Origin: Bacteroidales bacterium
Lineage (GTDB): Bacteria > Bacteroidota > Bacteroidia > Bacteroidales > UBA7960
Direction of reading: 5' to 3'
NCBI GenBank assembly: GCA_007118495.1
Contig: SKRM01000053.1
Coordinates: forward strand, 1-64,000
Length of the DNA: 64,000 nt
A model generated the notes under the pieces. The model searched no databases. It saw only the letters and a program-made list of their open reading frames with translations, and was not told the DNA's origin. Every line of letters begins with the position of its first letter. The stretch's first letter is position 1. Below are positions 1 through 64,000 of this stretch, piece after piece. The position numbers and the translations under genes are program-made.

Positions 1-278
1 AGTAGTACCCCATCAGGAGTCAGGTAAATGATTTCATCATAGCTGCGCTGGTCAGTTAATGTCTTGATACATCTTTCTATGGGCTCTATCATCATCACCA
101 TACCTGCACCCCCTCCAAATGGGTAATCATCCACCCGGCGATGCTTGTCATGGGTGTAGTCACGGATATCATGCAACTGCACTTCTACCAGAGCCTTTTC
201 TGAAGCTCTTTTGATAATGGAATGTGAAAAGGGACCTTCAAACATTCCGGGGAATATACTCAGGATATCAATACGCAT
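1..278 (-). CDS. trmD: tRNA (guanine-N1)-methyltransferase, partial (cut by window start)
   Basis: Reverse translation from ATG at 278 gives MRIDILSIFPGMFEGPFSHSIIKRASEKALVEVQLHDIRDYTHDKHRRVDDYPFGGGAGMVMMIEPIE, typical TrmD N-terminus. Confidence 0.93.
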   Translation of the reverse strand, partial: MRIDILSIFPGMFEGPFSHSIIKRASEKALVEVQLHDIRDYTHDKHRRVDDYPFGGGAGMVMMIEPIERCIKTLTDQRSYDEIIYLTPDGVL

Positions 279-318
279 CAGCTATACTATTTACCCACAA
301 AATTAAACTTTTCATTCC

Positions 319-1122
319 TTATCTGTAACCTTCAAAAACGCCCAGTCCAAACAAAGCATAATCAAACCTGACTGGATCTGACGGATCAAACAATCTCAGC
401 CTGGCTGTCAGCTCTTCAACAGCCTTCCAGTCGTTCTGTTTTCGCCCAAGCAGACCAAGTCTTCTGGCAACGCGTCCCGAATGAATATCCAGAGGACAAT
501 AAAGCTCAGCCGGGGATATGGATTTCCAGATTCCAAAGTCAACTCCCTTATCATCATTTCTGACCATCCACCGCAGGTACATATTCAGGCGTTTGGCAGC
601 CGAGCCAGCCAATGGATTGCTTAAATGCTTCCTGGTTCTTGTGGGATGAGGAACCAGAAAAAAAACATTTCTGAAATGAGCGATGCCATCTTTCAGACTG
701 TGTCCACGATGCAAACCGGTATAGAAAACTGATTCCAATCCGCCATGCTCTTGATAAATATACTTCAGTGCGTATAGAAAGCATCCAAAATCTTGTGTAT
801 TGAAAGTACGGTGCACAAAACCCCTGATATTTTTCAAGTCTCCTTCTCCAAAATGCATCACAAAATCATAGGGTGCATGATCCAAACACTCCATAATGCG
901 AAGTCCGCTTTTGATTATACTTTTTCGATTTCCCCAGGCAATGATTGCAGCCAGCAGTCCGGAAATTTCCCTGTCTTCCTTTCTTGTAAATCTGTGTGGA
1001 ATAGCTATGGGATCAGTTGAGATAAAGGAGGGTTGATTGTAAAGCAATGCTTTTTCTTCAAGTAAATCCTTGACTTGTATCAGTGTTTGAGGACTGTTTC
1101 TTACCATCCAGAAATAAAGCAA
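319..1122 (-). CDS. TIGR02757/DUF2400 family protein
   Basis: 267-aa ORF; motifs DPIAIPHRFTRKEDREISGLLAAIIAWGNRKSIIKS and PLDIHSGRVARRLGLL typical of this family. Confidence 0.85.
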   Translation of the reverse strand: MLYFWMVRNSPQTLIQVKDLLEEKALLYNQPSFISTDPIAIPHRFTRKEDREISGLLAAIIAWGNRKSIIKSGLRIMECLDHAPYDFVMHFGEGDLKNIRGFVHRTFNTQDFGCFLYALKYIYQEHGGLESVFYTGLHRGHSLKDGIAHFRNVFFLVPHPTRTRKHLSNPLAGSAAKRLNMYLRWMVRNDDKGVDFGIWKSISPAELYCPLDIHSGRVARRLGLLGRKQNDWKAVEELTARLRLFDPSDPVRFDYALFGLGVFEGYR

Positions 1123-1361
1123 CTACCCGATTATACACATATGAAGTATCTCCACCACAATCCCAGAAAGTAAATCTCACTAATATACCATGTAGGACTT
1201 CAAAATTCTTCTCATCTCACCAAAAGTATGATTATTTTGCTACTTTTGAATACCTGGGATGCAAGTTTTGTTTTATTCATGTTTTCATTCACTCTGACGA
1301 TACTTGACGCCAGTTAGTATAACTAATAATCAGATATTCTACTAACCAACACCTTTAAAAC

Positions 1362-1880
1362 ATGAAAAAACTGCTACTTGTTGCCATACTTGCATTATTT
1401 GTGTTCAATTCAGGCGTTAATGCTCAAAATGAAGCCGGATCATTGTATATTGGCGGGGGATTTGGCTACCACACCGATATGGACGATGATAATATTGGCA
1501 TATTGCTTGAAGGAGTCTATTCTTTCAGAGACAATATTAGATTCGCTGCTGGAATTCTCTACTACCTGTCAGATGACAAGAATTGGGGTGGACAAGCAAT
1601 CAGTCATACAATGTATGATCTGAATCTGAATGTTCACTACCTTTTTCGGGACGAGGACAAAATGCGTCTGTATGCCCTGGGGGGTATTAACAGCTTCAGG
1701 TATAAAGTATCCGGTGGAGGTTTTTCTGAGTCAGGTGATGATACCGGATTAAACCTGGGGGCAGGCATTGAGTACAACGTAGGAGCCGTCATGGTTTTTG
1801 GTGAACTGAAACTGGTTACCGGTGATGCACATGATAACAGCTTCATATTGCATGCCGGAGTTCGATACAGGATTAAGTAG
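1362..1880 (+). CDS. Outer-membrane beta-barrel protein
   Basis: Signal peptide MKKLLLVAILALFVFNSGVNAQ, alternating beta-strand pattern, C-terminal HAGVRYRIK. Confidence 0.7.
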   Translation: MKKLLLVAILALFVFNSGVNAQNEAGSLYIGGGFGYHTDMDDDNIGILLEGVYSFRDNIRFAAGILYYLSDDKNWGGQAISHTMYDLNLNVHYLFRDEDKMRLYALGGINSFRYKVSGGGFSESGDDTGLNLGAGIEYNVGAVMVFGELKLVTGDAHDNSFILHAGVRYRIK

Positions 1881-1904
1881 GGTTCACCTCTGTATATATT
1901 TTTA

Positions 1905-1934
1905 GGAGACCTCAATCAGGTCTCCTTTTTTTTT
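1905..1934 (+). terminator. Rho-independent terminator
   Basis: GGAGACC-TCAATCA-GGTCTCC followed by a run of T, just after the OMP stop codon. Confidence 0.85.
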
Positions 1935-1963
1935 AGTTTTGTAATAGACCAAAACACTTTGAA

Positions 1964-2440
1964 ATGCAACAGCAACATTATGCCTTCATCAAAGAGGCCA
2001 TAGACATGGCCTCTCTGAATGTAGCAAACTCAGGTGGCGGGCCATTTGGCGCCTTGGTGGTAAAAGATGGCAAGGTGGTCGGCCGGGGAGTAAACAGAGT
2101 CACAACTACCAATGATCCTACTGCCCATGCTGAGGTTACAGCCATCAGAGATGCCTGTAAGAACCTTTCAACGTACCAGCTCAAAAATGCGGTAATCTAC
2201 ACAAGTTGCGAGCCTTGTCCCATGTGCCTGAGCGCAATTTACTGGGCAAGGATCAAAACCATTTACTATGCGGCTGAGAGCAAAGATGCTGCTGAAGCAG
2301 GTTTTGACGATTCATTTTTCTATCAGCAGATTTTACTTCCGGCAAACAAACGCACAATCATTTCAGAGCGTATTGCAGTGGATAATTACAACAAGCCGTT
2401 CAGTACCTGGTTAGAAAGCGAGATCAAAAAGGAGTATTGA
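1964..2440 (+). CDS. Nucleoside deaminase (guanine deaminase-like, CDA fold)
   Basis: Zn motifs HAEVTAI and PCPMC (SCEPCPMCLSAIYWARI). Confidence 0.88.
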   Translation: MQQQHYAFIKEAIDMASLNVANSGGGPFGALVVKDGKVVGRGVNRVTTTNDPTAHAEVTAIRDACKNLSTYQLKNAVIYTSCEPCPMCLSAIYWARIKTIYYAAESKDAAEAGFDDSFFYQQILLPANKRTIISERIAVDNYNKPFSTWLESEIKKEY

Positions 2441-2462
2441 GTTTTCTTGCCAGTCCTCTTAT

Positions 2463-3830
2463 TTAGTGGCTGTTCAGCACCCCCAGCAATCTGGCATGCT
2501 CCCTCACTTTTTTGGCAATGCGTTCAACTTTATCATAAAGTCTGCCAAGGTCAAGGGTTAATAACTGCCTGTTTTTAACCAGAAACTTTCCATTTACAAG
2601 CACGTGTTCAACATCTGCACCATGCAGGCTGTAAACAATCAGAGAATATATATTGTATAGCGGATGGGCGTGTGGTTTTTCCATATCTAAAATGGCCAGG
2701 TCTGCTTTTTTCCCCACTTCAATTGACCCGACCAAATGATCCATACCAAGCACCCTGGCTCCTCCGATTGTGGCAATCTCAACTGCCTTGCGGGCACTGA
2801 TGACCGTCGGGTCGTTGCTGTTAAATTTATGCAAGAAAGCCATGGTTCGAATCTCATCAATCAAATCAAGATCGTTATTGCTGGCAACCCCGTCGGTACC
2901 AATACCAACTTCAACACCAGCTTCAAGCATTTCAGGAATTCTGGCCGCTCCGCTGGCTAGTTTCATATTGCATTGTGGGTTGTGTGCCACGCCCACCCCA
3001 TTTTGTGCAAGCAACTGAATATCCTCATCGGTCAGAAAAACCGAATGAACTGAAACCATATTTTTATCAAGAATTCCCAGATTGTGTAAATGCTTTAACG
3101 GACTGGCTCCGTATTCTTTCATAATTTTATCAAACTCCCAGCGAGATTCTGCTACGTGCACGCTGAATAACATCCCATAACGATCTGCCAGGGCTTTAGC
3201 CTTTTTCATCACTTCAGGGGGTACAGTATAAGGTGTATGCGCAGCCACTCCTATCCTGACAAGTGGATGCCCCTGCCAGTCATGGTAAAGTTTCTCGATA
3301 ACCGTCAAACCCTCATCGGGTGTGGGGGCATTTGGTGCCGGGAAATTAATCACAGCTTCGCTTAGAATTGCCCTGATGCCTACCTGATCAACCACCCTGG
3401 CCATCTCGTCCATGTAATAATACATATCGTTAAAGGTGGTTGTTCCTGAAAGAAGCATTTCTGCGATGGCCAGGCGGGTACCTGCCCTGACGTTTTCCGG
3501 ATTGGTAAAATGGGCTTCTATGGGGAACACATGTTCATACAGCCATTCCTTCAGCGGCAAGTCGTCTGCAAAACCCCTGTAAATGGTCATGGGTGAATGG
3601 GTATGGGTATTGATCAGGCCGGGAATGATAAGCTTTCCTTTTGCGTCTAAAACCTCCCTTGCATCAAAGGTCATACTGATTTCTTGGGTTGTACCAACAC
3701 CTGCAATAGCATCGTCTTTGATGGCTATCCCCCCGTCTTCAATGACCCTGAAGGCTTTATCCATGGTGACAACCAATGCGTGGCTGATCAGCAAGTCAAC
3801 CTGTTGTTTTTGTTGCGTTTTTCCTTTCAT
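2463..3830 (-). CDS. Amidohydrolase, 5-methylthioadenosine/S-adenosylhomocysteine deaminase-like
   Basis: NTHTHSPMTIYRGFADDLPLKEWL, HVAES, GTDGVASNNDLDLIDEIRTMAFLHK motifs of the MtaD/TrzA/AtzA group. Confidence 0.85.
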   Translation of the reverse strand: MKGKTQQKQQVDLLISHALVVTMDKAFRVIEDGGIAIKDDAIAGVGTTQEISMTFDAREVLDAKGKLIIPGLINTHTHSPMTIYRGFADDLPLKEWLYEHVFPIEAHFTNPENVRAGTRLAIAEMLLSGTTTFNDMYYYMDEMARVVDQVGIRAILSEAVINFPAPNAPTPDEGLTVIEKLYHDWQGHPLVRIGVAAHTPYTVPPEVMKKAKALADRYGMLFSVHVAESRWEFDKIMKEYGASPLKHLHNLGILDKNMVSVHSVFLTDEDIQLLAQNGVGVAHNPQCNMKLASGAARIPEMLEAGVEVGIGTDGVASNNDLDLIDEIRTMAFLHKFNSNDPTVISARKAVEIATIGGARVLGMDHLVGSIEVGKKADLAILDMEKPHAHPLYNIYSLIVYSLHGADVEHVLVNGKFLVKNRQLLTLDLGRLYDKVERIAKKVREHARLLGVLNSH

Positions 3831-4000
3831 GGCTTTGTTATGATCATGTTTCGCTTGAACCCATAGTTGACACTTTCAGATTAAATATGCATTTAAAAAA
3901 TGCATTTATAGCAGGATCAGCCCGGAAAAACGTGTTGGTCCTGATTGAATGAAAAAATTTACGTTAAATTTGGGAACTTATTCATCCAAAAACTATATAC

Positions 4001-5152
4001 ATGCGAAAATACACATTTATAACAAGTATCATGGCCGCTGTGTTCATGATATTTGGGTCAGTAACGCTCCAGGCACAAAGTGAATATGCCTTTACAGAAA
4101 AGGTCGAAATTTCTGCGGGCCCGGTGCAAAACCAGTCCAGAACCGGAACATGCTGGAGTTTTGCCACCATCTCCTTTCTTGAATCAGAACTCATCAGATT
4201 GGGTAAAGGAGAGCACCGGCTCTCTGAGATGTACATGGTAAGATATGTTTACCCTGAAAAGGCCACCGAATACGTTCGCAGGCACGGTAACTCAAACTTC
4301 GGACAGGGAAGCTTGTCGCATGATGTGATGAAGGTTATTGCCAACCATGGCATGGTTCCGGAAGAGGTCTACCGCGGCCTGAAGTATGGCTCTGAAATCC
4401 ATAACCATGGTGAATTGTATGCAGGTCTGAAGGGTTTTACCGACGGCGTACTTGCCAGAAGAAGCGGTTTGCTGACCGATGTCTGGATTGATGCCTATAG
4501 TGCCATTCTTGACGTTTACCTGGGCACACCCCCTGCAACTTTTAATTACCGCGGAAGAACCTATACTCCCAAACAGTTTGCATCTGAAATGGGCATTGTT
4601 GCTGAAGATTATGTGGAATTGACGTCGTATAACCACCACCCATATTACACACAATTTGTCCTTGAAGTTCCCGACAACTGGGCCAACAGCCTGTATTACA
4701 ACCTGCCCCTTGATGAGCTGATGCAAGTCATGGATTTTGCCCTGGCCAACGGCCATACCATCGCATGGGATGGTGACGTGAGTGAGCGTACCTTTTCTCA
4801 CAGGGAAGGACTTGCTGTATTGCCGGCTAAATCATGGGAAGACATGACTGAGGATGAAAGGAGAGATGTTTTCAGGAATCCTGTTGAAGAACTTGTTGTG
4901 AACCAGGAAAACCGTCAGCATACATTTAACAACTTCTCTACCACCGATGACCACCTCATGCACATCAACGGAACAGCCAGAGACCAGAACGGCACCTTGT
5001 ACTACCTGACAAAAAATTCATATGGTACAGAAAACAACCCCATGGGAGGCTATTTATACATGTCTGAACCTTATGTGCGCATGAAAACCATCGCCATCAT
5101 GGTTCACAAAGACGCTATCCCGGCAGACATAAAGCAGAAACTGGGAATTTAA
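4001..5152 (+). CDS. C1-family (bleomycin hydrolase-like) peptidase, secreted
   Basis: Signal peptide; catalytic Cys motif QNQSRTGTCWSFATISFLESE; DHLMHINGTARDQNG and KNSYG. Confidence 0.85.
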   Translation: MRKYTFITSIMAAVFMIFGSVTLQAQSEYAFTEKVEISAGPVQNQSRTGTCWSFATISFLESELIRLGKGEHRLSEMYMVRYVYPEKATEYVRRHGNSNFGQGSLSHDVMKVIANHGMVPEEVYRGLKYGSEIHNHGELYAGLKGFTDGVLARRSGLLTDVWIDAYSAILDVYLGTPPATFNYRGRTYTPKQFASEMGIVAEDYVELTSYNHHPYYTQFVLEVPDNWANSLYYNLPLDELMQVMDFALANGHTIAWDGDVSERTFSHREGLAVLPAKSWEDMTEDERRDVFRNPVEELVVNQENRQHTFNNFSTTDDHLMHINGTARDQNGTLYYLTKNSYGTENNPMGGYLYMSEPYVRMKTIAIMVHKDAIPADIKQKLGI

Positions 5153-5195
5153 CAACTGTAGAATCCATCAGATCATTCACTAACTCATATGGCTT

Positions 5196-6011
5196 ATGAT
5201 TGAAAAAATAAAGGAAACTGCAAGCTACCTGTCAAAACTCACGGGGGCCAAACCCGAAGTGGGCATAGTTCTGGGAAGCGGACTTGGCGGGCTTGTAGAC
5301 GAAATTAATGTCAGCCACAAACTCCCTTACCAGGATATCCCAAATTTTCTTGCATCAACTGTTGAGGGTCACGCAGGTCATCTTATTTTTGGGGAATTGG
5401 GCGGGAAACAGGTTATAGCCATGCAGGGCCGCTTTCATTACTATGAGGGCTACCCCTTGCAACAGATAACCTTTCCCATCAGGGTGATGCACCTCATGGG
5501 AGCCCATACCCTGTTTGTGTCAAATGCAGCAGGCGCCCTGAATCCTGCATTTGAGGTTGGCGACCTGATGGTTATCCGTGACCACATCAATCTTTTTCCG
5601 GATAATCCCTTACGCGGCCCCAATCTGGATGAGCTCGGCCCACGCTTTCCTGAAATGAGTGAGACTTATTGCAAAACACTTATTAAAAAAGCCAAACAGA
5701 TTGCCACCCAACACAAGATCAAATTTCAGTCAGGGGTTTATATCGGAAGTCCGGGACCAACCCTTGAGACACCTGCGGAATACAGGATGTTCCGCATTCT
5801 GGGGGCTGATTCAACCGGAATGTCAACGGTGCCTGAAATTATAGTAGCAAGACACGCCGGCATGAAATGTTTCGGAATTTCTGTAATCACCAACCTCTCT
5901 GAACCTTCTGAAATGGAAAAACCAACCACCCATGAAGAAGTGCAAGAGGTTGCCGGAGCAGCAGCATCCAAAATGACCCTCATATTCAGGGAGCTGATAA
6001 AAGACCTATAA
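5196..6011 (+). CDS. Purine nucleoside phosphorylase
   Basis: GIVLGSGLGGL, MQGRFHYYEGYPLQQITFPIRVM, SNAAGALNP, GPTLETPAEYRMFRILGADSTGMSTVPE. Confidence 0.93.
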   Translation: MIEKIKETASYLSKLTGAKPEVGIVLGSGLGGLVDEINVSHKLPYQDIPNFLASTVEGHAGHLIFGELGGKQVIAMQGRFHYYEGYPLQQITFPIRVMHLMGAHTLFVSNAAGALNPAFEVGDLMVIRDHINLFPDNPLRGPNLDELGPRFPEMSETYCKTLIKKAKQIATQHKIKFQSGVYIGSPGPTLETPAEYRMFRILGADSTGMSTVPEIIVARHAGMKCFGISVITNLSEPSEMEKPTTHEEVQEVAGAAASKMTLIFRELIKDL

Positions 6012-6833
6012 ACCGCTCTCAGAGAGGTCGCGGCCTCTGCGCTTGAGGGCCTCCACATCTTCCTTCAGCCTGTTCACCTGCCAGGACAATTCCTGGTGGG
6101 GCAGGTTGGGGTCGGGCATGGCATTGCTGATGTAGTTCACAAATTTCCAAACTTCCCTTAGATCATTTACATGGATATCATACGGTTCATAGGCCCGGTT
6201 CAATGAGTGAAGACGTAACTTACCCTCTTGCTTGATAAGGTTTTCAACCACCTTGAATACCACTCCGTCATCAAGGGTATGAATGATGTAGGCATGTCGA
6301 TTCCGTATCAGATGCCAGTTCTGCACAAACTCTCCTGTAACCCAGGCACCATCAGGAATAGGCAGCATACTGTCTCCTGAAACCTGAAAAGTACGGTACT
6401 TTTTTTGCCGCGACAGAAAAGGCATTTGAAAAGTGGGCAGAACCTTTATGAAATCAGGGTCTGCAAATCCTGACCTGTAACCGGCTTTGGCCTTTTCCGA
6501 TACCAACTCAATATTCTCTTCATTGTCCCTGTCAACCGTAGTGGCCAATACCCTGAGCTTGCTCCCGGTAAGAAATACATCGTAGCCACGCTCCAACTGA
6601 GACAGCTGACTTTCGGATAAAACACCCAGATCTGTTTTAACCAAGGTGTCAATGGATACATTAAAATATTTTGAGAACGCAGCCAGGGTGTCTAATCCGG
6701 GCTGAGCCACCCCGTTTTCATAACCACTCAGTGTGGGGCGCTTTAAACCAAGACTGAAAGCCACATCATCCTGGGTACGTCTCCGCCGCTTGCGGAGCAA
6801 TTTAATATTCTTTCCAAAAAAACCCATCAGCAT
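6006..6833 (-). CDS. LexA-like XRE-family repressor with S24 peptidase domain
   Basis: N-terminal HTH (RRRRTQDDVAFSLGLKRPTLSGYENG); AG in KAKAGYRSGFADPDF as a possible self-cleavage site; catalytic Ser (SGDSMLPI) and Lys (VVFKVVEN). Confidence 0.85.
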   Translation of the reverse strand: MLMGFFGKNIKLLRKRRRRTQDDVAFSLGLKRPTLSGYENGVAQPGLDTLAAFSKYFNVSIDTLVKTDLGVLSESQLSQLERGYDVFLTGSKLRVLATTVDRDNEENIELVSEKAKAGYRSGFADPDFIKVLPTFQMPFLSRQKKYRTFQVSGDSMLPIPDGAWVTGEFVQNWHLIRNRHAYIIHTLDDGVVFKVVENLIKQEGKLRLHSLNRAYEPYDIHVNDLREVWKFVNYISNAMPDPNLPHQELSWQVNRLKEDVEALKRRGRDLSESGL

Positions 6834-6856
6834 TACTGGTTAGTGATAACAAAATT

Positions 6857-6897
6857 TGATTATATTATAATCAGTTTTTTGATTATTTTCTAATCAA
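6857..6897. promoter_or_regulatory. Two operator-like inverted repeats, TGATTA-N5-TAATCA, in the divergent repressor/dinB promoter
   Basis: TGATTATATTATAATCA (6857-6873) and TTGATTATTTTCTAATCAA (6879-6897); same TGATTA-N5-TAATCA core, centres 23 bp apart. Confidence 0.75.
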
Positions 6898-6925
6898 AGA
6901 TACATCTATTTTTTTAAAAAGCAAT

Positions 6926-8143
6926 ATGACCACGGCACAAAATATAGCTTCCGCCAGGCGACATATCCTTCATTTGGATCAGGATACCTTTTTTGTATCT
7001 GTCGAACGCCTGCGTAATAGCAGCCTGAACAATAAGGCTGTCATCATCGGGGGGATGAGCGACCGGGGGGTTGTAGCCAGTTGCAGCTATGAAGCCAGAC
7101 AGTTCGGCGTACATTCTGCCATGCCTATGAAGCTGGCCAGGCAGTTGTGCGCAGACGCCATATTCATCAGGGGTGATATGCAGGTTTATTCTGATTATTC
7201 TGATCTGGTAACCGGAATCATTGCGGATAAAGCTCCCTTGTACGAGAAAGCATCCATCGATGAGCATTATCTGGACATTAGCGGCATGGATCGTTTTTTT
7301 GGTTGTGTCAGATGGGCATCAGAGCTGCGACATACCATTATGAGAGAAACCGGACTTCCCATATCCATGGGCTTATCACAGAATAAAACCGTAGCTAAAA
7401 TTGCCACAGGTGAGGCCAAACCCAACGGCCAGCTGCTCGTCGGCCCCGACAGGGTCATTCCCTTTCTTGATCCGCTATCTGTAAGAAAAATCCCCATGGT
7501 AGGCCCCCGGGCCTATGAAACATTGCGCACCATGGGCATCACCAATATTGGCACATTACGCCGCATCCCACCTGAAATACTTAGCCGTATGATGGGCAAA
7601 AATGGCCAGGAAATATGGAAAAGAGCAAATGGCATTGACCATAGCCCGGTGCAGGCATGGAATGAGCAAAAATCAATGAGTACAGAAACAACCTTCGAAA
7701 CAGACACCATCAATGTAAGCCATATGCACGACATACTGTCGGCCATGTGCGAAAAGCTGGCCTTCAACTTACGCAACAACCAGCAACTCACTGGTTGTGC
7801 AAGTGTAAAGATCCGCTACGCCAACTACGATACACATACCATGCAACAGAGGTTGCCTTACACTGCCTTTGACCATATACTAAACCCATTGTGCAAATCC
7901 CTTTTCAATAAACTATACACACGGCGAATGCGCATACGTCTGGTGGGCATCCATTTTAGCCGGCTGGTAAGAGGCGTCCAGCAGCTGAATATGTTTGAAG
8001 AAAACACCGACACGGCCAATTTATACCAGGCCATGGACAAAATGCGCCGCAAATACGGAATCCACATCATCACCAAAGCCAACATCCCAACAACAGCCGT
8101 CGCAAGCGACGGCCCAACTGTGAGGCCCAAAGGGCCGAACTAA
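6926..8143 (+). CDS. dinB: Y-family DNA polymerase (DNA polymerase IV-like)
   Basis: HLDQDTFFVSVE, YEARQFGVHSAMP, SIDEHYLDISG (acidic residues retained), clamp-motif-like QQLNMF near C-terminus. Confidence 0.92.
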   Translation: MTTAQNIASARRHILHLDQDTFFVSVERLRNSSLNNKAVIIGGMSDRGVVASCSYEARQFGVHSAMPMKLARQLCADAIFIRGDMQVYSDYSDLVTGIIADKAPLYEKASIDEHYLDISGMDRFFGCVRWASELRHTIMRETGLPISMGLSQNKTVAKIATGEAKPNGQLLVGPDRVIPFLDPLSVRKIPMVGPRAYETLRTMGITNIGTLRRIPPEILSRMMGKNGQEIWKRANGIDHSPVQAWNEQKSMSTETTFETDTINVSHMHDILSAMCEKLAFNLRNNQQLTGCASVKIRYANYDTHTMQQRLPYTAFDHILNPLCKSLFNKLYTRRMRIRLVGIHFSRLVRGVQQLNMFEENTDTANLYQAMDKMRRKYGIHIITKANIPTTAVASDGPTVRPKGPN

Positions 8144-8334
8144 CAGCGGCACGCAGTGCCGCCAACAGCGAGGCCCAACAGCAGCGAAGCTGCGAAACTT
8201 TTAAACAGCGGCACGCAGTGCCGCCAACAGCGAGGCGCACAGCGCCGAGCATAACCGCCCGAACGAAGTGAGGGCATAACCGCGAAGCCCGAAGGGCTGA
8301 GCCCAACTGCCCGAGGCTTCAGCCGAGGGCCTAA
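8096..8334. repeat. Array of heterogeneous short palindromes (hairpins) between dinB and dnaE
   Basis: At least nine: 8096-8113, 8124-8136, 8146-8162, 8181-8193, 8208-8224, 8234-8246, 8257-8275, 8286-8298, 8309-8330; stems closed by mostly 3-nt loops (AAA, GCA, GAA, ACA). Confidence 0.9.
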
Positions 8335-8344
8335 CATCGAAGCA

Positions 8345-11329
8345 ATGTACTTCAACACCCACACATATTACAGTCTGCGCTACGGCACATTATCCCCTGA
8401 GCAACTGGTGAGCCTGGCCCAAAAACACAAGCTGAGGCATCTGGCCCTCACAGACATAAACAACTGCACGGCCATACCCAAATTTGTACAAAGGTGCCGG
8501 GCCAACAATATCCGACCCATAGCCGGGATGGAGTTCCGTCAGGGCAGCCGGCTAATGTACATAGTCCTGGCACGGAACAACGAGGGATTTCACCGCATCA
8601 ACGCTTTTTTAAGCGGCCACCACCTCGACAAAACACCCCTCCCCGACCGTTTCCCTGTTTGTGAACACACCTTTGCTGTTTATCCTTTCTCCCGCCAACA
8701 GCCGATTGAAACACAAGACCATGAATTCACGGGTGTACAGCCACATGAACTTAACCTGCTTGCCACTTCACCCCTTAAACAACACCCTGACAAGTTGATG
8801 GCCTGGCTGCCGGTAAGTTTCGCTGACCCATCAGATCATACACTGCACCTTCACCTGCGTGCCATCGAGCATAATGTATTGCTGAGCCAGTTGCAAGCAG
8901 GACAAACAGGGCGACCGGATGAGGTCATGCAATCCGAAGAACAGATATGGAACAGCTATAAAGGGTTTCCCGAGCTTGTAAGCAACACCCTGAATATCCT
9001 TGAACAGTGTCATATAGACTTTGATTTTCACACCCCAAAAAACAAAAAGACATTCACGGGCGATGCCGGAGGAGATCGGATACTACTCGAAAAACTGGCC
9101 ACAGAGGGCTTAATCAGCCGCTATGGGAAAAATGACAAAAATGCCATGACGCGTATGCACCATGAGCTGGAGATTATACACAAACTTGGGTTTTCTTCTT
9201 ATTTCCTCATTACCTGCGACATCATCCGCTACTCCCTCTCCCGCAAGTTTCATCATGTGGGGCGAGGCAGCGGAGCCAACAGCATCGTAGCCTACTGTCT
9301 CCAGATTACCGATGTCGACCCCATTGAACTGGATCTTTATTTTGAGCGTTTTATCAACCACAAACGAAGCAGTCCGCCAGACTTTGATATTGACTATTGC
9401 TGGAAAGACAGAGACCAGGTTCTTGACTACATCTTCAAGCGCTACGGACAATCACACACCGCTCTGCTGGGAACCATATCCACTTTCCGTTACCGGTCTT
9501 CAATCAGAGAGCTGGCAAAGGTACATGGGCTTCCAAAATATGAAACCGACAAACTTGCCTGGGGAGATACACCAAAAGCCCCAACCGACAAAGTAACTGC
9601 CGGCATACTGGAAATGGCATCGCGACTCAGAAATTATCCCAATCTGCGAAGCATTCATGCAGGTGGGGTGCTGGTGTCTGAACACCCCATCTCTTATTAT
9701 TCACCCATAGATATGCCTCCAAAAGGTCTTCCAACTGTTCAGTGGGATATGTATACGGCTGAAGAGCTGGGGTTCGAAAAAATAGACATTCTAAGCCAAC
9801 GGGGTCTTGGACATATCAGCGACTGCATACGGATTGTACGCGAAAACCACGGCAGGCAAATTGATATCCATCGGGTCAATCAGATCAAAACCGATGCCGG
9901 TGCCAGGGAGTTGCTGCGTTCAGGAGAAACCACAGGTTGCTTTTATGTGGAAAGCCCGGCCATGAGAGGGTTGTTGAAAAAGCTGCGATGTGACCACTAT
10001 ACAGGCCTGGTGGCAGCCAGTTCGATCATACGCCCGGGAGTGTCCAGGTCAGGCATGATGCAGGAGTATATCCGCCGCTTTCACATGCCGCCCCATGAAA
10101 TAACATACCTGCACCCCGTCATGAAAGATCTGCTCAAAGAAACATTCGGCGTTATGGTGTACCAGGAAGATGTGATCAAGGTATGCCACCATTTTGCAGG
10201 GCTCGACCTGGCCGATGCTGATATCCTCAGGCGGGCCATGAGCGGCAAATACAGATCAGCGACCGAGATGCAAAGGCTAAAGCAGCGCTTTTTTGATCAA
10301 TGCCGGGCCAAAGGGCATCCACATCACCTCAGCGGTGAGGTGTGGCGTCAAATAGAATCATTTGCAGGATACTCCTTTTCAAAGGCACACTCAGCCTCTT
10401 TTGCTGTAGAAAGTTTCCAGAGCCTTTACCTGAAAGCCCATTATCCGCTTGAATTCATGACAGCCGTGATCAATAACTTCGGAGGGTTTTACCGCAGCGA
10501 AGTCTACTTTCACGAGGCCCGACGATTCGGGGCACGTATAGAGTTGCCCTGTGTCAATAAAGGTGAATACATGAACCGTATTGAACAACAAAGTATTTAC
10601 ATCGGATTTGTCCATTTACAGGGGCTAAACACCAGGGTAGCAGAAACCCTCGTCAGAGAACGGGCCTTGAATGGTGCATATACCTCACTTGATGACTTTT
10701 TGTCCCGCACTGGCACAAGCCTGAAACAAACCATTATACTGATCCGGGCCGGATCATTCAGGTTTACGGGTGTATCTAAAAACAAATTGCTCTGGTCAGC
10801 TCATCTGCTGGCGGGGGCCGTAGACCAACATGCTCCGTCCCTGTTTGCCGCACCCATTAAAACGTATGACTTACCTGAAGGCGAAACTGCTCATTTGTGT
10901 CATGCATACGATGAAATGGAACTGTTGGGTTTCTGTGTCTCAGTCAGTCCCTTTGAAATGCTTCAAACCAGCTTCAGGGGTGATATCAGGTCTCAAAACA
11001 TGGTGCAGATGAAAGGGAAAATCCTGCGTATGGTGGGATGGTATGTTACCATAAAGCTCACCCGAACCACCAATGGCTCCCTGATGTGTTTTGGCTGTTT
11101 CGTTGACGAAGATGGCCAATTCTTTGACACAGTGCACTTTCCGGAGATTCTTAAACAGTACCCTTTCCGGGGACAGGGCATCTACCTGCTTAAGGGCCGG
11201 GTCACAACAGAGTTCGGACACCCTTCTCTTACTGTAGAAAAAATGGCGAAATTACCCCTGCGGGGTGACCCCAGAAACTTTCACGGCAATCAGCCTAGGC
11301 TTGAGCTGTCGGGCCACCAAGATTCATAG
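8345..11329 (+). CDS. DnaE-like DNA polymerase III alpha subunit (error-prone type, 994 aa)
   Basis: N-terminal PHP-like domain, GRGSGANSIVAYCLQITDVDPIELDLYFERFINHKRSSPPDFDIDYCWKDRDQV, GYSFSKAHSASFA, C-terminal OB region. Confidence 0.9.
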   Translation: MYFNTHTYYSLRYGTLSPEQLVSLAQKHKLRHLALTDINNCTAIPKFVQRCRANNIRPIAGMEFRQGSRLMYIVLARNNEGFHRINAFLSGHHLDKTPLPDRFPVCEHTFAVYPFSRQQPIETQDHEFTGVQPHELNLLATSPLKQHPDKLMAWLPVSFADPSDHTLHLHLRAIEHNVLLSQLQAGQTGRPDEVMQSEEQIWNSYKGFPELVSNTLNILEQCHIDFDFHTPKNKKTFTGDAGGDRILLEKLATEGLISRYGKNDKNAMTRMHHELEIIHKLGFSSYFLITCDIIRYSLSRKFHHVGRGSGANSIVAYCLQITDVDPIELDLYFERFINHKRSSPPDFDIDYCWKDRDQVLDYIFKRYGQSHTALLGTISTFRYRSSIRELAKVHGLPKYETDKLAWGDTPKAPTDKVTAGILEMASRLRNYPNLRSIHAGGVLVSEHPISYYSPIDMPPKGLPTVQWDMYTAEELGFEKIDILSQRGLGHISDCIRIVRENHGRQIDIHRVNQIKTDAGARELLRSGETTGCFYVESPAMRGLLKKLRCDHYTGLVAASSIIRPGVSRSGMMQEYIRRFHMPPHEITYLHPVMKDLLKETFGVMVYQEDVIKVCHHFAGLDLADADILRRAMSGKYRSATEMQRLKQRFFDQCRAKGHPHHLSGEVWRQIESFAGYSFSKAHSASFAVESFQSLYLKAHYPLEFMTAVINNFGGFYRSEVYFHEARRFGARIELPCVNKGEYMNRIEQQSIYIGFVHLQGLNTRVAETLVRERALNGAYTSLDDFLSRTGTSLKQTIILIRAGSFRFTGVSKNKLLWSAHLLAGAVDQHAPSLFAAPIKTYDLPEGETAHLCHAYDEMELLGFCVSVSPFEMLQTSFRGDIRSQNMVQMKGKILRMVGWYVTIKLTRTTNGSLMCFGCFVDEDGQFFDTVHFPEILKQYPFRGQGIYLLKGRVTTEFGHPSLTVEKMAKLPLRGDPRNFHGNQPRLELSGHQDS

Positions 11330-11609
11330 GCAAACCAGGGCCTTCTATGTCTTTGATGGGTCCATGTACCGACTCAAACTTTGAGATATTGTCCTTTAAA
11401 GCCTTCATAAGGCGCTTGGCGTGTTGGGGTGTAAGAATGACCCTTGATTTTACCTTCGCCTTGGGCACACCTGGCATGAGTCTGATAAAGTCAACTACAA
11501 ACTCAGTGTGTGAGTGGGTGATGATGGCCAGATTGGAATAAACCCCATCGGCCACCTCTTCACCCAGTTCAATATTAATCTGCTTGTCTGTTCTTTGTTG
11601 ATCAGCCAT
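11295..11609 (-). CDS. DUF3467 family protein
   Basis: INIELGEEVADGVYSNLAIITHSHTEFVVDFIRLMPGVPKAKVKSRVILTPQHAKRLMKAL; follows rpoC. Confidence 0.88.
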   Translation of the reverse strand: MADQQRTDKQINIELGEEVADGVYSNLAIITHSHTEFVVDFIRLMPGVPKAKVKSRVILTPQHAKRLMKALKDNISKFESVHGPIKDIEGPGLPMNLGGPTAQA

Positions 11610-11618
11610 AGTTTCGGT

Positions 11619-14600
11619 TTATGATTTCTCTTGTTCAGCTTCAACTTTGTTTTTGGAGGCCATCAGCAAATTGTATTCCTCCATCGAGCCCACAATGATA
11701 TTGTCATATTCACGCAAACCTGTACCAGCAGGAATAAGATGACCAACAATTACATTTTCTTTCAGGCCATTGAGTCCATCTGTTTTAGCGTTAATGGCCG
11801 CGTCTGTAAGCACCTTGGTTGTTTCCTGGAAAGAAGCTGCAGAAATAAAGCTTTTCGTTTGCAGCGAAGCTTTGGTAATACCCTGCAATTGCTGGCGGGC
11901 TGTTGCTCCGTTGGCATCGCGGGCCGTAACAAGTTTTTTATCCTTGCGCTTTAACAGTGAATTTTCATCACGAAGTTTACGTGCAGAGATAATCTGTCCT
12001 GGTTTCAACATTGAATCACCGTGATCTTCAACAACTTTTTTACCAAAAATCTCATCATTGACATCCATGAATTCAATCTTATTCACGATCTCGTTCTCGA
12101 GGAAGCGGGTGTCACCCGGATCTTCGATGGTTACCTTACGCATCATCTGGCGAACAATGATCTCAAAATGTTTGTCATTGATCTTTACCCCCTGCATACG
12201 GTAAACTTCCTGTACTTCATTCACAATGTACTCCTGAACAGCAGTGGGGCCCTTAATGGCCAGGATATCAGCCGGAGTAACCGGACCGTCTGATAATGGT
12301 GTTCCTGCCTTGACAAAGTCATTCTCCTGTGCCAGAATTTGTTTTGTAAGCGGCACCAGATAGCGTTTTTCATCTCCTGTTTTTGAAGTAATGATTACTT
12401 CTCTGTTACCCCTCTTGATCTTCTTGCCAAATGAAACCACGCCGTCAATCTCAGAAACAACAGCAGGGTCAGAAGGGTTACGTGCCTCGAACAATTCGGT
12501 AATCCTGGGCAAACCACCTGTGATGTCACCTGACTTACCAATGGCTCTTGGTATCTTGGCAATAATGGTACCAGGTTTAACATCCTTACTTTCAGACATC
12601 ACTACATGGGCTCCAACAGGCATATCATATACGCGGAGTATTTCACCCTCACTATCTACTATACTTACAGAAGGATTGCGGGTCTTATCTTTTGATTCAA
12701 CAATAACCTTTTCAAAATAACCCGTCTGTTCATCTGAATCAGTCCGGTAAGTGACTCCCTCAACCATATTGTTAAAAATAACCTTACCCTGCTTATCAGA
12801 AATAATAACAGCGTTGTAAGGATCCCATTCACAGATAAGGTCACCAGTTTTCACCTCCTGGCCATTCTTGAAGTACAGATATGCACCATAGGGAATGTTC
12901 TGACTTGTCAGAACCATCTGGGTGTTCTTGTCAATGATTCGCATCTCAGCTGAACGTCCGATCACCACATGATAGTTACGTCCATCATCACTGGTATAAG
13001 GTACAGAACGCAATTCGTCGATTTCAAGCACCCCTCCATATTTTGCGTTGATCTTTGAAGCAGTTGCAATGTTTGAAGCTGTACCACCCACGTGGAAGGT
13101 ACGCAATGTCAGCTGTGTACCAGGCTCCCCAATAGACTGGGCTGCGATAACACCGACAGCTTCACCCTTTTGAACCATCCGGCCAGAGGCCAGGTTACGG
13201 CCATAGCATTTGGCACAAACACCCACCTTTGATTCGCAGGTGAGTACCGACCTGATCTCTACTGCCTCAATGGGTGAATTCTCAATGACTTCACAGATCT
13301 CTTCGGTCAGCTCTTCTCCTGCCATAACGATTAATTCACCGCTTGTCGGATGATAAATATCGTGCAGGGTATTACGACCAAGTATCCTGTCATAAAGGGT
13401 TTCAACCGTTTCTTCATTATTCTTTAGGGCTGTAGCAGTCAGACCCCTGAGCGTACCACAATCTGTTTCGTTTATGATCACATCCTGCGCCACATCCACC
13501 AGACGGCGGGTAAGGTAACCGGCATCGGCTGTCTTAAGTGCCGTATCCGCAAGACCTTTACGTGCACCGTGGGTAGAAATAAAGTACTCAAGTACCGAGA
13601 GTCCCTCCTTAAAGTTAGACAAAATGGGGTTCTCAATAATCTCACCACCTTTTGCTCCTGATTTCTGAGGCTTGGCCATCAGACCACGCATACCAGAAAG
13701 CTGCCTGATCTGTTCCTTTGAACCCCTCGCACCTGAGTCGAGCATCATGTACACAGGGTTGAACCCCTGGTTATCGGCCGTGGTTCTGTCAATCAGAACT
13801 TTTGTAAGTTTGGCATTGGTATGTGTCCAGATATCAATAATCTGGTTATATCTCTCATTATTGGTAATGAAACCCATGCTGTAGTTGGCACGTACTTCTT
13901 CAACCTGATCGTCGGCCTGATTGATAAGTATTTGCTTTTCTTCCGGAACAATGATGTCACCCAGGTTAAAGGAAAGTCCACCCCTGAATGCCATATTAAA
14001 GCCAAGATCCTTGATATCATCAAGAAATTGTGAAGTCCGCGAAATACCGGTTTCTTTCATTATGCCACCAATCACATCCCTCAATGCCTTTTTGGTCAGC
14101 AACTGGTTTGTGTACCCATATTCTACAGGCACAACCTGGTTGAAAAGAACCCGACCGACTGTGGTTTCAATCAAGCGATGTATAATTTCACCCTTTTCCT
14201 TTACAGGAACACGGACATTGACAATGGCGTGCAAATCAGCGGCACCCTCATTGTGGGCAATGATCACTTCTTCAGGGCCGTAAAATGTCAGGCCTTCACC
14301 TTTCACCGGAAATTCAGGTGTGCTCTTCCTGGCCTTTGTCATGTAGTACAGACCAAGAACCATGTCTTGTGAAGGAACGGCAATAGGCGCACCATTGGCG
14401 GGGTTCAGAATATTATGTGAAGCCAGCATCAGAAGCTGGGCCTCTAAAATGGCTGCGTTACCAAGCGGGAGGTGAACAGCCATCTGGTCACCATCAAAGT
14501 CGGCGTTAAAGGCTGTACAAACCAATGGGTGAAGCTGGATGGCCTTACCTTCAATAAGCTTGGGCTGGAATGCCTGGATACCCAGACGGTGAAGTGTAGG

Positions 14601-15917
14601 AGCACGGTTCAGCAACACAGGATGTCCTTTCAACACGTTTTCAAGAATATCCCATACTACCGGGTCTTTCCGGTCAACGATCTTTTTAGCTGATTTTACC
14701 GTTTTAACAATTCCCCTCTCCAGCATCTTTCTGATAATAAACGGCTTAAACAACTCTGAAGCCATCTCTTTCGGAATACCACACTCATGGAGTTTTAATT
14801 CAGGGCCAACCACAATGACCGAACGTGCAGAATAGTCAACACGTTTACCCAGCAAGTTCTGACGAAAACGTCCCTGCTTACCTTTAAGGCTGTCTGAAAG
14901 TGATTTAAGGGGTCTGTTTGACTCGGTTTTAACCGCATTGGTTTTCCTGGAGTTATCAAACAGTGAATCCACAGCTTCCTGCAACATCCTTTTCTCGTTT
15001 CTGAGAATCACATCGGGTGCCTTGATCTCAATCAGGCGCTTCAAACGGTTGTTGCGGATAATAACGCGACGATACAGGTCATTTAAATCACTGGTGGCAA
15101 AGCGACCGCCATCAAGGGGAACAAGTGGCCTGAGCTCAGGTGGAATAACCGGCACCACGTCAACGATCATCCATTCAGGCTTATTCTCTATGGTTTTTTG
15201 GGCATCTCTGAATGCCTCAACCACCTGAAGGCGTTTTAATGCATCTGCCTTGCGCTGCTGAGATGTTTCTGTGTTGGCTTTATGCCTGAGGTCGTACGAC
15301 AGTTGATCAAGATCCAGTCTTGCCAGCAAATCTTTGAGGGCCTCGGCTCCCATCCTGGCAATGAATTTATTGGGGTCATCATCTTCAAGCATTTGATTTT
15401 CAATCGGCAGAGATTCCAGTACATTAAAATACTCCTCTTCTGTAAGAAAATCCATAAAATTCAGCTCGTCAGATTTTGCGCCTGGATTAATGACCACATA
15501 ACGCTCGTAATAGATAACCTGATCAAGCTTTTTTGACGGCAAACCCAGCAGGTAGCCAATCTTGTTGGGCAGTGTGCGGAAAAACCAGATATGCGCAACG
15601 GGTACAACAAGCTTGATGTGTCCCATTCTTTCGCGACGTACTTTTTTTTCTGTCACTTCTACACCGCAACGGTCACACACAATCCCTTTGTATCTGATTC
15701 TCTTGTATTTACCGCAATGGCATTCCCAATCTTTCACCGGGCCAAAAATCCGTTCACAAAAAAGCCCGTCCCTTTCAGGCTTGTAGGTACGGTAGTTAAT
15801 GGTTTCTGGCTTCAAAACCTCTCCATGTGATCTTTCCAGGACAGATTCCGGAGAAGCAAGACTGATTGTGATGCTGGAGAAATTGCTTTTGACGTTGGAT
15901 TCTTTTCTGAAAGCCAT
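11619..15917 (-). CDS. rpoC: DNA-directed RNA polymerase subunit beta'
   Basis: [15 protein letters not shown], zinc motif [20 protein letters not shown]; start set at [24 protein letters not shown] rather than the longer ORF. Confidence 0.98.
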
Positions 15918-15989
15918 ATATGTTTTTTTGTTTATGACGAAAACTAAGATGTTGATCAATGAGGCTGGCCAGCAAGGCAATGATGCCTG

Positions 15990-18900
15990 CTAGTCGAACC
16001 TGATATTAAGGCCCAGGCCTCTGAGTTCATGGACCAGTACATTGAATGATTCCGGTACTCCGGGAATTGGCATGTTATCGCCCTTAACAAGACATTCATA
16101 GGTCTTGGCGCGGCCAATCACATCATCAGATTTAACGGTGAGGATCTCTTGCAGGATATTGGCTGCCCCAAAGGCCTCCAATGCCCAAACTTCCATCTCA
16201 CCAAAACGCTGTCCACCGAATTGTGCCTTACCACCAAGTGGTTGCTGGGTGATAAGTGAATAAGGACCAATTGACCTTGCATGCATTTTGTCATCAACCA
16301 TATGCCCAAGCTTGAGCATATATATAACTCCAACTGTTGCAGGCTGATCAAAACGTTCTCCTGTTCCACCGTCATACAGGTACACCTTACCGTTTTCAGG
16401 CAAGCCTGCCTTGGCAAGATATCCATTGATCTCATCAACATGGGCACCGTCAAAGATGGGACTTGCAAATGTCATCCCAAGCTTTTCTCCGGCCCATCCA
16501 AGAACAGTTTCGTAGATCTGTCCCAGGTTCATCCTTGAGGGTACACCCAAGGGGTTAAGTACAATATCAACCGGCGTTCCATCTTCAAGGAATGGCATGT
16601 CTTCTTCTCTGACTATCCTGGCAACAATACCCTTGTTACCATGACGTCCCGCCATTTTATCACCAACCTTTAGCTTACGTTTTTTGGCCAGATAAACCTT
16701 TGCCAACTGGACGATGCCAGCAGGAAGTTCATCACCAACTGTAGCTGTGAACTTTTTGCGGTTGTAGTTTCCGAGTAAATCCTTGTACTGAATGGAGTAG
16801 TTGTGCAACAGGGTCTTGATCAGGTCGTTCTTTGACTTATCAGTGGTCCAGTTATTGGGATTGATTGTTGCATAATCCAATCCATGAAGAATCTTTTGGG
16901 TAAATTTGGTCCCCTTCGGAACCACACTCTCTTTCAGGCTGTTGCTAACACCCTGGGAGGTTTTACCTGATACCAGGATAATGAGTTTGTCAACCACCTT
17001 ATTGCGCAATTCAGCGGCCTGGTGGTTGAATTCCTCATCCAGTTTTTCAAGGTATGCCTTTTCTCTGGTTTTGGCTTTGCGGTCTTTAATTATTCTTGAG
17101 AATAACTTTTTGTCAATGATAACCCCCTTGGTTGCAGGTGGGGCTTTCAATGAAGCATCTTTCACATCACCGGCTTTATCACCAAAAATTGCGCGAAGCA
17201 GTTTTTCTTCAGGTGTGGGGTCGGTCTCACCTTTCGGGGTGATCTTACCTATAAGGATATCTCCTTCATTAACCTCGGCTCCAATACGGATCAGACCGTT
17301 TTCATCAAGGTCTTTGATAGCTTCTGAACTGACATTTGGAATGTCACTTGTAAGCTCTTCTGCTCCCCTCTTGGTATCCCGCACATCCAATGAAAATTCC
17401 TCAATATGAATGGAGGTGAAAATATCATCGCGGACAATTTTTTCAGATACAACAATAGCATCCTCAAAATTATACCCTTTCCAGGGCATGAAAGCAACCT
17501 TCAGGTTACGTCCAAGGGCTAATTCACCATTCTTGGTCGCATAACCTTCACATAACAACTGACCCCTCGATACCGTTTGCCCTTTTTTAACAATAGGTTT
17601 TAAGTTCAGACAGGTATTCTGGTTTGTTTTGGCAAACTTGGTTAAATGATAAACCCTCACATCATCTTCAAAACTAACCAGGCGTTCATCTTCTGTGCGT
17701 GTATAGCGTATCACAATCTCATTGGCATCTACATGCTCAACTACTCCATCGCCTTCTGCATGAAGCAGAACGCGGCTGTCATTAGCAACGCGCCTTTCAA
17801 GACCCGTGCCAACAATGGGTGCCTCAGGGTTGATTAGCGGAACCGCCTGACGCATCATATTACTTCCCATGAGTGCCCTGTTTGCATCATCATGCTCGAG
17901 AAATGGGATCAGTGAAGCAGCGATGGATGCAATTTGGTTAGGTCCAACATCCATCAGTTTGATATTCTCAGGTTCAACGATTGGGTAATCGGCCTGGAAT
18001 CTCACTTTGATTCGTTCTTCTTTAAAAGTACCATCGGGATTAAGTTCCACGTTGGCCTGGCTTATAATTTCGGTTTCTTCTTCTTCAGCCGAAAGATATA
18101 CAGGGGGCTCACTAAATTTCACCCTACCCTCATTCACCTTAAAATAAGGCGTTTCTATAAATCCAAGTTCATTCACTTTGGCATATACACAAAGTGATGA
18201 GATCAGACCAATGTTCGGACCTTCAGGTGTTTCTATGGTACAAAGGCGTCCGTAGTGGGTAAAGTGAACGTCCCTGACCTCAAATCCGGCACGCTCTCTT
18301 GATAAACCACCAGGTCCAAGTGCTGACATTCTGCGTTTATGGGTAATTTCAGCCAGCGGATTGGTCTGGTCCATAAACTGGGATAGCTGGTTGGTGCCAA
18401 AAAATGAATTGATAACAGATGAAAGGGTTTTGGCATTAATCAGGTCAGTTGGTGCAAACACCTCATTGTCACGAACGTTCATACGCTCACGAATGGTTCT
18501 CGCCATCCTGGCCAGACCAACTCCAAACTGGGCATACAATTGTTCTCCAACTGTACGCACCCTTCTGTTACTTAAGTGGTCAATATCATCAACATCTGCC
18601 TTGGCATTAACCAGTTCAATCAGATACTTGACAATGCAGATCATATCCTCACGGGTAAGAACCCTGACATCCATGGGGGTATTCAGGTTCAGCTTCTTGT
18701 TGATACGGTAACGACCAACATCACCCAAGTCATATCGCTTATCTGAGAAGAAGAGCTTTTCAATCATGCTTCTTGCTGTCTCATCATCGGGTGGATCTGC
18801 ATTTCTCAAAAGACGGTAAATAAATTCTACGGCCTCTTTTTCAGAGTTGGTGGTATCTTTCTGCAGGGTATTGTAAACCAATGCATAATCGTTTACATTC

Positions 18901-19802
18901 ACTCCCTCACGGTGCAGGATTATTGTTTTTACGCCAGCTTCAATAATCTGGTCGATATGTTCATTCTCCAGCACAGTTTCACGGTCGATAATCACTTCGG
19001 TACGCTCAATGGACACTACCTCACCGGTATCCTCGTCCACAAAGTCTTCAACCCATGATCTTAAGACGCGGGCAGCCAATTTCCTGCCCACATATTTTTT
19101 CAGACCGGTTTTTGTAACCTTTACCTCATCTGCAAGGTTGAAAATTTCAAGTATGTCCTTGTCGCTCTCGTAGCCAATAGCCCTGAGCAATGTGGTAACA
19201 GGAAGTTTTTTCTTACGGTCAATGTATGCATACATGACCGAATTGATATCTGTGGCAAATTCAATCCATGATCCCTTAAACGGGATGATACGCGCGCTAT
19301 AAAGCTGGGTACCGTTGGCGTGCACACTGGTGCCAAAAAACACACCGGGCGAACGGTGAAGCTGAGAAACAACAACCCTTTCAGCTCCATTAATAAGGAA
19401 TGTACCCCTGGGGGTCATGTATGGGATCGTCCCCAGATAAACGTCCTGAATGATGGTCTCAAAATCCTCATGCTCAGGGTCGGTACAGTAAAGTTTAAGC
19501 TTGGCCTTCAGCGGTACGCTGTAGGTCAGGCCTCTTTCTATACATTCCTGAATAGAATATTTGGGAGGATCTATGAAATAATCCAGAAACTCAAGGACAA
19601 AATTGTTCCGTGCATCTGAAATTGGGAAATTCTCACTGAACACCTTGAATAATCCCTCATTTTTCCTGTTTTCAGGAGTGGTCTCTAGCTGGAAAAAGTC
19701 CTGGAAGGACTTTATCTGGATTTCTAGGAAGTCGGGATAGTCAAAATGGGTAGTTACAGTTCCGAAATTTACCCTTTCTGCTGTGTTGATTTTTGCTGCC
19801 AA
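15990..19802 (-). CDS. rpoB: DNA-directed RNA polymerase subunit beta
   Basis: 1270 aa; [47 protein letters not shown]. Confidence 0.98.
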
Positions 19803-19861
19803 GGTTCGATGGTTTGAAGTTACTAAAAAGCTTAAATAGAAGAATCAGAATAAACAGCAAT

Positions 19862-19912
19862 AAAGATCAGACTTCCACCTTGATAAAATCACGGGGCAGA
19901 AGTCTAATCTTT
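19862..19912 (-). promoter_or_regulatory. Intergenic stem-loop between rplL and rpoB
   Basis: Arms AAAGATCAGACTTC (19862-19875) and GAAGTCTAATCTTT (19899-19912); fully paired with one G-U in the minus-strand transcript. Confidence 0.7.
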
Positions 19913-19933
19913 TATCTTCTGTGATCAACAGGT

Positions 19934-20311
19934 TTACTTAACCTCAACCTCTGCACCTGCCTCTTCAAGTTGCTTTTTCAGCGATTCTGCTTCGTCTTTG
20001 GTGACTCCTTCCTTGATGGCTTTAGGTGCACCGTCAACTAACTCTTTTGATTCTTTCAGACCAAGGCTGGTAAGTTCTTTTACAAGCTTAACAACTGCCA
20101 GTTTAGATGGACCAGCGGCCTTAAGAACTACGTCAAATTGTGTTTTTTCTTCAGCGGCTTCGCCTGCGTCACCAGCTGCTGCAGCAACGGCAATGGGAGC
20201 AGCAGCTGCGGGCTCAATACCATATTCTTCTTTTAAAATTGTTGCCAACTCATTAACCTCTTTAACTGTAAGATTAACTAATTGTTCTGCAAAAGCTTTC
20301 AAATCTGCCAT
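19934..20311 (-). CDS. rplL: 50S ribosomal protein L7/L12
   Basis: [47 protein letters not shown]. Confidence 0.98.
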
Positions 20312-20369
20312 TTTTCCTATTGTTTTAATTGGGTTTTACTTTTCAATAATTGTTTGTGTGTTCGATACT

Positions 20370-20894
20370 TTAGTTTTCGTCTCTTTCAGAAAGTGTTTTA
20401 ACAACACCGGCAATGGTATTACCGCCCGACTGAAGGGCAGAAATAACATTGGTTGCAGGTGACTGCAACAGACCAATAAGGTCACCGATAAGCTCTTCTT
20501 TCGACTTGATCTTGGTTAGTATATCCAATTGATCGTCACCAATGTAGAATGACTCTTGGATATATGCACCTTTCAAGACCGGTTTGTCTTTTTTCTGACG
20601 GAAGTCTTTGAGCAGTTTAGCAGGTACATTGCCGGTATCAGAAAGCATGAGAGAGGTTGCACCAACAAGCGCCTCATAAAGAGGGGCCAGGTCTTTTTCA
20701 CTCTTCTCCATGGCTTTCTTCAACAGGGTGTTCTTAACAACCTGCATGGTAACATTCCGCTTGAAGCACATCCTCCTGAGATTGTTTATTGTCTCAACAT
20801 TCAAACCAGAAGTATCGGCCAGGTAAATAACATCGCTGCTTTTAAGCTTTTCGACCAGCGATTCTATCACCTGATATTTTTCTTCTTTTCTCAT
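20370..20894 (-). CDS. rplJ: 50S ribosomal protein L10
   Basis: L10 sequence features and rplJ-rplL order. Confidence 0.96.
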   Translation of the reverse strand: MRKEEKYQVIESLVEKLKSSDVIYLADTSGLNVETINNLRRMCFKRNVTMQVVKNTLLKKAMEKSEKDLAPLYEALVGATSLMLSDTGNVPAKLLKDFRQKKDKPVLKGAYIQESFYIGDDQLDILTKIKSKEELIGDLIGLLQSPATNVISALQSGGNTIAGVVKTLSERDEN

Positions 20895-20932
20895 AAAGCG
20901 TCAAGTTCTTTAAAGGTGAATCACCTCTTCGT

Positions 20933-21628
20933 TTATACTGATACTGATTTGGTCTCCACCTGAATACCCGGGCTCATCGTACTCGACATGTAAATGCTCT
21001 TTACATATGTACCCTTGGCTGCTGCAGGTTTCAACCTCAGAATGGTCTGGATAAGTTCTCTGGCATTATCTACAATTTTCTCAGCGTCGAAAGACACTTT
21101 CCCAACTGCAGCGTGTACGATACCAAACTTGTCTACCTTGAAATCGATCTTTCCACCCTTAACATCCTGAACTGCTTTTCCCACATCCATGGTCACAGTA
21201 CCAGCTTTGGGGTTGGGCATCAGTCCGCGGGGACCAAGTATCCGACCCAGGGCACCTACTTTGGGCATCACATTGGGCGTGGTAATAACCACATCCACAT
21301 CAGTCCAGCCTCCCTTGATCTTTTCAACGTATTCGTCCAGGCCAACGTAATCAGCTCCGGCTTCCTTGGCTTCATCTTCCTTCTCAGGACCACAAAGAAC
21401 CAAAACACGAACAGTTTTACCAGTACCATGCGGCAACGTCACGACGCCCCTAACCATTTGATTGGCTTTTCGGGGGTCTACACCAAGACGGATATCCAGA
21501 TCAACTGAAGCATCAAATTTGGTATAGTTAATTTTTTTGACGATATCAGCCGCTTCAGGTAAAGTATACACCGAAGTGTGATCGAACTTTGCCAAAGCTT
21601 CTTTTTGATTTTTAGTTAGTTTAGCCAT
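20933..21628 (-). CDS. rplA: 50S ribosomal protein L1
   Basis: [19 protein letters not shown] motif. Confidence 0.97.
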
Positions 21629-21689
21629 TTTTAGATTCCGTTAAGCTTTAAAAATTTCATAGCCCTTGCCTTCACTTCTATCCTCTCAA

Positions 21690-22127
21690 TTATGCAGGGC
21701 GCTCCCCCTTGATCCTGATACCCATACTGCGTGCGGTACCGGCAACCATATTCATGGCTGACTCTACCGTAAAGCAGTTAAGGTCTGGCATCTTATCCTC
21801 GGCGATTGTCTGCACCTGCTCCCAGCTAATGGTAGCTACCTTCGTCCTGTTCGGTTCGGCCGAGCCAGACTTCACCTTTGCTGCATCACGCAATTGTACT
21901 GCAACAGGAGGGGTTTTGATAATGAAATTAAAGGATTTATCCCTGAATACGGTAATGATCACCGGAATTACTTTCCCGGCTTTATCCTGCGTACGGGCAT
22001 TGAACTGCTTACAAAACTCCATGATGTTCACACCCTTTGCACCCAAAGCAGGGCCAACGGGAGGAGATGGATTTGCAGAACCTCCTTTAATTTGCAGTTT
22101 TATTATTCCACTAACTTCTTTTGCCAT
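21690..22127 (-). CDS. rplK: 50S ribosomal protein L11
   Basis: [44 protein letters not shown]; start trimmed from 22145. Confidence 0.97.
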
Positions 22128-22224
22128 TTTTAGATTTTTTTTCAAATAAGGGGATCAATAACTTCATCAGGTAAAACAAAAGCCGGAAACGTCTTGTGGA
22201 TGTATTCCATTTTGCCGTTCCCGT

Positions 22225-22767
22225 CTATTCTTTTTCAACCTGCATGAAACTTAGTTCCAATGGTGTCTTTCTGCCAAAGATCTTAACCATGACCTTCAGT
22301 TTTTTCTTCTCCTCATTAATCTCTTCAATAACACCAGAAAAACTGTTAAACGGACCGTCTGTAACCTTGACCGTTTCCCCAACAATGTAAGGAACGTTCA
22401 ATTCTTCTTCTTTGCCTGACAGTTCATCAACCTTTCCAAGGATACGGTTGACTTCTGCAGGACGCAGGGGTACGGCTTCACCACCAGAGCCTAAGAAACC
22501 TAATACACCTGGTACATTCCGTATTATATGCGGAATTTCTCCCACCAAAGCAGCTTCGATCAGCACATAACCGGGAAAATAGTTGCGCTCAGCGCTGACT
22601 TTTTTCCCCTTACGGACCTGATAAACCTTTTCCGTTGGGATAAGTATTTGCGAAACATACTCCTCCAATCCAAGCCTGGCGATTTCATTTTCAAGGTATT
22701 GCTTGACTTTTTTCTCACCGCCACTAACCGCCCGGACTACATACCATTTTTTTACTTGTTCGCTCAT
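22225..22767 (-). CDS. nusG: Transcription termination/antitermination protein NusG
   Basis: WYVVRAVSGGEKKVK, YFPGYVLIEA, VTDGPFNSFSGVIEEIN (KOW). Confidence 0.96.
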   Translation of the reverse strand: MSEQVKKWYVVRAVSGGEKKVKQYLENEIARLGLEEYVSQILIPTEKVYQVRKGKKVSAERNYFPGYVLIEAALVGEIPHIIRNVPGVLGFLGSGGEAVPLRPAEVNRILGKVDELSGKEEELNVPYIVGETVKVTDGPFNSFSGVIEEINEEKKKLKVMVKIFGRKTPLELSFMQVEKE

Positions 22768-22868
22768 ACTAATGTACGACTTGTTAATTCCGTGTTAACT
22801 GCTGACCGGTGCAAATGAAAATCAGTATTGAGTATCAGAATCTCACCGGCCGGTTTTCACCGGAATGT

Positions 22869-23063
22869 TTACAAAAAGAGACGGTAAAACTGTTTAAGAA
22901 CGGAGCTAAAGGAGGTATCCATCAAATAAACGACCAATGCGATTATCAGGGAAGCAATAGATACAACCACTGCGCTACTCTGCAGTTCACTCCAAGTTGG
23001 CCATGAAACCTTGTTGATCAACTCATCATAGGATTCACTAATATAGGCTCTGATTTTCTTCAT
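22869..23063 (-). CDS. secE: Preprotein translocase subunit SecE
   Basis: MKKIRAYISESYDELINKVSWPTWSELQSSAVVV, single TM; start trimmed to exclude the tRNA-Trp overlap. Confidence 0.93.
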   Translation of the reverse strand: MKKIRAYISESYDELINKVSWPTWSELQSSAVVVSIASLIIALVVYLMDTSFSSVLKQFYRLFL

Positions 23064-23080
23064 GATTATACATTCTGATT

Positions 23081-23156
23081 TGGCACGGGTGGAAGGAATC
23101 GAACCCTCAACCAACGGTTTTGGAGACCGCTACTCTACCAATTGAGCTACACCCGT
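23081..23156 (-). tRNA. tRNA-Trp (anticodon CCA)
   Basis: ACGGGTG...CACCCGT acceptor, loop CTCCAAA, encoded CCA end. Confidence 0.95.
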
Positions 23157-23162
23157 ATAATG

Positions 23163-23200
23163 AACTTTTGGTGGCAGCTTGAATTCTGCCACCAAAAGTT
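23163..23200 (-). promoter_or_regulatory. Perfect 15-bp stem-loop between tuf and tRNA-Trp
   Basis: AACTTTTGGTGGCAG-CTTGAATT-CTGCCACCAAAAGTT. Confidence 0.88.
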
Positions 23201-23212
23201 GTAAAGGATATA

Positions 23213-24400
23213 CTAGTCGACAATTTCCGTTACCTGACCGGCACCCACTGTACGACCACCTTCGCGGATCGCAAAACGCAGACCTTTATCCATGGCTACA
23301 TCGGCGATCAGCTCAACATTGATTGTGAGGTTATCACCAGGCATAACCATTTCACGACCTTCTGGCAGGTAAATCTCACCTGTTACGTCAGTAGTGCGGA
23401 AGAAGAACTGAGGACGGTATTTGTTGCCAAATGGCGTGTGACGACCACCTTCTTCTTTTTTCAAGACATAAACTTCTGCCTTGAATTTTCTGTGTGGTTT
23501 CACAGAACCGGGCTTGCAAATTACCATACCACGTGTGATGGCGTCCTTGTCAATACCACGAAGCAGCAGACCTGTGTTATCACCAGCCTCACCACGGTCG
23601 AGAATTTTGCGGAACATCTCAACACCAGTTACAACTGATTTCAGTTTTTCTGCACCCATACCAATGATATCAACCGGGTCACCACTATTAATAACGCCTG
23701 TTTCAATACGACCGGTGGCAACAGTTCCACGACCGGTAATAGAGAAAACGTCTTCGACGGGCATCAGGAAGTCCTTGTCAACATCACGCTTTGGCAGCGG
23801 AATAAAGCTGTCAACGGCATCCATCAACTCCATAACTTTCTCAACCCACTTGGGTTCATTGTTCAGGCCACCAAGCGCTGATCCCTGTATAACAGGAATT
23901 TTGTCACCGTCAAATTCGTAAAAAGAAAGGAGTTCGCGAATTTCCATTTCAACCAGTTCCAGGAGCTCTTCATCGTCAACAAGGTCAACCTTGTTCATGA
24001 ATACCACGAGCTCTGGTACACCAACCTGGCGGGCTAAAAGAATATGCTCACGAGTTTGGGGCATGGGACCGTCGGTTGCGGCAACAACCAAAATAGCACC
24101 GTCCATCTGGGCAGCACCCGTTACCATGTTCTTGACATAGTCAGCGTGACCCGGACAGTCAACGTGTGCGTAATGACGGGTTTCCGTCTGATACTCAACG
24201 TGTGCAGTATTAATGGTGATACCTCTTTCTTTTTCCTCAGGAGCGTTGTCAATGGAATCAAATGACCTGATTTCAGACCAACCCTTTGCAGCCAAAACTT
24301 GTGTAATCGCAGCGGTGAGTGTAGTTTTACCATGGTCAACGTGACCAATGGTACCTATATTCACGTGCGGTTTCGTACGTTGAAATTTTTCTTTTGCCAT
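23213..24400 (-). CDS. tuf: Elongation factor Tu
   Basis: [50 protein letters not shown]. Confidence 0.98.
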
Positions 24401-24456
24401 ATCTACTGGTGTTAAAGTTTAATAAAGGGATTCAACAAATGATTTATCTTCCGTTG

Positions 24457-24528
24457 AGCCGATGACGGGAATTGAACCCGTGGCCTCTTCCTTACCAAGG
24501 AAACGCTCTACCCCTGAGCTACATCGGC
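24457..24528 (-). tRNA. tRNA-Thr (anticodon GGT)
   Basis: GCCGATG...CATCGGC acceptor, anticodon loop TTGGTAA. Confidence 0.95.
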
Positions 24529-24542
24529 AAACCGTTCTTCTG

Positions 24543-24615
24543 AGCGGAAAACGGGACTCGAACCCGCCACCTACAGCTTGGAAGGCTGTCGCTCTACCAG
24601 ATGAGCTATTTCCGC
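24543..24615 (-). tRNA. tRNA-Gly (anticodon TCC)
   Basis: GCGGAAA...TTTCCGC acceptor, anticodon loop CTTCCAA. Confidence 0.95.
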
Positions 24616-24625
24616 TAATTTAAAG

Positions 24626-24708
24626 TGGGGGGGGAAGGATTCGAACCTCCGAAGGCGAAAGCCAACAGATTTACAGTCTGCCCCATTTGACCGCTCTGGA
24701 ACCCCCCC
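24626..24708 (-). tRNA. tRNA-Tyr (anticodon GTA)
   Basis: GGGGGGG/CCCCCCC acceptor, loop CTGTAAA, long variable arm. Confidence 0.95.
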
Positions 24709-24733
24709 AGAATCAAGATAATTAAACAAAGAG

Positions 24734-24807
24734 AGCCGATGGAGGGATTCGAACCCCCGGCCAGCTGATTACAAATCAGCTGCTCTGACCAACTGAGCTA
24801 CATCGGC
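24734..24807 (-). tRNA. tRNA-Thr (anticodon TGT)
   Basis: GCCGATG...CATCGGC acceptor, anticodon loop TTTGTAA. Confidence 0.95.
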
Positions 24808-24849
24808 ATCAGTACTTTTGCGTCATTAATTGCCTTGCAAAAAGGTCTG

Positions 24850-24880
24850 CAAATGTACAAAAGATTTAAAACCTACCAAA
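24850..24880 (-). promoter_or_regulatory. Bacteroidetes-type promoter for the tRNA-tuf operon
   Basis: Minus strand TTTG - 19 nt - TACATTTG (TAnnTTTG consensus). Confidence 0.7.
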
Positions 24881-24925
24881 AAATAAATTCATTTTTTTTC
24901 GACAGCCCGGTTGTGGCGCAGATTA

Positions 24926-25225
24926 TCATAATCCCTTCAGCTTCTCCTTATGTTTCTTAACTTGTCTTTTTAAAGCATCAACTGTATTATCGATAGCCTC
25001 CTCAAAGGTTTTTGCCTGCTTTTTTGCAAAGAGATCATTACCAGGTATAATTACCCTGATCTCTGCAATTTTATTCTCATTATTGGTGGCAGCCTCAAGG
25101 CGCAATGTTACATCACAACTAATTACACCATCAAAAAGCCCGGCAAGTTTTGCCGTTTTCTCCCTGATAAAATCTTCCAGTTTTACATCAGCTTTGAAAT
25201 GGATTGAACTGATTTTAACGTCCAT
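24926..25225 (-). CDS. hpf: Ribosome hibernation promoting factor HPF/RaiA family
   Basis: MDVKISSIHFKADVKLEDFIREKTAKL...FAKKQAKTFEEAIDNTVDALKRQVKKHKEK. Confidence 0.92.
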   Translation of the reverse strand: MDVKISSIHFKADVKLEDFIREKTAKLAGLFDGVISCDVTLRLEAATNNENKIAEIRVIIPGNDLFAKKQAKTFEEAIDNTVDALKRQVKKHKEKLKGL

Positions 25226-25245
25226 GATTGTTCCTCCTCTACAGT

Positions 25246-26133
25246 TTAAGCCTTAGGGTGGGCTTGTTTATAAACTTTTTTTATCTTCTCAATAGTATTA
25301 TGGGTATAAACCTGGGTTGCCGACAGGCTGGCATGCCCGAGAATCTCCTTGATAGCATTCAGGTCAGCTCCTCTGTTAAGCATGTGGGTTGCGAATGAAT
25401 GTCTGATCACGTGGGGGCTTTTTTTAGTTTTTGTGGTTACCAGGCTCAAAAAATGTTGCACCCGTCGGTATACAAAAGCAGGATAGAGGGGTTTCCCCTT
25501 GTCTGTAATCAGCACATGGCCGTGATCAGGCTTACCAAAGCTTGCTTCAGCAAGGCAGCTATATTTCTCATACAAAGTTACCACGTGACACAATAGCGGA
25601 ACCAGTCTTTGCTTACTTCCTTTACCTGTGATTTTGATCACTCCCTGGCCGGTATCCAGATCTTTGTGCTTGATATTGATAAGTTCTGACAGTCGCATCC
25701 CGGTTGAATATAGAAGCTCCAGCAGAAGCTGATCTCTGAGGCCCTTGAAATCATCGGAGAAATGGCGCAGATCAAATGCCCGCTCCATATCTGTTTCTTC
25801 AATATATACGGGCAACCTCCCCCCTTTTTTCTGAGAACTGATCTTTTCTGTGGGGTTCTCACTAATCATGCCATCGGCCAGCAGATACCTGTAAAATGAC
25901 CTTAAAGCCGACCTCTTTCTGTTAAAGGTACTGCGTGACACACCCAACTCCATTAGCGAAGCAAACCACGAACGTATCATGGCATGACCTGCACCCAGGC
26001 TGTCAACACCATAATGCTCATCAAGGAATGATTCGAACTGGGCAAGGTCGTTACGGTACGCAACCAGGGTATGCCCGGCATACCTTTTTACCTGGCAGAG
26101 ATGTGCAAGAAATTGTTCTGAATGAACGCCCAT
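25246..26133 (-). CDS. Tyrosine recombinase XerC/XerD family
   Basis: STGMRLSELINIKHKDLD, KGSKQRLVPL, HVIRHSFATHMLNRGADLNAIKEILGHASLSATQVYTH. Confidence 0.95.
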   Translation of the reverse strand: MGVHSEQFLAHLCQVKRYAGHTLVAYRNDLAQFESFLDEHYGVDSLGAGHAMIRSWFASLMELGVSRSTFNRKRSALRSFYRYLLADGMISENPTEKISSQKKGGRLPVYIEETDMERAFDLRHFSDDFKGLRDQLLLELLYSTGMRLSELINIKHKDLDTGQGVIKITGKGSKQRLVPLLCHVVTLYEKYSCLAEASFGKPDHGHVLITDKGKPLYPAFVYRRVQHFLSLVTTKTKKSPHVIRHSFATHMLNRGADLNAIKEILGHASLSATQVYTHNTIEKIKKVYKQAHPKA

Positions 26134-26310
26134 AATAACTAGAAGAAGTAACCGGATGTATTTACAGGTTCAGTGCACCTTTGTGAATACGTCAGAACGT
26201 CATATGGCAGAATAGTATTCAAACCACATGAACCCTTGCCTTAAAGATATGCTAAATAAACAGCAACTGCAAGAAAAACTTCTGAAAAGCCACTAAGGAT
26301 TTGGAAAAGA

Positions 26311-26508
26311 CTATTGGTTGTCCGCCTGATCTCTCAGCTTTTGAATATAAATGGCCTTGAGTTTTTCTTCGCGCTTTTTCACTGAAGGTTTGGTAAACTT
26401 TTGGCGTTCTCTGAGCTCTCTGAGAACTCCGGTTTTTTCAAATTTACGCTTCATCTTTTTCAGAACGCGATCAATATTTTCGCCTTCCTTAATGGGGACA
26501 ATAATCAT
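26311..26508 (-). CDS. rpsU: 30S ribosomal protein S21
   Basis: MIIVPIKEGENIDRVLKKMKRKFEKTGVLRELRERQKFTKPSVKKR. Confidence 0.95.
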   Translation of the reverse strand: MIIVPIKEGENIDRVLKKMKRKFEKTGVLRELRERQKFTKPSVKKREEKLKAIYIQKLRDQADNQ

Positions 26509-26573
26509 GTGTGCCTCTTTCTTTTAACTGATTTTTAAATAGATACCTTATGTACTTCTTAAAAAAGCGGATG

Positions 26574-26604
26574 CAAATTTACTAATATTTTTGTAGTAAA
26601 CAAA
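26574..26604 (-). promoter_or_regulatory. Bacteroidetes-type promoter for rpsU
   Basis: Minus strand TTTG - 19 nt - TAAATTTG. Confidence 0.7.
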
Positions 26605-26635
26605 AGTTTTTCAGCAGGGTTTACACAAGAACTTA

Positions 26636-26884
26636 TTATTTTAGCAATCCGGAGATATCAAAATCAGATTTATAAAGGTTGAGTATGTCATCAACAGTCA
26701 GCGTCTCTACCCTGTCAATTTTATTAGAGGTGGGGATATACCAAACTTCAGCATAAAAATCATACAGGGCATAAAGCCTTATGCGAAAATACAGAAAATC
26801 TCTGGCAGCAATGGGTTTGCCACGCTCCAATACCCTGAAAACCTTTTCTTTCAGGGGGGCCTGCTCAAATTCCTTTTGTGTCAT
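26636..26884 (-). CDS. Conserved hypothetical protein (82 aa)
   Basis: Compact ORF on its own strand; no recognised domain. Confidence 0.6.
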   Translation of the reverse strand: MTQKEFEQAPLKEKVFRVLERGKPIAARDFLYFRIRLYALYDFYAEVWYIPTSNKIDRVETLTVDDILNLYKSDFDISGLLK

Positions 26885-26934
26885 ACCAGACTGTTTTTCC
26901 CTCTGTAAAAAATCAAACTAAATCCAACCGCCAA

Positions 26935-27663
26935 ATGCGACAGATACCCAATATCATAACGCTCACAAACCTTTTACTTGGCTGCATCGCCTTTGTCGAG
27001 GTGATTCAGGGTCGACCAGTCAATGCAGCAATGATTATCGGGCTGTGTTCCATCATGGATTATCTTGACGGAGCTGCGGCCAGGTTACTGAAAGCCTGGT
27101 CACCTTTAGGACAGCAACTTGACTCCCTGGCTGATCTTGTCAGCTTTGGTGTGGTGCCTGCCGCTATCATTTACCAGTACTTGCAGAATAGCGTTCAGTC
27201 ATTAAACCACGGGGTTGCACAAATTGTTTTGCCAGGAGTTGCTTTTTTTATTACTGTTTTTTCTGCGCTGCGACTGGCCAAATTTAATCTGGAAACCAGA
27301 CAGGAAGATGACTTCAAAGGCCTGCCCACACCCGCCAACGCCCTGCTAATTGCTTCTGTGCCCTTTACGCTGGCTTTTACAAGCCCAGATCACCCGGTTC
27401 ATCAGGCCCTGACAGTTTTTACCGGAAGTATTGCCTGGTTACTGGGTTTTACAGCGTTGGTTTCATGGTTGATGGTCTCAAACATTCGCATGTTCTCTCT
27501 TAAGGTCAAATCATTTTCATGGCAGCAAAATAAATTCAGATATGTCTTTTTGGGAGGATGCTTGTTGCTTTTGGTGATTCTGGGCATTTCTGCCTTGCCG
27601 TTTTTCCTTATTTTTTACCTACTTTTGTCATTGGTTTATCATAAGAGTATCAAAAAAAACTAA
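26935..27663 (+). CDS. pssA: CDP-diacylglycerol--serine O-phosphatidyltransferase
   Basis: CDP-alcohol phosphatidyltransferase motif MDYLDGAAARLLKAWSPLGQQLDSLADLVSFGVVPA; start trimmed to MRQIPNIITLTNLLLGC. Confidence 0.92.
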   Translation: MRQIPNIITLTNLLLGCIAFVEVIQGRPVNAAMIIGLCSIMDYLDGAAARLLKAWSPLGQQLDSLADLVSFGVVPAAIIYQYLQNSVQSLNHGVAQIVLPGVAFFITVFSALRLAKFNLETRQEDDFKGLPTPANALLIASVPFTLAFTSPDHPVHQALTVFTGSIAWLLGFTALVSWLMVSNIRMFSLKVKSFSWQQNKFRYVFLGGCLLLLVILGISALPFFLIFYLLLSLVYHKSIKKN

Positions 27664-27677
27664 CCACACAACAACTC

Positions 27678-27935
27678 ATGATATTTGTTGCAGAAATCAA
27701 CGTAATGCCTCTCAAGGCCTTGCTCGACCCTCAGGGTAAAGCCATTACGGCCAGTATGAAAAATCTTGGACTACCCCAAATATCCAATGTACGCGTTGGT
27801 AAGCATATCAGTCTTCAAGTTGAAGCTGATAATCGGGCAGAAGCTGAAGCAAAAGTAGACACAGCCTGCAAGAAATTACTGGCCAATCCCATTATGGAAT
27901 TTTACGAATTCGAGATTACAGCCCTGGGTGATTGA
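27678..27935 (+). CDS. purS: Phosphoribosylformylglycinamidine synthase subunit PurS
   Basis: EINVMPLKALLDPQGKAITASMKNLGLPQISNVRVGKHISLQVE. Confidence 0.88.
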   Translation: MIFVAEINVMPLKALLDPQGKAITASMKNLGLPQISNVRVGKHISLQVEADNRAEAEAKVDTACKKLLANPIMEFYEFEITALGD

Positions 27936-28306
27936 CAGTATGCAATATGGCCCAGTCTCATGATATTGGAAAAAAGGGCGAAACCCTGGCCGCTGCATAC
28001 CTGAAAACAAAGGGCTACACCATTCTTGAAACCAATTGGCGGACAGGTCGTCTTGAAATTGACATTATTGCCCGTAAGGCAAATGTCCTGATCATCGTCG
28101 AAGTAAAGACAAGAAGCACCAATGCTTTTGGTGAACCTGAGCTTTTTGTCAAAAAGATCAAGCAACGGATGCTGGCCAGGGCAGCAGCCCGCTATATGGC
28201 CACCAATAGCCTCGACCTGGAAATTCGTTTTGATATACTGGCTGTCATTTTAGGCTCTTCAGGACCTCAAATCAGGTATATAGAGGATGCATTTTACCTG
28301 TACTAA
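27932..28306 (+). CDS. YraN/UPF0102 family protein
   Basis: GKKGETLAAAYLKTKGYTILETNWRTGRLEIDIIARKANVLIIVEVKTRS. Confidence 0.92.
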   Translation: MTVCNMAQSHDIGKKGETLAAAYLKTKGYTILETNWRTGRLEIDIIARKANVLIIVEVKTRSTNAFGEPELFVKKIKQRMLARAAARYMATNSLDLEIRFDILAVILGSSGPQIRYIEDAFYLY

Positions 28307-28395
28307 AAAGTGCGAGTCAATAAAAGGTTGAAATACATTAACCCGGCAAAAGGCAGCGAAAAACCGGCAATATCAAAAAGAATTACAGAAAGAGG

Positions 28396-28425
28396 TTGCG
28401 CTGATTGTAAAAATCACTACTTTTG
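28396..28425 (+). promoter_or_regulatory. Promoter of the DEAD-box helicase gene
   Basis: TTG - 19 nt - TACTTTTG, about 160 nt before the start codon. Confidence 0.65.
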
Positions 28426-28502
28426 CACCTGTTTTTGAAGAATGTATTATTGATTGATCCCACCATTGACTCTTTATCCAAATCGTTTTCTGGTTGTATC
28501 TG

Positions 28503-28562
28503 AATAAACGGCATTCCGCTGCAAGTTCTCCGGAGTGCCCATGCTACATTTTTCCGTTTATT
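28503..28562 (+). promoter_or_regulatory. Structured 5' leader of the DEAD-box helicase
   Basis: Hairpin GGCATTCCG(28510-28518)/CGGAGTGCC(28531-28539) within outer arms AATAAACGG(28503-28511)/CCGTTTATT(28554-28562). Confidence 0.65.
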
Positions 28563-28584
28563 TAGATACTTAAAATGCAATCAT

Positions 28585-30132
28585 ATGTTATTTGCTGAAA
28601 TGGGGTTTTCCCCGCAAGTGGCCAAGGCGATAAATGTCCTCGGTTTTGTTGAGCCAACCCCTATACAAGAAAAGGTGATTCCCTTACTGATGGAGGCACC
28701 CCGCGACATCATAGGCCTGGCGCAAACCGGCACTGGAAAAACCGCTGCATACGGACTTCCGTCTATAGAGCACATCGATCTCAATACTGCGCATCCACAA
28801 TTGCTGATTCTGAGTCCAACAAGAGAATTATGCATGCAGATAACCAAAGATCTGGAAAGCTACAGCAAGTTCCTGAAAAGCATGAACATCGTAGCTGTAT
28901 ATGGAGGCGCTCCCATTGACAAGCAGATTGCCTCACTTAAAAAGGGAGCACACATTGTGGTGGCTACGCCTGGCCGCATCAATGACCTGATCAGAAGAAA
29001 CCGCATTGATTTATCAAACCTGTCCATCCTTGTGCTTGATGAAGCTGATGAGATGCTTAAAATGGGTTTTCGTGAAGATGTAGACCTCATTCTGGCACAA
29101 ACCCCGGCAGTAAAGACTACTTTGTTGTTTTCGGCAACCATGTCGCCAGGCATCACGGCCATCGCAAAAAAGTACATGCATAATCCGATCGAAATGACCA
29201 TGGGCAAAAAAAATGCAAGCGCCGAAAACGTTTCGCATGTATACCACGTGGTAAATGCCAATGACCGATACAATTCTTTGAAACGCATCGCCGATTATAA
29301 TCCCGATATATACGGAATCGTTTTTTGCCGAACCCGCCAGGAGACCAAGGAGGTGGCCGAGTGGCTTGTGCGTGATGGATACAACGCTGAAGCTCTGCAT
29401 GGCGATCTGTCACAGGCACAGCGTGATTTTGTGATGAAAAAATTCCGTGACAAAAACCTCAATCTGCTTGTGGCCACCGATGTGGCAGCTCGCGGATTGG
29501 ATGTCAACAACCTGTCGCATGTGATCAACTACAACCTTCCTGACGATATTGAAGTGTATACCCACCGGTCGGGTCGTACCGGCAGGGCCGGAAAAGAAGG
29601 AATGGCCGTTTCGATTATCCAGACCAGAGAGCGCAACAGGATCACCCAGATTGAACAGGTAACCAGAAAAACTTTCGATCGTCAACCTGTGCCAGGAGGT
29701 GTGGAAATATGTGAGCGACAATTATTCAGTATGGTTGAACGCATGCAAAACGCAGAGGTTTCGCACCAGCAGATTGATCCCTACATGCATAAAGTATATG
29801 ATATGCTTAGTGAACTTCCCAAAGAAGAAGTGATCAAGCGCTTTGTCTCTCTTGAGTTTAACCGCTTTCTGGAATATTACAGAAATGCACCGGATCTGAA
29901 TGCTGCAGTCACAATAAATAAACGCAAGGATACATCATCAGCGTTCAAGCGCAGCAAAAAGGCCGGTGGATTTAAGCCTTCAGCACGAGGAAAGCGCAAC
30001 GACTACCAGAAGCCATTCAGCATAGAGACACGTGGCGGCAAGAAAGACCGCAAAAGATCGAAATCCGGAGCAACTGACAATTTTTCCACAAAAAACCACT
30101 GGCAACAGAAGTGGGAAAAATTAATTGCCTGA
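28585..30132 (+). CDS. DEAD/DEAH-box ATP-dependent RNA helicase
   Basis: AQTGTGKTAAYGLP, PTRELCMQ, LDEADEMLKMGF, SATM, HRSGRTGRAGKEG. Confidence 0.96.
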   Translation: MLFAEMGFSPQVAKAINVLGFVEPTPIQEKVIPLLMEAPRDIIGLAQTGTGKTAAYGLPSIEHIDLNTAHPQLLILSPTRELCMQITKDLESYSKFLKSMNIVAVYGGAPIDKQIASLKKGAHIVVATPGRINDLIRRNRIDLSNLSILVLDEADEMLKMGFREDVDLILAQTPAVKTTLLFSATMSPGITAIAKKYMHNPIEMTMGKKNASAENVSHVYHVVNANDRYNSLKRIADYNPDIYGIVFCRTRQETKEVAEWLVRDGYNAEALHGDLSQAQRDFVMKKFRDKNLNLLVATDVAARGLDVNNLSHVINYNLPDDIEVYTHRSGRTGRAGKEGMAVSIIQTRERNRITQIEQVTRKTFDRQPVPGGVEICERQLFSMVERMQNAEVSHQQIDPYMHKVYDMLSELPKEEVIKRFVSLEFNRFLEYYRNAPDLNAAVTINKRKDTSSAFKRSKKAGGFKPSARGKRNDYQKPFSIETRGGKKDRKRSKSGATDNFSTKNHWQQKWEKLIA

Positions 30133-30154
30133 GCCACTATTTACCGTTCCTTTT

Positions 30155-33100
30155 TCAGGGGGTTCTTACCGGATATGGCGGTATGGGGTGAATACGCTGC
30201 TCATATTCTTCCATCAAGCGCAAGGCTTCTTCAATACCACGTTGTAACTGCTGGTCTATGCCCTGGTACTCAAGTGCCGGATCATTCTCTATCTCAATAT
30301 CAGGAAATACGCCAATCCCTTCGATAATCCAGTTTTCACCATGTATATCATATGGTGCAAACTCAGGCTTGGAAAGCGTCCCGCCATCAATAAACGGCAA
30401 GGAACCCCTGATGCCCACAACTCCTCCCCAGCTGGTAGTTCCGATAAGTGGTCCGAGACCCAACACCTGAAACTGATATGGGAACAAGTCTCCATCAGAT
30501 GCAGAATATTTATCAATAAGGCATACTTTGGGTCCCAGGTGTATCTGCGCAGGCCTGGTTCCCGGCGCTGTGTTTCTTGACATGGACAATCCGGTCAGCT
30601 CTCTTGTGAGACGCTCAATAAGCATGGGAGACACATTGCCTCCGCCATTGCCCCTGACGTCAATGATCAAAGCTTCTTTTCGCAATTGCGGATAAAAATG
30701 CTTGACAAACTCATTGAGTCCGCCAGGGCCCATATCAGGAATATGAATATAACCAACCCTGCCGTCGGTGGCTTCATTAACCTTTCTGATATTGTTCTGA
30801 ACCCAATTATAGTAATACAGATCTGCTTCATCACTGATGGGAACAACTATGGTTGTGCGCGCGCCCTGCCGGTCAGGTCGGCTGTTAACCATAAGCTCTA
30901 CCTGCTGTCCGGCCGTTCCGATCAATGATTCGTAAATATTTCTCATTTCGTTTACCGGACGGCCATTTACCGCGATGATAAAGTCTCCCTCGTTGACATT
31001 AACCCCGATTTCAGTAAGCGGAGAACGGCGAGAAGAAACCCAGTTTTCACCTTTTAGTATCTTGTCAATTCTGTAATATCCTGATGTGTGCTGGCTTAGC
31101 TGTGCCCCGAGTAACCCCATAGGGATACGTTCAGGCTGGGGAACATCACCTCCGCCAACATATGCGTGACCCACATTTAACTCGCCAACAAGTTCACCCA
31201 ATACATAGGTCAGATCCAGACGGTTGTTTACATGTTCTACCAGGGGCAGGTATTTTTCCCGTTTGGCTTCCCAGTCAACCCCATGCATATTGGGAGCATA
31301 GAAAAAGTCTCTCATTTGCCGCCAGGTTTCATGGTATATCTGTGTCCATTCTTCTCTGAGGTTAACCCATACCTTCATATTTGACAAATCAACAAATTCA
31401 TTGGCTGTGAAAGCTGACCTTGGCAGGTCTATAACTGCGTAACGGCCACGGGCGTTAACCAACATTTTCTTTTTATCTGCACTAATTTGGTAACCATTAA
31501 TGTCTGAAAGGGTCGTTTCCCGGCGGCTTTCCATGTTGAACATCATCAGGTTTGACCGTGTGTCACCAAAAGAGCGTTTCATGTAAAACAGGTGATTACC
31601 TACTGCCGAAATACTTGAGTATGAAGAAACATCTATGGGCAAGGCCACAATACGGTTTTTGATATTTTCGGTGTCAACTTGTATCTGAAGCCCATTGTCC
31701 GAACCACTTTGCGCAGAACGGCCCTCCTGTCTGTTGGCACCTCCGTTATCAACACTCACCTCCTGATTTTCAGGTTGAAGAAATGAAGGAACATCTTCTC
31801 TGAGAGTCACATAATATATGCGGCTCATATCCACATAGGCATGATTCCATTCAGTTCGGCTGTAAATCGGATTAAAATCTCTGTTGGAGACAAAGAACAC
31901 ATATTTACCCTGATCACAAAAGACAGGGCCTGATGAGGCATACCATCCATCTGTCACGGGAAAGTTGTTTCCGGTTGCCAGTTCATAAATAAAAATTCTT
32001 GAATAGTGGTCTGTTTCCGGGCGTGTATAGGTGATCCACCTTGAGTCGGGTGACCAGCTGTATTGGGTTATCTCAGAAGCCTCAGCCTGATCAACAACCA
32101 CTATTTGTTTGGTCTGAATGTCAACATACTGTAGTCTCAGCATTTTGTCTGACCACATAATCTTGCTGGCATCGGGCGACCAGCTCAGAGAGTATTTATA
32201 TGTGTCAGCATTTGTGGTCAGTTGTATGGCATCTCCTCTGCCATCCTGCGGGATGATATAAATCTCGTCTTCACCCGTCAGATCAGAAATATAAGCTATG
32301 TATTTTCCATCAGGCGACCAGACAGCATTTCGTTCATGCACTCCTGAAGTTTCGGTAAGGTTTCGGGTGATTCCACTTTTGACGGGTAAACTCCAAACAT
32401 CACCTCTGGCTCCGAATGTTATACGACTGCCATCGGGTGCAATGGATGCAGAGCGAACCATTCTTGAAGCGTCCTTCCATTGGTCACGGCCCATCGCCAG
32501 GTCTTCTGCAATAATAATTTGCAGGCGTTCAACAACTTCTGTGCCCAGATCAAAGGTGTACAGGTAGCCACCATTCTCAAAAATGATGGCATCGCCACCC
32601 AATGACGGAAATTTGATATCAAATTCTTCAAAATGTGTCAGCTTGCGGGTCTGTTCCGTTGACAGATCATATACAAACAAATTTGACCTTCCATCGCGGT
32701 CAGAGACAAAATACACCTGGTCTCCCACCCACATGGGAAAAATATCCTGCGACTGATTATTGGTCAGATTAATTGTAGAACGCTCCTGCAGATCATGAAG
32801 CCAGATATCATCAGCCATACCTCCGGCATAGTATTTCCATGTGCGGAATTCCCTGAATACCCTGTTATAAACAAAGCGCTGCCCATCTTCAGAAAAATGT
32901 ATCCATCCACCTTCGGGGACAGGAATCTGGGTAGGTAGCCCTCCATGAATATTCACAAGGTAAAGGCCACCTTTAAATGCGTTGAAAGAATGCTTCCGCG
33001 ACCTAAAGATCACATGTTCATTGTCTTTCCAGCCCATGACAATGTTATTTGGCCCCATGCGGTCAGACAAGTCGTCTCTTCCGAGTGTGGCTGTGTAGGT

Positions 33101-33406
33101 AAGTCGCACAGGAACACCACCCTCAGAAGGCATAAGATAAACCTCGGTATTTCCGTCGTATTGCGCAGTAAACGCAATATGCCGTCCATCGGGACTAAAC
33201 CGGGCAAACATTTCATATCCATCATGACCGGTCAATTTGCGGGCAACACCTCCCTCAAGTGCAACCGTGTATAGATCTCCTGCATAGGAAAAAACTACCT
33301 GATCACCTTGCATAGCCGGGAAGCGAAGCAGCCGGGCATTTTCGCCGGTTGCTGTCATTGTGTGCAGTGCCAGAATGACAAAAAGCAGAACATAAATCTT
33401 TCTCAT
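30155..33406 (-). CDS. Tricorn-like protease (beta-propeller + PDZ + S41 peptidase), secreted
   Basis: Signal peptide; repeated SPDGRHIAFTAQYDGNTEVYL/SPDGKYIAYISD motifs; PDZ; IDVRGNGGG and DKYSASDGDLFPYQF. Confidence 0.93.
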   Translation of the reverse strand: MRKIYVLLFVILALHTMTATGENARLLRFPAMQGDQVVFSYAGDLYTVALEGGVARKLTGHDGYEMFARFSPDGRHIAFTAQYDGNTEVYLMPSEGGVPVRLTYTATLGRDDLSDRMGPNNIVMGWKDNEHVIFRSRKHSFNAFKGGLYLVNIHGGLPTQIPVPEGGWIHFSEDGQRFVYNRVFREFRTWKYYAGGMADDIWLHDLQERSTINLTNNQSQDIFPMWVGDQVYFVSDRDGRSNLFVYDLSTEQTRKLTHFEEFDIKFPSLGGDAIIFENGGYLYTFDLGTEVVERLQIIIAEDLAMGRDQWKDASRMVRSASIAPDGSRITFGARGDVWSLPVKSGITRNLTETSGVHERNAVWSPDGKYIAYISDLTGEDEIYIIPQDGRGDAIQLTTNADTYKYSLSWSPDASKIMWSDKMLRLQYVDIQTKQIVVVDQAEASEITQYSWSPDSRWITYTRPETDHYSRIFIYELATGNNFPVTDGWYASSGPVFCDQGKYVFFVSNRDFNPIYSRTEWNHAYVDMSRIYYVTLREDVPSFLQPENQEVSVDNGGANRQEGRSAQSGSDNGLQIQVDTENIKNRIVALPIDVSSYSSISAVGNHLFYMKRSFGDTRSNLMMFNMESRRETTLSDINGYQISADKKKMLVNARGRYAVIDLPRSAFTANEFVDLSNMKVWVNLREEWTQIYHETWRQMRDFFYAPNMHGVDWEAKREKYLPLVEHVNNRLDLTYVLGELVGELNVGHAYVGGGDVPQPERIPMGLLGAQLSQHTSGYYRIDKILKGENWVSSRRSPLTEIGVNVNEGDFIIAVNGRPVNEMRNIYESLIGTAGQQVELMVNSRPDRQGARTTIVVPISDEADLYYYNWVQNNIRKVNEATDGRVGYIHIPDMGPGGLNEFVKHFYPQLRKEALIIDVRGNGGGNVSPMLIERLTRELTGLSMSRNTAPGTRPAQIHLGPKVCLIDKYSASDGDLFPYQFQVLGLGPLIGTTSWGGVVGIRGSLPFIDGGTLSKPEFAPYDIHGENWIIEGIGVFPDIEIENDPALEYQGIDQQLQRGIEEALRLMEEYEQRIHPIPPYPVRTP

Positions 33407-33537
33407 AATAAACAGCTTTTGGTTTAAGGATTCTATTTGTGTGCTTATCAGATTTTGTGCAAAAACAAAAATAAGATATTAATCTGTTTTCTCATTTTTT
33501 TTATCACCCGCAAACAAAAACGATGGGTATCTTTCAG

Positions 33538-33570
33538 GGCTGTCCGCATATCAGGACAGCCTTTTTTTTT
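33538..33570 (+). terminator. Rho-independent terminator in a divergent intergenic region
   Basis: GGCTGTCC-GCATATCA-GGACAGCC followed by TTTTTTTTT. Confidence 0.85.
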
Positions 33571-33577
33571 ATATTCG

Positions 33578-33608
33578 TTTGGTGTAATATAAAAATTATA
33601 TATATTTG
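33578..33608 (+). promoter_or_regulatory. Promoter of the TM2 gene
   Basis: TTTG - 19 nt - TATATTTG. Confidence 0.7.
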
Positions 33609-33646
33609 TCTAAAGACAATAGGTAAAGTCAATTAAGCCAACGACC

Positions 33647-34054
33647 ATGAAAAAAATCATACTTTTAAGCATCCTGGTTCTGGTGGGTATCCCCACTCTT
33701 CAAGCATCAAATAAATACTTCATTGACCATGCTGCATTAGATATTGTGTTTGAACAGGCCGAGCATCTTGACTTTGAACCGACTGGCTCATTGGCTCCGC
33801 TGGTGACCAATGCAAACTTGTATACCCTGCAACAAAAAGATCCGGCTGTAGCCTTCGTGCTCGCCTGGGCTTTGGGCGGCTTAGGTATTCACAGAGCCTA
33901 TCTGGGTACTTCAACAGGAACCATTGTTGGCTATATACTTACTGCGGGAGGATGCGGGATCCTGTGGACAATTGACACAATCCTCCTGCTGATTGGTTTG
34001 ATCAATGACGACATAACACCATATGTTGACAACCCATCTTTTTTTATGTGGTAG
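33647..34054 (+). CDS. TM2 domain-containing protein
   Basis: Signal peptide; AFVLAWALGGLGIHRAYLGTSTGTIVGYILTAGGCGILWTIDTILLLIGLIND. Confidence 0.88.
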   Translation: MKKIILLSILVLVGIPTLQASNKYFIDHAALDIVFEQAEHLDFEPTGSLAPLVTNANLYTLQQKDPAVAFVLAWALGGLGIHRAYLGTSTGTIVGYILTAGGCGILWTIDTILLLIGLINDDITPYVDNPSFFMW

Positions 34055-34059
34055 GTCAA

Positions 34060-34950
34060 CTAATCAGCCAATCGGGCATATAAGTCTGTGAGAAATTCTA
34101 CAGCAGCGAACCTTATTTGCTGCCCCATGGTTTCATTGTGTCTTTCCGCTAAGATTCCTGCCTGATTGATGCCCCCAAAATAAAATGACTGAAACATGCT
34201 AAGCCCCATAATTGGCCCGGCCAGGTAGAAGCCATTCAGTGTCAACCAGGCAAATAAGCCCAGGGAGGCCAGTTGCGAAGTGGCATTCAAAACTCCCCAC
34301 CCGGTATTTCCAGTATAGAGCTGACCGGTTCCCGGCAAAAAGGCAGACAGTATCCTGGCCTTGCTCTCAGATTTCTCTGCCCCTCTAAGCACATTAAAAA
34401 CCAGAGAGTCATAAGTCCACAATACTTCATCTGAAAGCTCTGCATGCCGGATATCATGGTTGATCCATTCCAACAAATGTGTCCTGAGTTCCTCCCACTT
34501 CCAGGCTTCAGCCAACAGTAAGGCCTCCAGAAGCATTACCCGGTGATCATTGAGGTCAGCCGCCAACAATTTCCACTGCATCACCAATGAATGAGCATCT
34601 GTGAAGTCTGCTTCCATATAGGCACAAAAAGCCAGCTGGTATATGACTTCCAGACGTAATGCTGTATCACTGCGGTAAACCAGTGATCGCTCAAGGTCTC
34701 TCCGGGCCTTTCCATAAGCCCCCATTTGTTTCAGTGATTCTGATTTACCCAGGTTTGCTTTTGTCTTGACCTCGGGGCTGGATGCCAGGTAAAACACCCG
34801 CTCATAGCCGATGGCAGCTTCAAAATGGTTCCCTGTCATAAGTAAGCTGTCGGCTCTGTGGAAGAGACGTTCAAGCTCTGGCTTACTTTCAGCGGAAAAA
34901 GCTACGCAAGGGAATATGCATATCAAACAAAATGCGTTGATCCATTTCAT
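34060..34950 (-). CDS. Secreted/membrane TPR-like protein with C-terminal LPGTGQLYTG domain
   Basis: Start MKWINAFCLICIFPCVAFSAE (signal peptide); C-terminal hydrophobic segments; similar C-terminus to the next upstream gene. Confidence 0.7.
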   Translation of the reverse strand: MKWINAFCLICIFPCVAFSAESKPELERLFHRADSLLMTGNHFEAAIGYERVFYLASSPEVKTKANLGKSESLKQMGAYGKARRDLERSLVYRSDTALRLEVIYQLAFCAYMEADFTDAHSLVMQWKLLAADLNDHRVMLLEALLLAEAWKWEELRTHLLEWINHDIRHAELSDEVLWTYDSLVFNVLRGAEKSESKARILSAFLPGTGQLYTGNTGWGVLNATSQLASLGLFAWLTLNGFYLAGPIMGLSMFQSFYFGGINQAGILAERHNETMGQQIRFAAVEFLTDLYARLAD

Positions 34951-35770
34951 GGTAAAACTCTGTATTAACACGTCTGGCTGTGGCAACACTTCCTGTAATA
35001 TTGCCAGCATAAAAAATCCCTGTCAATGCCGCCGAGATAATGAATATGGGGTCTTTGGCACCCCTGCCCCTGTAAAAGTCCCAGGCTGTCACTCCCATGG
35101 CCGAAACATACAGCAGGCCAGCAAATCCTTCAGCGGGCTTTCCGGCATAAACCTTTCCCATACCCGGAACTAAAGCCGATAGAATTCCGGCGGTAAGGGG
35201 TGATTTGTCACGCCTGCTGTTCAGTTCAAGGGCATATTGAATCATTCTCACCTCCTGAGTAGCCGTGACATGGTTTTGCCCTGAAAAACCGGATGCATAC
35301 CTGTCAAAACTATCCATATTCCTTTCAAGAAGCGACAAACCGGCTTGCTGCAGACCCACAAGCGATGATGCCCTATCATCAGCCGGATCAGAAAACCTTG
35401 ACAGTATTCTCCCGGCTTTTTCAAGGCGACCATTGTGTGCATAGTTGTATGCTGAAAATAATCCAGACTGCAGGTAAAACGGACTTTGGCCACTCACCTG
35501 CTCCAGATAGGCAGCAGATATGTCCAGTGACTTTATCCGATAATGTATCCATCCTTTAAGAAACAAAACCGAATCTTTCTGGTCCTGATTGACAACCTCC
35601 AGCTTCTCCAACAGAAAAAGGCTTTCTTTAAAATCATCACGGCCCATCAGATAAGTAATGAACTCCAGCTCTTGCCGCAGAGGCTGTGCAACGGTGTTTT
35701 CTTGCGGATAAAGGGGGCAGGTCAGCACAAAAAAGAAGACCAGGCTTGGCTGTATGAATTTCCCAATCAT
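34889..35770 (-). CDS. Secreted/membrane TPR-like protein with C-terminal VPGMGKVYAG domain
   Basis: Signal peptide; LSALVPGMGKVYAGKPAEGFAGLLY; similar to 34060-34950. Confidence 0.7.
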   Translation of the reverse strand: MIGKFIQPSLVFFFVLTCPLYPQENTVAQPLRQELEFITYLMGRDDFKESLFLLEKLEVVNQDQKDSVLFLKGWIHYRIKSLDISAAYLEQVSGQSPFYLQSGLFSAYNYAHNGRLEKAGRILSRFSDPADDRASSLVGLQQAGLSLLERNMDSFDRYASGFSGQNHVTATQEVRMIQYALELNSRRDKSPLTAGILSALVPGMGKVYAGKPAEGFAGLLYVSAMGVTAWDFYRGRGAKDPIFIISAALTGIFYAGNITGSVATARRVNTEFYHEMDQRILFDMHIPLRSFFR

Positions 35771-36261
35771 TCTAATCTCCTGTATATCAAAGGTGTTTCA
35801 ACCACCCTCCCTGAATTCTCATGAATATGCATAGGGTGTATATCGATTGCTGCCATCCGGTTGCACCGCATGAGTCTGTCGGCAGTGGTAACCATTCCAC
35901 CAATGAGGCCGAATTCTTCAATCAGTCTGATGCTGAAACCTGAGCAGCTTTGATGATAAAGGCATTGTGAGGGCAATTGAGGTGAAAAAAAGCGCTGATA
36001 AGTATACATTAAACCACTAAAAGTCAAAGTAAGCGGGTTATATCTTTTCAGTAAACCACCTTCTTGTAAATGCATAAAAGGCCTGCCCCGATCAGCAAGA
36101 ACTTCATTTTGCTGCCGAACGTGCGCCATAAGTTGTTCCGCATCAGTCGGAGGGGCCTGAGCCGATGCTTGCTGGTTAAAAAGCACCACAATACCCAGAA
36201 TCTGAACCATTAAGATTATTCTATTCAATAATACGTGCATTTGGAGGAATTTCAAATTCAA
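35767..36261 (-). CDS. YidD-like protein with N-terminal signal sequence
   Basis: YQRFFSPQLPSQCLYHQSCSGFSIRLIEEFGLIGGMVTTADRLMRCNR matches YidD core; N-terminus hydrophobic ending NQQASAQA. Confidence 0.82.
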   Translation of the reverse strand: MNLKFLQMHVLLNRIILMVQILGIVVLFNQQASAQAPPTDAEQLMAHVRQQNEVLADRGRPFMHLQEGGLLKRYNPLTLTFSGLMYTYQRFFSPQLPSQCLYHQSCSGFSIRLIEEFGLIGGMVTTADRLMRCNRMAAIDIHPMHIHENSGRVVETPLIYRRLE

Positions 36262-36943
36262 ACCATGAACTACGGGCCTCCTGGTTAATCAGAACATCTG
36301 AAAGCCTCATCCTGCTAACGATTGAGTCACCATCGGGCAGATAATTGAATTCGGTAATACTCAGTGGCAACCGTATATGTAAAAAATCTTCATATCCGGT
36401 ATAATATACCTTTCTCACCACATCTCCTTCAGCATTGTAGTAAGCTGAATACACCGGCACGAAATCCTGGTGTACAAGCTCTACTTTCGATATATGATGC
36501 CTGACTGATGACGGTGCTTCCCAAAAACTGATCACAAGGTCATCAGAAATTTCTGTAGAAGTTTGTCTGAATCCAAGCTCACGTAGCCCGAGGTCTCTGG
36601 TTTTTCCCTGAAGGAAAAAATACAGCATATGGTTCTCTGAGCTATACTCCTGACTTTGTGCGCGATACACAGTCTGCTCTGATTCATTATAGATGGATAT
36701 TTCTCCAAATCTATTTGTGACAGCCAGCTGTTCAACGGGTTCAATAAAGCGTGTAAGCAACTTGCCCTCAAGTGAAGAATAATAAATTTCTGCCTCAACC
36801 TTTGAAACCTTTCCTTGCTGCAGATGCTGTGTCACAAGCTTAAACATGATACGCTCCACACCAAATTCAGCAATCCCAAAAGTCATAGACAAAACGGGAA
36901 CCATCAACAATAAGACTATTGTTTTTCGTAAAAACATGGGCAT
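36221..36943 (-). CDS. Secreted protein, possibly LolA-like outer membrane lipoprotein-sorting fold
   Basis: Signal-anchor N-terminus, LolA-like pattern of short beta strands; tentative. Confidence 0.5.
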   Translation of the reverse strand: MPMFLRKTIVLLLMVPVLSMTFGIAEFGVERIMFKLVTQHLQQGKVSKVEAEIYYSSLEGKLLTRFIEPVEQLAVTNRFGEISIYNESEQTVYRAQSQEYSSENHMLYFFLQGKTRDLGLRELGFRQTSTEISDDLVISFWEAPSSVRHHISKVELVHQDFVPVYSAYYNAEGDVVRKVYYTGYEDFLHIRLPLSITEFNYLPDGDSIVSRMRLSDVLINQEARSSWFEFEIPPNARIIE

Positions 36944-38475
36944 TACGATTTATTTAAAATAATCCTGAAAGTGGTTCCGGCATTAACTACCGAATGTTTA
37001 ACAAAAAGCTTTCCGCCATGGTAATTTTCAATGATGCGCTTACACAGCGACAGGCCCAGCCCCCAGCCACTTTTCTTACTTGTTATGCCGGGATTGAATA
37101 TCGCTTTTTGTCTTGAGGCTGGTATGCCTTTACCATCATCAGTAATGTCAATGTGAACCTGCCGGTCGGTTTCTTCAACCTTTAAATATATATTTCCGAC
37201 TCCCGCCATTGCATCAATGGCATTTTTAATGATATTCTCAATCACCCATCCAAAAAGATTTTCATTATGCGGAACAATCACGTCATTTTTTGGCATACTG
37301 ACATGTATAGCCACTTTTGAAGAAGTTCTTCGTCTCATGTAGCTTACCACCTCATTGATTGAATCATTGAGGTTAGCCGGAACCAGCCGCGGAGGTGATC
37401 CGATTTTTGAAAATCTTTCAGTGATGTCTTCAAGCCGTCTGATATCCTTGCTGATTTCTCCGATGGTTGATTCGTCAACTCCTTTCATTTTCAGCAACTC
37501 AACCCAGGCGATCAGTGAAGATAGCGGGGTACCCAACTGATGCGCCGTTTCTTTTGACATGCCAACCCAAACCTGGTTTTGCTCAGCATTGCGCGCCATG
37601 CTAAAAAGGATATAGGCTACCAAAAGGAATATACCAATGATGATAAACTGGGCCAATGGATAATACCTGAGTTGGGTCAGCAGAAATGAGTTGGTGTAGT
37701 AAACATAACATTGTCCATAATTGGGTAAAATGACCGACAGGTACCTGTTTTTTCCGGCCATTGACCCGATCAGGTCTAATGTCTCATTTTCGTCCTCAAA
37801 ATTAACACCGTCAATATTTCCATATGCTATGATCTGCTGCCCGGTGCTGTCAACGACAATAACCGGGACATTGGCCGAATTGATGACAATGTCTGACAAG
37901 AAAGTATCGATCAGATCTTCCATCACTTCACGCAGCTCCATGTAAACCTTTGAATCCTGGTGATAGATGTAGCGCCTGCCGCCGATAATAGGGAAGCTCA
38001 GGGGGGGGTATTGAGAGAAAAAGTCGGCCAGTTCTCCTGTTAAATGGGTATACCCTGCAAACCGTTCATCAAGGTTGCTGCTTGACTCAATCTCTCCATC
38101 TTCATCGGTCAATACAAGGGGTATGGTCGTATTACTTAATAGTATGCTTGTATATAAAGTAAGTGACTCCCTGTCAAGGTCGTTACGGCTTAGCATGCCA
38201 TATACCTGGGTAAGCAACTCCACCCTTTTCCTTTCTTCTTCCTGTATAACCGAAAACAATCGCTCACTGTCAAGCAAAAGTGTTTCCCTTTTCCTGATGG
38301 CATCTACCCAGAGTTCAACACGCTGTCTTTCATCACTGGCAATTTTTCTTACCAGAATGTCGGTATAATACAATGACGCCAGAATAATTACTGCTGCAAA
38401 GCCAAGCAGATAAAGCTTCCACCGCTGTTTGCGTGAATAAATTTCGAGACCGGTTATTTTTCTTAAAAAACCCAA
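36943..38475 (-). CDS. Membrane sensor histidine kinase
   Basis: KETAHQLGTPLSSLIAWVELLK H-box, N-box ENIIKNAIDAM, DDGKGIP, GWGLGLSLCKRIIENYHGG; two TM segments. Confidence 0.94.
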   Translation of the reverse strand: MGFLRKITGLEIYSRKQRWKLYLLGFAAVIILASLYYTDILVRKIASDERQRVELWVDAIRKRETLLLDSERLFSVIQEEERKRVELLTQVYGMLSRNDLDRESLTLYTSILLSNTTIPLVLTDEDGEIESSSNLDERFAGYTHLTGELADFFSQYPPLSFPIIGGRRYIYHQDSKVYMELREVMEDLIDTFLSDIVINSANVPVIVVDSTGQQIIAYGNIDGVNFEDENETLDLIGSMAGKNRYLSVILPNYGQCYVYYTNSFLLTQLRYYPLAQFIIIGIFLLVAYILFSMARNAEQNQVWVGMSKETAHQLGTPLSSLIAWVELLKMKGVDESTIGEISKDIRRLEDITERFSKIGSPPRLVPANLNDSINEVVSYMRRRTSSKVAIHVSMPKNDVIVPHNENLFGWVIENIIKNAIDAMAGVGNIYLKVEETDRQVHIDITDDGKGIPASRQKAIFNPGITSKKSGWGLGLSLCKRIIENYHGGKLFVKHSVVNAGTTFRIILNKS

Positions 38476-38654
38476 CAGATTTGCATTTAGAGACTGTTGA
38501 TCCCCATGGGATATTCAACGTCAAAAATATAATATTTAAACCATATCCTTGCTTTCAGCATGGCATAATTCATAATATAACGGAAAACAATGGCGTTAAT
38601 TACGCATGAAATAATTCATGTATCTTTGCCACTGAAACCGAAAGAGCCACTATT

Positions 38655-40169
38655 ATGTCATTTGTCAATGCCGTTGCTTCCTGGTTTTTAAAAAAACGGA
38701 TATCCCAGATCCGCTTTTTCATGGAGCACCCCATCAAGGTGCAGGAAGAAACGTTGAAAGGTCTTATTGATCTTGCCAGTAACACTGAGTGGGGCAAGAA
38801 ACACCGGTATAAGAAAATGTCCGGTTATCATGATTTCAGCCAGCGGGTTCCTTTACAAGAGTATGAGGATGTAAAGCCTTTTATTGACAGGATGCTCAAA
38901 GGAGAGCAAAACATCCTTTGGCCAACCGACATTCAGTGGTTTGCCAAGTCATCGGGAACAACCAGCGACCGCAGCAAGTTTATTCCCATTTCAAATGAAA
39001 TCTTATCTGACTGCCACTATAAGGCTGGCAAAGATGTTCTGGCCATTTATTGCCATAACAATCCAGATTCAAGAATCTTTGACGGTAAAGGCCTGATAAT
39101 GGGTGGAAGTCACAAAGTCAGTGAATTTAACAACAAGGCATATTTTGGTGACCTGTCAGCTGTGTTGTTGCAAAATGCGCCCTTTTACGGAGAGTTTTTC
39201 AGGGTTCCTGAACTTTCTCTTGCATTGCTTGACAATTGGGAAGAAAAACTGGACAAAGTTGCGCATGCAACCTACACTGAAAACGTGACCAACATTAGTG
39301 GAGTTCCCTCCTGGAATCTGATTTTACTTAAACGTATTCTTGAGATTACCGGACGCAAAAATATTCTTGAGATCTGGCCAAATTTAGAATTGTTTATACA
39401 TGGAGGCGTGAGCTTTGCGCCTTACCAAAGTCAGTTTGAAAAGATCATCCCATCATCAGACATGCATTATCTTGAAACGTATAATGCATCTGAGGGTTTC
39501 TTTGGCATACAAGACCAGCCTGATGTCAAAGAAATGTTGTTAATGCTCGATTACGGCATATTTTATGAGTTTATTCCCATGGATGATCTGGGCGATCAGG
39601 AGCCAGAGGTTGTAACCCTTGCTGAAGTTGACACTGATACCAACTATGCCATGGTTATTACAACCAATGGTGGATTGTGGCGGTATAAGATCGGTGACAC
39701 CATAAGATTTACCAGCCTGTCTCCCTACAGAATAAAAATTTCAGGCAGGACCAGGAACTTTATCAACGCATTTGGTGAAGAAGTCATTGTTGATAACACT
39801 GATTCTGCCCTGCAGTCGGCCTGTAGCGAAACAGGAGCAATTCTCAGTGAATATACGGCTGCACCCATTTACCTTGACGACAACCAGTCAGCTGCACATG
39901 AATACATCATTGAGTTTGAAAAACCACCAACTGATATTGATTTGTTCGTTCGTTTACTCGACAAAGAGCTAAAAGCGCTTAATTCTGACTATGAAGCAAA
40001 ACGCAGTGCTGACCTGATGCTCAAAATGCCTAAGGTGACTGTTGCGCCACGTCAAACCTTTTTCAAATGGCTCAAGTCAAAAGGCAAAATAGGAGGTCAA
40101 AACAAGGTTCCCAGGCTTTACAACGACAGAAAATATGTGGATGAGATCCTAAAATTCATCAAATCTTAA
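38655..40169 (+). CDS. GH3 auxin-responsive promoter family protein (acyl-adenylate superfamily)
   Basis: WFAKSSGTTSDRSKFIPIS, ETYNASEGFFGIQ, GGLWRYKIGDTIRF, ISGRTRNFINAFGEEV. Confidence 0.92.
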   Translation: MSFVNAVASWFLKKRISQIRFFMEHPIKVQEETLKGLIDLASNTEWGKKHRYKKMSGYHDFSQRVPLQEYEDVKPFIDRMLKGEQNILWPTDIQWFAKSSGTTSDRSKFIPISNEILSDCHYKAGKDVLAIYCHNNPDSRIFDGKGLIMGGSHKVSEFNNKAYFGDLSAVLLQNAPFYGEFFRVPELSLALLDNWEEKLDKVAHATYTENVTNISGVPSWNLILLKRILEITGRKNILEIWPNLELFIHGGVSFAPYQSQFEKIIPSSDMHYLETYNASEGFFGIQDQPDVKEMLLMLDYGIFYEFIPMDDLGDQEPEVVTLAEVDTDTNYAMVITTNGGLWRYKIGDTIRFTSLSPYRIKISGRTRNFINAFGEEVIVDNTDSALQSACSETGAILSEYTAAPIYLDDNQSAAHEYIIEFEKPPTDIDLFVRLLDKELKALNSDYEAKRSADLMLKMPKVTVAPRQTFFKWLKSKGKIGGQNKVPRLYNDRKYVDEILKFIKS

Positions 40170-40242
40170 TGCAAGGCCTTCTTTGGGTCTCATGGATCAA
40201 AAAGAAAATGTATTTTTGTTCCAGACCAACCCAATTTTGATC

Positions 40243-40857
40243 ATGCATATCGCTATCGCCGGAAATATAGGTTCAGGTAAAACAACCCTCGCCGGGCTCC
40301 TTTCAAAACACTATGGCTGGGAGGCCCACTATGAAGATGTGGACACCAATCCATATCTCAATAACTTTTATGAAGATATGCAACGCTGGTCGTTCAACCT
40401 GCAGATCTATTTCCTGAATAGCAGGTTCAGGCAGGTTGTTGATATCCGCAAAAAAAACATAAAAGTCATCCAAGACAGAACTATATATGAAGACGCCTAT
40501 ATTTTTGCTCCAAACCTGCATTCAATGGGGTTGATGTCTTCAAGAGACTTTAACAACTACAGCAGTTTGTTTGAGCTGATGAGCTCGTTTATTCAACCTC
40601 CCGACCTGCTGATATATCTCAAAGCAAGTGTCCCAACCCTTGTAAGTCAGATACAAAAAAGGGGCCGGGAATATGAAAATTCTATACGTCTTGATTACCT
40701 GAAGAAGCTCAATGAAAGATATGAGGAGTGGATTTCTGTTTATGACCTTGGAAAGCTGCTGGTTGTAAATGTGGACCATATAAAGTTCAGTGAAAGGCCA
40801 GAAGACCTTGGAGAGGTCATCCAGAAAATAGATGCCGAAATACACGGCTTATTTTAA
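40243..40857 (+). CDS. Deoxynucleoside kinase
   Basis: MHIAIAGNIGSGKTTLAGLLSKHYGW, QDRTIYEDAYIFAPNL, RGREYENSIRLDYLKKLNERYEEW. Confidence 0.92.
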   Translation: MHIAIAGNIGSGKTTLAGLLSKHYGWEAHYEDVDTNPYLNNFYEDMQRWSFNLQIYFLNSRFRQVVDIRKKNIKVIQDRTIYEDAYIFAPNLHSMGLMSSRDFNNYSSLFELMSSFIQPPDLLIYLKASVPTLVSQIQKRGREYENSIRLDYLKKLNERYEEWISVYDLGKLLVVNVDHIKFSERPEDLGEVIQKIDAEIHGLF

Positions 40858-40899
40858 TCGAGGGTTACGAAATCAAAGCACCATTTAGTACATAATCTC

Positions 40900-41658
40900 A
40901 TGCAGTGTATAGGAATTATTCCTGCCCGCTTTGCCTCTACAAGATTTCCAGGAAAACCCCTGGCGCTGATCGGCAATAAAACCATGATCAGAAGGGTTTA
41001 TGAGCAAGCCTCTCTCAGCAGTTTGCTATCTGAAGTGGTCGTTGCAACCGATGATGATCGCATCTATAAACATGTTGCTGAATTTGGGAAAGTGGTAATG
41101 ACAGGCCTGCATCACCAAAGCGGAACGGAGCGATGCAATGAGGCATTGGCTTTAATTAATCATGATAGAAGATACACACATGACGACTGTGTTATTAATA
41201 TCCAGGGAGATGAACCCTTTATCAATCCGTTTCAGATAGACAATCTCATAAACATTCTGGCCAATAGTGACAGGCAGATTGCAACCCTGGTAAAAAAACT
41301 GGAAAGCCCTGAGGATGTTGAAAACCCCCATGTGGTAAAGGTAGTATTTGATCATGCTGGGAAAGCACTCTACTTTAGCCGGGCACGCATCCCATTTTGC
41401 AGAGAAGACCAGAATAGCCATACATTTGATCATTGGCTATATTACAAACACATAGGTATCTACGGTTACCGGATCAGCATACTAGACAAGCTGGTTTCTT
41501 TACCTGCTGGCAAACTGGAACAAGCGGAATCACTTGAACAGCTCAGGTGGCTCGAACATGGTTTTCAAATCCATATAAGTGAAACAACATATGAAGGGAT
41601 TTCAATTGATACCCCTGACGACCTAAAAAAAATACCACCAATAGCTTTGGGACCATAA
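40900..41658 (+). CDS. kdsB: 3-deoxy-manno-octulosonate cytidylyltransferase
   Basis: GIIPARFASTRFPGKPLALIGNKTMIRRVYEQA, INIQGDEPFI, KHIGIYGYR. Confidence 0.95.
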   Translation: MQCIGIIPARFASTRFPGKPLALIGNKTMIRRVYEQASLSSLLSEVVVATDDDRIYKHVAEFGKVVMTGLHHQSGTERCNEALALINHDRRYTHDDCVINIQGDEPFINPFQIDNLINILANSDRQIATLVKKLESPEDVENPHVVKVVFDHAGKALYFSRARIPFCREDQNSHTFDHWLYYKHIGIYGYRISILDKLVSLPAGKLEQAESLEQLRWLEHGFQIHISETTYEGISIDTPDDLKKIPPIALGP

Positions 41659-41770
41659 AAACAGCTATAAATGCAATTAATGACCATTTTATCATGGTTT
41701 TTTTATAATTTAGTCTGTTGAAATGTTCTCTAACGCGCATTTACATCAAAATACTTAATTGCCGTTTATA

Positions 41771-42886
41771 ATGAAAATAGGAAAATACATCAGTGACCTG
41801 CTGTACACACACGAATCTGTTTTACTGCCTGGTTTTGGCACGTTTACCACAAAGTATGTACCGGCTAAATTCATTCCCGAAAAAAAAGTTGTGGAATCTC
41901 CCGCAAAAATTGCTGACTTTAATGCATCCATTCGTGACGGCGACAGCCCATTGACAGGATACATTGCTCAACAAGAAGGCATGACAGAAGAAGAGGTACA
42001 GGACTTTTTCCGTAAACTTGTCAAAGAGATTGATCATTCGCTTGAAGCAGGAAAAAAAGTAGAACTGGAAACTATTGGTGTTTTTCACATGGGGCCGGAT
42101 GGGTTGCTACATTTTGACCCTGACACCAATGTCAACTATCTGGATGAGGCCACTGGTATCCCTAAGATCAAAACACCCCCACCCAAGGCCACAAAAAAGG
42201 AAGAAGCAGCAGTTTTAAAAACCAGGAAAAAAGAAGAAGACGTGGCTCTGAAAGCCAGAAAAGAAGAAGCGGATGTTGAGGAAGAGAAGCATGTTCCCGA
42301 ACCCGTACATGATAATGCACCCCCGGAAGAATCATATCCTGAAACAAAAACCCAAAAACAGGAATCCATGAAAAACCCGTTTGCCAACACAACCCTGCCG
42401 CCTGCCTTAAAGTGGCTGGCTTATACAATCGTACCTCTGATTGTTATACTTATCATCCTCTTCCTGAACTTTAATTTCTTCTTCGGTACTGATGGCTTGT
42501 TCCGTAGCTCAGAGCAGCCGACAACCGTTCAAGTTCAGCCTGTGCAGCCTGTAACACCACCGGTTGCAGAAATACCTGAAGAACCTGAAGTTGCTGAACC
42601 AGTCCGGAAAGTCGAGCCTGACCCCTCTGTCACACCACCCAGACCTGAAGCAGGTAGAACCGTATATTACATTGTTGTAGGAAGCTTTCAGGAGCAGGCC
42701 AAGGCAGAGGATTTTGCCTACCAACTCAGAGCAGATGGTGCCAGCCTTGCAAGTGTATTCATGCAAACCCCTTCTGCATTTCACCGGGTGTGCTATGGAT
42801 ATTACTACGATCTGTCTGAAGCTGAATCTGTAAAAGCCAATTTACCAGATAATCTCAGAGAAATTGCCTGGATACTTCATCGTTAA
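41771..42886 (+). CDS. HU-like (CCDC81-type) domain + TM + SPOR domain protein
   Basis: LLPGFGTFTTKYVPAKF N-domain, K/E-rich linker, TM WLAYTIVPLIVILIILFLNF, P-rich linker, SPOR YYIVVGSFQEQAKAEDFAYQLRADG. Confidence 0.88.
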   Translation: MKIGKYISDLLYTHESVLLPGFGTFTTKYVPAKFIPEKKVVESPAKIADFNASIRDGDSPLTGYIAQQEGMTEEEVQDFFRKLVKEIDHSLEAGKKVELETIGVFHMGPDGLLHFDPDTNVNYLDEATGIPKIKTPPPKATKKEEAAVLKTRKKEEDVALKARKEEADVEEEKHVPEPVHDNAPPEESYPETKTQKQESMKNPFANTTLPPALKWLAYTIVPLIVILIILFLNFNFFFGTDGLFRSSEQPTTVQVQPVQPVTPPVAEIPEEPEVAEPVRKVEPDPSVTPPRPEAGRTVYYIVVGSFQEQAKAEDFAYQLRADGASLASVFMQTPSAFHRVCYGYYYDLSEAESVKANLPDNLREIAWILHR

Positions 42887-42914
42887 TTGACCATCTAAAT
42901 TCGCAGGCTTTATT

Positions 42915-43601
42915 GTGGCAAAAACCAAGCTTAAAAAGTTCGCGGAGATCAATAGTTTTTCAAACGTAATACAACCACCCTCTCCTTTTGACCTGACCCA
43001 TTTCGAACTCAGGGGAAAGTGGAATGAATCGTTTTTTGGAAACACCTCTCCCATCGTACTCGAAATTGGTTGTGGCAAGGGTGAATACACCATCGGCCTT
43101 GCAAGGGCTTATCCGAAGGTAAATTTCATCGGCATAGACATAAAAGGTGACAGGATATGGAATGGTGCCAGACAGGCCCTGGACGAAGGCCTTCAAAATG
43201 TTGCCTTTTTAAGAATTCAGGCTGAGAGTATTGCAAACTATTTTGATCAGAATGAAGTTGATGGCATCTGGCTTACTTTTCCTGATCCACAGCCAAGGAA
43301 AACCAGACAAAGAAAAAGGCTTTCTTCGCCGACTTTTCTTCATCGTTATAGTTTGATCCTTAAACCAGGTGCTCCCATACACCTGAAAACTGACAATGCC
43401 GACTTGTTTGCTTACACTCTTGATGTCATTAATCAGGAGAAACACACACTCATTACCGCCATCCATGACTTGTACGGAAAAAAAGTGGTGAACGAGACCA
43501 TGACCAGAGACATACAAACGTATTACGAAAAAAAATACCTGGAACAGGGCTTGCCTATTCATTATCTAAAATTTTGCCTGCATGAGCCGGGAAAATCCTG
43601 A
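42915..43601 (+). CDS. trmB: tRNA (guanosine(46)-N7)-methyltransferase
   Basis: LEIGCGKGEYTIGLARAYPKVNFIGIDIKG, WLTFPDPQPRKTRQRKRLSSPTFL; GTG start. Confidence 0.94.
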   Translation: MAKTKLKKFAEINSFSNVIQPPSPFDLTHFELRGKWNESFFGNTSPIVLEIGCGKGEYTIGLARAYPKVNFIGIDIKGDRIWNGARQALDEGLQNVAFLRIQAESIANYFDQNEVDGIWLTFPDPQPRKTRQRKRLSSPTFLHRYSLILKPGAPIHLKTDNADLFAYTLDVINQEKHTLITAIHDLYGKKVVNETMTRDIQTYYEKKYLEQGLPIHYLKFCLHEPGKS

Positions 43602-43935
43602 AGACAAAACATTCTTTCACAAAGTGTATGAAGTGGTCAGAGAAATCCCCCGCGGGCGGGTTACCTCATACGGAGCCATTGCCAAATACCTGGGAAGTAA
43701 AGGCAGCAGCAGGTTGGTCGGCTGGGCAATGAACCATTGCCATGCATATGACCCATCCATACCTGCCCACAGGGTGGTTAACCGACTTGGTGTGCTTACC
43801 GGAAAACATTATTTTGGCGGTACGGATATCATGCAGCAATTGCTTGAAAATGAAGGCATAAGCATAGTTGACGATAAGGTTGTAAATTTCAGGGAATTGT
43901 TTTGGGACCCTGTGCACAATTTGCCCCGCCCCTGA
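43582..43935 (+). CDS. MGMT-like / alkyltransferase-like protein (Cys replaced by Ala)
   Basis: VVREIPRGRVTSYGAIAKYLG...SIPAHRVVNRLGVLTGKHYFGG; PAHR in place of PCHR. Confidence 0.9.
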   Translation: MSRENPEDKTFFHKVYEVVREIPRGRVTSYGAIAKYLGSKGSSRLVGWAMNHCHAYDPSIPAHRVVNRLGVLTGKHYFGGTDIMQQLLENEGISIVDDKVVNFRELFWDPVHNLPRP

Positions 43936-44028
43936 ATAAGTCATGGTATTTTTTTATGAAAAAAAAATCATGTATATTCGCAGCGCTATTTATACAAAAA
44001 CCAAATTAAAATAACCAACATAAAAAAT

Positions 44029-44277
44029 TTGCATATGTCACAGAATTTGGAAATAATCAAAAAAGTTGAGAACGTAATTGATCAGATCAGGCCCTACCTT
44101 GAAGCGGATGGTGGAAATATCCGCTTTGTAAATCTAACTGATGATTTTGTGGTAAATGTTGAACTTCTTGGAGCCTGCGGTTCATGCCCAATGAGTCAGA
44201 TGACACTGAAGAATGGTGTGGAACAGGCCATGAAAAAAGCCATCCCAGAGATCAAAGCCGTAGAAGCCATTAATTAG
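44029..44277 (+). CDS. NifU C-terminal domain (Nfu-type Fe-S scaffold)
   Basis: IRPYLEADGGNIRFVNLTDDFVVNVELLGACGSCPMSQMTLKNGVEQAMK. Confidence 0.93.
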   Translation: MHMSQNLEIIKKVENVIDQIRPYLEADGGNIRFVNLTDDFVVNVELLGACGSCPMSQMTLKNGVEQAMKKAIPEIKAVEAIN

Positions 44278-45935
44278 AAAAGACGTTTCAGGCCCATATA
44301 GCTGGCCTCAATGGGCAGTTCGCGTCCAATTCCGGGACATTTCAGTGAAACCCTTAGCGTTGGAGGCGACTGCCTTCTCTTATATTCACTTGAATCAACC
44401 ATCTTCAAAACCTTGTAAACCAGATCAGGTTTCCATCCCATGCCTATGATGGTTTCCGGATCTTGTTCTTCTTCAAAATAGGCATATAAGATCTGATCCA
44501 ATATGTCATAATCAGGAAGTGAGTCAGTGTCTTTCTGATCTGGCTTCAATTCGGCAGAAGGTGGTTTTTCAATGGTACTGACCGGAATGATCTCTTCATC
44601 ATTATTGATCAGTTGCGCTAAGCCATACACATCGGTCTTGTAAACATCACCCAAAACCGACAATCCTCCGCACATATCACCATATAGCGTACCATAACCT
44701 ACAGCAGCCTCGCTTTTGTTGGAGGTATTCAGCAGCATGTGGCCAAATTTGTTAGACAGCGCCATCAGGATAATGGCTCTGGCCCTGGCCTGGATATTCT
44801 CTTCAGCAAGCTCCTTGTTTGTTCCTTGAAATAACTTACCCAGACTTTTTTCAATGGCAGTTACTGTGTCATTTATTGAAATGATGTCATGCCTTACACC
44901 TAGCTTTTTCGCCAATGCAAGTGCATCGGTAACTGAGTGATTTGAACTGTAGGGGCCCGGCAAGAGAACTGCCCAAACATTTTCCCTTCCCAAAGCTTTA
45001 TGTGCAATTACGAGGCTCACGGCTGAATCTATACCTCCAGAAAGCCCCAAAATGGCCTGCTTTTGACCTGTTTTTTCAAAATAGTCCCGAACACCTATAA
45101 TAAGGGCATCCAATATCAATTTGTGCTTTTCTATGCCCTCTGCAACTGAAGGGCTTTCTCTTCCAGGATCATTCATGACACTATCAAGGTCATACACCTT
45201 TAATGACTCCTGAAACAAAGGAAATAAATCAACCAGTTTGCCCTTTGGGTTAAAGACCGCTGAGCCACCATCAAAAAGCAAGTCGGTTTGGCCACCGATC
45301 AAATTGACAGAAAACAATGGCAGCGAGTACCTTCGGGCATTCTCTGACAATGTACGCATTCGTCCTGGCAAATGATTCCATGCAAATGGCGAAGCTGAGA
45401 TATTGATCATAAAATCAGGTGCCAATCCGGCCAAAACCTCAGGAGGATTCATGGCGTACATTCCCTCACCTGCCACATTCCATATATCCTCACATATGGT
45501 TAACGCAACTTTTTTTTCTTCAATTTGCACTGTATGAAACTCCTGAGCAGGTTCAAAGTACCTGTATTCGTTAAATACATCATAAGTGGGCATTAGCCCT
45601 TTATGGTAAACCGAGGCAATCAGGCCATCTGAAAGAACAAATGCTGAGTTCAGGAGTATTTTCCCCCCTCTTTTCCTGTTGAATGAAGGACTACCTACAA
45701 CAGCTGTTATTCCATGGCAAACAGAGGCAATATCTTTAACCGCACCCAGGCAATTCTCCACAAAAACTTGCGAATTCAGCATATCCTTTGGCGGATAACC
45801 ACAAACCGAAAGCTCTGAAAAGACAATCAGATCTGCCCCAAGATGCTTTGCCTGCAATATGGAATTTTTAATCTTAAGGGTATTCTTTGTAAAGTTGCCC
45901 ACATGGTAGTTTAACTGGGCAAGGGCGATTTTCAT
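44274..45935 (-). CDS. nadE: Glutamine-dependent NAD+ synthase
   Basis: N-terminal nitrilase domain; GLSGGIDSAVSLVIAHKALG; NTSNKSEAAVGYGTLYGDMCGGLSVLGDVYKT. Confidence 0.96.
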   Translation of the reverse strand: MKIALAQLNYHVGNFTKNTLKIKNSILQAKHLGADLIVFSELSVCGYPPKDMLNSQVFVENCLGAVKDIASVCHGITAVVGSPSFNRKRGGKILLNSAFVLSDGLIASVYHKGLMPTYDVFNEYRYFEPAQEFHTVQIEEKKVALTICEDIWNVAGEGMYAMNPPEVLAGLAPDFMINISASPFAWNHLPGRMRTLSENARRYSLPLFSVNLIGGQTDLLFDGGSAVFNPKGKLVDLFPLFQESLKVYDLDSVMNDPGRESPSVAEGIEKHKLILDALIIGVRDYFEKTGQKQAILGLSGGIDSAVSLVIAHKALGRENVWAVLLPGPYSSNHSVTDALALAKKLGVRHDIISINDTVTAIEKSLGKLFQGTNKELAEENIQARARAIILMALSNKFGHMLLNTSNKSEAAVGYGTLYGDMCGGLSVLGDVYKTDVYGLAQLINNDEEIIPVSTIEKPPSAELKPDQKDTDSLPDYDILDQILYAYFEEEQDPETIIGMGWKPDLVYKVLKMVDSSEYKRRQSPPTLRVSLKCPGIGRELPIEASYMGLKRLF

Positions 45936-45956
45936 AAAACTGGATTTAACTGGTGA

Positions 45957-46631
45957 TCAGAACATGATTCCCATGGTGACTTCAAGGTAGCTGTTGACAG
46001 CACTGGGAGTTGTGGCAACAGCCTGGTTTGTGGTATTCAAAAAATTAGAAAAGCCATTGTGGAAAGTCAATCCACCCAACAAAGACGTCCGGCCACCCAT
46101 ATTGTACTCAACCCCTGCGCCAATGATCAATGATCCCCTCATAAACCGGGTGTCATCCATAACATCCACACTGGTAAATTGCAGCCGGCTGCCATCCTGA
46201 AGATTAATACGTTGATCTGCCTCTGCCTTGGTTCTGAAGGACAGCCCAAATCCGAATTGTCCATAAAACGTACTGAACCCCATTTCACTGGCCCTCAGTT
46301 TTATAGTCATTGGAATTTCCAGATACCTGAAGCTGTATTCGCTTCTTTTGACTGTAGTATAATTATCATGTAGGTAATTGTATTTCATCTTTCCGCCAAA
46401 GCGGGCAATGTTCACACCGGTTGCTACAGCGTAATTTTCTGTAAAATAATAGTCTGCGATAAGGCCATAAGCAAAGCCCAGTTTCACTCCATTATTTTCA
46501 TATCCACGGGTTTCAGGCCTGAACCACGAAAGATTTGGAGAGGCTTTAAGTCCAAAGCGAAAACCAGTATCTCCGGCAAAAGTGGGCAGGGTAAAACCTG
46601 CTAATAGTAAGACCAGTAATATTTTCTTCAT
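45957..46631 (-). CDS. Outer-membrane beta-barrel protein (PorT-like)
   Basis: Signal peptide, FGLKASPNLSWFRPETRGYENNGVKLGFAYGLIADYYFTENYAVATGVN. Confidence 0.8.
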   Translation of the reverse strand: MKKILLVLLLAGFTLPTFAGDTGFRFGLKASPNLSWFRPETRGYENNGVKLGFAYGLIADYYFTENYAVATGVNIARFGGKMKYNYLHDNYTTVKRSEYSFRYLEIPMTIKLRASEMGFSTFYGQFGFGLSFRTKAEADQRINLQDGSRLQFTSVDVMDDTRFMRGSLIIGAGVEYNMGGRTSLLGGLTFHNGFSNFLNTTNQAVATTPSAVNSYLEVTMGIMF

Positions 46632-46756
46632 TTATGTAGGTTTTTATTGGTTGTGTTTAAATTCTACAACTTTTACTGTTTGTGGTATGATACATTGCAA
46701 TATTAATGAATAAAATGCTGTTATAGTATAATAATTAACATCAGGTTTTGTTCAAT

Positions 46757-47773
46757 ATGATCAAACGGCATACAGGCATTAATTGTTGCATACTTTTTAT
46801 TATTTCCCTGACATTGTTTGCGTGCACACCGTGGGAGAGGAAACCATTCTATGAAGCTGATATCTCTTCTATCCCTGCTCAGAATATCGAGATTTACCGC
46901 TATGAGGAATTACTTTTCACAGCAAACCCCTTTATTCTTAAGGATGAAATAGAGCCCCATATCAAAAGGTTTGAATTTTTCCTGGGTGATGAAATATACA
47001 ATCCCGAAGCTTTACTACAGCTATATAATTATGTTACCGACCCATACCTGATTGACCTCTATCATGATAGCAGAGAGTTGTGGGCAGATACTGACAAGCT
47101 GGCCTCAGACCTGTCCCAGGCATTCAGGTTTTACGAATATCATTTCCCTGAAAGCGATATCCCGGCTATATATACCTACATATCAGGCCTTGATTACACC
47201 ATGCCCATCATGTATGCAGAAGGGCATTTAATCATTGCCGTTGATACTTATCTGGGCAGTGACTATCCAGCCTATGAACAGATTGGCATCCCTAGATATA
47301 TGTCGCAATGGATGATTCCTGAGCGAACCATTGTTGATATATTTCATTCTATGGCCGATCGCTACTTTCGCAGGTTGACCCATGCGCCTGAGACCTTGCT
47401 TGACCATATGATATATGAGGGCAAGCGGCTGTATTTTCTGGATTGTATGCTTCCAGCCTTGCCAGACAGCTTGAAAATTGCCTATTCAACCAATCAGGAC
47501 AACTGGATGAAAAGGAATGCAGGATTTGTGTGGTCATATAAACTTGAAAACGACCTCTTGTTTTCAACCGACCATTCGGTTATTCAGAAGTTTATTAGAG
47601 AGGCTCCTTTTACTGCAACTTTTTCAAGGCAATCTGCTCCACGTACCGGAATCTGGCTGGGTTGGCAAATTGTGAGAGACTACATGAAGCGTAATCCTGA
47701 AACGAGTCTTGAAGAATTAATCATGCTTACTGACTCCCACCGTATTCTTACAGGAGCCAGGTTCAGACCCTGA
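46757..47773 (+). CDS. gldB: Gliding motility lipoprotein GldB-like
   Basis: Lipobox LTLFACTPW; overall GldB pattern; beside nadE. Confidence 0.8.
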   Translation: MIKRHTGINCCILFIISLTLFACTPWERKPFYEADISSIPAQNIEIYRYEELLFTANPFILKDEIEPHIKRFEFFLGDEIYNPEALLQLYNYVTDPYLIDLYHDSRELWADTDKLASDLSQAFRFYEYHFPESDIPAIYTYISGLDYTMPIMYAEGHLIIAVDTYLGSDYPAYEQIGIPRYMSQWMIPERTIVDIFHSMADRYFRRLTHAPETLLDHMIYEGKRLYFLDCMLPALPDSLKIAYSTNQDNWMKRNAGFVWSYKLENDLLFSTDHSVIQKFIREAPFTATFSRQSAPRTGIWLGWQIVRDYMKRNPETSLEELIMLTDSHRILTGARFRP

Positions 47774-47789
47774 CCCGAATAATCTGTTA

Positions 47790-48395
47790 TCATCCCTGCC
47801 TGTACTGTTCATTGCAGCTTGAAATAATCCTGAGTATTTCGTCCCGGCCGAGTCCGGTCTTACTGCTACTGACTATTGCCTGAGGCAGTGGCTCCCACTC
47901 ATCAGACAGCACCTTCATATATTTTTCAATACTTGCGTTTACGCGCGCCACAGATAATTTATCTGCTTTGGTAAAAACCAGACAAAAAGGAAGTTGATTC
48001 AGACCTATCCACCCCAGAAAGTCCAGATCATTTTTTAATGGCTCATGCCTGATGTCAATCAGGATAAATGAGCAAAACAGGTTCTCACGGTTTATCAGAT
48101 AGTCTTTGATAATTTGTTCCCATTTCTTTTTAACCGCTACGGGCACTTTAGCAAAACCATAGCCAGGCAAATCAGCAAGGTACCACGCATCATTGATCAA
48201 AAAATGATTGATAAGTCTTGTTTTGCCGGGAGTGGAAGAAGTCTTGGCCAGATTACGGGTTGAAGTAAGCATATTTAACAATGACGACTTGCCCACATTG
48301 GAGCGACCAAAAAAGGCGTATTCGGGATATGAGGCCTCGGGACAGCCGCGCCAGTTTGTTGCACTTTTAACAAAAGCTGCTGATTTGATAATCAT
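47790..48395 (-). CDS. engB: Ribosome biogenesis GTPase YsxC/EngB
   Basis: EYAFFGRSNVGKSSLLNMLT, SSTPGKTRLINHFLI, DLPGYGFAKV, FTKADKL. Confidence 0.96.
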   Translation of the reverse strand: MIIKSAAFVKSATNWRGCPEASYPEYAFFGRSNVGKSSLLNMLTSTRNLAKTSSTPGKTRLINHFLINDAWYLADLPGYGFAKVPVAVKKKWEQIIKDYLINRENLFCSFILIDIRHEPLKNDLDFLGWIGLNQLPFCLVFTKADKLSVARVNASIEKYMKVLSDEWEPLPQAIVSSSKTGLGRDEILRIISSCNEQYRQG

Positions 48396-48427
48396 TGGTA
48401 GTAATTAACTGGAAACAGATTAATCAA

Positions 48428-49381
48428 TTATGTTCTGCTTCTGCGATGGGTACTGACATGTCTTTTTGCTTTTACATCATAGATATCCTGAATGGTAATC
48501 ATGATGCCTGTTTCCTCAACTCCCCCAAACCCTTGGTTTATTGCTGTACCAAATGTTCTCATGCTTGGGCTGAGCCCCATATATGAGTTAAATAAAGGAG
48601 GAATATTTTCGCCACGTTGACGGACATGTTGTGACAACAACCGGTAGTTTTCATCAAATGTACTGCCTGTAAAAACAGCGGCCATCTTCTCCTCTGGTGT
48701 ACTTATTGTAAGCGGTTTATGAGGTCTGATGAGTTTGTCCGGATCAGAAAAGAACCTGTGCATAAAATATAGGATCAAGTCACGGGCGTAGGCGTCAAAA
48801 TGCTGGTACATGGTTATTTTCCCCACAAAATATTTAACCAGTGGATAGTCTACAACCAACCCCCCAAGCCCATCCCACAAATTGTCGAGTGAATAAATGC
48901 TTTTTCTGTTCTCTCGTGAGGGCTGATAAGCTGGCTGTACAAATGATCGGCCCAGCTCAATGGTATAGGGCAGGTATTTTGTTTTGAACTTTTCTGAAAA
49001 ATAAAATAGTTCTGATGTAGCAATAAGCGGGGTGCCATCGTCTTTAAGGGGGGCTTCCCAGCAGCAAATATACCTATAGCCTCCGACAATTTCCTGAGCG
49101 GCAGGGTCCCACACTATTAACTGCTTATAGGGGGTTTTGGCAAGATCAAAATCATCAAGATCAATCTCCTTGCCGGTGCCACCACCGGCCTGTCGAAAAG
49201 AAATCTCTCTCAGACGGCCTATTTCACGAACCGTATGTGGTGAATCGTGAGCGTCTACCAGATAGATCTCATTATTTGCTTTGTTGGTATTCCTAAAAAA
49301 TTTTTCCCGGGTCAGCTCTTTCTGTATTAAGCTTCTTTTTACCGGCGGGATAATATCTTGCTCCTTATCTTTCTTCTCCAT
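48428..49381 (-). CDS. GNAT-type N-acyltransferase (hemolysin/OlsB/GlsB-like)
   Basis: REIGRLREISFRQAGGGTGKEIDLDDFDL...ELGRSFVQPAYQ. Confidence 0.82.
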   Translation of the reverse strand: MEKKDKEQDIIPPVKRSLIQKELTREKFFRNTNKANNEIYLVDAHDSPHTVREIGRLREISFRQAGGGTGKEIDLDDFDLAKTPYKQLIVWDPAAQEIVGGYRYICCWEAPLKDDGTPLIATSELFYFSEKFKTKYLPYTIELGRSFVQPAYQPSRENRKSIYSLDNLWDGLGGLVVDYPLVKYFVGKITMYQHFDAYARDLILYFMHRFFSDPDKLIRPHKPLTISTPEEKMAAVFTGSTFDENYRLLSQHVRQRGENIPPLFNSYMGLSPSMRTFGTAINQGFGGVEETGIMITIQDIYDVKAKRHVSTHRRSRT

Positions 49382-49395
49382 TGTTGGTCAGTTCG

Positions 49396-50268
49396 CTATT
49401 TTGTTTTAAATGTGAACCTGCCAGCAGGTAAGCCATACACGTGTTCTTTCATTATCTGAGCCCATTGATAGTGGGTATATTTCTTGGTAAAAGTAGTATA
49501 TGGAACAGGCTCTCCAAAAATTATTTTTAGCTTTTTATTTTGCTGACGGAACATCTCATCGGGTAGGTATAGCATTTCAAGATTAAAACCAATTCCCAAC
49601 TTTTTTCTCCAACGAGCTAAGTTATAGAAAAAATTCGAATTTCTACCTTCTATATATACAGGAATAACATCTCTTTTATGGCTTACGGCTTTGGTAATAA
49701 AGGTTTTTTTCCATTCCAGATCCTTGATTGATTTTCCCTGTCTGCGAGAAACCAAACCTGCAGGAAAAATGGCCACCAATTCATCTGATGCAAAACATGC
49801 TTCCATGGCGCGGACTGATTCTGTCACATTTCGTCCATGCTTATTTACGGGGACAAATAAATTCTTCAGACTCTCAAGTTCAAGCAGAATATCATTGGCC
49901 AGAAACTTAATATCCCGGCGTTTTTTACCAATCACATGCATTAGTGCCATGCCATCAAGCCCACCAAGCGGATGATTGGAAACAATAAAGCACCTGCCTG
50001 ATTCTGGAATGTTATCCTGATTAATCACCTCAATATCAAACCCAAACTCATTAACAAGAACTGCCTCTATAAACTCAAAATCTTTCACCCCTGCAAGCCT
50101 GGCAAGTGCTTTGTTGATCTCTTCCTGATGAACTATTTTTTTTAGATAATTGATAAAAAACCCAGGAATAAAGCGATAGGCTCGTCCGGCCTTATTCCGA
50201 ATGACTTTATCCACATCGATAAGTTGAATATCACTGCGGTTCATAATCCTTTTATTATTAAAGATCAA
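49396..50268 (-). CDS. PlsC-like O-acyltransferase (GlsA-like)
   Basis: FIVSNHPLGGLDGMALMHVIGKKRRDIKFLANDIL; AIFPAGLVSRRQGKSIKDLEWKKTFI. Confidence 0.87.
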   Translation of the reverse strand: MIFNNKRIMNRSDIQLIDVDKVIRNKAGRAYRFIPGFFINYLKKIVHQEEINKALARLAGVKDFEFIEAVLVNEFGFDIEVINQDNIPESGRCFIVSNHPLGGLDGMALMHVIGKKRRDIKFLANDILLELESLKNLFVPVNKHGRNVTESVRAMEACFASDELVAIFPAGLVSRRQGKSIKDLEWKKTFITKAVSHKRDVIPVYIEGRNSNFFYNLARWRKKLGIGFNLEMLYLPDEMFRQQNKKLKIIFGEPVPYTTFTKKYTHYQWAQIMKEHVYGLPAGRFTFKTK

Positions 50269-50501
50269 ATATACGTGACAATTCTCAATCTATGAAAATG
50301 AAAATCCCCCACCGGCAAAGCCAAAACTCTTGCCTGGCTGAGATAATTCCTCTCTCAACAGGCATTTAACGTTAACAAAACGGAGTTGATCTAAAAATAT
50401 CTTCACCAGGGGCAAGAAAACAAAACATTTGTTTATCTCCTCATAATCAGTCAATTAATAAATTACCCCTAAGGTTGAGCCCTGCATGCATTTCGAAAAA
50501 G

Positions 50502-50540
50502 TTATCAACAATGTGGTAAAAAGTGGGAAAATGTGGTAAT
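50502..50540 (+). promoter_or_regulatory. MraZ-type operator: three 10-bp direct repeats next to a DnaA-box-like 9-mer
   Basis: TTATCAACA (50502-50510), then ATGTGGTAAA, AAGTGGGAAA, ATGTGGTAAT in exact 10-bp register (50511-50540). Confidence 0.8.
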
Positions 50541-50583
50541 TTTATGCTTAAATTTATCATTAAATAACCAAACCCGCGGGGAA

Positions 50584-51060
50584 ATGGCACATCTGCTAGG
50601 AGAATTTGTGTGCAAAATCGACGCAAAAGGCCGATTCCTTCTGCCTTCTGGTTTAAAAAAACAGCTGAGCGCAGATGACCAGGAGCGTTTTGTTGTTAAC
50701 CGGGGTCTTGAGCAGAATCTGACACTGTATCCCGAAAGTGAATGGCAGAAAATCTCCCGCGAAGTTAACGCACTGAATCTTTATAATAAAAAAAACAGGG
50801 AATTTGTCCGGTATTTCTTCAGGGGAGCAACAGAAATCAGATTAGATCCGGCTGGCAGAATCCTGCTTCCAAAGTCGCTGATTGAGTACGGAGGCATTGG
50901 TAAAGAAGTGGTCTTGTTTGCCTACGGAAACAGGATAGAGCTTTGGGCTAAAGAATCATACGAAAATATGATAGCCAAAGAACCTGACGATTTTTCTTCT
51001 TTGGCTGAAGAGGTGATGGGGAAAATAAACCAACCATCGGGAGGTGATGATGTACCATAA
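50584..51060 (+). CDS. mraZ: Transcriptional regulator MraZ
   Basis: MAHLLGEFVCKIDAKGRFLLPSGLKKQL...ATEIRLDPAGRILLPKSLIEYGGIGKEVVLFAYGNRIELW. Confidence 0.95.
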   Translation: MAHLLGEFVCKIDAKGRFLLPSGLKKQLSADDQERFVVNRGLEQNLTLYPESEWQKISREVNALNLYNKKNREFVRYFFRGATEIRLDPAGRILLPKSLIEYGGIGKEVVLFAYGNRIELWAKESYENMIAKEPDDFSSLAEEVMGKINQPSGGDDVP

Positions 51061-51940
51061 CCCGGTCATGGTAAAAGAAGCCGTTGAAGGCCTCTCAGTC
51101 TTCTCCGGTGGAAAATATGTTGATGCCACATTTGGTGGCGGTGGCCATGCACGCGCCATTTTAGAATGTCTGGGAGATGGTCTGCTTGTTGCATTTGACC
51201 AGGATGATGATGCCAAAAAAAATGTACCTGACGACGAAAGAATCATTTTTGTAAACCACAATTTCAGGTACCTGAAAAACTTTCTGCGCCTAAATCAGTG
51301 CATCCCAATTGATGGACTGCTGGCAGACCTGGGCGTTTCATCACACCAGCTGGATGAGGCAGAACGCGGGTTTTCAACACGTCATGCCGGTCCGCTGGAT
51401 ATGCGCATGAACAAAGAATCAAAGCTTACTGCAAGGGGAATTGTAAATGAATATGACGCAGACAGACTCGCTGATATTTTATATCTGTATGGTGAAATAA
51501 AGCAATCAAGAAAAATTGCCGCCTCTTTGGTAGATGAAAGAAAAACAAAGGCTTTGAATACTACTGATGAGTTGGGCAGGGTTTTGCTCAGGTGGGCACC
51601 GAGAGGAAAAGAAAACAAGTTTTTGGCGCAAGTATTTCAGGCCCTGCGAATCGAGGTAAATGGCGAGCTGGATGCACTAAAGGAATTGCTAACTCAATGC
51701 ACTGAAGTTATCAAAACTGGAGGCAGGCTGGTGGTTATATCCTATCATTCGTTAGAAGACAGACTGGTGAAGCATTTTATGAAAACGGGCAATTTCACTG
51801 GTAAACTTGAACAGGATTTTTTTGGAAACCCCATTGCTCCATTCAAAATGACGGGGAAACCAATCCAGGTTTCGGATAAAGAACTGGAAATCAACCCCAG
51901 AGCCAGAAGTGCAAGATTAAGAATAGCAGAAAAGATTTAA
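51044..51940 (+). CDS. rsmH: 16S rRNA (cytosine(1402)-N4)-methyltransferase
   Basis: MYHNPVMVKEAVEGL, YVDATFGGGGHARAIL, DLGVSSHQLDEAERGFS, VISYHSLEDRLVKHFM. Confidence 0.97.
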   Translation: MMMYHNPVMVKEAVEGLSVFSGGKYVDATFGGGGHARAILECLGDGLLVAFDQDDDAKKNVPDDERIIFVNHNFRYLKNFLRLNQCIPIDGLLADLGVSSHQLDEAERGFSTRHAGPLDMRMNKESKLTARGIVNEYDADRLADILYLYGEIKQSRKIAASLVDERKTKALNTTDELGRVLLRWAPRGKENKFLAQVFQALRIEVNGELDALKELLTQCTEVIKTGGRLVVISYHSLEDRLVKHFMKTGNFTGKLEQDFFGNPIAPFKMTGKPIQVSDKELEINPRARSARLRIAEKI

Positions 51941-51945
51941 GAAAG

Positions 51946-52350
51946 ATGGAAGCCAATCGTTTTAAAAGAACGCAAAAGAAACAAAAGGCCTCAGGTGGAA
52001 ACTTTACCCGCCACTTTTCTGATTTGCTTGATGGGAGCATGTTTACCAGAAATAGTGCTTCCAACTTACTGCCTTTCATCCTTTATGTTTCAGGTCTGGC
52101 TCTTTTTCTCATTTTCAATGCCTATTATGCTGAGAACAAGGCAAGGGAGTTAGATCAGATCAGAAGAGAAATGACAGAGCTCAGAATAAGGTATATCAAT
52201 ACAAAATCTGAGTATATGTTCCTTACAAACCAATCAGAGATTGCCAGGCGTCTGAGGTCACAGGGCTTTATAGAACCGACGGAGCCGCCCAGACCAGTGT
52301 ATGATTTGACAAAAGGTGATAACCTCATAAGAAGGCTATTCGGAAAGTAG
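51946..52350 (+). CDS. FtsL-like cell division protein
   Basis: Single TM followed by coiled coil, position between rsmH and ftsI. Confidence 0.85.
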   Translation: MEANRFKRTQKKQKASGGNFTRHFSDLLDGSMFTRNSASNLLPFILYVSGLALFLIFNAYYAENKARELDQIRREMTELRIRYINTKSEYMFLTNQSEIARRLRSQGFIEPTEPPRPVYDLTKGDNLIRRLFGK

Positions 52351-52370
52351 CTTTTTAGTATTTGACGACA

Positions 52371-54473
52371 ATGGAATATAAAAACGACATACTCTTAAGG
52401 ATCAGGCTGGTGTACTTCGCCATGGCATTTTTTGCCCTGCTGATCATGGGTAAGGTCATCTATATTCAGTTGATTCAGGGAGATCATTGGAAAGAGCAGG
52501 CCAGAAACACTACGATGAGGTATGTAAGTATTGATGCTGCCAGGGGAGATATATATGCAGAAGACGGTCGCCTGCTGGCTACCAGTGTGCCTGTTTATGA
52601 AATCAGAATGGACCTTAGCCGGCAAGTTATTCCTGATGAACTATTTTTTGCAGGTATTGACTCGCTTTCATTACAACTGTCACGTTTGTTCAGAGACAGA
52701 ACCGCGGCCCAATACAGGTCTGCTCTTGCCAGGGCCAGACAGAACAATGAGAGATACTACCTGATAAAACGCAATGTAAGTTACAATGAGTTGGTTGAGT
52801 TAAGACAATTTCCAATTTTCAGGCTTGGCAGATACCGGGGAGGGCTTATAGTAATTGAAAACACCAGACGTGAGATGCCATACAGAACACTGGCTGCAAG
52901 AACAATAGGTTATGAAAGGGAGGGTGTTTATGTCGGGCTTGAAGGTGCCTATCGCGAATACCTTGAAGGAAGAGAAGGTAAAAGACTTATGCAGAGAATA
53001 AGTGGAGGATCGTGGATGCCTATTAATGATCAGAACGAAATCCAGCCCCAAAACGGGATGGATCTGATCACGACCATCAATGTACACATTCAGGATATTA
53101 CACATCAGGCATTACTAAGACAATTACAGAGATTCAGGGCTGATTACGGTACTGCAATTGTAATGGAAGTTGCTACCGGTAAGATCAAAGCCATCTCAAA
53201 CCTGATGCGCAATCAGTTAACAAATAATTATGAAGAGTCATACAATTATGCCATAGGCCACAGTGCTGAACCAGGTTCAACCTTCAAGCTGGCCAGTATG
53301 ATGGCAGCTCTCGAAGATGGAGTGGTCAACCTTGATGACATGGTTGACACCAAAGATGGTCGAATAGCATTTTATGACAGGATAATGCGTGACGTTAACC
53401 AGGAAGGCCATGGTGTAATTACCATCAGAGAAGCGTTCGAGCTTTCATCCAATGTGGGTATATCGCAGATTATCCACGATGCATATAAAGACAGACCACA
53501 AAGATTTGTTGACCGTCTGAAACAATTTCACCTGAACGAACCCCTTGGTCTGGAAATATCAGGCGAAGGTCAACCTGTAATCAGAGATGTGGGCAGCCAC
53601 GGCTGGTCACTTGTATCATTGCCATGGATGTCTATCGGTTATGAGGTAGCCCTAACGCCTTTACAAACCCTGACGTTGTATAATACGGTGGCCAACAATG
53701 GCAGGATGATGAAACCCATGTTTGTCAGTGAGGTTCGTCAGGCCGGAAGAACCGTCAAACGATTTTCACCAACCGTAATTAACCGGTCGGTTGCAAGCAA
53801 TGCAACCATCAGAAATGTACAGGAATTGTTGCAGGGCGTGGTTGAGAATGGCACAGCAAAAAATATACGCACCAGCGCCTACTCCATAGCCGGTAAAACA
53901 GGCACCGCACAGGTTGCACAATCAGCTTTTGGATATCAAACCCCCACCGGAGTTAATTACCAGGCTTCATTTGCTGGCTATTTCCCAGCTGAGAATCCGG
54001 TTTACAGTTGTATCGTGGTAATAAATAATCCCAGAGGCTGGATATATACGGGCAGCCAGGTCTCAGCGCCCGTTTTCAGAGAGGTTGCTGACAAAATTTT
54101 CGCAGCCAGAATGTTTATCCCCGAGATAGAGCTTTACGAACCTGTAATGGCTTCATTGCCCCCGTTCAGAAGCGCCTACATGGACGATGTCAGAACTATC
54201 TACAAAGCGTTTAATGCGCAGATTATTGAAGAAAGCAAGGCCAGCTGGGGTGGCGCAAGATTGAGGGGAGACACCGCTGAGCTTCACGAACGTGTTTTTA
54301 TTGAAAACCTTGTTCCTGAAGTAGTTGGAATGGGATTAAGGGATGCCATTTATGTTCTCGAAAATGCCGGATTAAGGGTCAGATTTACTGGCAGGGGTGT
54401 TGTCAGAAGACAGAGCATGCCACCCGGTGTTCGCATTAACCCGGGTAACGTAATTTATATTGAACTATCGTAA
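52371..54473 (+). CDS. ftsI: Division-specific penicillin-binding protein (FtsI/PBP3-like) with PASTA domain
   Basis: EPGSTFKL (SxxK), LSSNVG (SxN), AGKTGTAQ (KTG), C-terminal PASTA. Confidence 0.95.
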   Translation: MEYKNDILLRIRLVYFAMAFFALLIMGKVIYIQLIQGDHWKEQARNTTMRYVSIDAARGDIYAEDGRLLATSVPVYEIRMDLSRQVIPDELFFAGIDSLSLQLSRLFRDRTAAQYRSALARARQNNERYYLIKRNVSYNELVELRQFPIFRLGRYRGGLIVIENTRREMPYRTLAARTIGYEREGVYVGLEGAYREYLEGREGKRLMQRISGGSWMPINDQNEIQPQNGMDLITTINVHIQDITHQALLRQLQRFRADYGTAIVMEVATGKIKAISNLMRNQLTNNYEESYNYAIGHSAEPGSTFKLASMMAALEDGVVNLDDMVDTKDGRIAFYDRIMRDVNQEGHGVITIREAFELSSNVGISQIIHDAYKDRPQRFVDRLKQFHLNEPLGLEISGEGQPVIRDVGSHGWSLVSLPWMSIGYEVALTPLQTLTLYNTVANNGRMMKPMFVSEVRQAGRTVKRFSPTVINRSVASNATIRNVQELLQGVVENGTAKNIRTSAYSIAGKTGTAQVAQSAFGYQTPTGVNYQASFAGYFPAENPVYSCIVVINNPRGWIYTGSQVSAPVFREVADKIFAARMFIPEIELYEPVMASLPPFRSAYMDDVRTIYKAFNAQIIEESKASWGGARLRGDTAELHERVFIENLVPEVVGMGLRDAIYVLENAGLRVRFTGRGVVRRQSMPPGVRINPGNVIYIELS

Positions 54474-55947
54474 TACACAAGATATAGTGAAACTGCTCGA
54501 AGAAGTCATATACAAAATGAACGTCAGTGAAACTGCCGGATCGACAGACATCCCTGTAACCGCAGTGGTCTCTGATTCAAGAAACGCCCACCAGGGGTGT
54601 TTGTTTGTGGCTGTTAAAGGCTTGACATCTGATGGGCATCATTATATCAATCAGGCTATTGAAAAAGGAGCAAGGGCTGTTATATGTGAATCGCTACCTA
54701 AAAACATCCGGTCTGAGGTAAGTTATTTAAGGGTAAAAGATTCCATTAAGGCCCTTGGTATCGCAGCAGCCAATTATTATGACAACCCTTCAGCCAAGCT
54801 AAAACTGGTAGGCATTACCGGAACAAATGGAAAAACCACAGTTGCCGGTTTGTTGTTCCAGGTGTTTTCAAAAATGGGGCATCAGTGCGGGCTTATCTCA
54901 ACCATCAGCAACCACATAGGCATGAAAACTATTCCTGCACGATATACGACCCCCGATCCGGTTGAATTGAATGAGTTGTTGCATAGTATGGTAACGGAGG
55001 GCTGCACCTATGCCTTCATGGAAGTTAGTTCACACGCCCAGGCACAGTTCAGAACCCATGGACTTACATTCGCAGGAGGTGTTTTCACCAACATAAGCCA
55101 TGACCACCTTGATTATCACGGCACCTTTAAAAGTTACCTGAAAGCTAAGCAGTCATTTTTTGATATGCTGGGTGACGAGGCATTTGCACTGACAAACCTG
55201 GATGATAAAAATGGTATGATCATGGTTCAGAACACAAAAGCCATGGTTACCACCTACAGTCTGCAGGCGATGGCAGCCTTCAGGGCAAAAGTAATTGAAA
55301 ACACATTCACCGGTTTGCATATGCAAATTGACGGCCAGGATGTCTGGTGTAAACTGGTCGGAAAATTCAATGCTTACAATATAATGGCTGTGTATGGCGC
55401 CGGACGCTCATTGGGTGTCAGCCAGGATGCTATGTTGGCTGCCCTTAGCATGTGTCACCCAGCTGAAGGGAGGTTCGACTACTTTGTAAATCATGAAAAA
55501 ATTACAGGCATCGTCGACTATGCCCATACACCTGATGCCATAGAAAATGTACTAAAAACCATACAAGAAATCCGAACCGGACAGGAGAAAGTTATCACAG
55601 TAATCGGTTGCGGAGGAAACCGCGATAAGGCCAAGAGGCCTGCCATGGCCACCATTGCAGCCACTTACAGTGACAAGGTGGTTTTTACCAGCGATAACCC
55701 AAGGGATGAAGACCCCGAGGCCATTATTCAAGATATGGTGAGCGGATTGGATGTTGATCCGGGTTTAAAGAAAAAACACATCTCCATTACCAAACGCAGA
55801 GAAGCCATACATGTGGCCTGCATTATGGCGACATCGGGAGATATAATACTTGTGGCAGGGAAAGGCCATGAAAAATACCAGGAAATCAAAGGAGTTAAAC
55901 ACCCCTTTGATGATAGGGAATTATTAAAAGAGTTCTTAAAAAGGTAA
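54460..55947 (+). CDS. murE: UDP-MurNAc-tripeptide synthetase MurE (GTG start at 54487 possible)
   Basis: [27 protein letters not shown] (meso-DAP type), position in dcw cluster. Confidence 0.96.
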
Positions 55948-55949
55948 AG

Positions 55950-57206
55950 ATGCTGTATTACATATTTGAGTTTTTAGACCAAAACTTTGATATTCCGGGC
56001 ACGGGGGTATTCCAGTATATCTCTTTCAGGGCTGGTATGGCCATCATATTTTCACTGTTCATTACCATGATTTCGGGCAGACGGATTATCTCATACCTGC
56101 AAAAAATGCAGGTCGGTGAAACTGTTCGTGACCTGGGCCTCGAAGGACAAATGAAAAAAGAAGGCACACCGACAATGGGCGGGCTGATCATTATAGCGGC
56201 CATTGTTATCCCAACAATTTTATTTGCAAGGCTCAACAATATTTACATCATACTGATGCTTGTATCAACCCTTTGGCTTGGAGTCATCGGGTTTGTGGAT
56301 GACTACATCAAGGTTTTCAAAAAAGAAAAGCGAGGTCTGCATGGAAAGTTTAAAATTCTGGGGCAGATTACTCTGGGTATTATTGTGGGCACAACATTGT
56401 ATTTTCACGAGGGAGTGGTTATACGCGAAAAAACCACTGCGCAGTTTGAGTTTGTTAGCCCCAGTGAGATTCTTGAACTTGACGCCCAGACTACAAGAAC
56501 CACTCCGTTCCCCATGGAGTCAGTTAAGTCAACCAAAACCACCATCCCATTCTTTAAAGACAACGAGTTTGACTATACAGTACTGATTAGCTGGATGGGT
56601 AAAGAATATAAGAAATGGGGATTCATCATTTTTATACCCATCGTTATCCTCATCATTACAGCCGTCTCAAACGGGGCCAATATAACCGATGGACTGGATG
56701 GGCTTGCCACAGGTACTTCAGCAATAATCGGGGCAACACTGGGTATATTGGCCTATGTGTCAGGCAATATGTTATTTGCTGATTACCTGAATATCATGTA
56801 TATCCCCCAAACGGGCGAACTTGTAATATTCATTGCCGCATTCGTAGGTGCCTGCATCGGATTTCTCTGGTACAACTCCTACCCTGCCCAGGTATTTATG
56901 GGTGATACAGGAAGCCTTTCGCTGGGAGGGATTATTGCCGTATTTGCCATCGTTATTCGCAAAGAATTGCTCATTCCCATATTATGTGGAGTGTTTTTTA
57001 TGGAAAGTCTGTCGGTTATCATACAGGTAGTATGGTTTAAAATTACCCGAAGGCGTTTTGGTGAAGGCAGACGGGTTTTCAGGATGGCCCCTCTTCATCA
57101 CCATTACCAGTTAAAGGGGTTCCATGAGGCCAAAATTGTTCAACGGTTTTTTATTGTGGGAATCATGCTGGCTGTTTTTTCAGTCATCACCCTTAAATTA
57201 AGATAA
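55950..57206 (+). CDS. mraY: Phospho-N-acetylmuramoyl-pentapeptide-transferase
   Basis: [56 protein letters not shown]. Confidence 0.97.
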
Positions 57207-57224
57207 GCATTTAACCTTCTATAT

Positions 57225-57773
57225 ATGGATACGCTTGAAAAAGCATTGGTTGAGAGACAAAACATTTACAGAAATATGGCTGGAGGTATCGCCTCCAGAC
57301 TGTTTGATGTCAGAAAAAAAGGTATCAAAGAGTGCCTGAGTGGATTTCAAAACGAAGCACACAGGCTTGAGCTTGTGACAACAGTTCGGGGCATCCGCTT
57401 TATAAACGACAGCCGGGCCACCAATGTAAATGCCACGTGGTTTGCCCTTGAGACCATGAATAGTCCGGTGGTCTGGATCGCAGGCGGGCAGGATAATGGA
57501 AATGATTATTCTACACTGTCGGGCCTGGTTGAGCAAAAGGTGCGATTGATCATTTGCCTGGGTACAGATAATACAAATATCCGCCGATATTTCAGTCGTT
57601 TCACGGGAACTATTGTAGAGGTTAATAATATGAAAGATGCTGTTTTTGCGGCATATCAGCACGGTATACCAGGTGACACCGTCTTATTATCGCCGGCATG
57701 CGCCAGTTTTGACCTGTTCAACAATTATGCTGACCGGGGCAAACAATTTATGCAGGCGGTATATGACCTTTAA
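57225..57773 (+). pseudogene. murD: C-terminal domain of MurD only; N-terminal and most of the ATP-binding domain absent (truncated gene or domain remnant)
   Basis: 182 aa: HRLELVTTVRGIRFINDSRATNVNATWFALE, WIAGGQDNGNDYS, LLSPACASFDLFNNYADRGKQF; no Mur P-loop; preceding mraY stop only 18 nt upstream. Confidence 0.85.
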
Positions 57774-57786
57774 TAACACAAGAAGT

Positions 57787-58953
57787 ATGCAGGCCATTTT
57801 AAAACATATGAAGGGAGACAGAACAATCTGGATGGTGGTTGTGTTTCTGTATATTGTGTCCATACTTGCAGTATACAGTTCAACCGGCACACTGGCATAC
57901 CGTCTCCGTTCAGGCAATACAGAATACTACCTCATCAGGCAGTTCATCATTATACTGTTTGGATTTGGCCTGATGTATCTGGCTCACAACATTAAATACT
58001 CGTATTATAGTCGTATATCGCAGCTGGCACTATACCTGGCCATACCCCTGCTGCTCTTTACCTTGCTGAGGGGAACTGCAGCGCACGAAGCTAGCCGCTG
58101 GATTACCTTACCTGTAATCAACCTGACTTTTCAGAGTTCAGACTTCGCCAAACTTGCCCTGATCATTTATATGGCAAGGGTACTTACCAGAAAGCAAGAT
58201 TCGATCCAAGACCTTCAGCAGGGATTTATTCCAATGGTCATCCCTGCAATGTTAATATGCGCACTTATTTTGCCTGCCAATTTTTCTACAGCTGCCTTAC
58301 TTTTTATCACTTGTATCGTGCTCATGTTCATCGGAAGGGTTCGTATCAAATACATTGCAGGACTGGTTGGGGTAAGTATAATTGCAGCATTAATGCTTAT
58401 TATGGTACTTGCTGTTATGCCTGGAAGCAGCAGGGTTGACACCTGGCGCAACCGGGTTACAGCTTTTGTTGACAGAGAAAACAATAATACATATCAGGCA
58501 GATCAGGCAAAGATCGCCATCGCCACGGGTGGTATTATCGGAAAAATGCCAGGAAATTCAACCCAGCGAAACTTTCTTCCTGAAGCATATTCTGACTTTA
58601 TCTATGCAATTATCATAGAGGAGTATGGCCTTGCAGGAGGCTTTGTGGTATTACTGCTTTATTTGATATTGCTTTACAGGGGGGTGCGTATCGCCCACAA
58701 AAGCCCCGGCACATTCGGGGCGCTACTGGCAGCGGGACTTAGTTTCAGTCTTGTATTTCAGGCCATGATAAATATGGCCGTGGCCGTCAACCTGATTCCG
58801 GTTACAGGTCAGCCTTTGCCACTTGTAAGTATGGGAGGTACCTCCCTTTGGTTTACCAGTCTGGCAATCGGAATTATTTTAAGTGTTAGCAGAAGTATTG
58901 AAGAAAACGAAATAACCAATGGCCCAACTTACACGACCGGTCAAACCGCTTAG
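57787..58953 (+). CDS. ftsW: FtsW-type lipid II polymerase
   Basis: SEDS multi-TM protein; PEAYSDFIYAIIIEEYGLAGG, TGQPLPLVSMGGTSLWFTSLAIGIILSVSR; start trimmed from 57637. Confidence 0.95.
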   Translation: MQAILKHMKGDRTIWMVVVFLYIVSILAVYSSTGTLAYRLRSGNTEYYLIRQFIIILFGFGLMYLAHNIKYSYYSRISQLALYLAIPLLLFTLLRGTAAHEASRWITLPVINLTFQSSDFAKLALIIYMARVLTRKQDSIQDLQQGFIPMVIPAMLICALILPANFSTAALLFITCIVLMFIGRVRIKYIAGLVGVSIIAALMLIMVLAVMPGSSRVDTWRNRVTAFVDRENNNTYQADQAKIAIATGGIIGKMPGNSTQRNFLPEAYSDFIYAIIIEEYGLAGGFVVLLLYLILLYRGVRIAHKSPGTFGALLAAGLSFSLVFQAMINMAVAVNLIPVTGQPLPLVSMGGTSLWFTSLAIGIILSVSRSIEENEITNGPTYTTGQTA

Positions 58954-60043
58954 TGTGATCATCGCAGGAGGAGGCACCGGAGGACACGTCTTCCCGGCAA
59001 TTGCCATTGCCATGGCCATCAAAAAGCAGGCATACAATGCCCGCATTTTGTTTGTGGGAGCCAGGGGCCGGATGGAAATGAAAAAAGTGCCCGAAGCAGG
59101 CTTTCATATTATCGGTCTTGATATAATGGGGTTGCAAAGGCGCTTGAGTTGGAAAAACTTACTGTTGCCATTGAAAATCATCAAGAGTCTGAATGGCGCC
59201 AATAAAATTGTGAAGCGCTTCAAGCCTGATGTTGTAATTGGTGTTGGGGGTTATGCAAGTGGTCCCATCTTATGGGCTGCTGCCAAACAAAAAATACCTG
59301 TATTGATTCAGGAACAAAACTCATTCCCAGGCTTAACAAATAGAATCATTGGGAAAAAAGCATCCAAAATTTGTGTAGCCTATGAAGGCATGGATAAATA
59401 TTTTGCCCGGGAGAAAATTTACCTGACCGGAAATCCGGTTCGAAATGATGTGGTAAACATACAGGGCAAAGAAAAACTGGCCTATGAATATTTCGGGCTT
59501 GACAGGAGTAAGCCCGTGATACTAATCACAGGAGGAAGTCTTGGAGCAAGATCAATAAACGAAAGCATTTATAATCACCTGGATGCATTTCAAAATGCAG
59601 GTGTGCAGCTTATATGGCAAACTGGTAAACCTTTCTTTGAAAAAGCAAGCCAGAAAGTTACACAAGGGTATGAAGAAACAATCAGGGTAAAAGCGTTCAT
59701 TGACCAGATGGATTATGCATATGCAGCAGCAGATCTGGTAATAAGCCGCTCTGGCGCCATTGCCGTATCTGAAATATGTGTGGTGAAAAAACCAGTTATC
59801 CTGGTACCCTCACCCAATGTTGCAGAAGATCACCAGACAAAAAATGCCATGGCCCTGGTAAATCATCATGCCGCCATTTTGGTAAAAGATGCTGAAGCCA
59901 TGGATAAACTCCCGTCTGAAGCCATATCACTGGTGAAAGATAAAAACAGATTGCACCGTCTGAAAGAGAGAATGGCCGGACTGTCATACAGAGATGCCGC
60001 AGAATCAATCGCCGGAATGGCCATTGGAATGATACAACGATAA
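58919..60043 (+). CDS. murG: UDP-GlcNAc:lipid I GlcNAc transferase
   Basis: IAGGGTGGHVFPAIAIA, VVIGVGGYASGP, QEQNSFPGLTNRIIG, ITGGSLGARSIN. Confidence 0.97.
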   Translation: MAQLTRPVKPLSVIIAGGGTGGHVFPAIAIAMAIKKQAYNARILFVGARGRMEMKKVPEAGFHIIGLDIMGLQRRLSWKNLLLPLKIIKSLNGANKIVKRFKPDVVIGVGGYASGPILWAAAKQKIPVLIQEQNSFPGLTNRIIGKKASKICVAYEGMDKYFAREKIYLTGNPVRNDVVNIQGKEKLAYEYFGLDRSKPVILITGGSLGARSINESIYNHLDAFQNAGVQLIWQTGKPFFEKASQKVTQGYEETIRVKAFIDQMDYAYAAADLVISRSGAIAVSEICVVKKPVILVPSPNVAEDHQTKNAMALVNHHAAILVKDAEAMDKLPSEAISLVKDKNRLHRLKERMAGLSYRDAAESIAGMAIGMIQR

Positions 60044-60053
60044 AATGAATTGA

Positions 60054-61415
60054 ATGAAGGATATTGACCAGATAACAACAGTATATTTTCTTGGCATTGG
60101 AGGTATCGGCATGAGTGCCCTGGCCAGATACTTCCATTCGAGAGGGGTCAATGTGTGTGGTTATGATAAAACCCCTTCAGAAATCACAAAAGCATTACAA
60201 CTTGAGGGTATAGAGGTAAGTTTTGAAGATGATCCGGCAGGGGTTTCAAGCCAGCCTGAACTGGTAGTATATACACCGGCAGTGCCTACTGATACGAACC
60301 TCTTCACTTATTTTTCGGCACAAGATATCCCGTTGAAAAAGCGGTCTGAAATATTAGGACTGATCTCTTCAGCCCTGCCAACAATTGCGGTTGCCGGAAC
60401 ACATGGAAAGACAACCATCGGTGCCATGCTGACCCATATATTTATCCAGGCAGGTGTTCCATGCACGGCTTTTCTTGGGGGTATTAGCACAAATTACAAT
60501 ACAAACTATGTAGGCGAACCCGGATCACACTGGCTGATTGCAGAAGCAGATGAATTTGACCGTTCGTTTCTTCAGCTGCATCCCCGATTAGCCCTCATAA
60601 GCTCAATGGATACCGACCATTTGGATATTTATGGCAGCTATGAGGAGTTGACAAGGTCATTCAATATGTTCACAAAACAGATCAGTAAACAGGGGGTGCT
60701 GATCGTCAACAACCGCATTAAAAGCCGGCTCGATTATTCCGGAAAGTGCTACACATACGGTTTTACCCGAGAATCAGATTATTCCATGAACAATACAGGC
60801 ATAAGGGAGGGCTATTACGAAGCCGATTTCAATGGAATGCTCGAAATCCAAGGGGTAATGATCGGGCATCCAGGCAGGCATAATCTGGAAAACGCCCTGG
60901 CAGCGGCTGCGCTTGCACATCAGGCCGGAATAGCCCCTGAGTCCATCAAAAGAGCCCTGTCGGGCTTTACTGGTGTAAAAAGACGATTTGAAGTGCATAT
61001 TCAAACCACCAACACCGTGTATCTAGATGATTACGCGCATCACCCCGAAGAGATCAGGGCCTGTATTCTGTCAGCCAGGGAGATTTGGCCCAAAAGAAAG
61101 ATTACAGGAGTATTTCAGCCACATCTATATACGAGAACAAGAGACCTTGCAGACCAGTTTGCCGATAGCTTATCGCTTTTGGATGAGCTCATCCTGCTTG
61201 ATATATATCCGGCACGTGAAGAACCAATTGAAGGTGTCGATTCAGAAATGATACTTGACAAAGTGAAGACAAAAGCCATTGTCAGCAAACGCGAAGAGCT
61301 GCTGTCATTACTTAAACGCAAGCACACCGACATCCTGATTACCATGGGGGCAGGTGATATTGACCGTTTTACAGAACCTATTAAGCAATTGCTTCAAAAC
61401 AAGGGATTGTCATGA
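60054..61415 (+). CDS. murC: UDP-MurNAc--L-alanine ligase
   Basis: FLGIGGIGMSALARYFHSRG, VAGTHGKTTIGAMLTHIF, DEFDRSFLQLHP, DDYAHHPEEI. Confidence 0.97.
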   Translation: MKDIDQITTVYFLGIGGIGMSALARYFHSRGVNVCGYDKTPSEITKALQLEGIEVSFEDDPAGVSSQPELVVYTPAVPTDTNLFTYFSAQDIPLKKRSEILGLISSALPTIAVAGTHGKTTIGAMLTHIFIQAGVPCTAFLGGISTNYNTNYVGEPGSHWLIAEADEFDRSFLQLHPRLALISSMDTDHLDIYGSYEELTRSFNMFTKQISKQGVLIVNNRIKSRLDYSGKCYTYGFTRESDYSMNNTGIREGYYEADFNGMLEIQGVMIGHPGRHNLENALAAAALAHQAGIAPESIKRALSGFTGVKRRFEVHIQTTNTVYLDDYAHHPEEIRACILSAREIWPKRKITGVFQPHLYTRTRDLADQFADSLSLLDELILLDIYPAREEPIEGVDSEMILDKVKTKAIVSKREELLSLLKRKHTDILITMGAGDIDRFTEPIKQLLQNKGLS

Positions 61416-62197
61416 TCAAAAAAGCACTATACGCAATTTTGTACACAATGATACCCATTGGGCTTCTGGTCGTTCTTGGATTTGCCGAAGGACGGAACAG
61501 GCATACTGTATGCCGCGAACTACAGGTCAGCGTGCATGCTTACAACGAAAATTATTTCATCCGTCCAGAGCAGATCAGAAGTCTGATTTATGCAAGAATT
61601 GATTCACTTGAAGGCAGGGTTATCGAACCTGCATTACTTGAAGATCTTTATACCTTGGTGCGCTCTGTACCATTCGTTGAGAAAGCAAATGTCTATCGTA
61701 CCATCAGCGGCGAAGTACATGTTGAAATCAGTCAGCGCAATCCACTGGTGAGAGTCATCAATACCCAAAACCAAAGCTACTACATTGACGGCAATGGTGT
61801 TATATTTCCACTGGCAGAAGAACACACGGCAAGGGTCATGATAGCAACTGGCGCCCTCGCCCAAGAGCTCGTTCCAGGAAAAAATGTACTTCAGTTACAT
61901 GACACCATTACCTCAGACTTGCAGAAAATGGCAGATTTATTCAGACTGGCCAGCATCATTGACAAAGATGTTTTCTGGAAAGCGTTTATCGATCATATTT
62001 ATGTTACACCTTCAGGAAAATTTGAACTGACCCCAAAAAATGGGACACATATCATTGAGCTCGGATACCTCAATGATATTGATGTAAAGCTCAGAAACCT
62101 GAGGATTTTTTATCTGAACAGCCTTACGCAAGTTGGCTGGAATTATTACAGAAGGATTAATATGGAATTTAAAAATCAGATAGTTTGTTCAAAATAA
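61412..62197 (+). CDS. ftsQ: FtsQ/DivIB-like cell division protein
   Basis: N-terminal TM, POTRA-like region VEKANVYRTISGEVHVEISQRNPLVRVI, dcw position. Confidence 0.87.
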   Translation: MIKKALYAILYTMIPIGLLVVLGFAEGRNRHTVCRELQVSVHAYNENYFIRPEQIRSLIYARIDSLEGRVIEPALLEDLYTLVRSVPFVEKANVYRTISGEVHVEISQRNPLVRVINTQNQSYYIDGNGVIFPLAEEHTARVMIATGALAQELVPGKNVLQLHDTITSDLQKMADLFRLASIIDKDVFWKAFIDHIYVTPSGKFELTPKNGTHIIELGYLNDIDVKLRNLRIFYLNSLTQVGWNYYRRINMEFKNQIVCSK

Positions 62198-62206
62198 TAC
62201 TGTGTT

Positions 62207-63478
62207 ATGGAATCAACTGAAATCATCGTAGGTCTTGATATCGGTTCAACAAAGATAGCCTGCATTGTGGGGAGAAAAAACGAGTATGGAAAGGTAGAGA
62301 TTCTAGGGATGGGGCGAGCCGATTCGTTGGGTGTAAACCGGGGAGTGGTTGAAAACATCCAACATACGGTTAACTCTATCGAAAAGGCAGTCAATGAAGC
62401 CAGTCAAAGTTCAGGAGTTGAGATAAAAGTTGTCAATGTGGGCATAGCAGGTCAACATATCCGCAGCCTCCAGCACCGTGGCAATATTATGCGCAACACC
62501 ATTGAGGAAGAGATTGAGCAACATGACCTGGACAATCTTATCGACAATATGTACAAGCTGGCACTACCTCCTGGTGAGGAGATCATTAAAGTTATACCCC
62601 AAGAATACATTATTGACGGCCAGCAAGGGATCAGGGAGCCCATTGGCATGTCAGGAAATTGCCTGGAAGCCAATTTCCATATCATTACTGCCAAAGTAGC
62701 TGCAGCAAAAAATATTCAAAAATGTGTTACAAAAGCCGGTTTGATCTTCTCTGAAATCATTCTTGAGCCACTTGCTTCAGCTGAAGCCGTATTGAGCGAT
62801 CAGGAGAAAGAGGCTGGTGTAGTGTTGGTTGATATTGGAGGCGGAACAACCGATTTGGCTATTTTTCAGGATGAGATTATTCGCCACACAGCAGTAATTC
62901 CCCTCGGTGGAAACGTGATTACTGATGACATTAAAGAAGGCTGCGCAATTATAAGGAACCAGGCAGAAGCATTGAAAAAAAGCTTTGGTTCAGCTCTGGC
63001 CAGTGAGAACAAAGACGAAGAAATTGTCTCTATCCCCGGACTAAAGGGTCGGGAACCAAAGGAAATCAGTCTGAAAAATCTGGCCCATATTATTCAGGCA
63101 AGAATGGAAGAGATCATCGAACATGTTTACTATGAAATTAAAACCTCTGGGTTTGAGAAAAAACTCATTGCGGGAATAGTGCTTACAGGCGGAGGCAGTC
63201 AGCTAAAACATGTTGCACAACTTACTGAATTCATCACCGGTATGGATACCCGAATTGGCTATCCCAGTGAGCATTTGGCCAAAACTCCAACCGGAGAGGT
63301 TGGCAGTCCGATGCACGCTACCGGTGTGGGGTTGGTAATCAAAGGCTTTCAAAGAGTTGAAAATCAAAAAAGGCAACAAAAAAGAGCAGGTGGAAAAGCA
63401 AAGCTGTCAAAAGAGGGCTTTTTAGACAGAATCTTCTCAAAGGGTAAAGAGTTTTTTGAGAAAGACGGCGACAGCTAA
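62207..63478 (+). CDS. ftsA: Cell division protein FtsA
   Basis: IVGLDIGSTKIACIVG, VVLVDIGGGTTDLAIFQ, VLTGGGSQL. Confidence 0.96.
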   Translation: MESTEIIVGLDIGSTKIACIVGRKNEYGKVEILGMGRADSLGVNRGVVENIQHTVNSIEKAVNEASQSSGVEIKVVNVGIAGQHIRSLQHRGNIMRNTIEEEIEQHDLDNLIDNMYKLALPPGEEIIKVIPQEYIIDGQQGIREPIGMSGNCLEANFHIITAKVAAAKNIQKCVTKAGLIFSEIILEPLASAEAVLSDQEKEAGVVLVDIGGGTTDLAIFQDEIIRHTAVIPLGGNVITDDIKEGCAIIRNQAEALKKSFGSALASENKDEEIVSIPGLKGREPKEISLKNLAHIIQARMEEIIEHVYYEIKTSGFEKKLIAGIVLTGGGSQLKHVAQLTEFITGMDTRIGYPSEHLAKTPTGEVGSPMHATGVGLVIKGFQRVENQKRQQKRAGGKAKLSKEGFLDRIFSKGKEFFEKDGDS

Positions 63479-63488
63479 GGGTGGATTT

Positions 63489-63518
63489 GAGTTATCCACA
63501 ATCAGTTGTGCATAACTC
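63489..63518. promoter_or_regulatory. Inverted pair of DnaA-box matches between ftsA and ftsZ
   Basis: GAGTTATCCACAA-TCAG-TTGTGCATAACTC; TTATCCACA (63492-63500,+) and TTATGCACA (63507-63515,-). Confidence 0.8.
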
Positions 63519-63572
63519 ATCCATATCAATTGAACCAAAAAAAACCAAAATAAGTACCTTCAACACCGAAAA

Positions 63573-64000
63573 ATGATGACCACAGACATGATCAAATTCG
63601 ACTTACCCAAAAACCAATCTTCAATAATCAAAGTAATTGGCGTTGGCGGCGGCGGCAGCAACGCAGTAAACCACATGTTTCGTCAAGGCATTGAAGGAGT
63701 TGACTTTGTGGTTTGCAATACCGATGCCCAGGCACTGGATCAAAGTCCTGTGCCCAATAAAATACAACTGGGGGTGAATCTTACCGAAGGACGCGGAGCA
63801 GGCAGCATACCTGAAGTAGGTAAAAATGCAGCCATTGAAGATATTGACCGCATTAAAGAAGTGCTAGGGAGTAACACCAAAATGCTGTTCATTACAGCAG
63901 GAATGGGCGGAGGCACGGGTACCGGAGCAGCTCCTGTAATTGCAAGGGCATCAAAAGAACTTGGAATTTTAACCGTAGCCATAGTGACCATCCCTTTTTC
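63573..64000 (+). CDS. ftsZ: Cell division protein FtsZ, partial (cut by window end)
   Basis: IIKVIGVGGGGSNAVNHMFRQGIEGVDFVVCNTDAQAL...MLFITAGMGGGTGTGAAPVIA. Confidence 0.97.
   Translation, partial: MMTTDMIKFDLPKNQSSIIKVIGVGGGGSNAVNHMFRQGIEGVDFVVCNTDAQALDQSPVPNKIQLGVNLTEGRGAGSIPEVGKNAAIEDIDRIKEVLGSNTKMLFITAGMGGGTGTGAAPVIARASKELGILTVAIVTIPF

Follow-up and report, generated by a model that had tools for sequence, protein, structure and literature searches.

The truncated murD gene between mraY and ftsW

The DNA that was analysed, a stretch of 64,000 nucleotides that is referred to as the window, carries the dcw cluster genes murE, mraY, ftsW, murG and murC and, between mraY and ftsW, a short gene that encodes a stand-alone MurD C-terminal domain and is called murD-C below (Table 1).

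Table 1. Features of the dcw cluster in the window.
Feature	Position	Strand	Remarks and evidence
murE, full length	54460-55947	+	NF001126, 608 bits
mraY, upstream neighbour	55950-57206	+	TIGR00445, E 1e-99
Deletion junction, mraY stop to murD-C start	57207-57224	+	18 nt; sequence
murD-C, stand-alone MurD C-terminal domain gene	57225-57773	+	182 aa and stop; TIGR01087, Foldseek, congeners
ftsW, downstream neighbour	57763-58953	+	ORF list; position kept in relatives
murG	58919-60043	+	ORF list; matches conserved 3' of ftsW in relatives
murC, full length	60054-61415	+	three Mur ligase Pfam domains

The preliminary description of this locus had reported an open reading frame of 182 codons that matched only the MurD C-terminal domain and began 18 nt after the end of mraY, and both points were confirmed: the match of murD-C to the NCBIfam murD model TIGR01087 (441 positions) was confined to positions 265-439 (E 1e-49), and its Pfam match was Mur_ligase_C. 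As the range of the TIGR01087 match indicates, the N-terminal domain and the P-loop central domain of the three-domain MurD are absent; compared with the nearest full-length relative (L034, 448 aa) approximately 262 N-terminal residues are missing, vs. an earlier estimate of about 250. The closest solved relatives, both by sequence and by fold, were MurD crystal structures (Foldseek E 1e-13), and with its Mur_ligase_C fold and MurD-specific sequence murD-C is a homologue of the MurD C-terminal domain. A chance match is excluded because the domain recurs at this locus in 20 congeners. In the AlphaFold2 model (pLDDT 75), the fold was confident from approximately residue 47 to the end, except for the loop at residues 161-166, while residues 10-36, a helical stretch that in full MurD belongs to the last part of the central domain, which is missing here, were uncertain. 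The start Met aligns with a Met that is conserved in 28 of 30 full-length MurDs, so that a clean deletion would have found a start codon ready; within the full-length gene this Met is a candidate start for an isoform consisting of the C domain, around which AT-richness was only weakly elevated. At the other end, the first ATG candidate of ftsW, at 57763, overlaps the end of murD-C, and the second is located at 57787. A terminator scan also marked a 19-base stem-loop-like inverted repeat within murD-C (57280-57298).

Comparison of the junction in sister genomes, which had been recommended beforehand, revealed the same architecture in the 20 congeners. The C-domain-only MurD was thus found in each of the 21 genomes sampled from the genus (the window genome and 20 congeners), intact and with the same start, although a contig edge leaves only its 5' part in the congener G014. 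Wherever the contig allows, it lies 3' of mraY and 5' of ftsW, with a gap to mraY of 13 to 214 nt. The public Bacteroidales MAG records PWNY01000368 and SKYG01000148 likewise represent one congener and one member of a sister genus. A frame of 619 aa in G016 and G019 was considered as a MraY-C domain fusion and was rejected, as the mraY stop codon is present.

The residue drift noticed earlier is real. Residues are given in E. coli numbering, taken in part from PMC8788868. Full-length MurDs, those of MurL-encoding genomes included, show little or no variation at K348, K319, T321, S415, F422 and the GxHN motif. Most of the truncated forms have lost K348 and GxHN, and they vary at K319, T321, S415 and F422; every one of them has D317, and the strand core around W84 is also kept, as are the SP motif, G172 and F175. 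murD-C of the window has Asn (Asn91) at the position of the invariant Lys K348, Arg at K319, and ERQN where its relatives have GKHN, i.e., the Gly and His were lost and the Asn was kept. This pattern indicates that the contacts specific to the ligase (D-Glu and phosphate) eroded and the fold was retained. By itself, murD-C cannot be a ligase.

Ligase chemistry and recurrence of the truncation in the order

The window genome is a draft of 2.63 Mb in 78 contigs that is 98% complete, and its Mur-type genes encode MurC, MurE, a stand-alone MurF, a MurF-Alr fusion, Mpl and FolC. The preliminary description had named a full copy of murD elsewhere in the genome as one of three options, which turned out to be correct only in that a full-length MurD-like protein is encoded on contig C73. 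This protein, the only one of its kind in the genome, is encoded directly after a MurL homologue (E 3e-68 over 327 positions of NF041275 for the part in L004), and it has Glu at the position of D182 (EEH) and Arg at that of K348 (GGKDRG) in the alignment. Both residues are reported to confer the L-Glu specificity of the Xanthomonas oryzae MurD2 (PMC8788868). By its residues, the C73 gene is a MurD2 of the predicted L-Glu type, paired with MurL, and not a relocated murD. MurI was absent from the window genome; a weak racemase match on C57 was rejected as MurI, being a CuyB or cysteate/aspartate-racemase-like protein. The CuyB/aspartate-racemase-like gene (L080:487-1254) might supply small amounts of D-amino acids. 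Since the sole full-length MurD-like protein is a MurD2 behind MurL and MurI is absent, the catalytic job appears to have moved from MurD to the MurD2-MurL route, in which MurD2 would add L-Glu and MurL would epimerise it to give the D-Glu position of the peptidoglycan.

A survey of 393 genomes of the order, most of them MAGs and each at least 90% complete, revealed MurL in 130, MurI in 244, both in none and neither in 19, absence being called from family models and MurL scoring below the NF041275 cut-off, which was set for Xanthomonadales (231-249 vs. 700 bits). No MurI above the cut-off was found in any MurL-encoding genome of the order, nor was any Dat, which was searched as another D-Glu source, found above the cut-off among 61 relatives. 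In a lineage that has the MurD2-MurL route and lacks MurI, the canonical MurD is therefore without a dedicated D-Glu supply.

Among the 80 MurL-encoding genomes examined, the dcw murD was reduced to the C domain in 34, which belong to 18 families, and was of full length, or had its N-terminal part visible at a contig edge, in 43; in two the place was not assembled and in one (G108) mraY was in another context and the C domain was not found. The 18 families include 10 that also have full-length members. In every truncated locus with both neighbours assembled the gene is located between mraY and ftsW (in L144 ftsW would lie past the contig end), and none contained debris of the N-terminal or central domains between mraY and ftsW, such matches being to MurE and MurC. 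The truncated forms were 176-187 aa each time, and an N-terminal part alone was never found. On a tree of MraY and FtsW from 85 loci, which was built using a quick method and has 28 weak forks, the truncated or full-length label required 14 changes, of which at least 10 were forced by strongly supported branches, vs. 27 when the labels were shuffled. Because a regain of two domains is unlikely, most of the 14 changes should be independent truncations. The C-only MurD was almost confined to MurL-encoding genomes, and elsewhere in the phylum none of the approximately 150 MurD frames listed from 168 genomes was short.

Two genomes deserve a separate mention. G108 (L175, G108:C183:500-7000) is the sole examined MurL-encoding genome in which mraY is assembled and the canonical MurD C domain was not found; its mraY is not part of the dcw order and has as neighbours one gene for a predicted lipoprotein and another that is apparently kdsB-like. 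In G051 (98% complete; L176, G051:C4:297000-304000), MraY, MurG, FtsW and a Mur ligase are in place, there was no match to MurI, MurL or full-length MurD, and a diverged C-only MurD (18 bits, Pfam) is kept between mraY and ftsW.

In the full-length dcw MurD of the MurL-encoding genomes, the catalytic motifs are all intact. Those of L034, L036 and L045 keep the P-loop, D182 and K348 (D-Glu type), and MurI and Dat were not found there. These full-length proteins may act as a residual ligase on salvaged D-Glu, and since this is possible, a second MurD function is not required in order to explain them. The ratio of the rates of the N-terminal and central domains to that of the C domain was 1.70 in family f1, approximately 1.5 in the other MurL-encoding families and approximately 1.2 in genomes with MurI; the pairs compared are not independent, so that the pattern is no more than suggestive, and it would fit a constraint that shifted to the C domain before the truncation.

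Selection on the retained domain and its possible role

In close pairs, dN/dS of murD-C was 0.05-0.12 as estimated using NG86, a simple counting method for which many pairs were saturated at silent sites, and in other families the changes were concentrated at codon position 3, positions 1 and 2 changing much less. Relative to MraY, the rate of the stand-alone C domain was 3.16 vs. 1.11 for the domain within full-length MurD, i.e., it evolved approximately 2.8 times faster. Judging by these rates, murD-C is constrained, though less than the same domain within the enzyme. As read from gene structures and substitution patterns, the comparison showed that the catalytic domains of the dcw MurD were cleanly deleted in many lineages and that the C domain was kept under purifying selection.

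Several explanations of this gene can be weighed against one another. That approximately 790 bp were lost in the assembly, as the preliminary description had allowed, could be imagined for a draft in 78 contigs, but the idea is already refuted: the same architecture occurs in the separately assembled genomes of the 20 congeners as well as in the two public MAG records, and the junction without debris recurs independently in 17 other families. A slowly decaying pseudogene, a fossil of the takeover by MurD2-MurL, would account for the higher relative rate, the erosion of the active-site residues and the very diverged copies in families f2, f75, f94 and f67. Neither relaxed selection nor broken frames, by which a pseudogene would be recognised, were observed, however; the low dN/dS and the intact frames, already described for the window and found unbroken in all 21 genomes of the genus, largely refute this explanation. 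Moreover, the same domain boundary was reached in at least ten lineages, and piecemeal decay would not yield a protein of the same narrow size range every time, and we consider a fossil improbable. It is even less probable that the protein is immaterial and that the 3' part of murD persists because it couples the translation of mraY and ftsW or spaces the two genes. The overlap or abutment with ftsW in the window and the conserved gene order would suit such a role in cis, but selection acts on amino acids across the whole domain, the distance to mraY varies within the genus and coupling would need only a few codons.

With regard to the earlier suggestion that the domain works in trans, two forms of it fared differently. 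As a split ligase, the C domain would combine with the first two domains of a different Mur ligase to complete an active site, in favour of which the presence of D317 in every truncated form could be cited; we regard this as very improbable, as K348 and the GxHN motif were lost, T321 and F422 are variable and all of the other Mur ligases of the genome have a C domain of their own. A ligase role in trans is thus disfavoured because the catalytic residues erode, whereas a non-catalytic role in trans is the best explanation, so that the preliminary interpretation as a whole was partly supported. The main rival among the non-catalytic roles is an accessory or regulatory subunit that would bind to MurD2 or MurL in order to stabilise, activate or regulate its partner. 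The near restriction of the C-only MurD to MurL-encoding genomes favours such a subunit, as does the binding of the amino acid by the C domain of Mur ligases (PMC6420597). Yet G051, in which neither MurL nor full-length MurD was matched, still has the diverged domain, murD-C has remained in the dcw cluster instead of moving to murL-murD2, approximately half of the MurL-encoding genomes have a full-length MurD instead and MurD2 has a complete C domain of its own; we therefore think a subunit of MurD2 or MurL unlikely, although it is less so than the fossil.

That murD-C retained some non-catalytic function is, in our opinion, highly probable, even though the 2.8-fold relative rate, the strong divergence of the copies of some families and the apparent loss in G108, together with the dcw order, speak against it. 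In Thermotoga maritima, MurG and MreB are reported binding partners of MurD (PMC6420597; PMC4929429), and because of this binding and of the place of murD-C between mraY and ftsW, an adaptor is the most economical guess. After MurD2-MurL took over the chemistry, the dcw MurD would have shed the domains that bind UDP-MurNAc and ATP, and the C domain, holding a second MurD function that does not need ligase activity, would have remained in the seat of MurD as an adaptor or docking domain in a cytoplasmic assembly of Mur ligases, MurG and MraY. What is left would be a non-enzymatic protein dedicated to the machinery that makes peptidoglycan precursors. The reading of murD-C as a conserved, apparently functional non-catalytic remnant of MurD, most likely an adaptor in the precursor complex, appears to us about evenly balanced between right and wrong, and the adaptor role taken specifically is a tentative proposal that falls somewhat short of this. 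We lean slightly towards the more general idea that the MurD C domain houses a hidden, ligase-independent function that was exposed by at least ten independent losses of the catalytic domains in MurD2-MurL bacteria. Recurrent truncation, together with retention as a conserved protein, suggests a second, non-catalytic job of MurD. Such roles of Mur ligases have long been suspected and are hard to separate from the essential catalysis. Many independent lineages have apparently become natural separation-of-function mutants in which catalysis is gone and one domain is kept, which makes a non-catalytic MurD role directly testable and indicates the relevant domain.

Relation to known Mur systems

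In the open-access literature, we found no report of a natural C-domain-only MurD, and earlier reports may exist elsewhere. murD-C resembles the canonical MurD in its sequence, fold and position between mraY and ftsW, but it lacks the first two domains, and K348 and GxHN, which are lost in the window, are variable in its truncated relatives. Among the weak Foldseek matches of murD-C was a chain of the plastid-encoded RNA polymerase (8ras). The MurE-like subunit of this polymerase is a Mur ligase that was retained as a structural subunit; it concerns a different ligase, complex and organism, and its link to murD-C is by analogy only. The scaffolds that MurG and MreB form with MurD, MurE and MurF (PMC6420597, PMC4929429) could plausibly accommodate a MurD domain without catalytic activity in the vicinity of MraY and MurG, although they involve full-length enzymes from other phyla.

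The window genome resembles Xanthomonas oryzae (PMC8788868) in its adjacent murL-murD2, its lack of MurI and its two L-Glu determinants; its MurL differs in scoring far under the Xanthomonadales model cut-off. In the same paper the MurD2-MurL route was described as limited to a few genera, namely of a few Proteobacteria and actinobacteria, and this Bacteroidota order was not mentioned, whereas here the route is encoded by approximately a third of the sampled genomes of a Bacteroidales-type order, where it and the glutamate racemase are mutually exclusive. In G135 and in four members of family f75 (G110, G199, G328 and G419), MurL and MurD2 are apparently fused in one frame of 885-949 aa.
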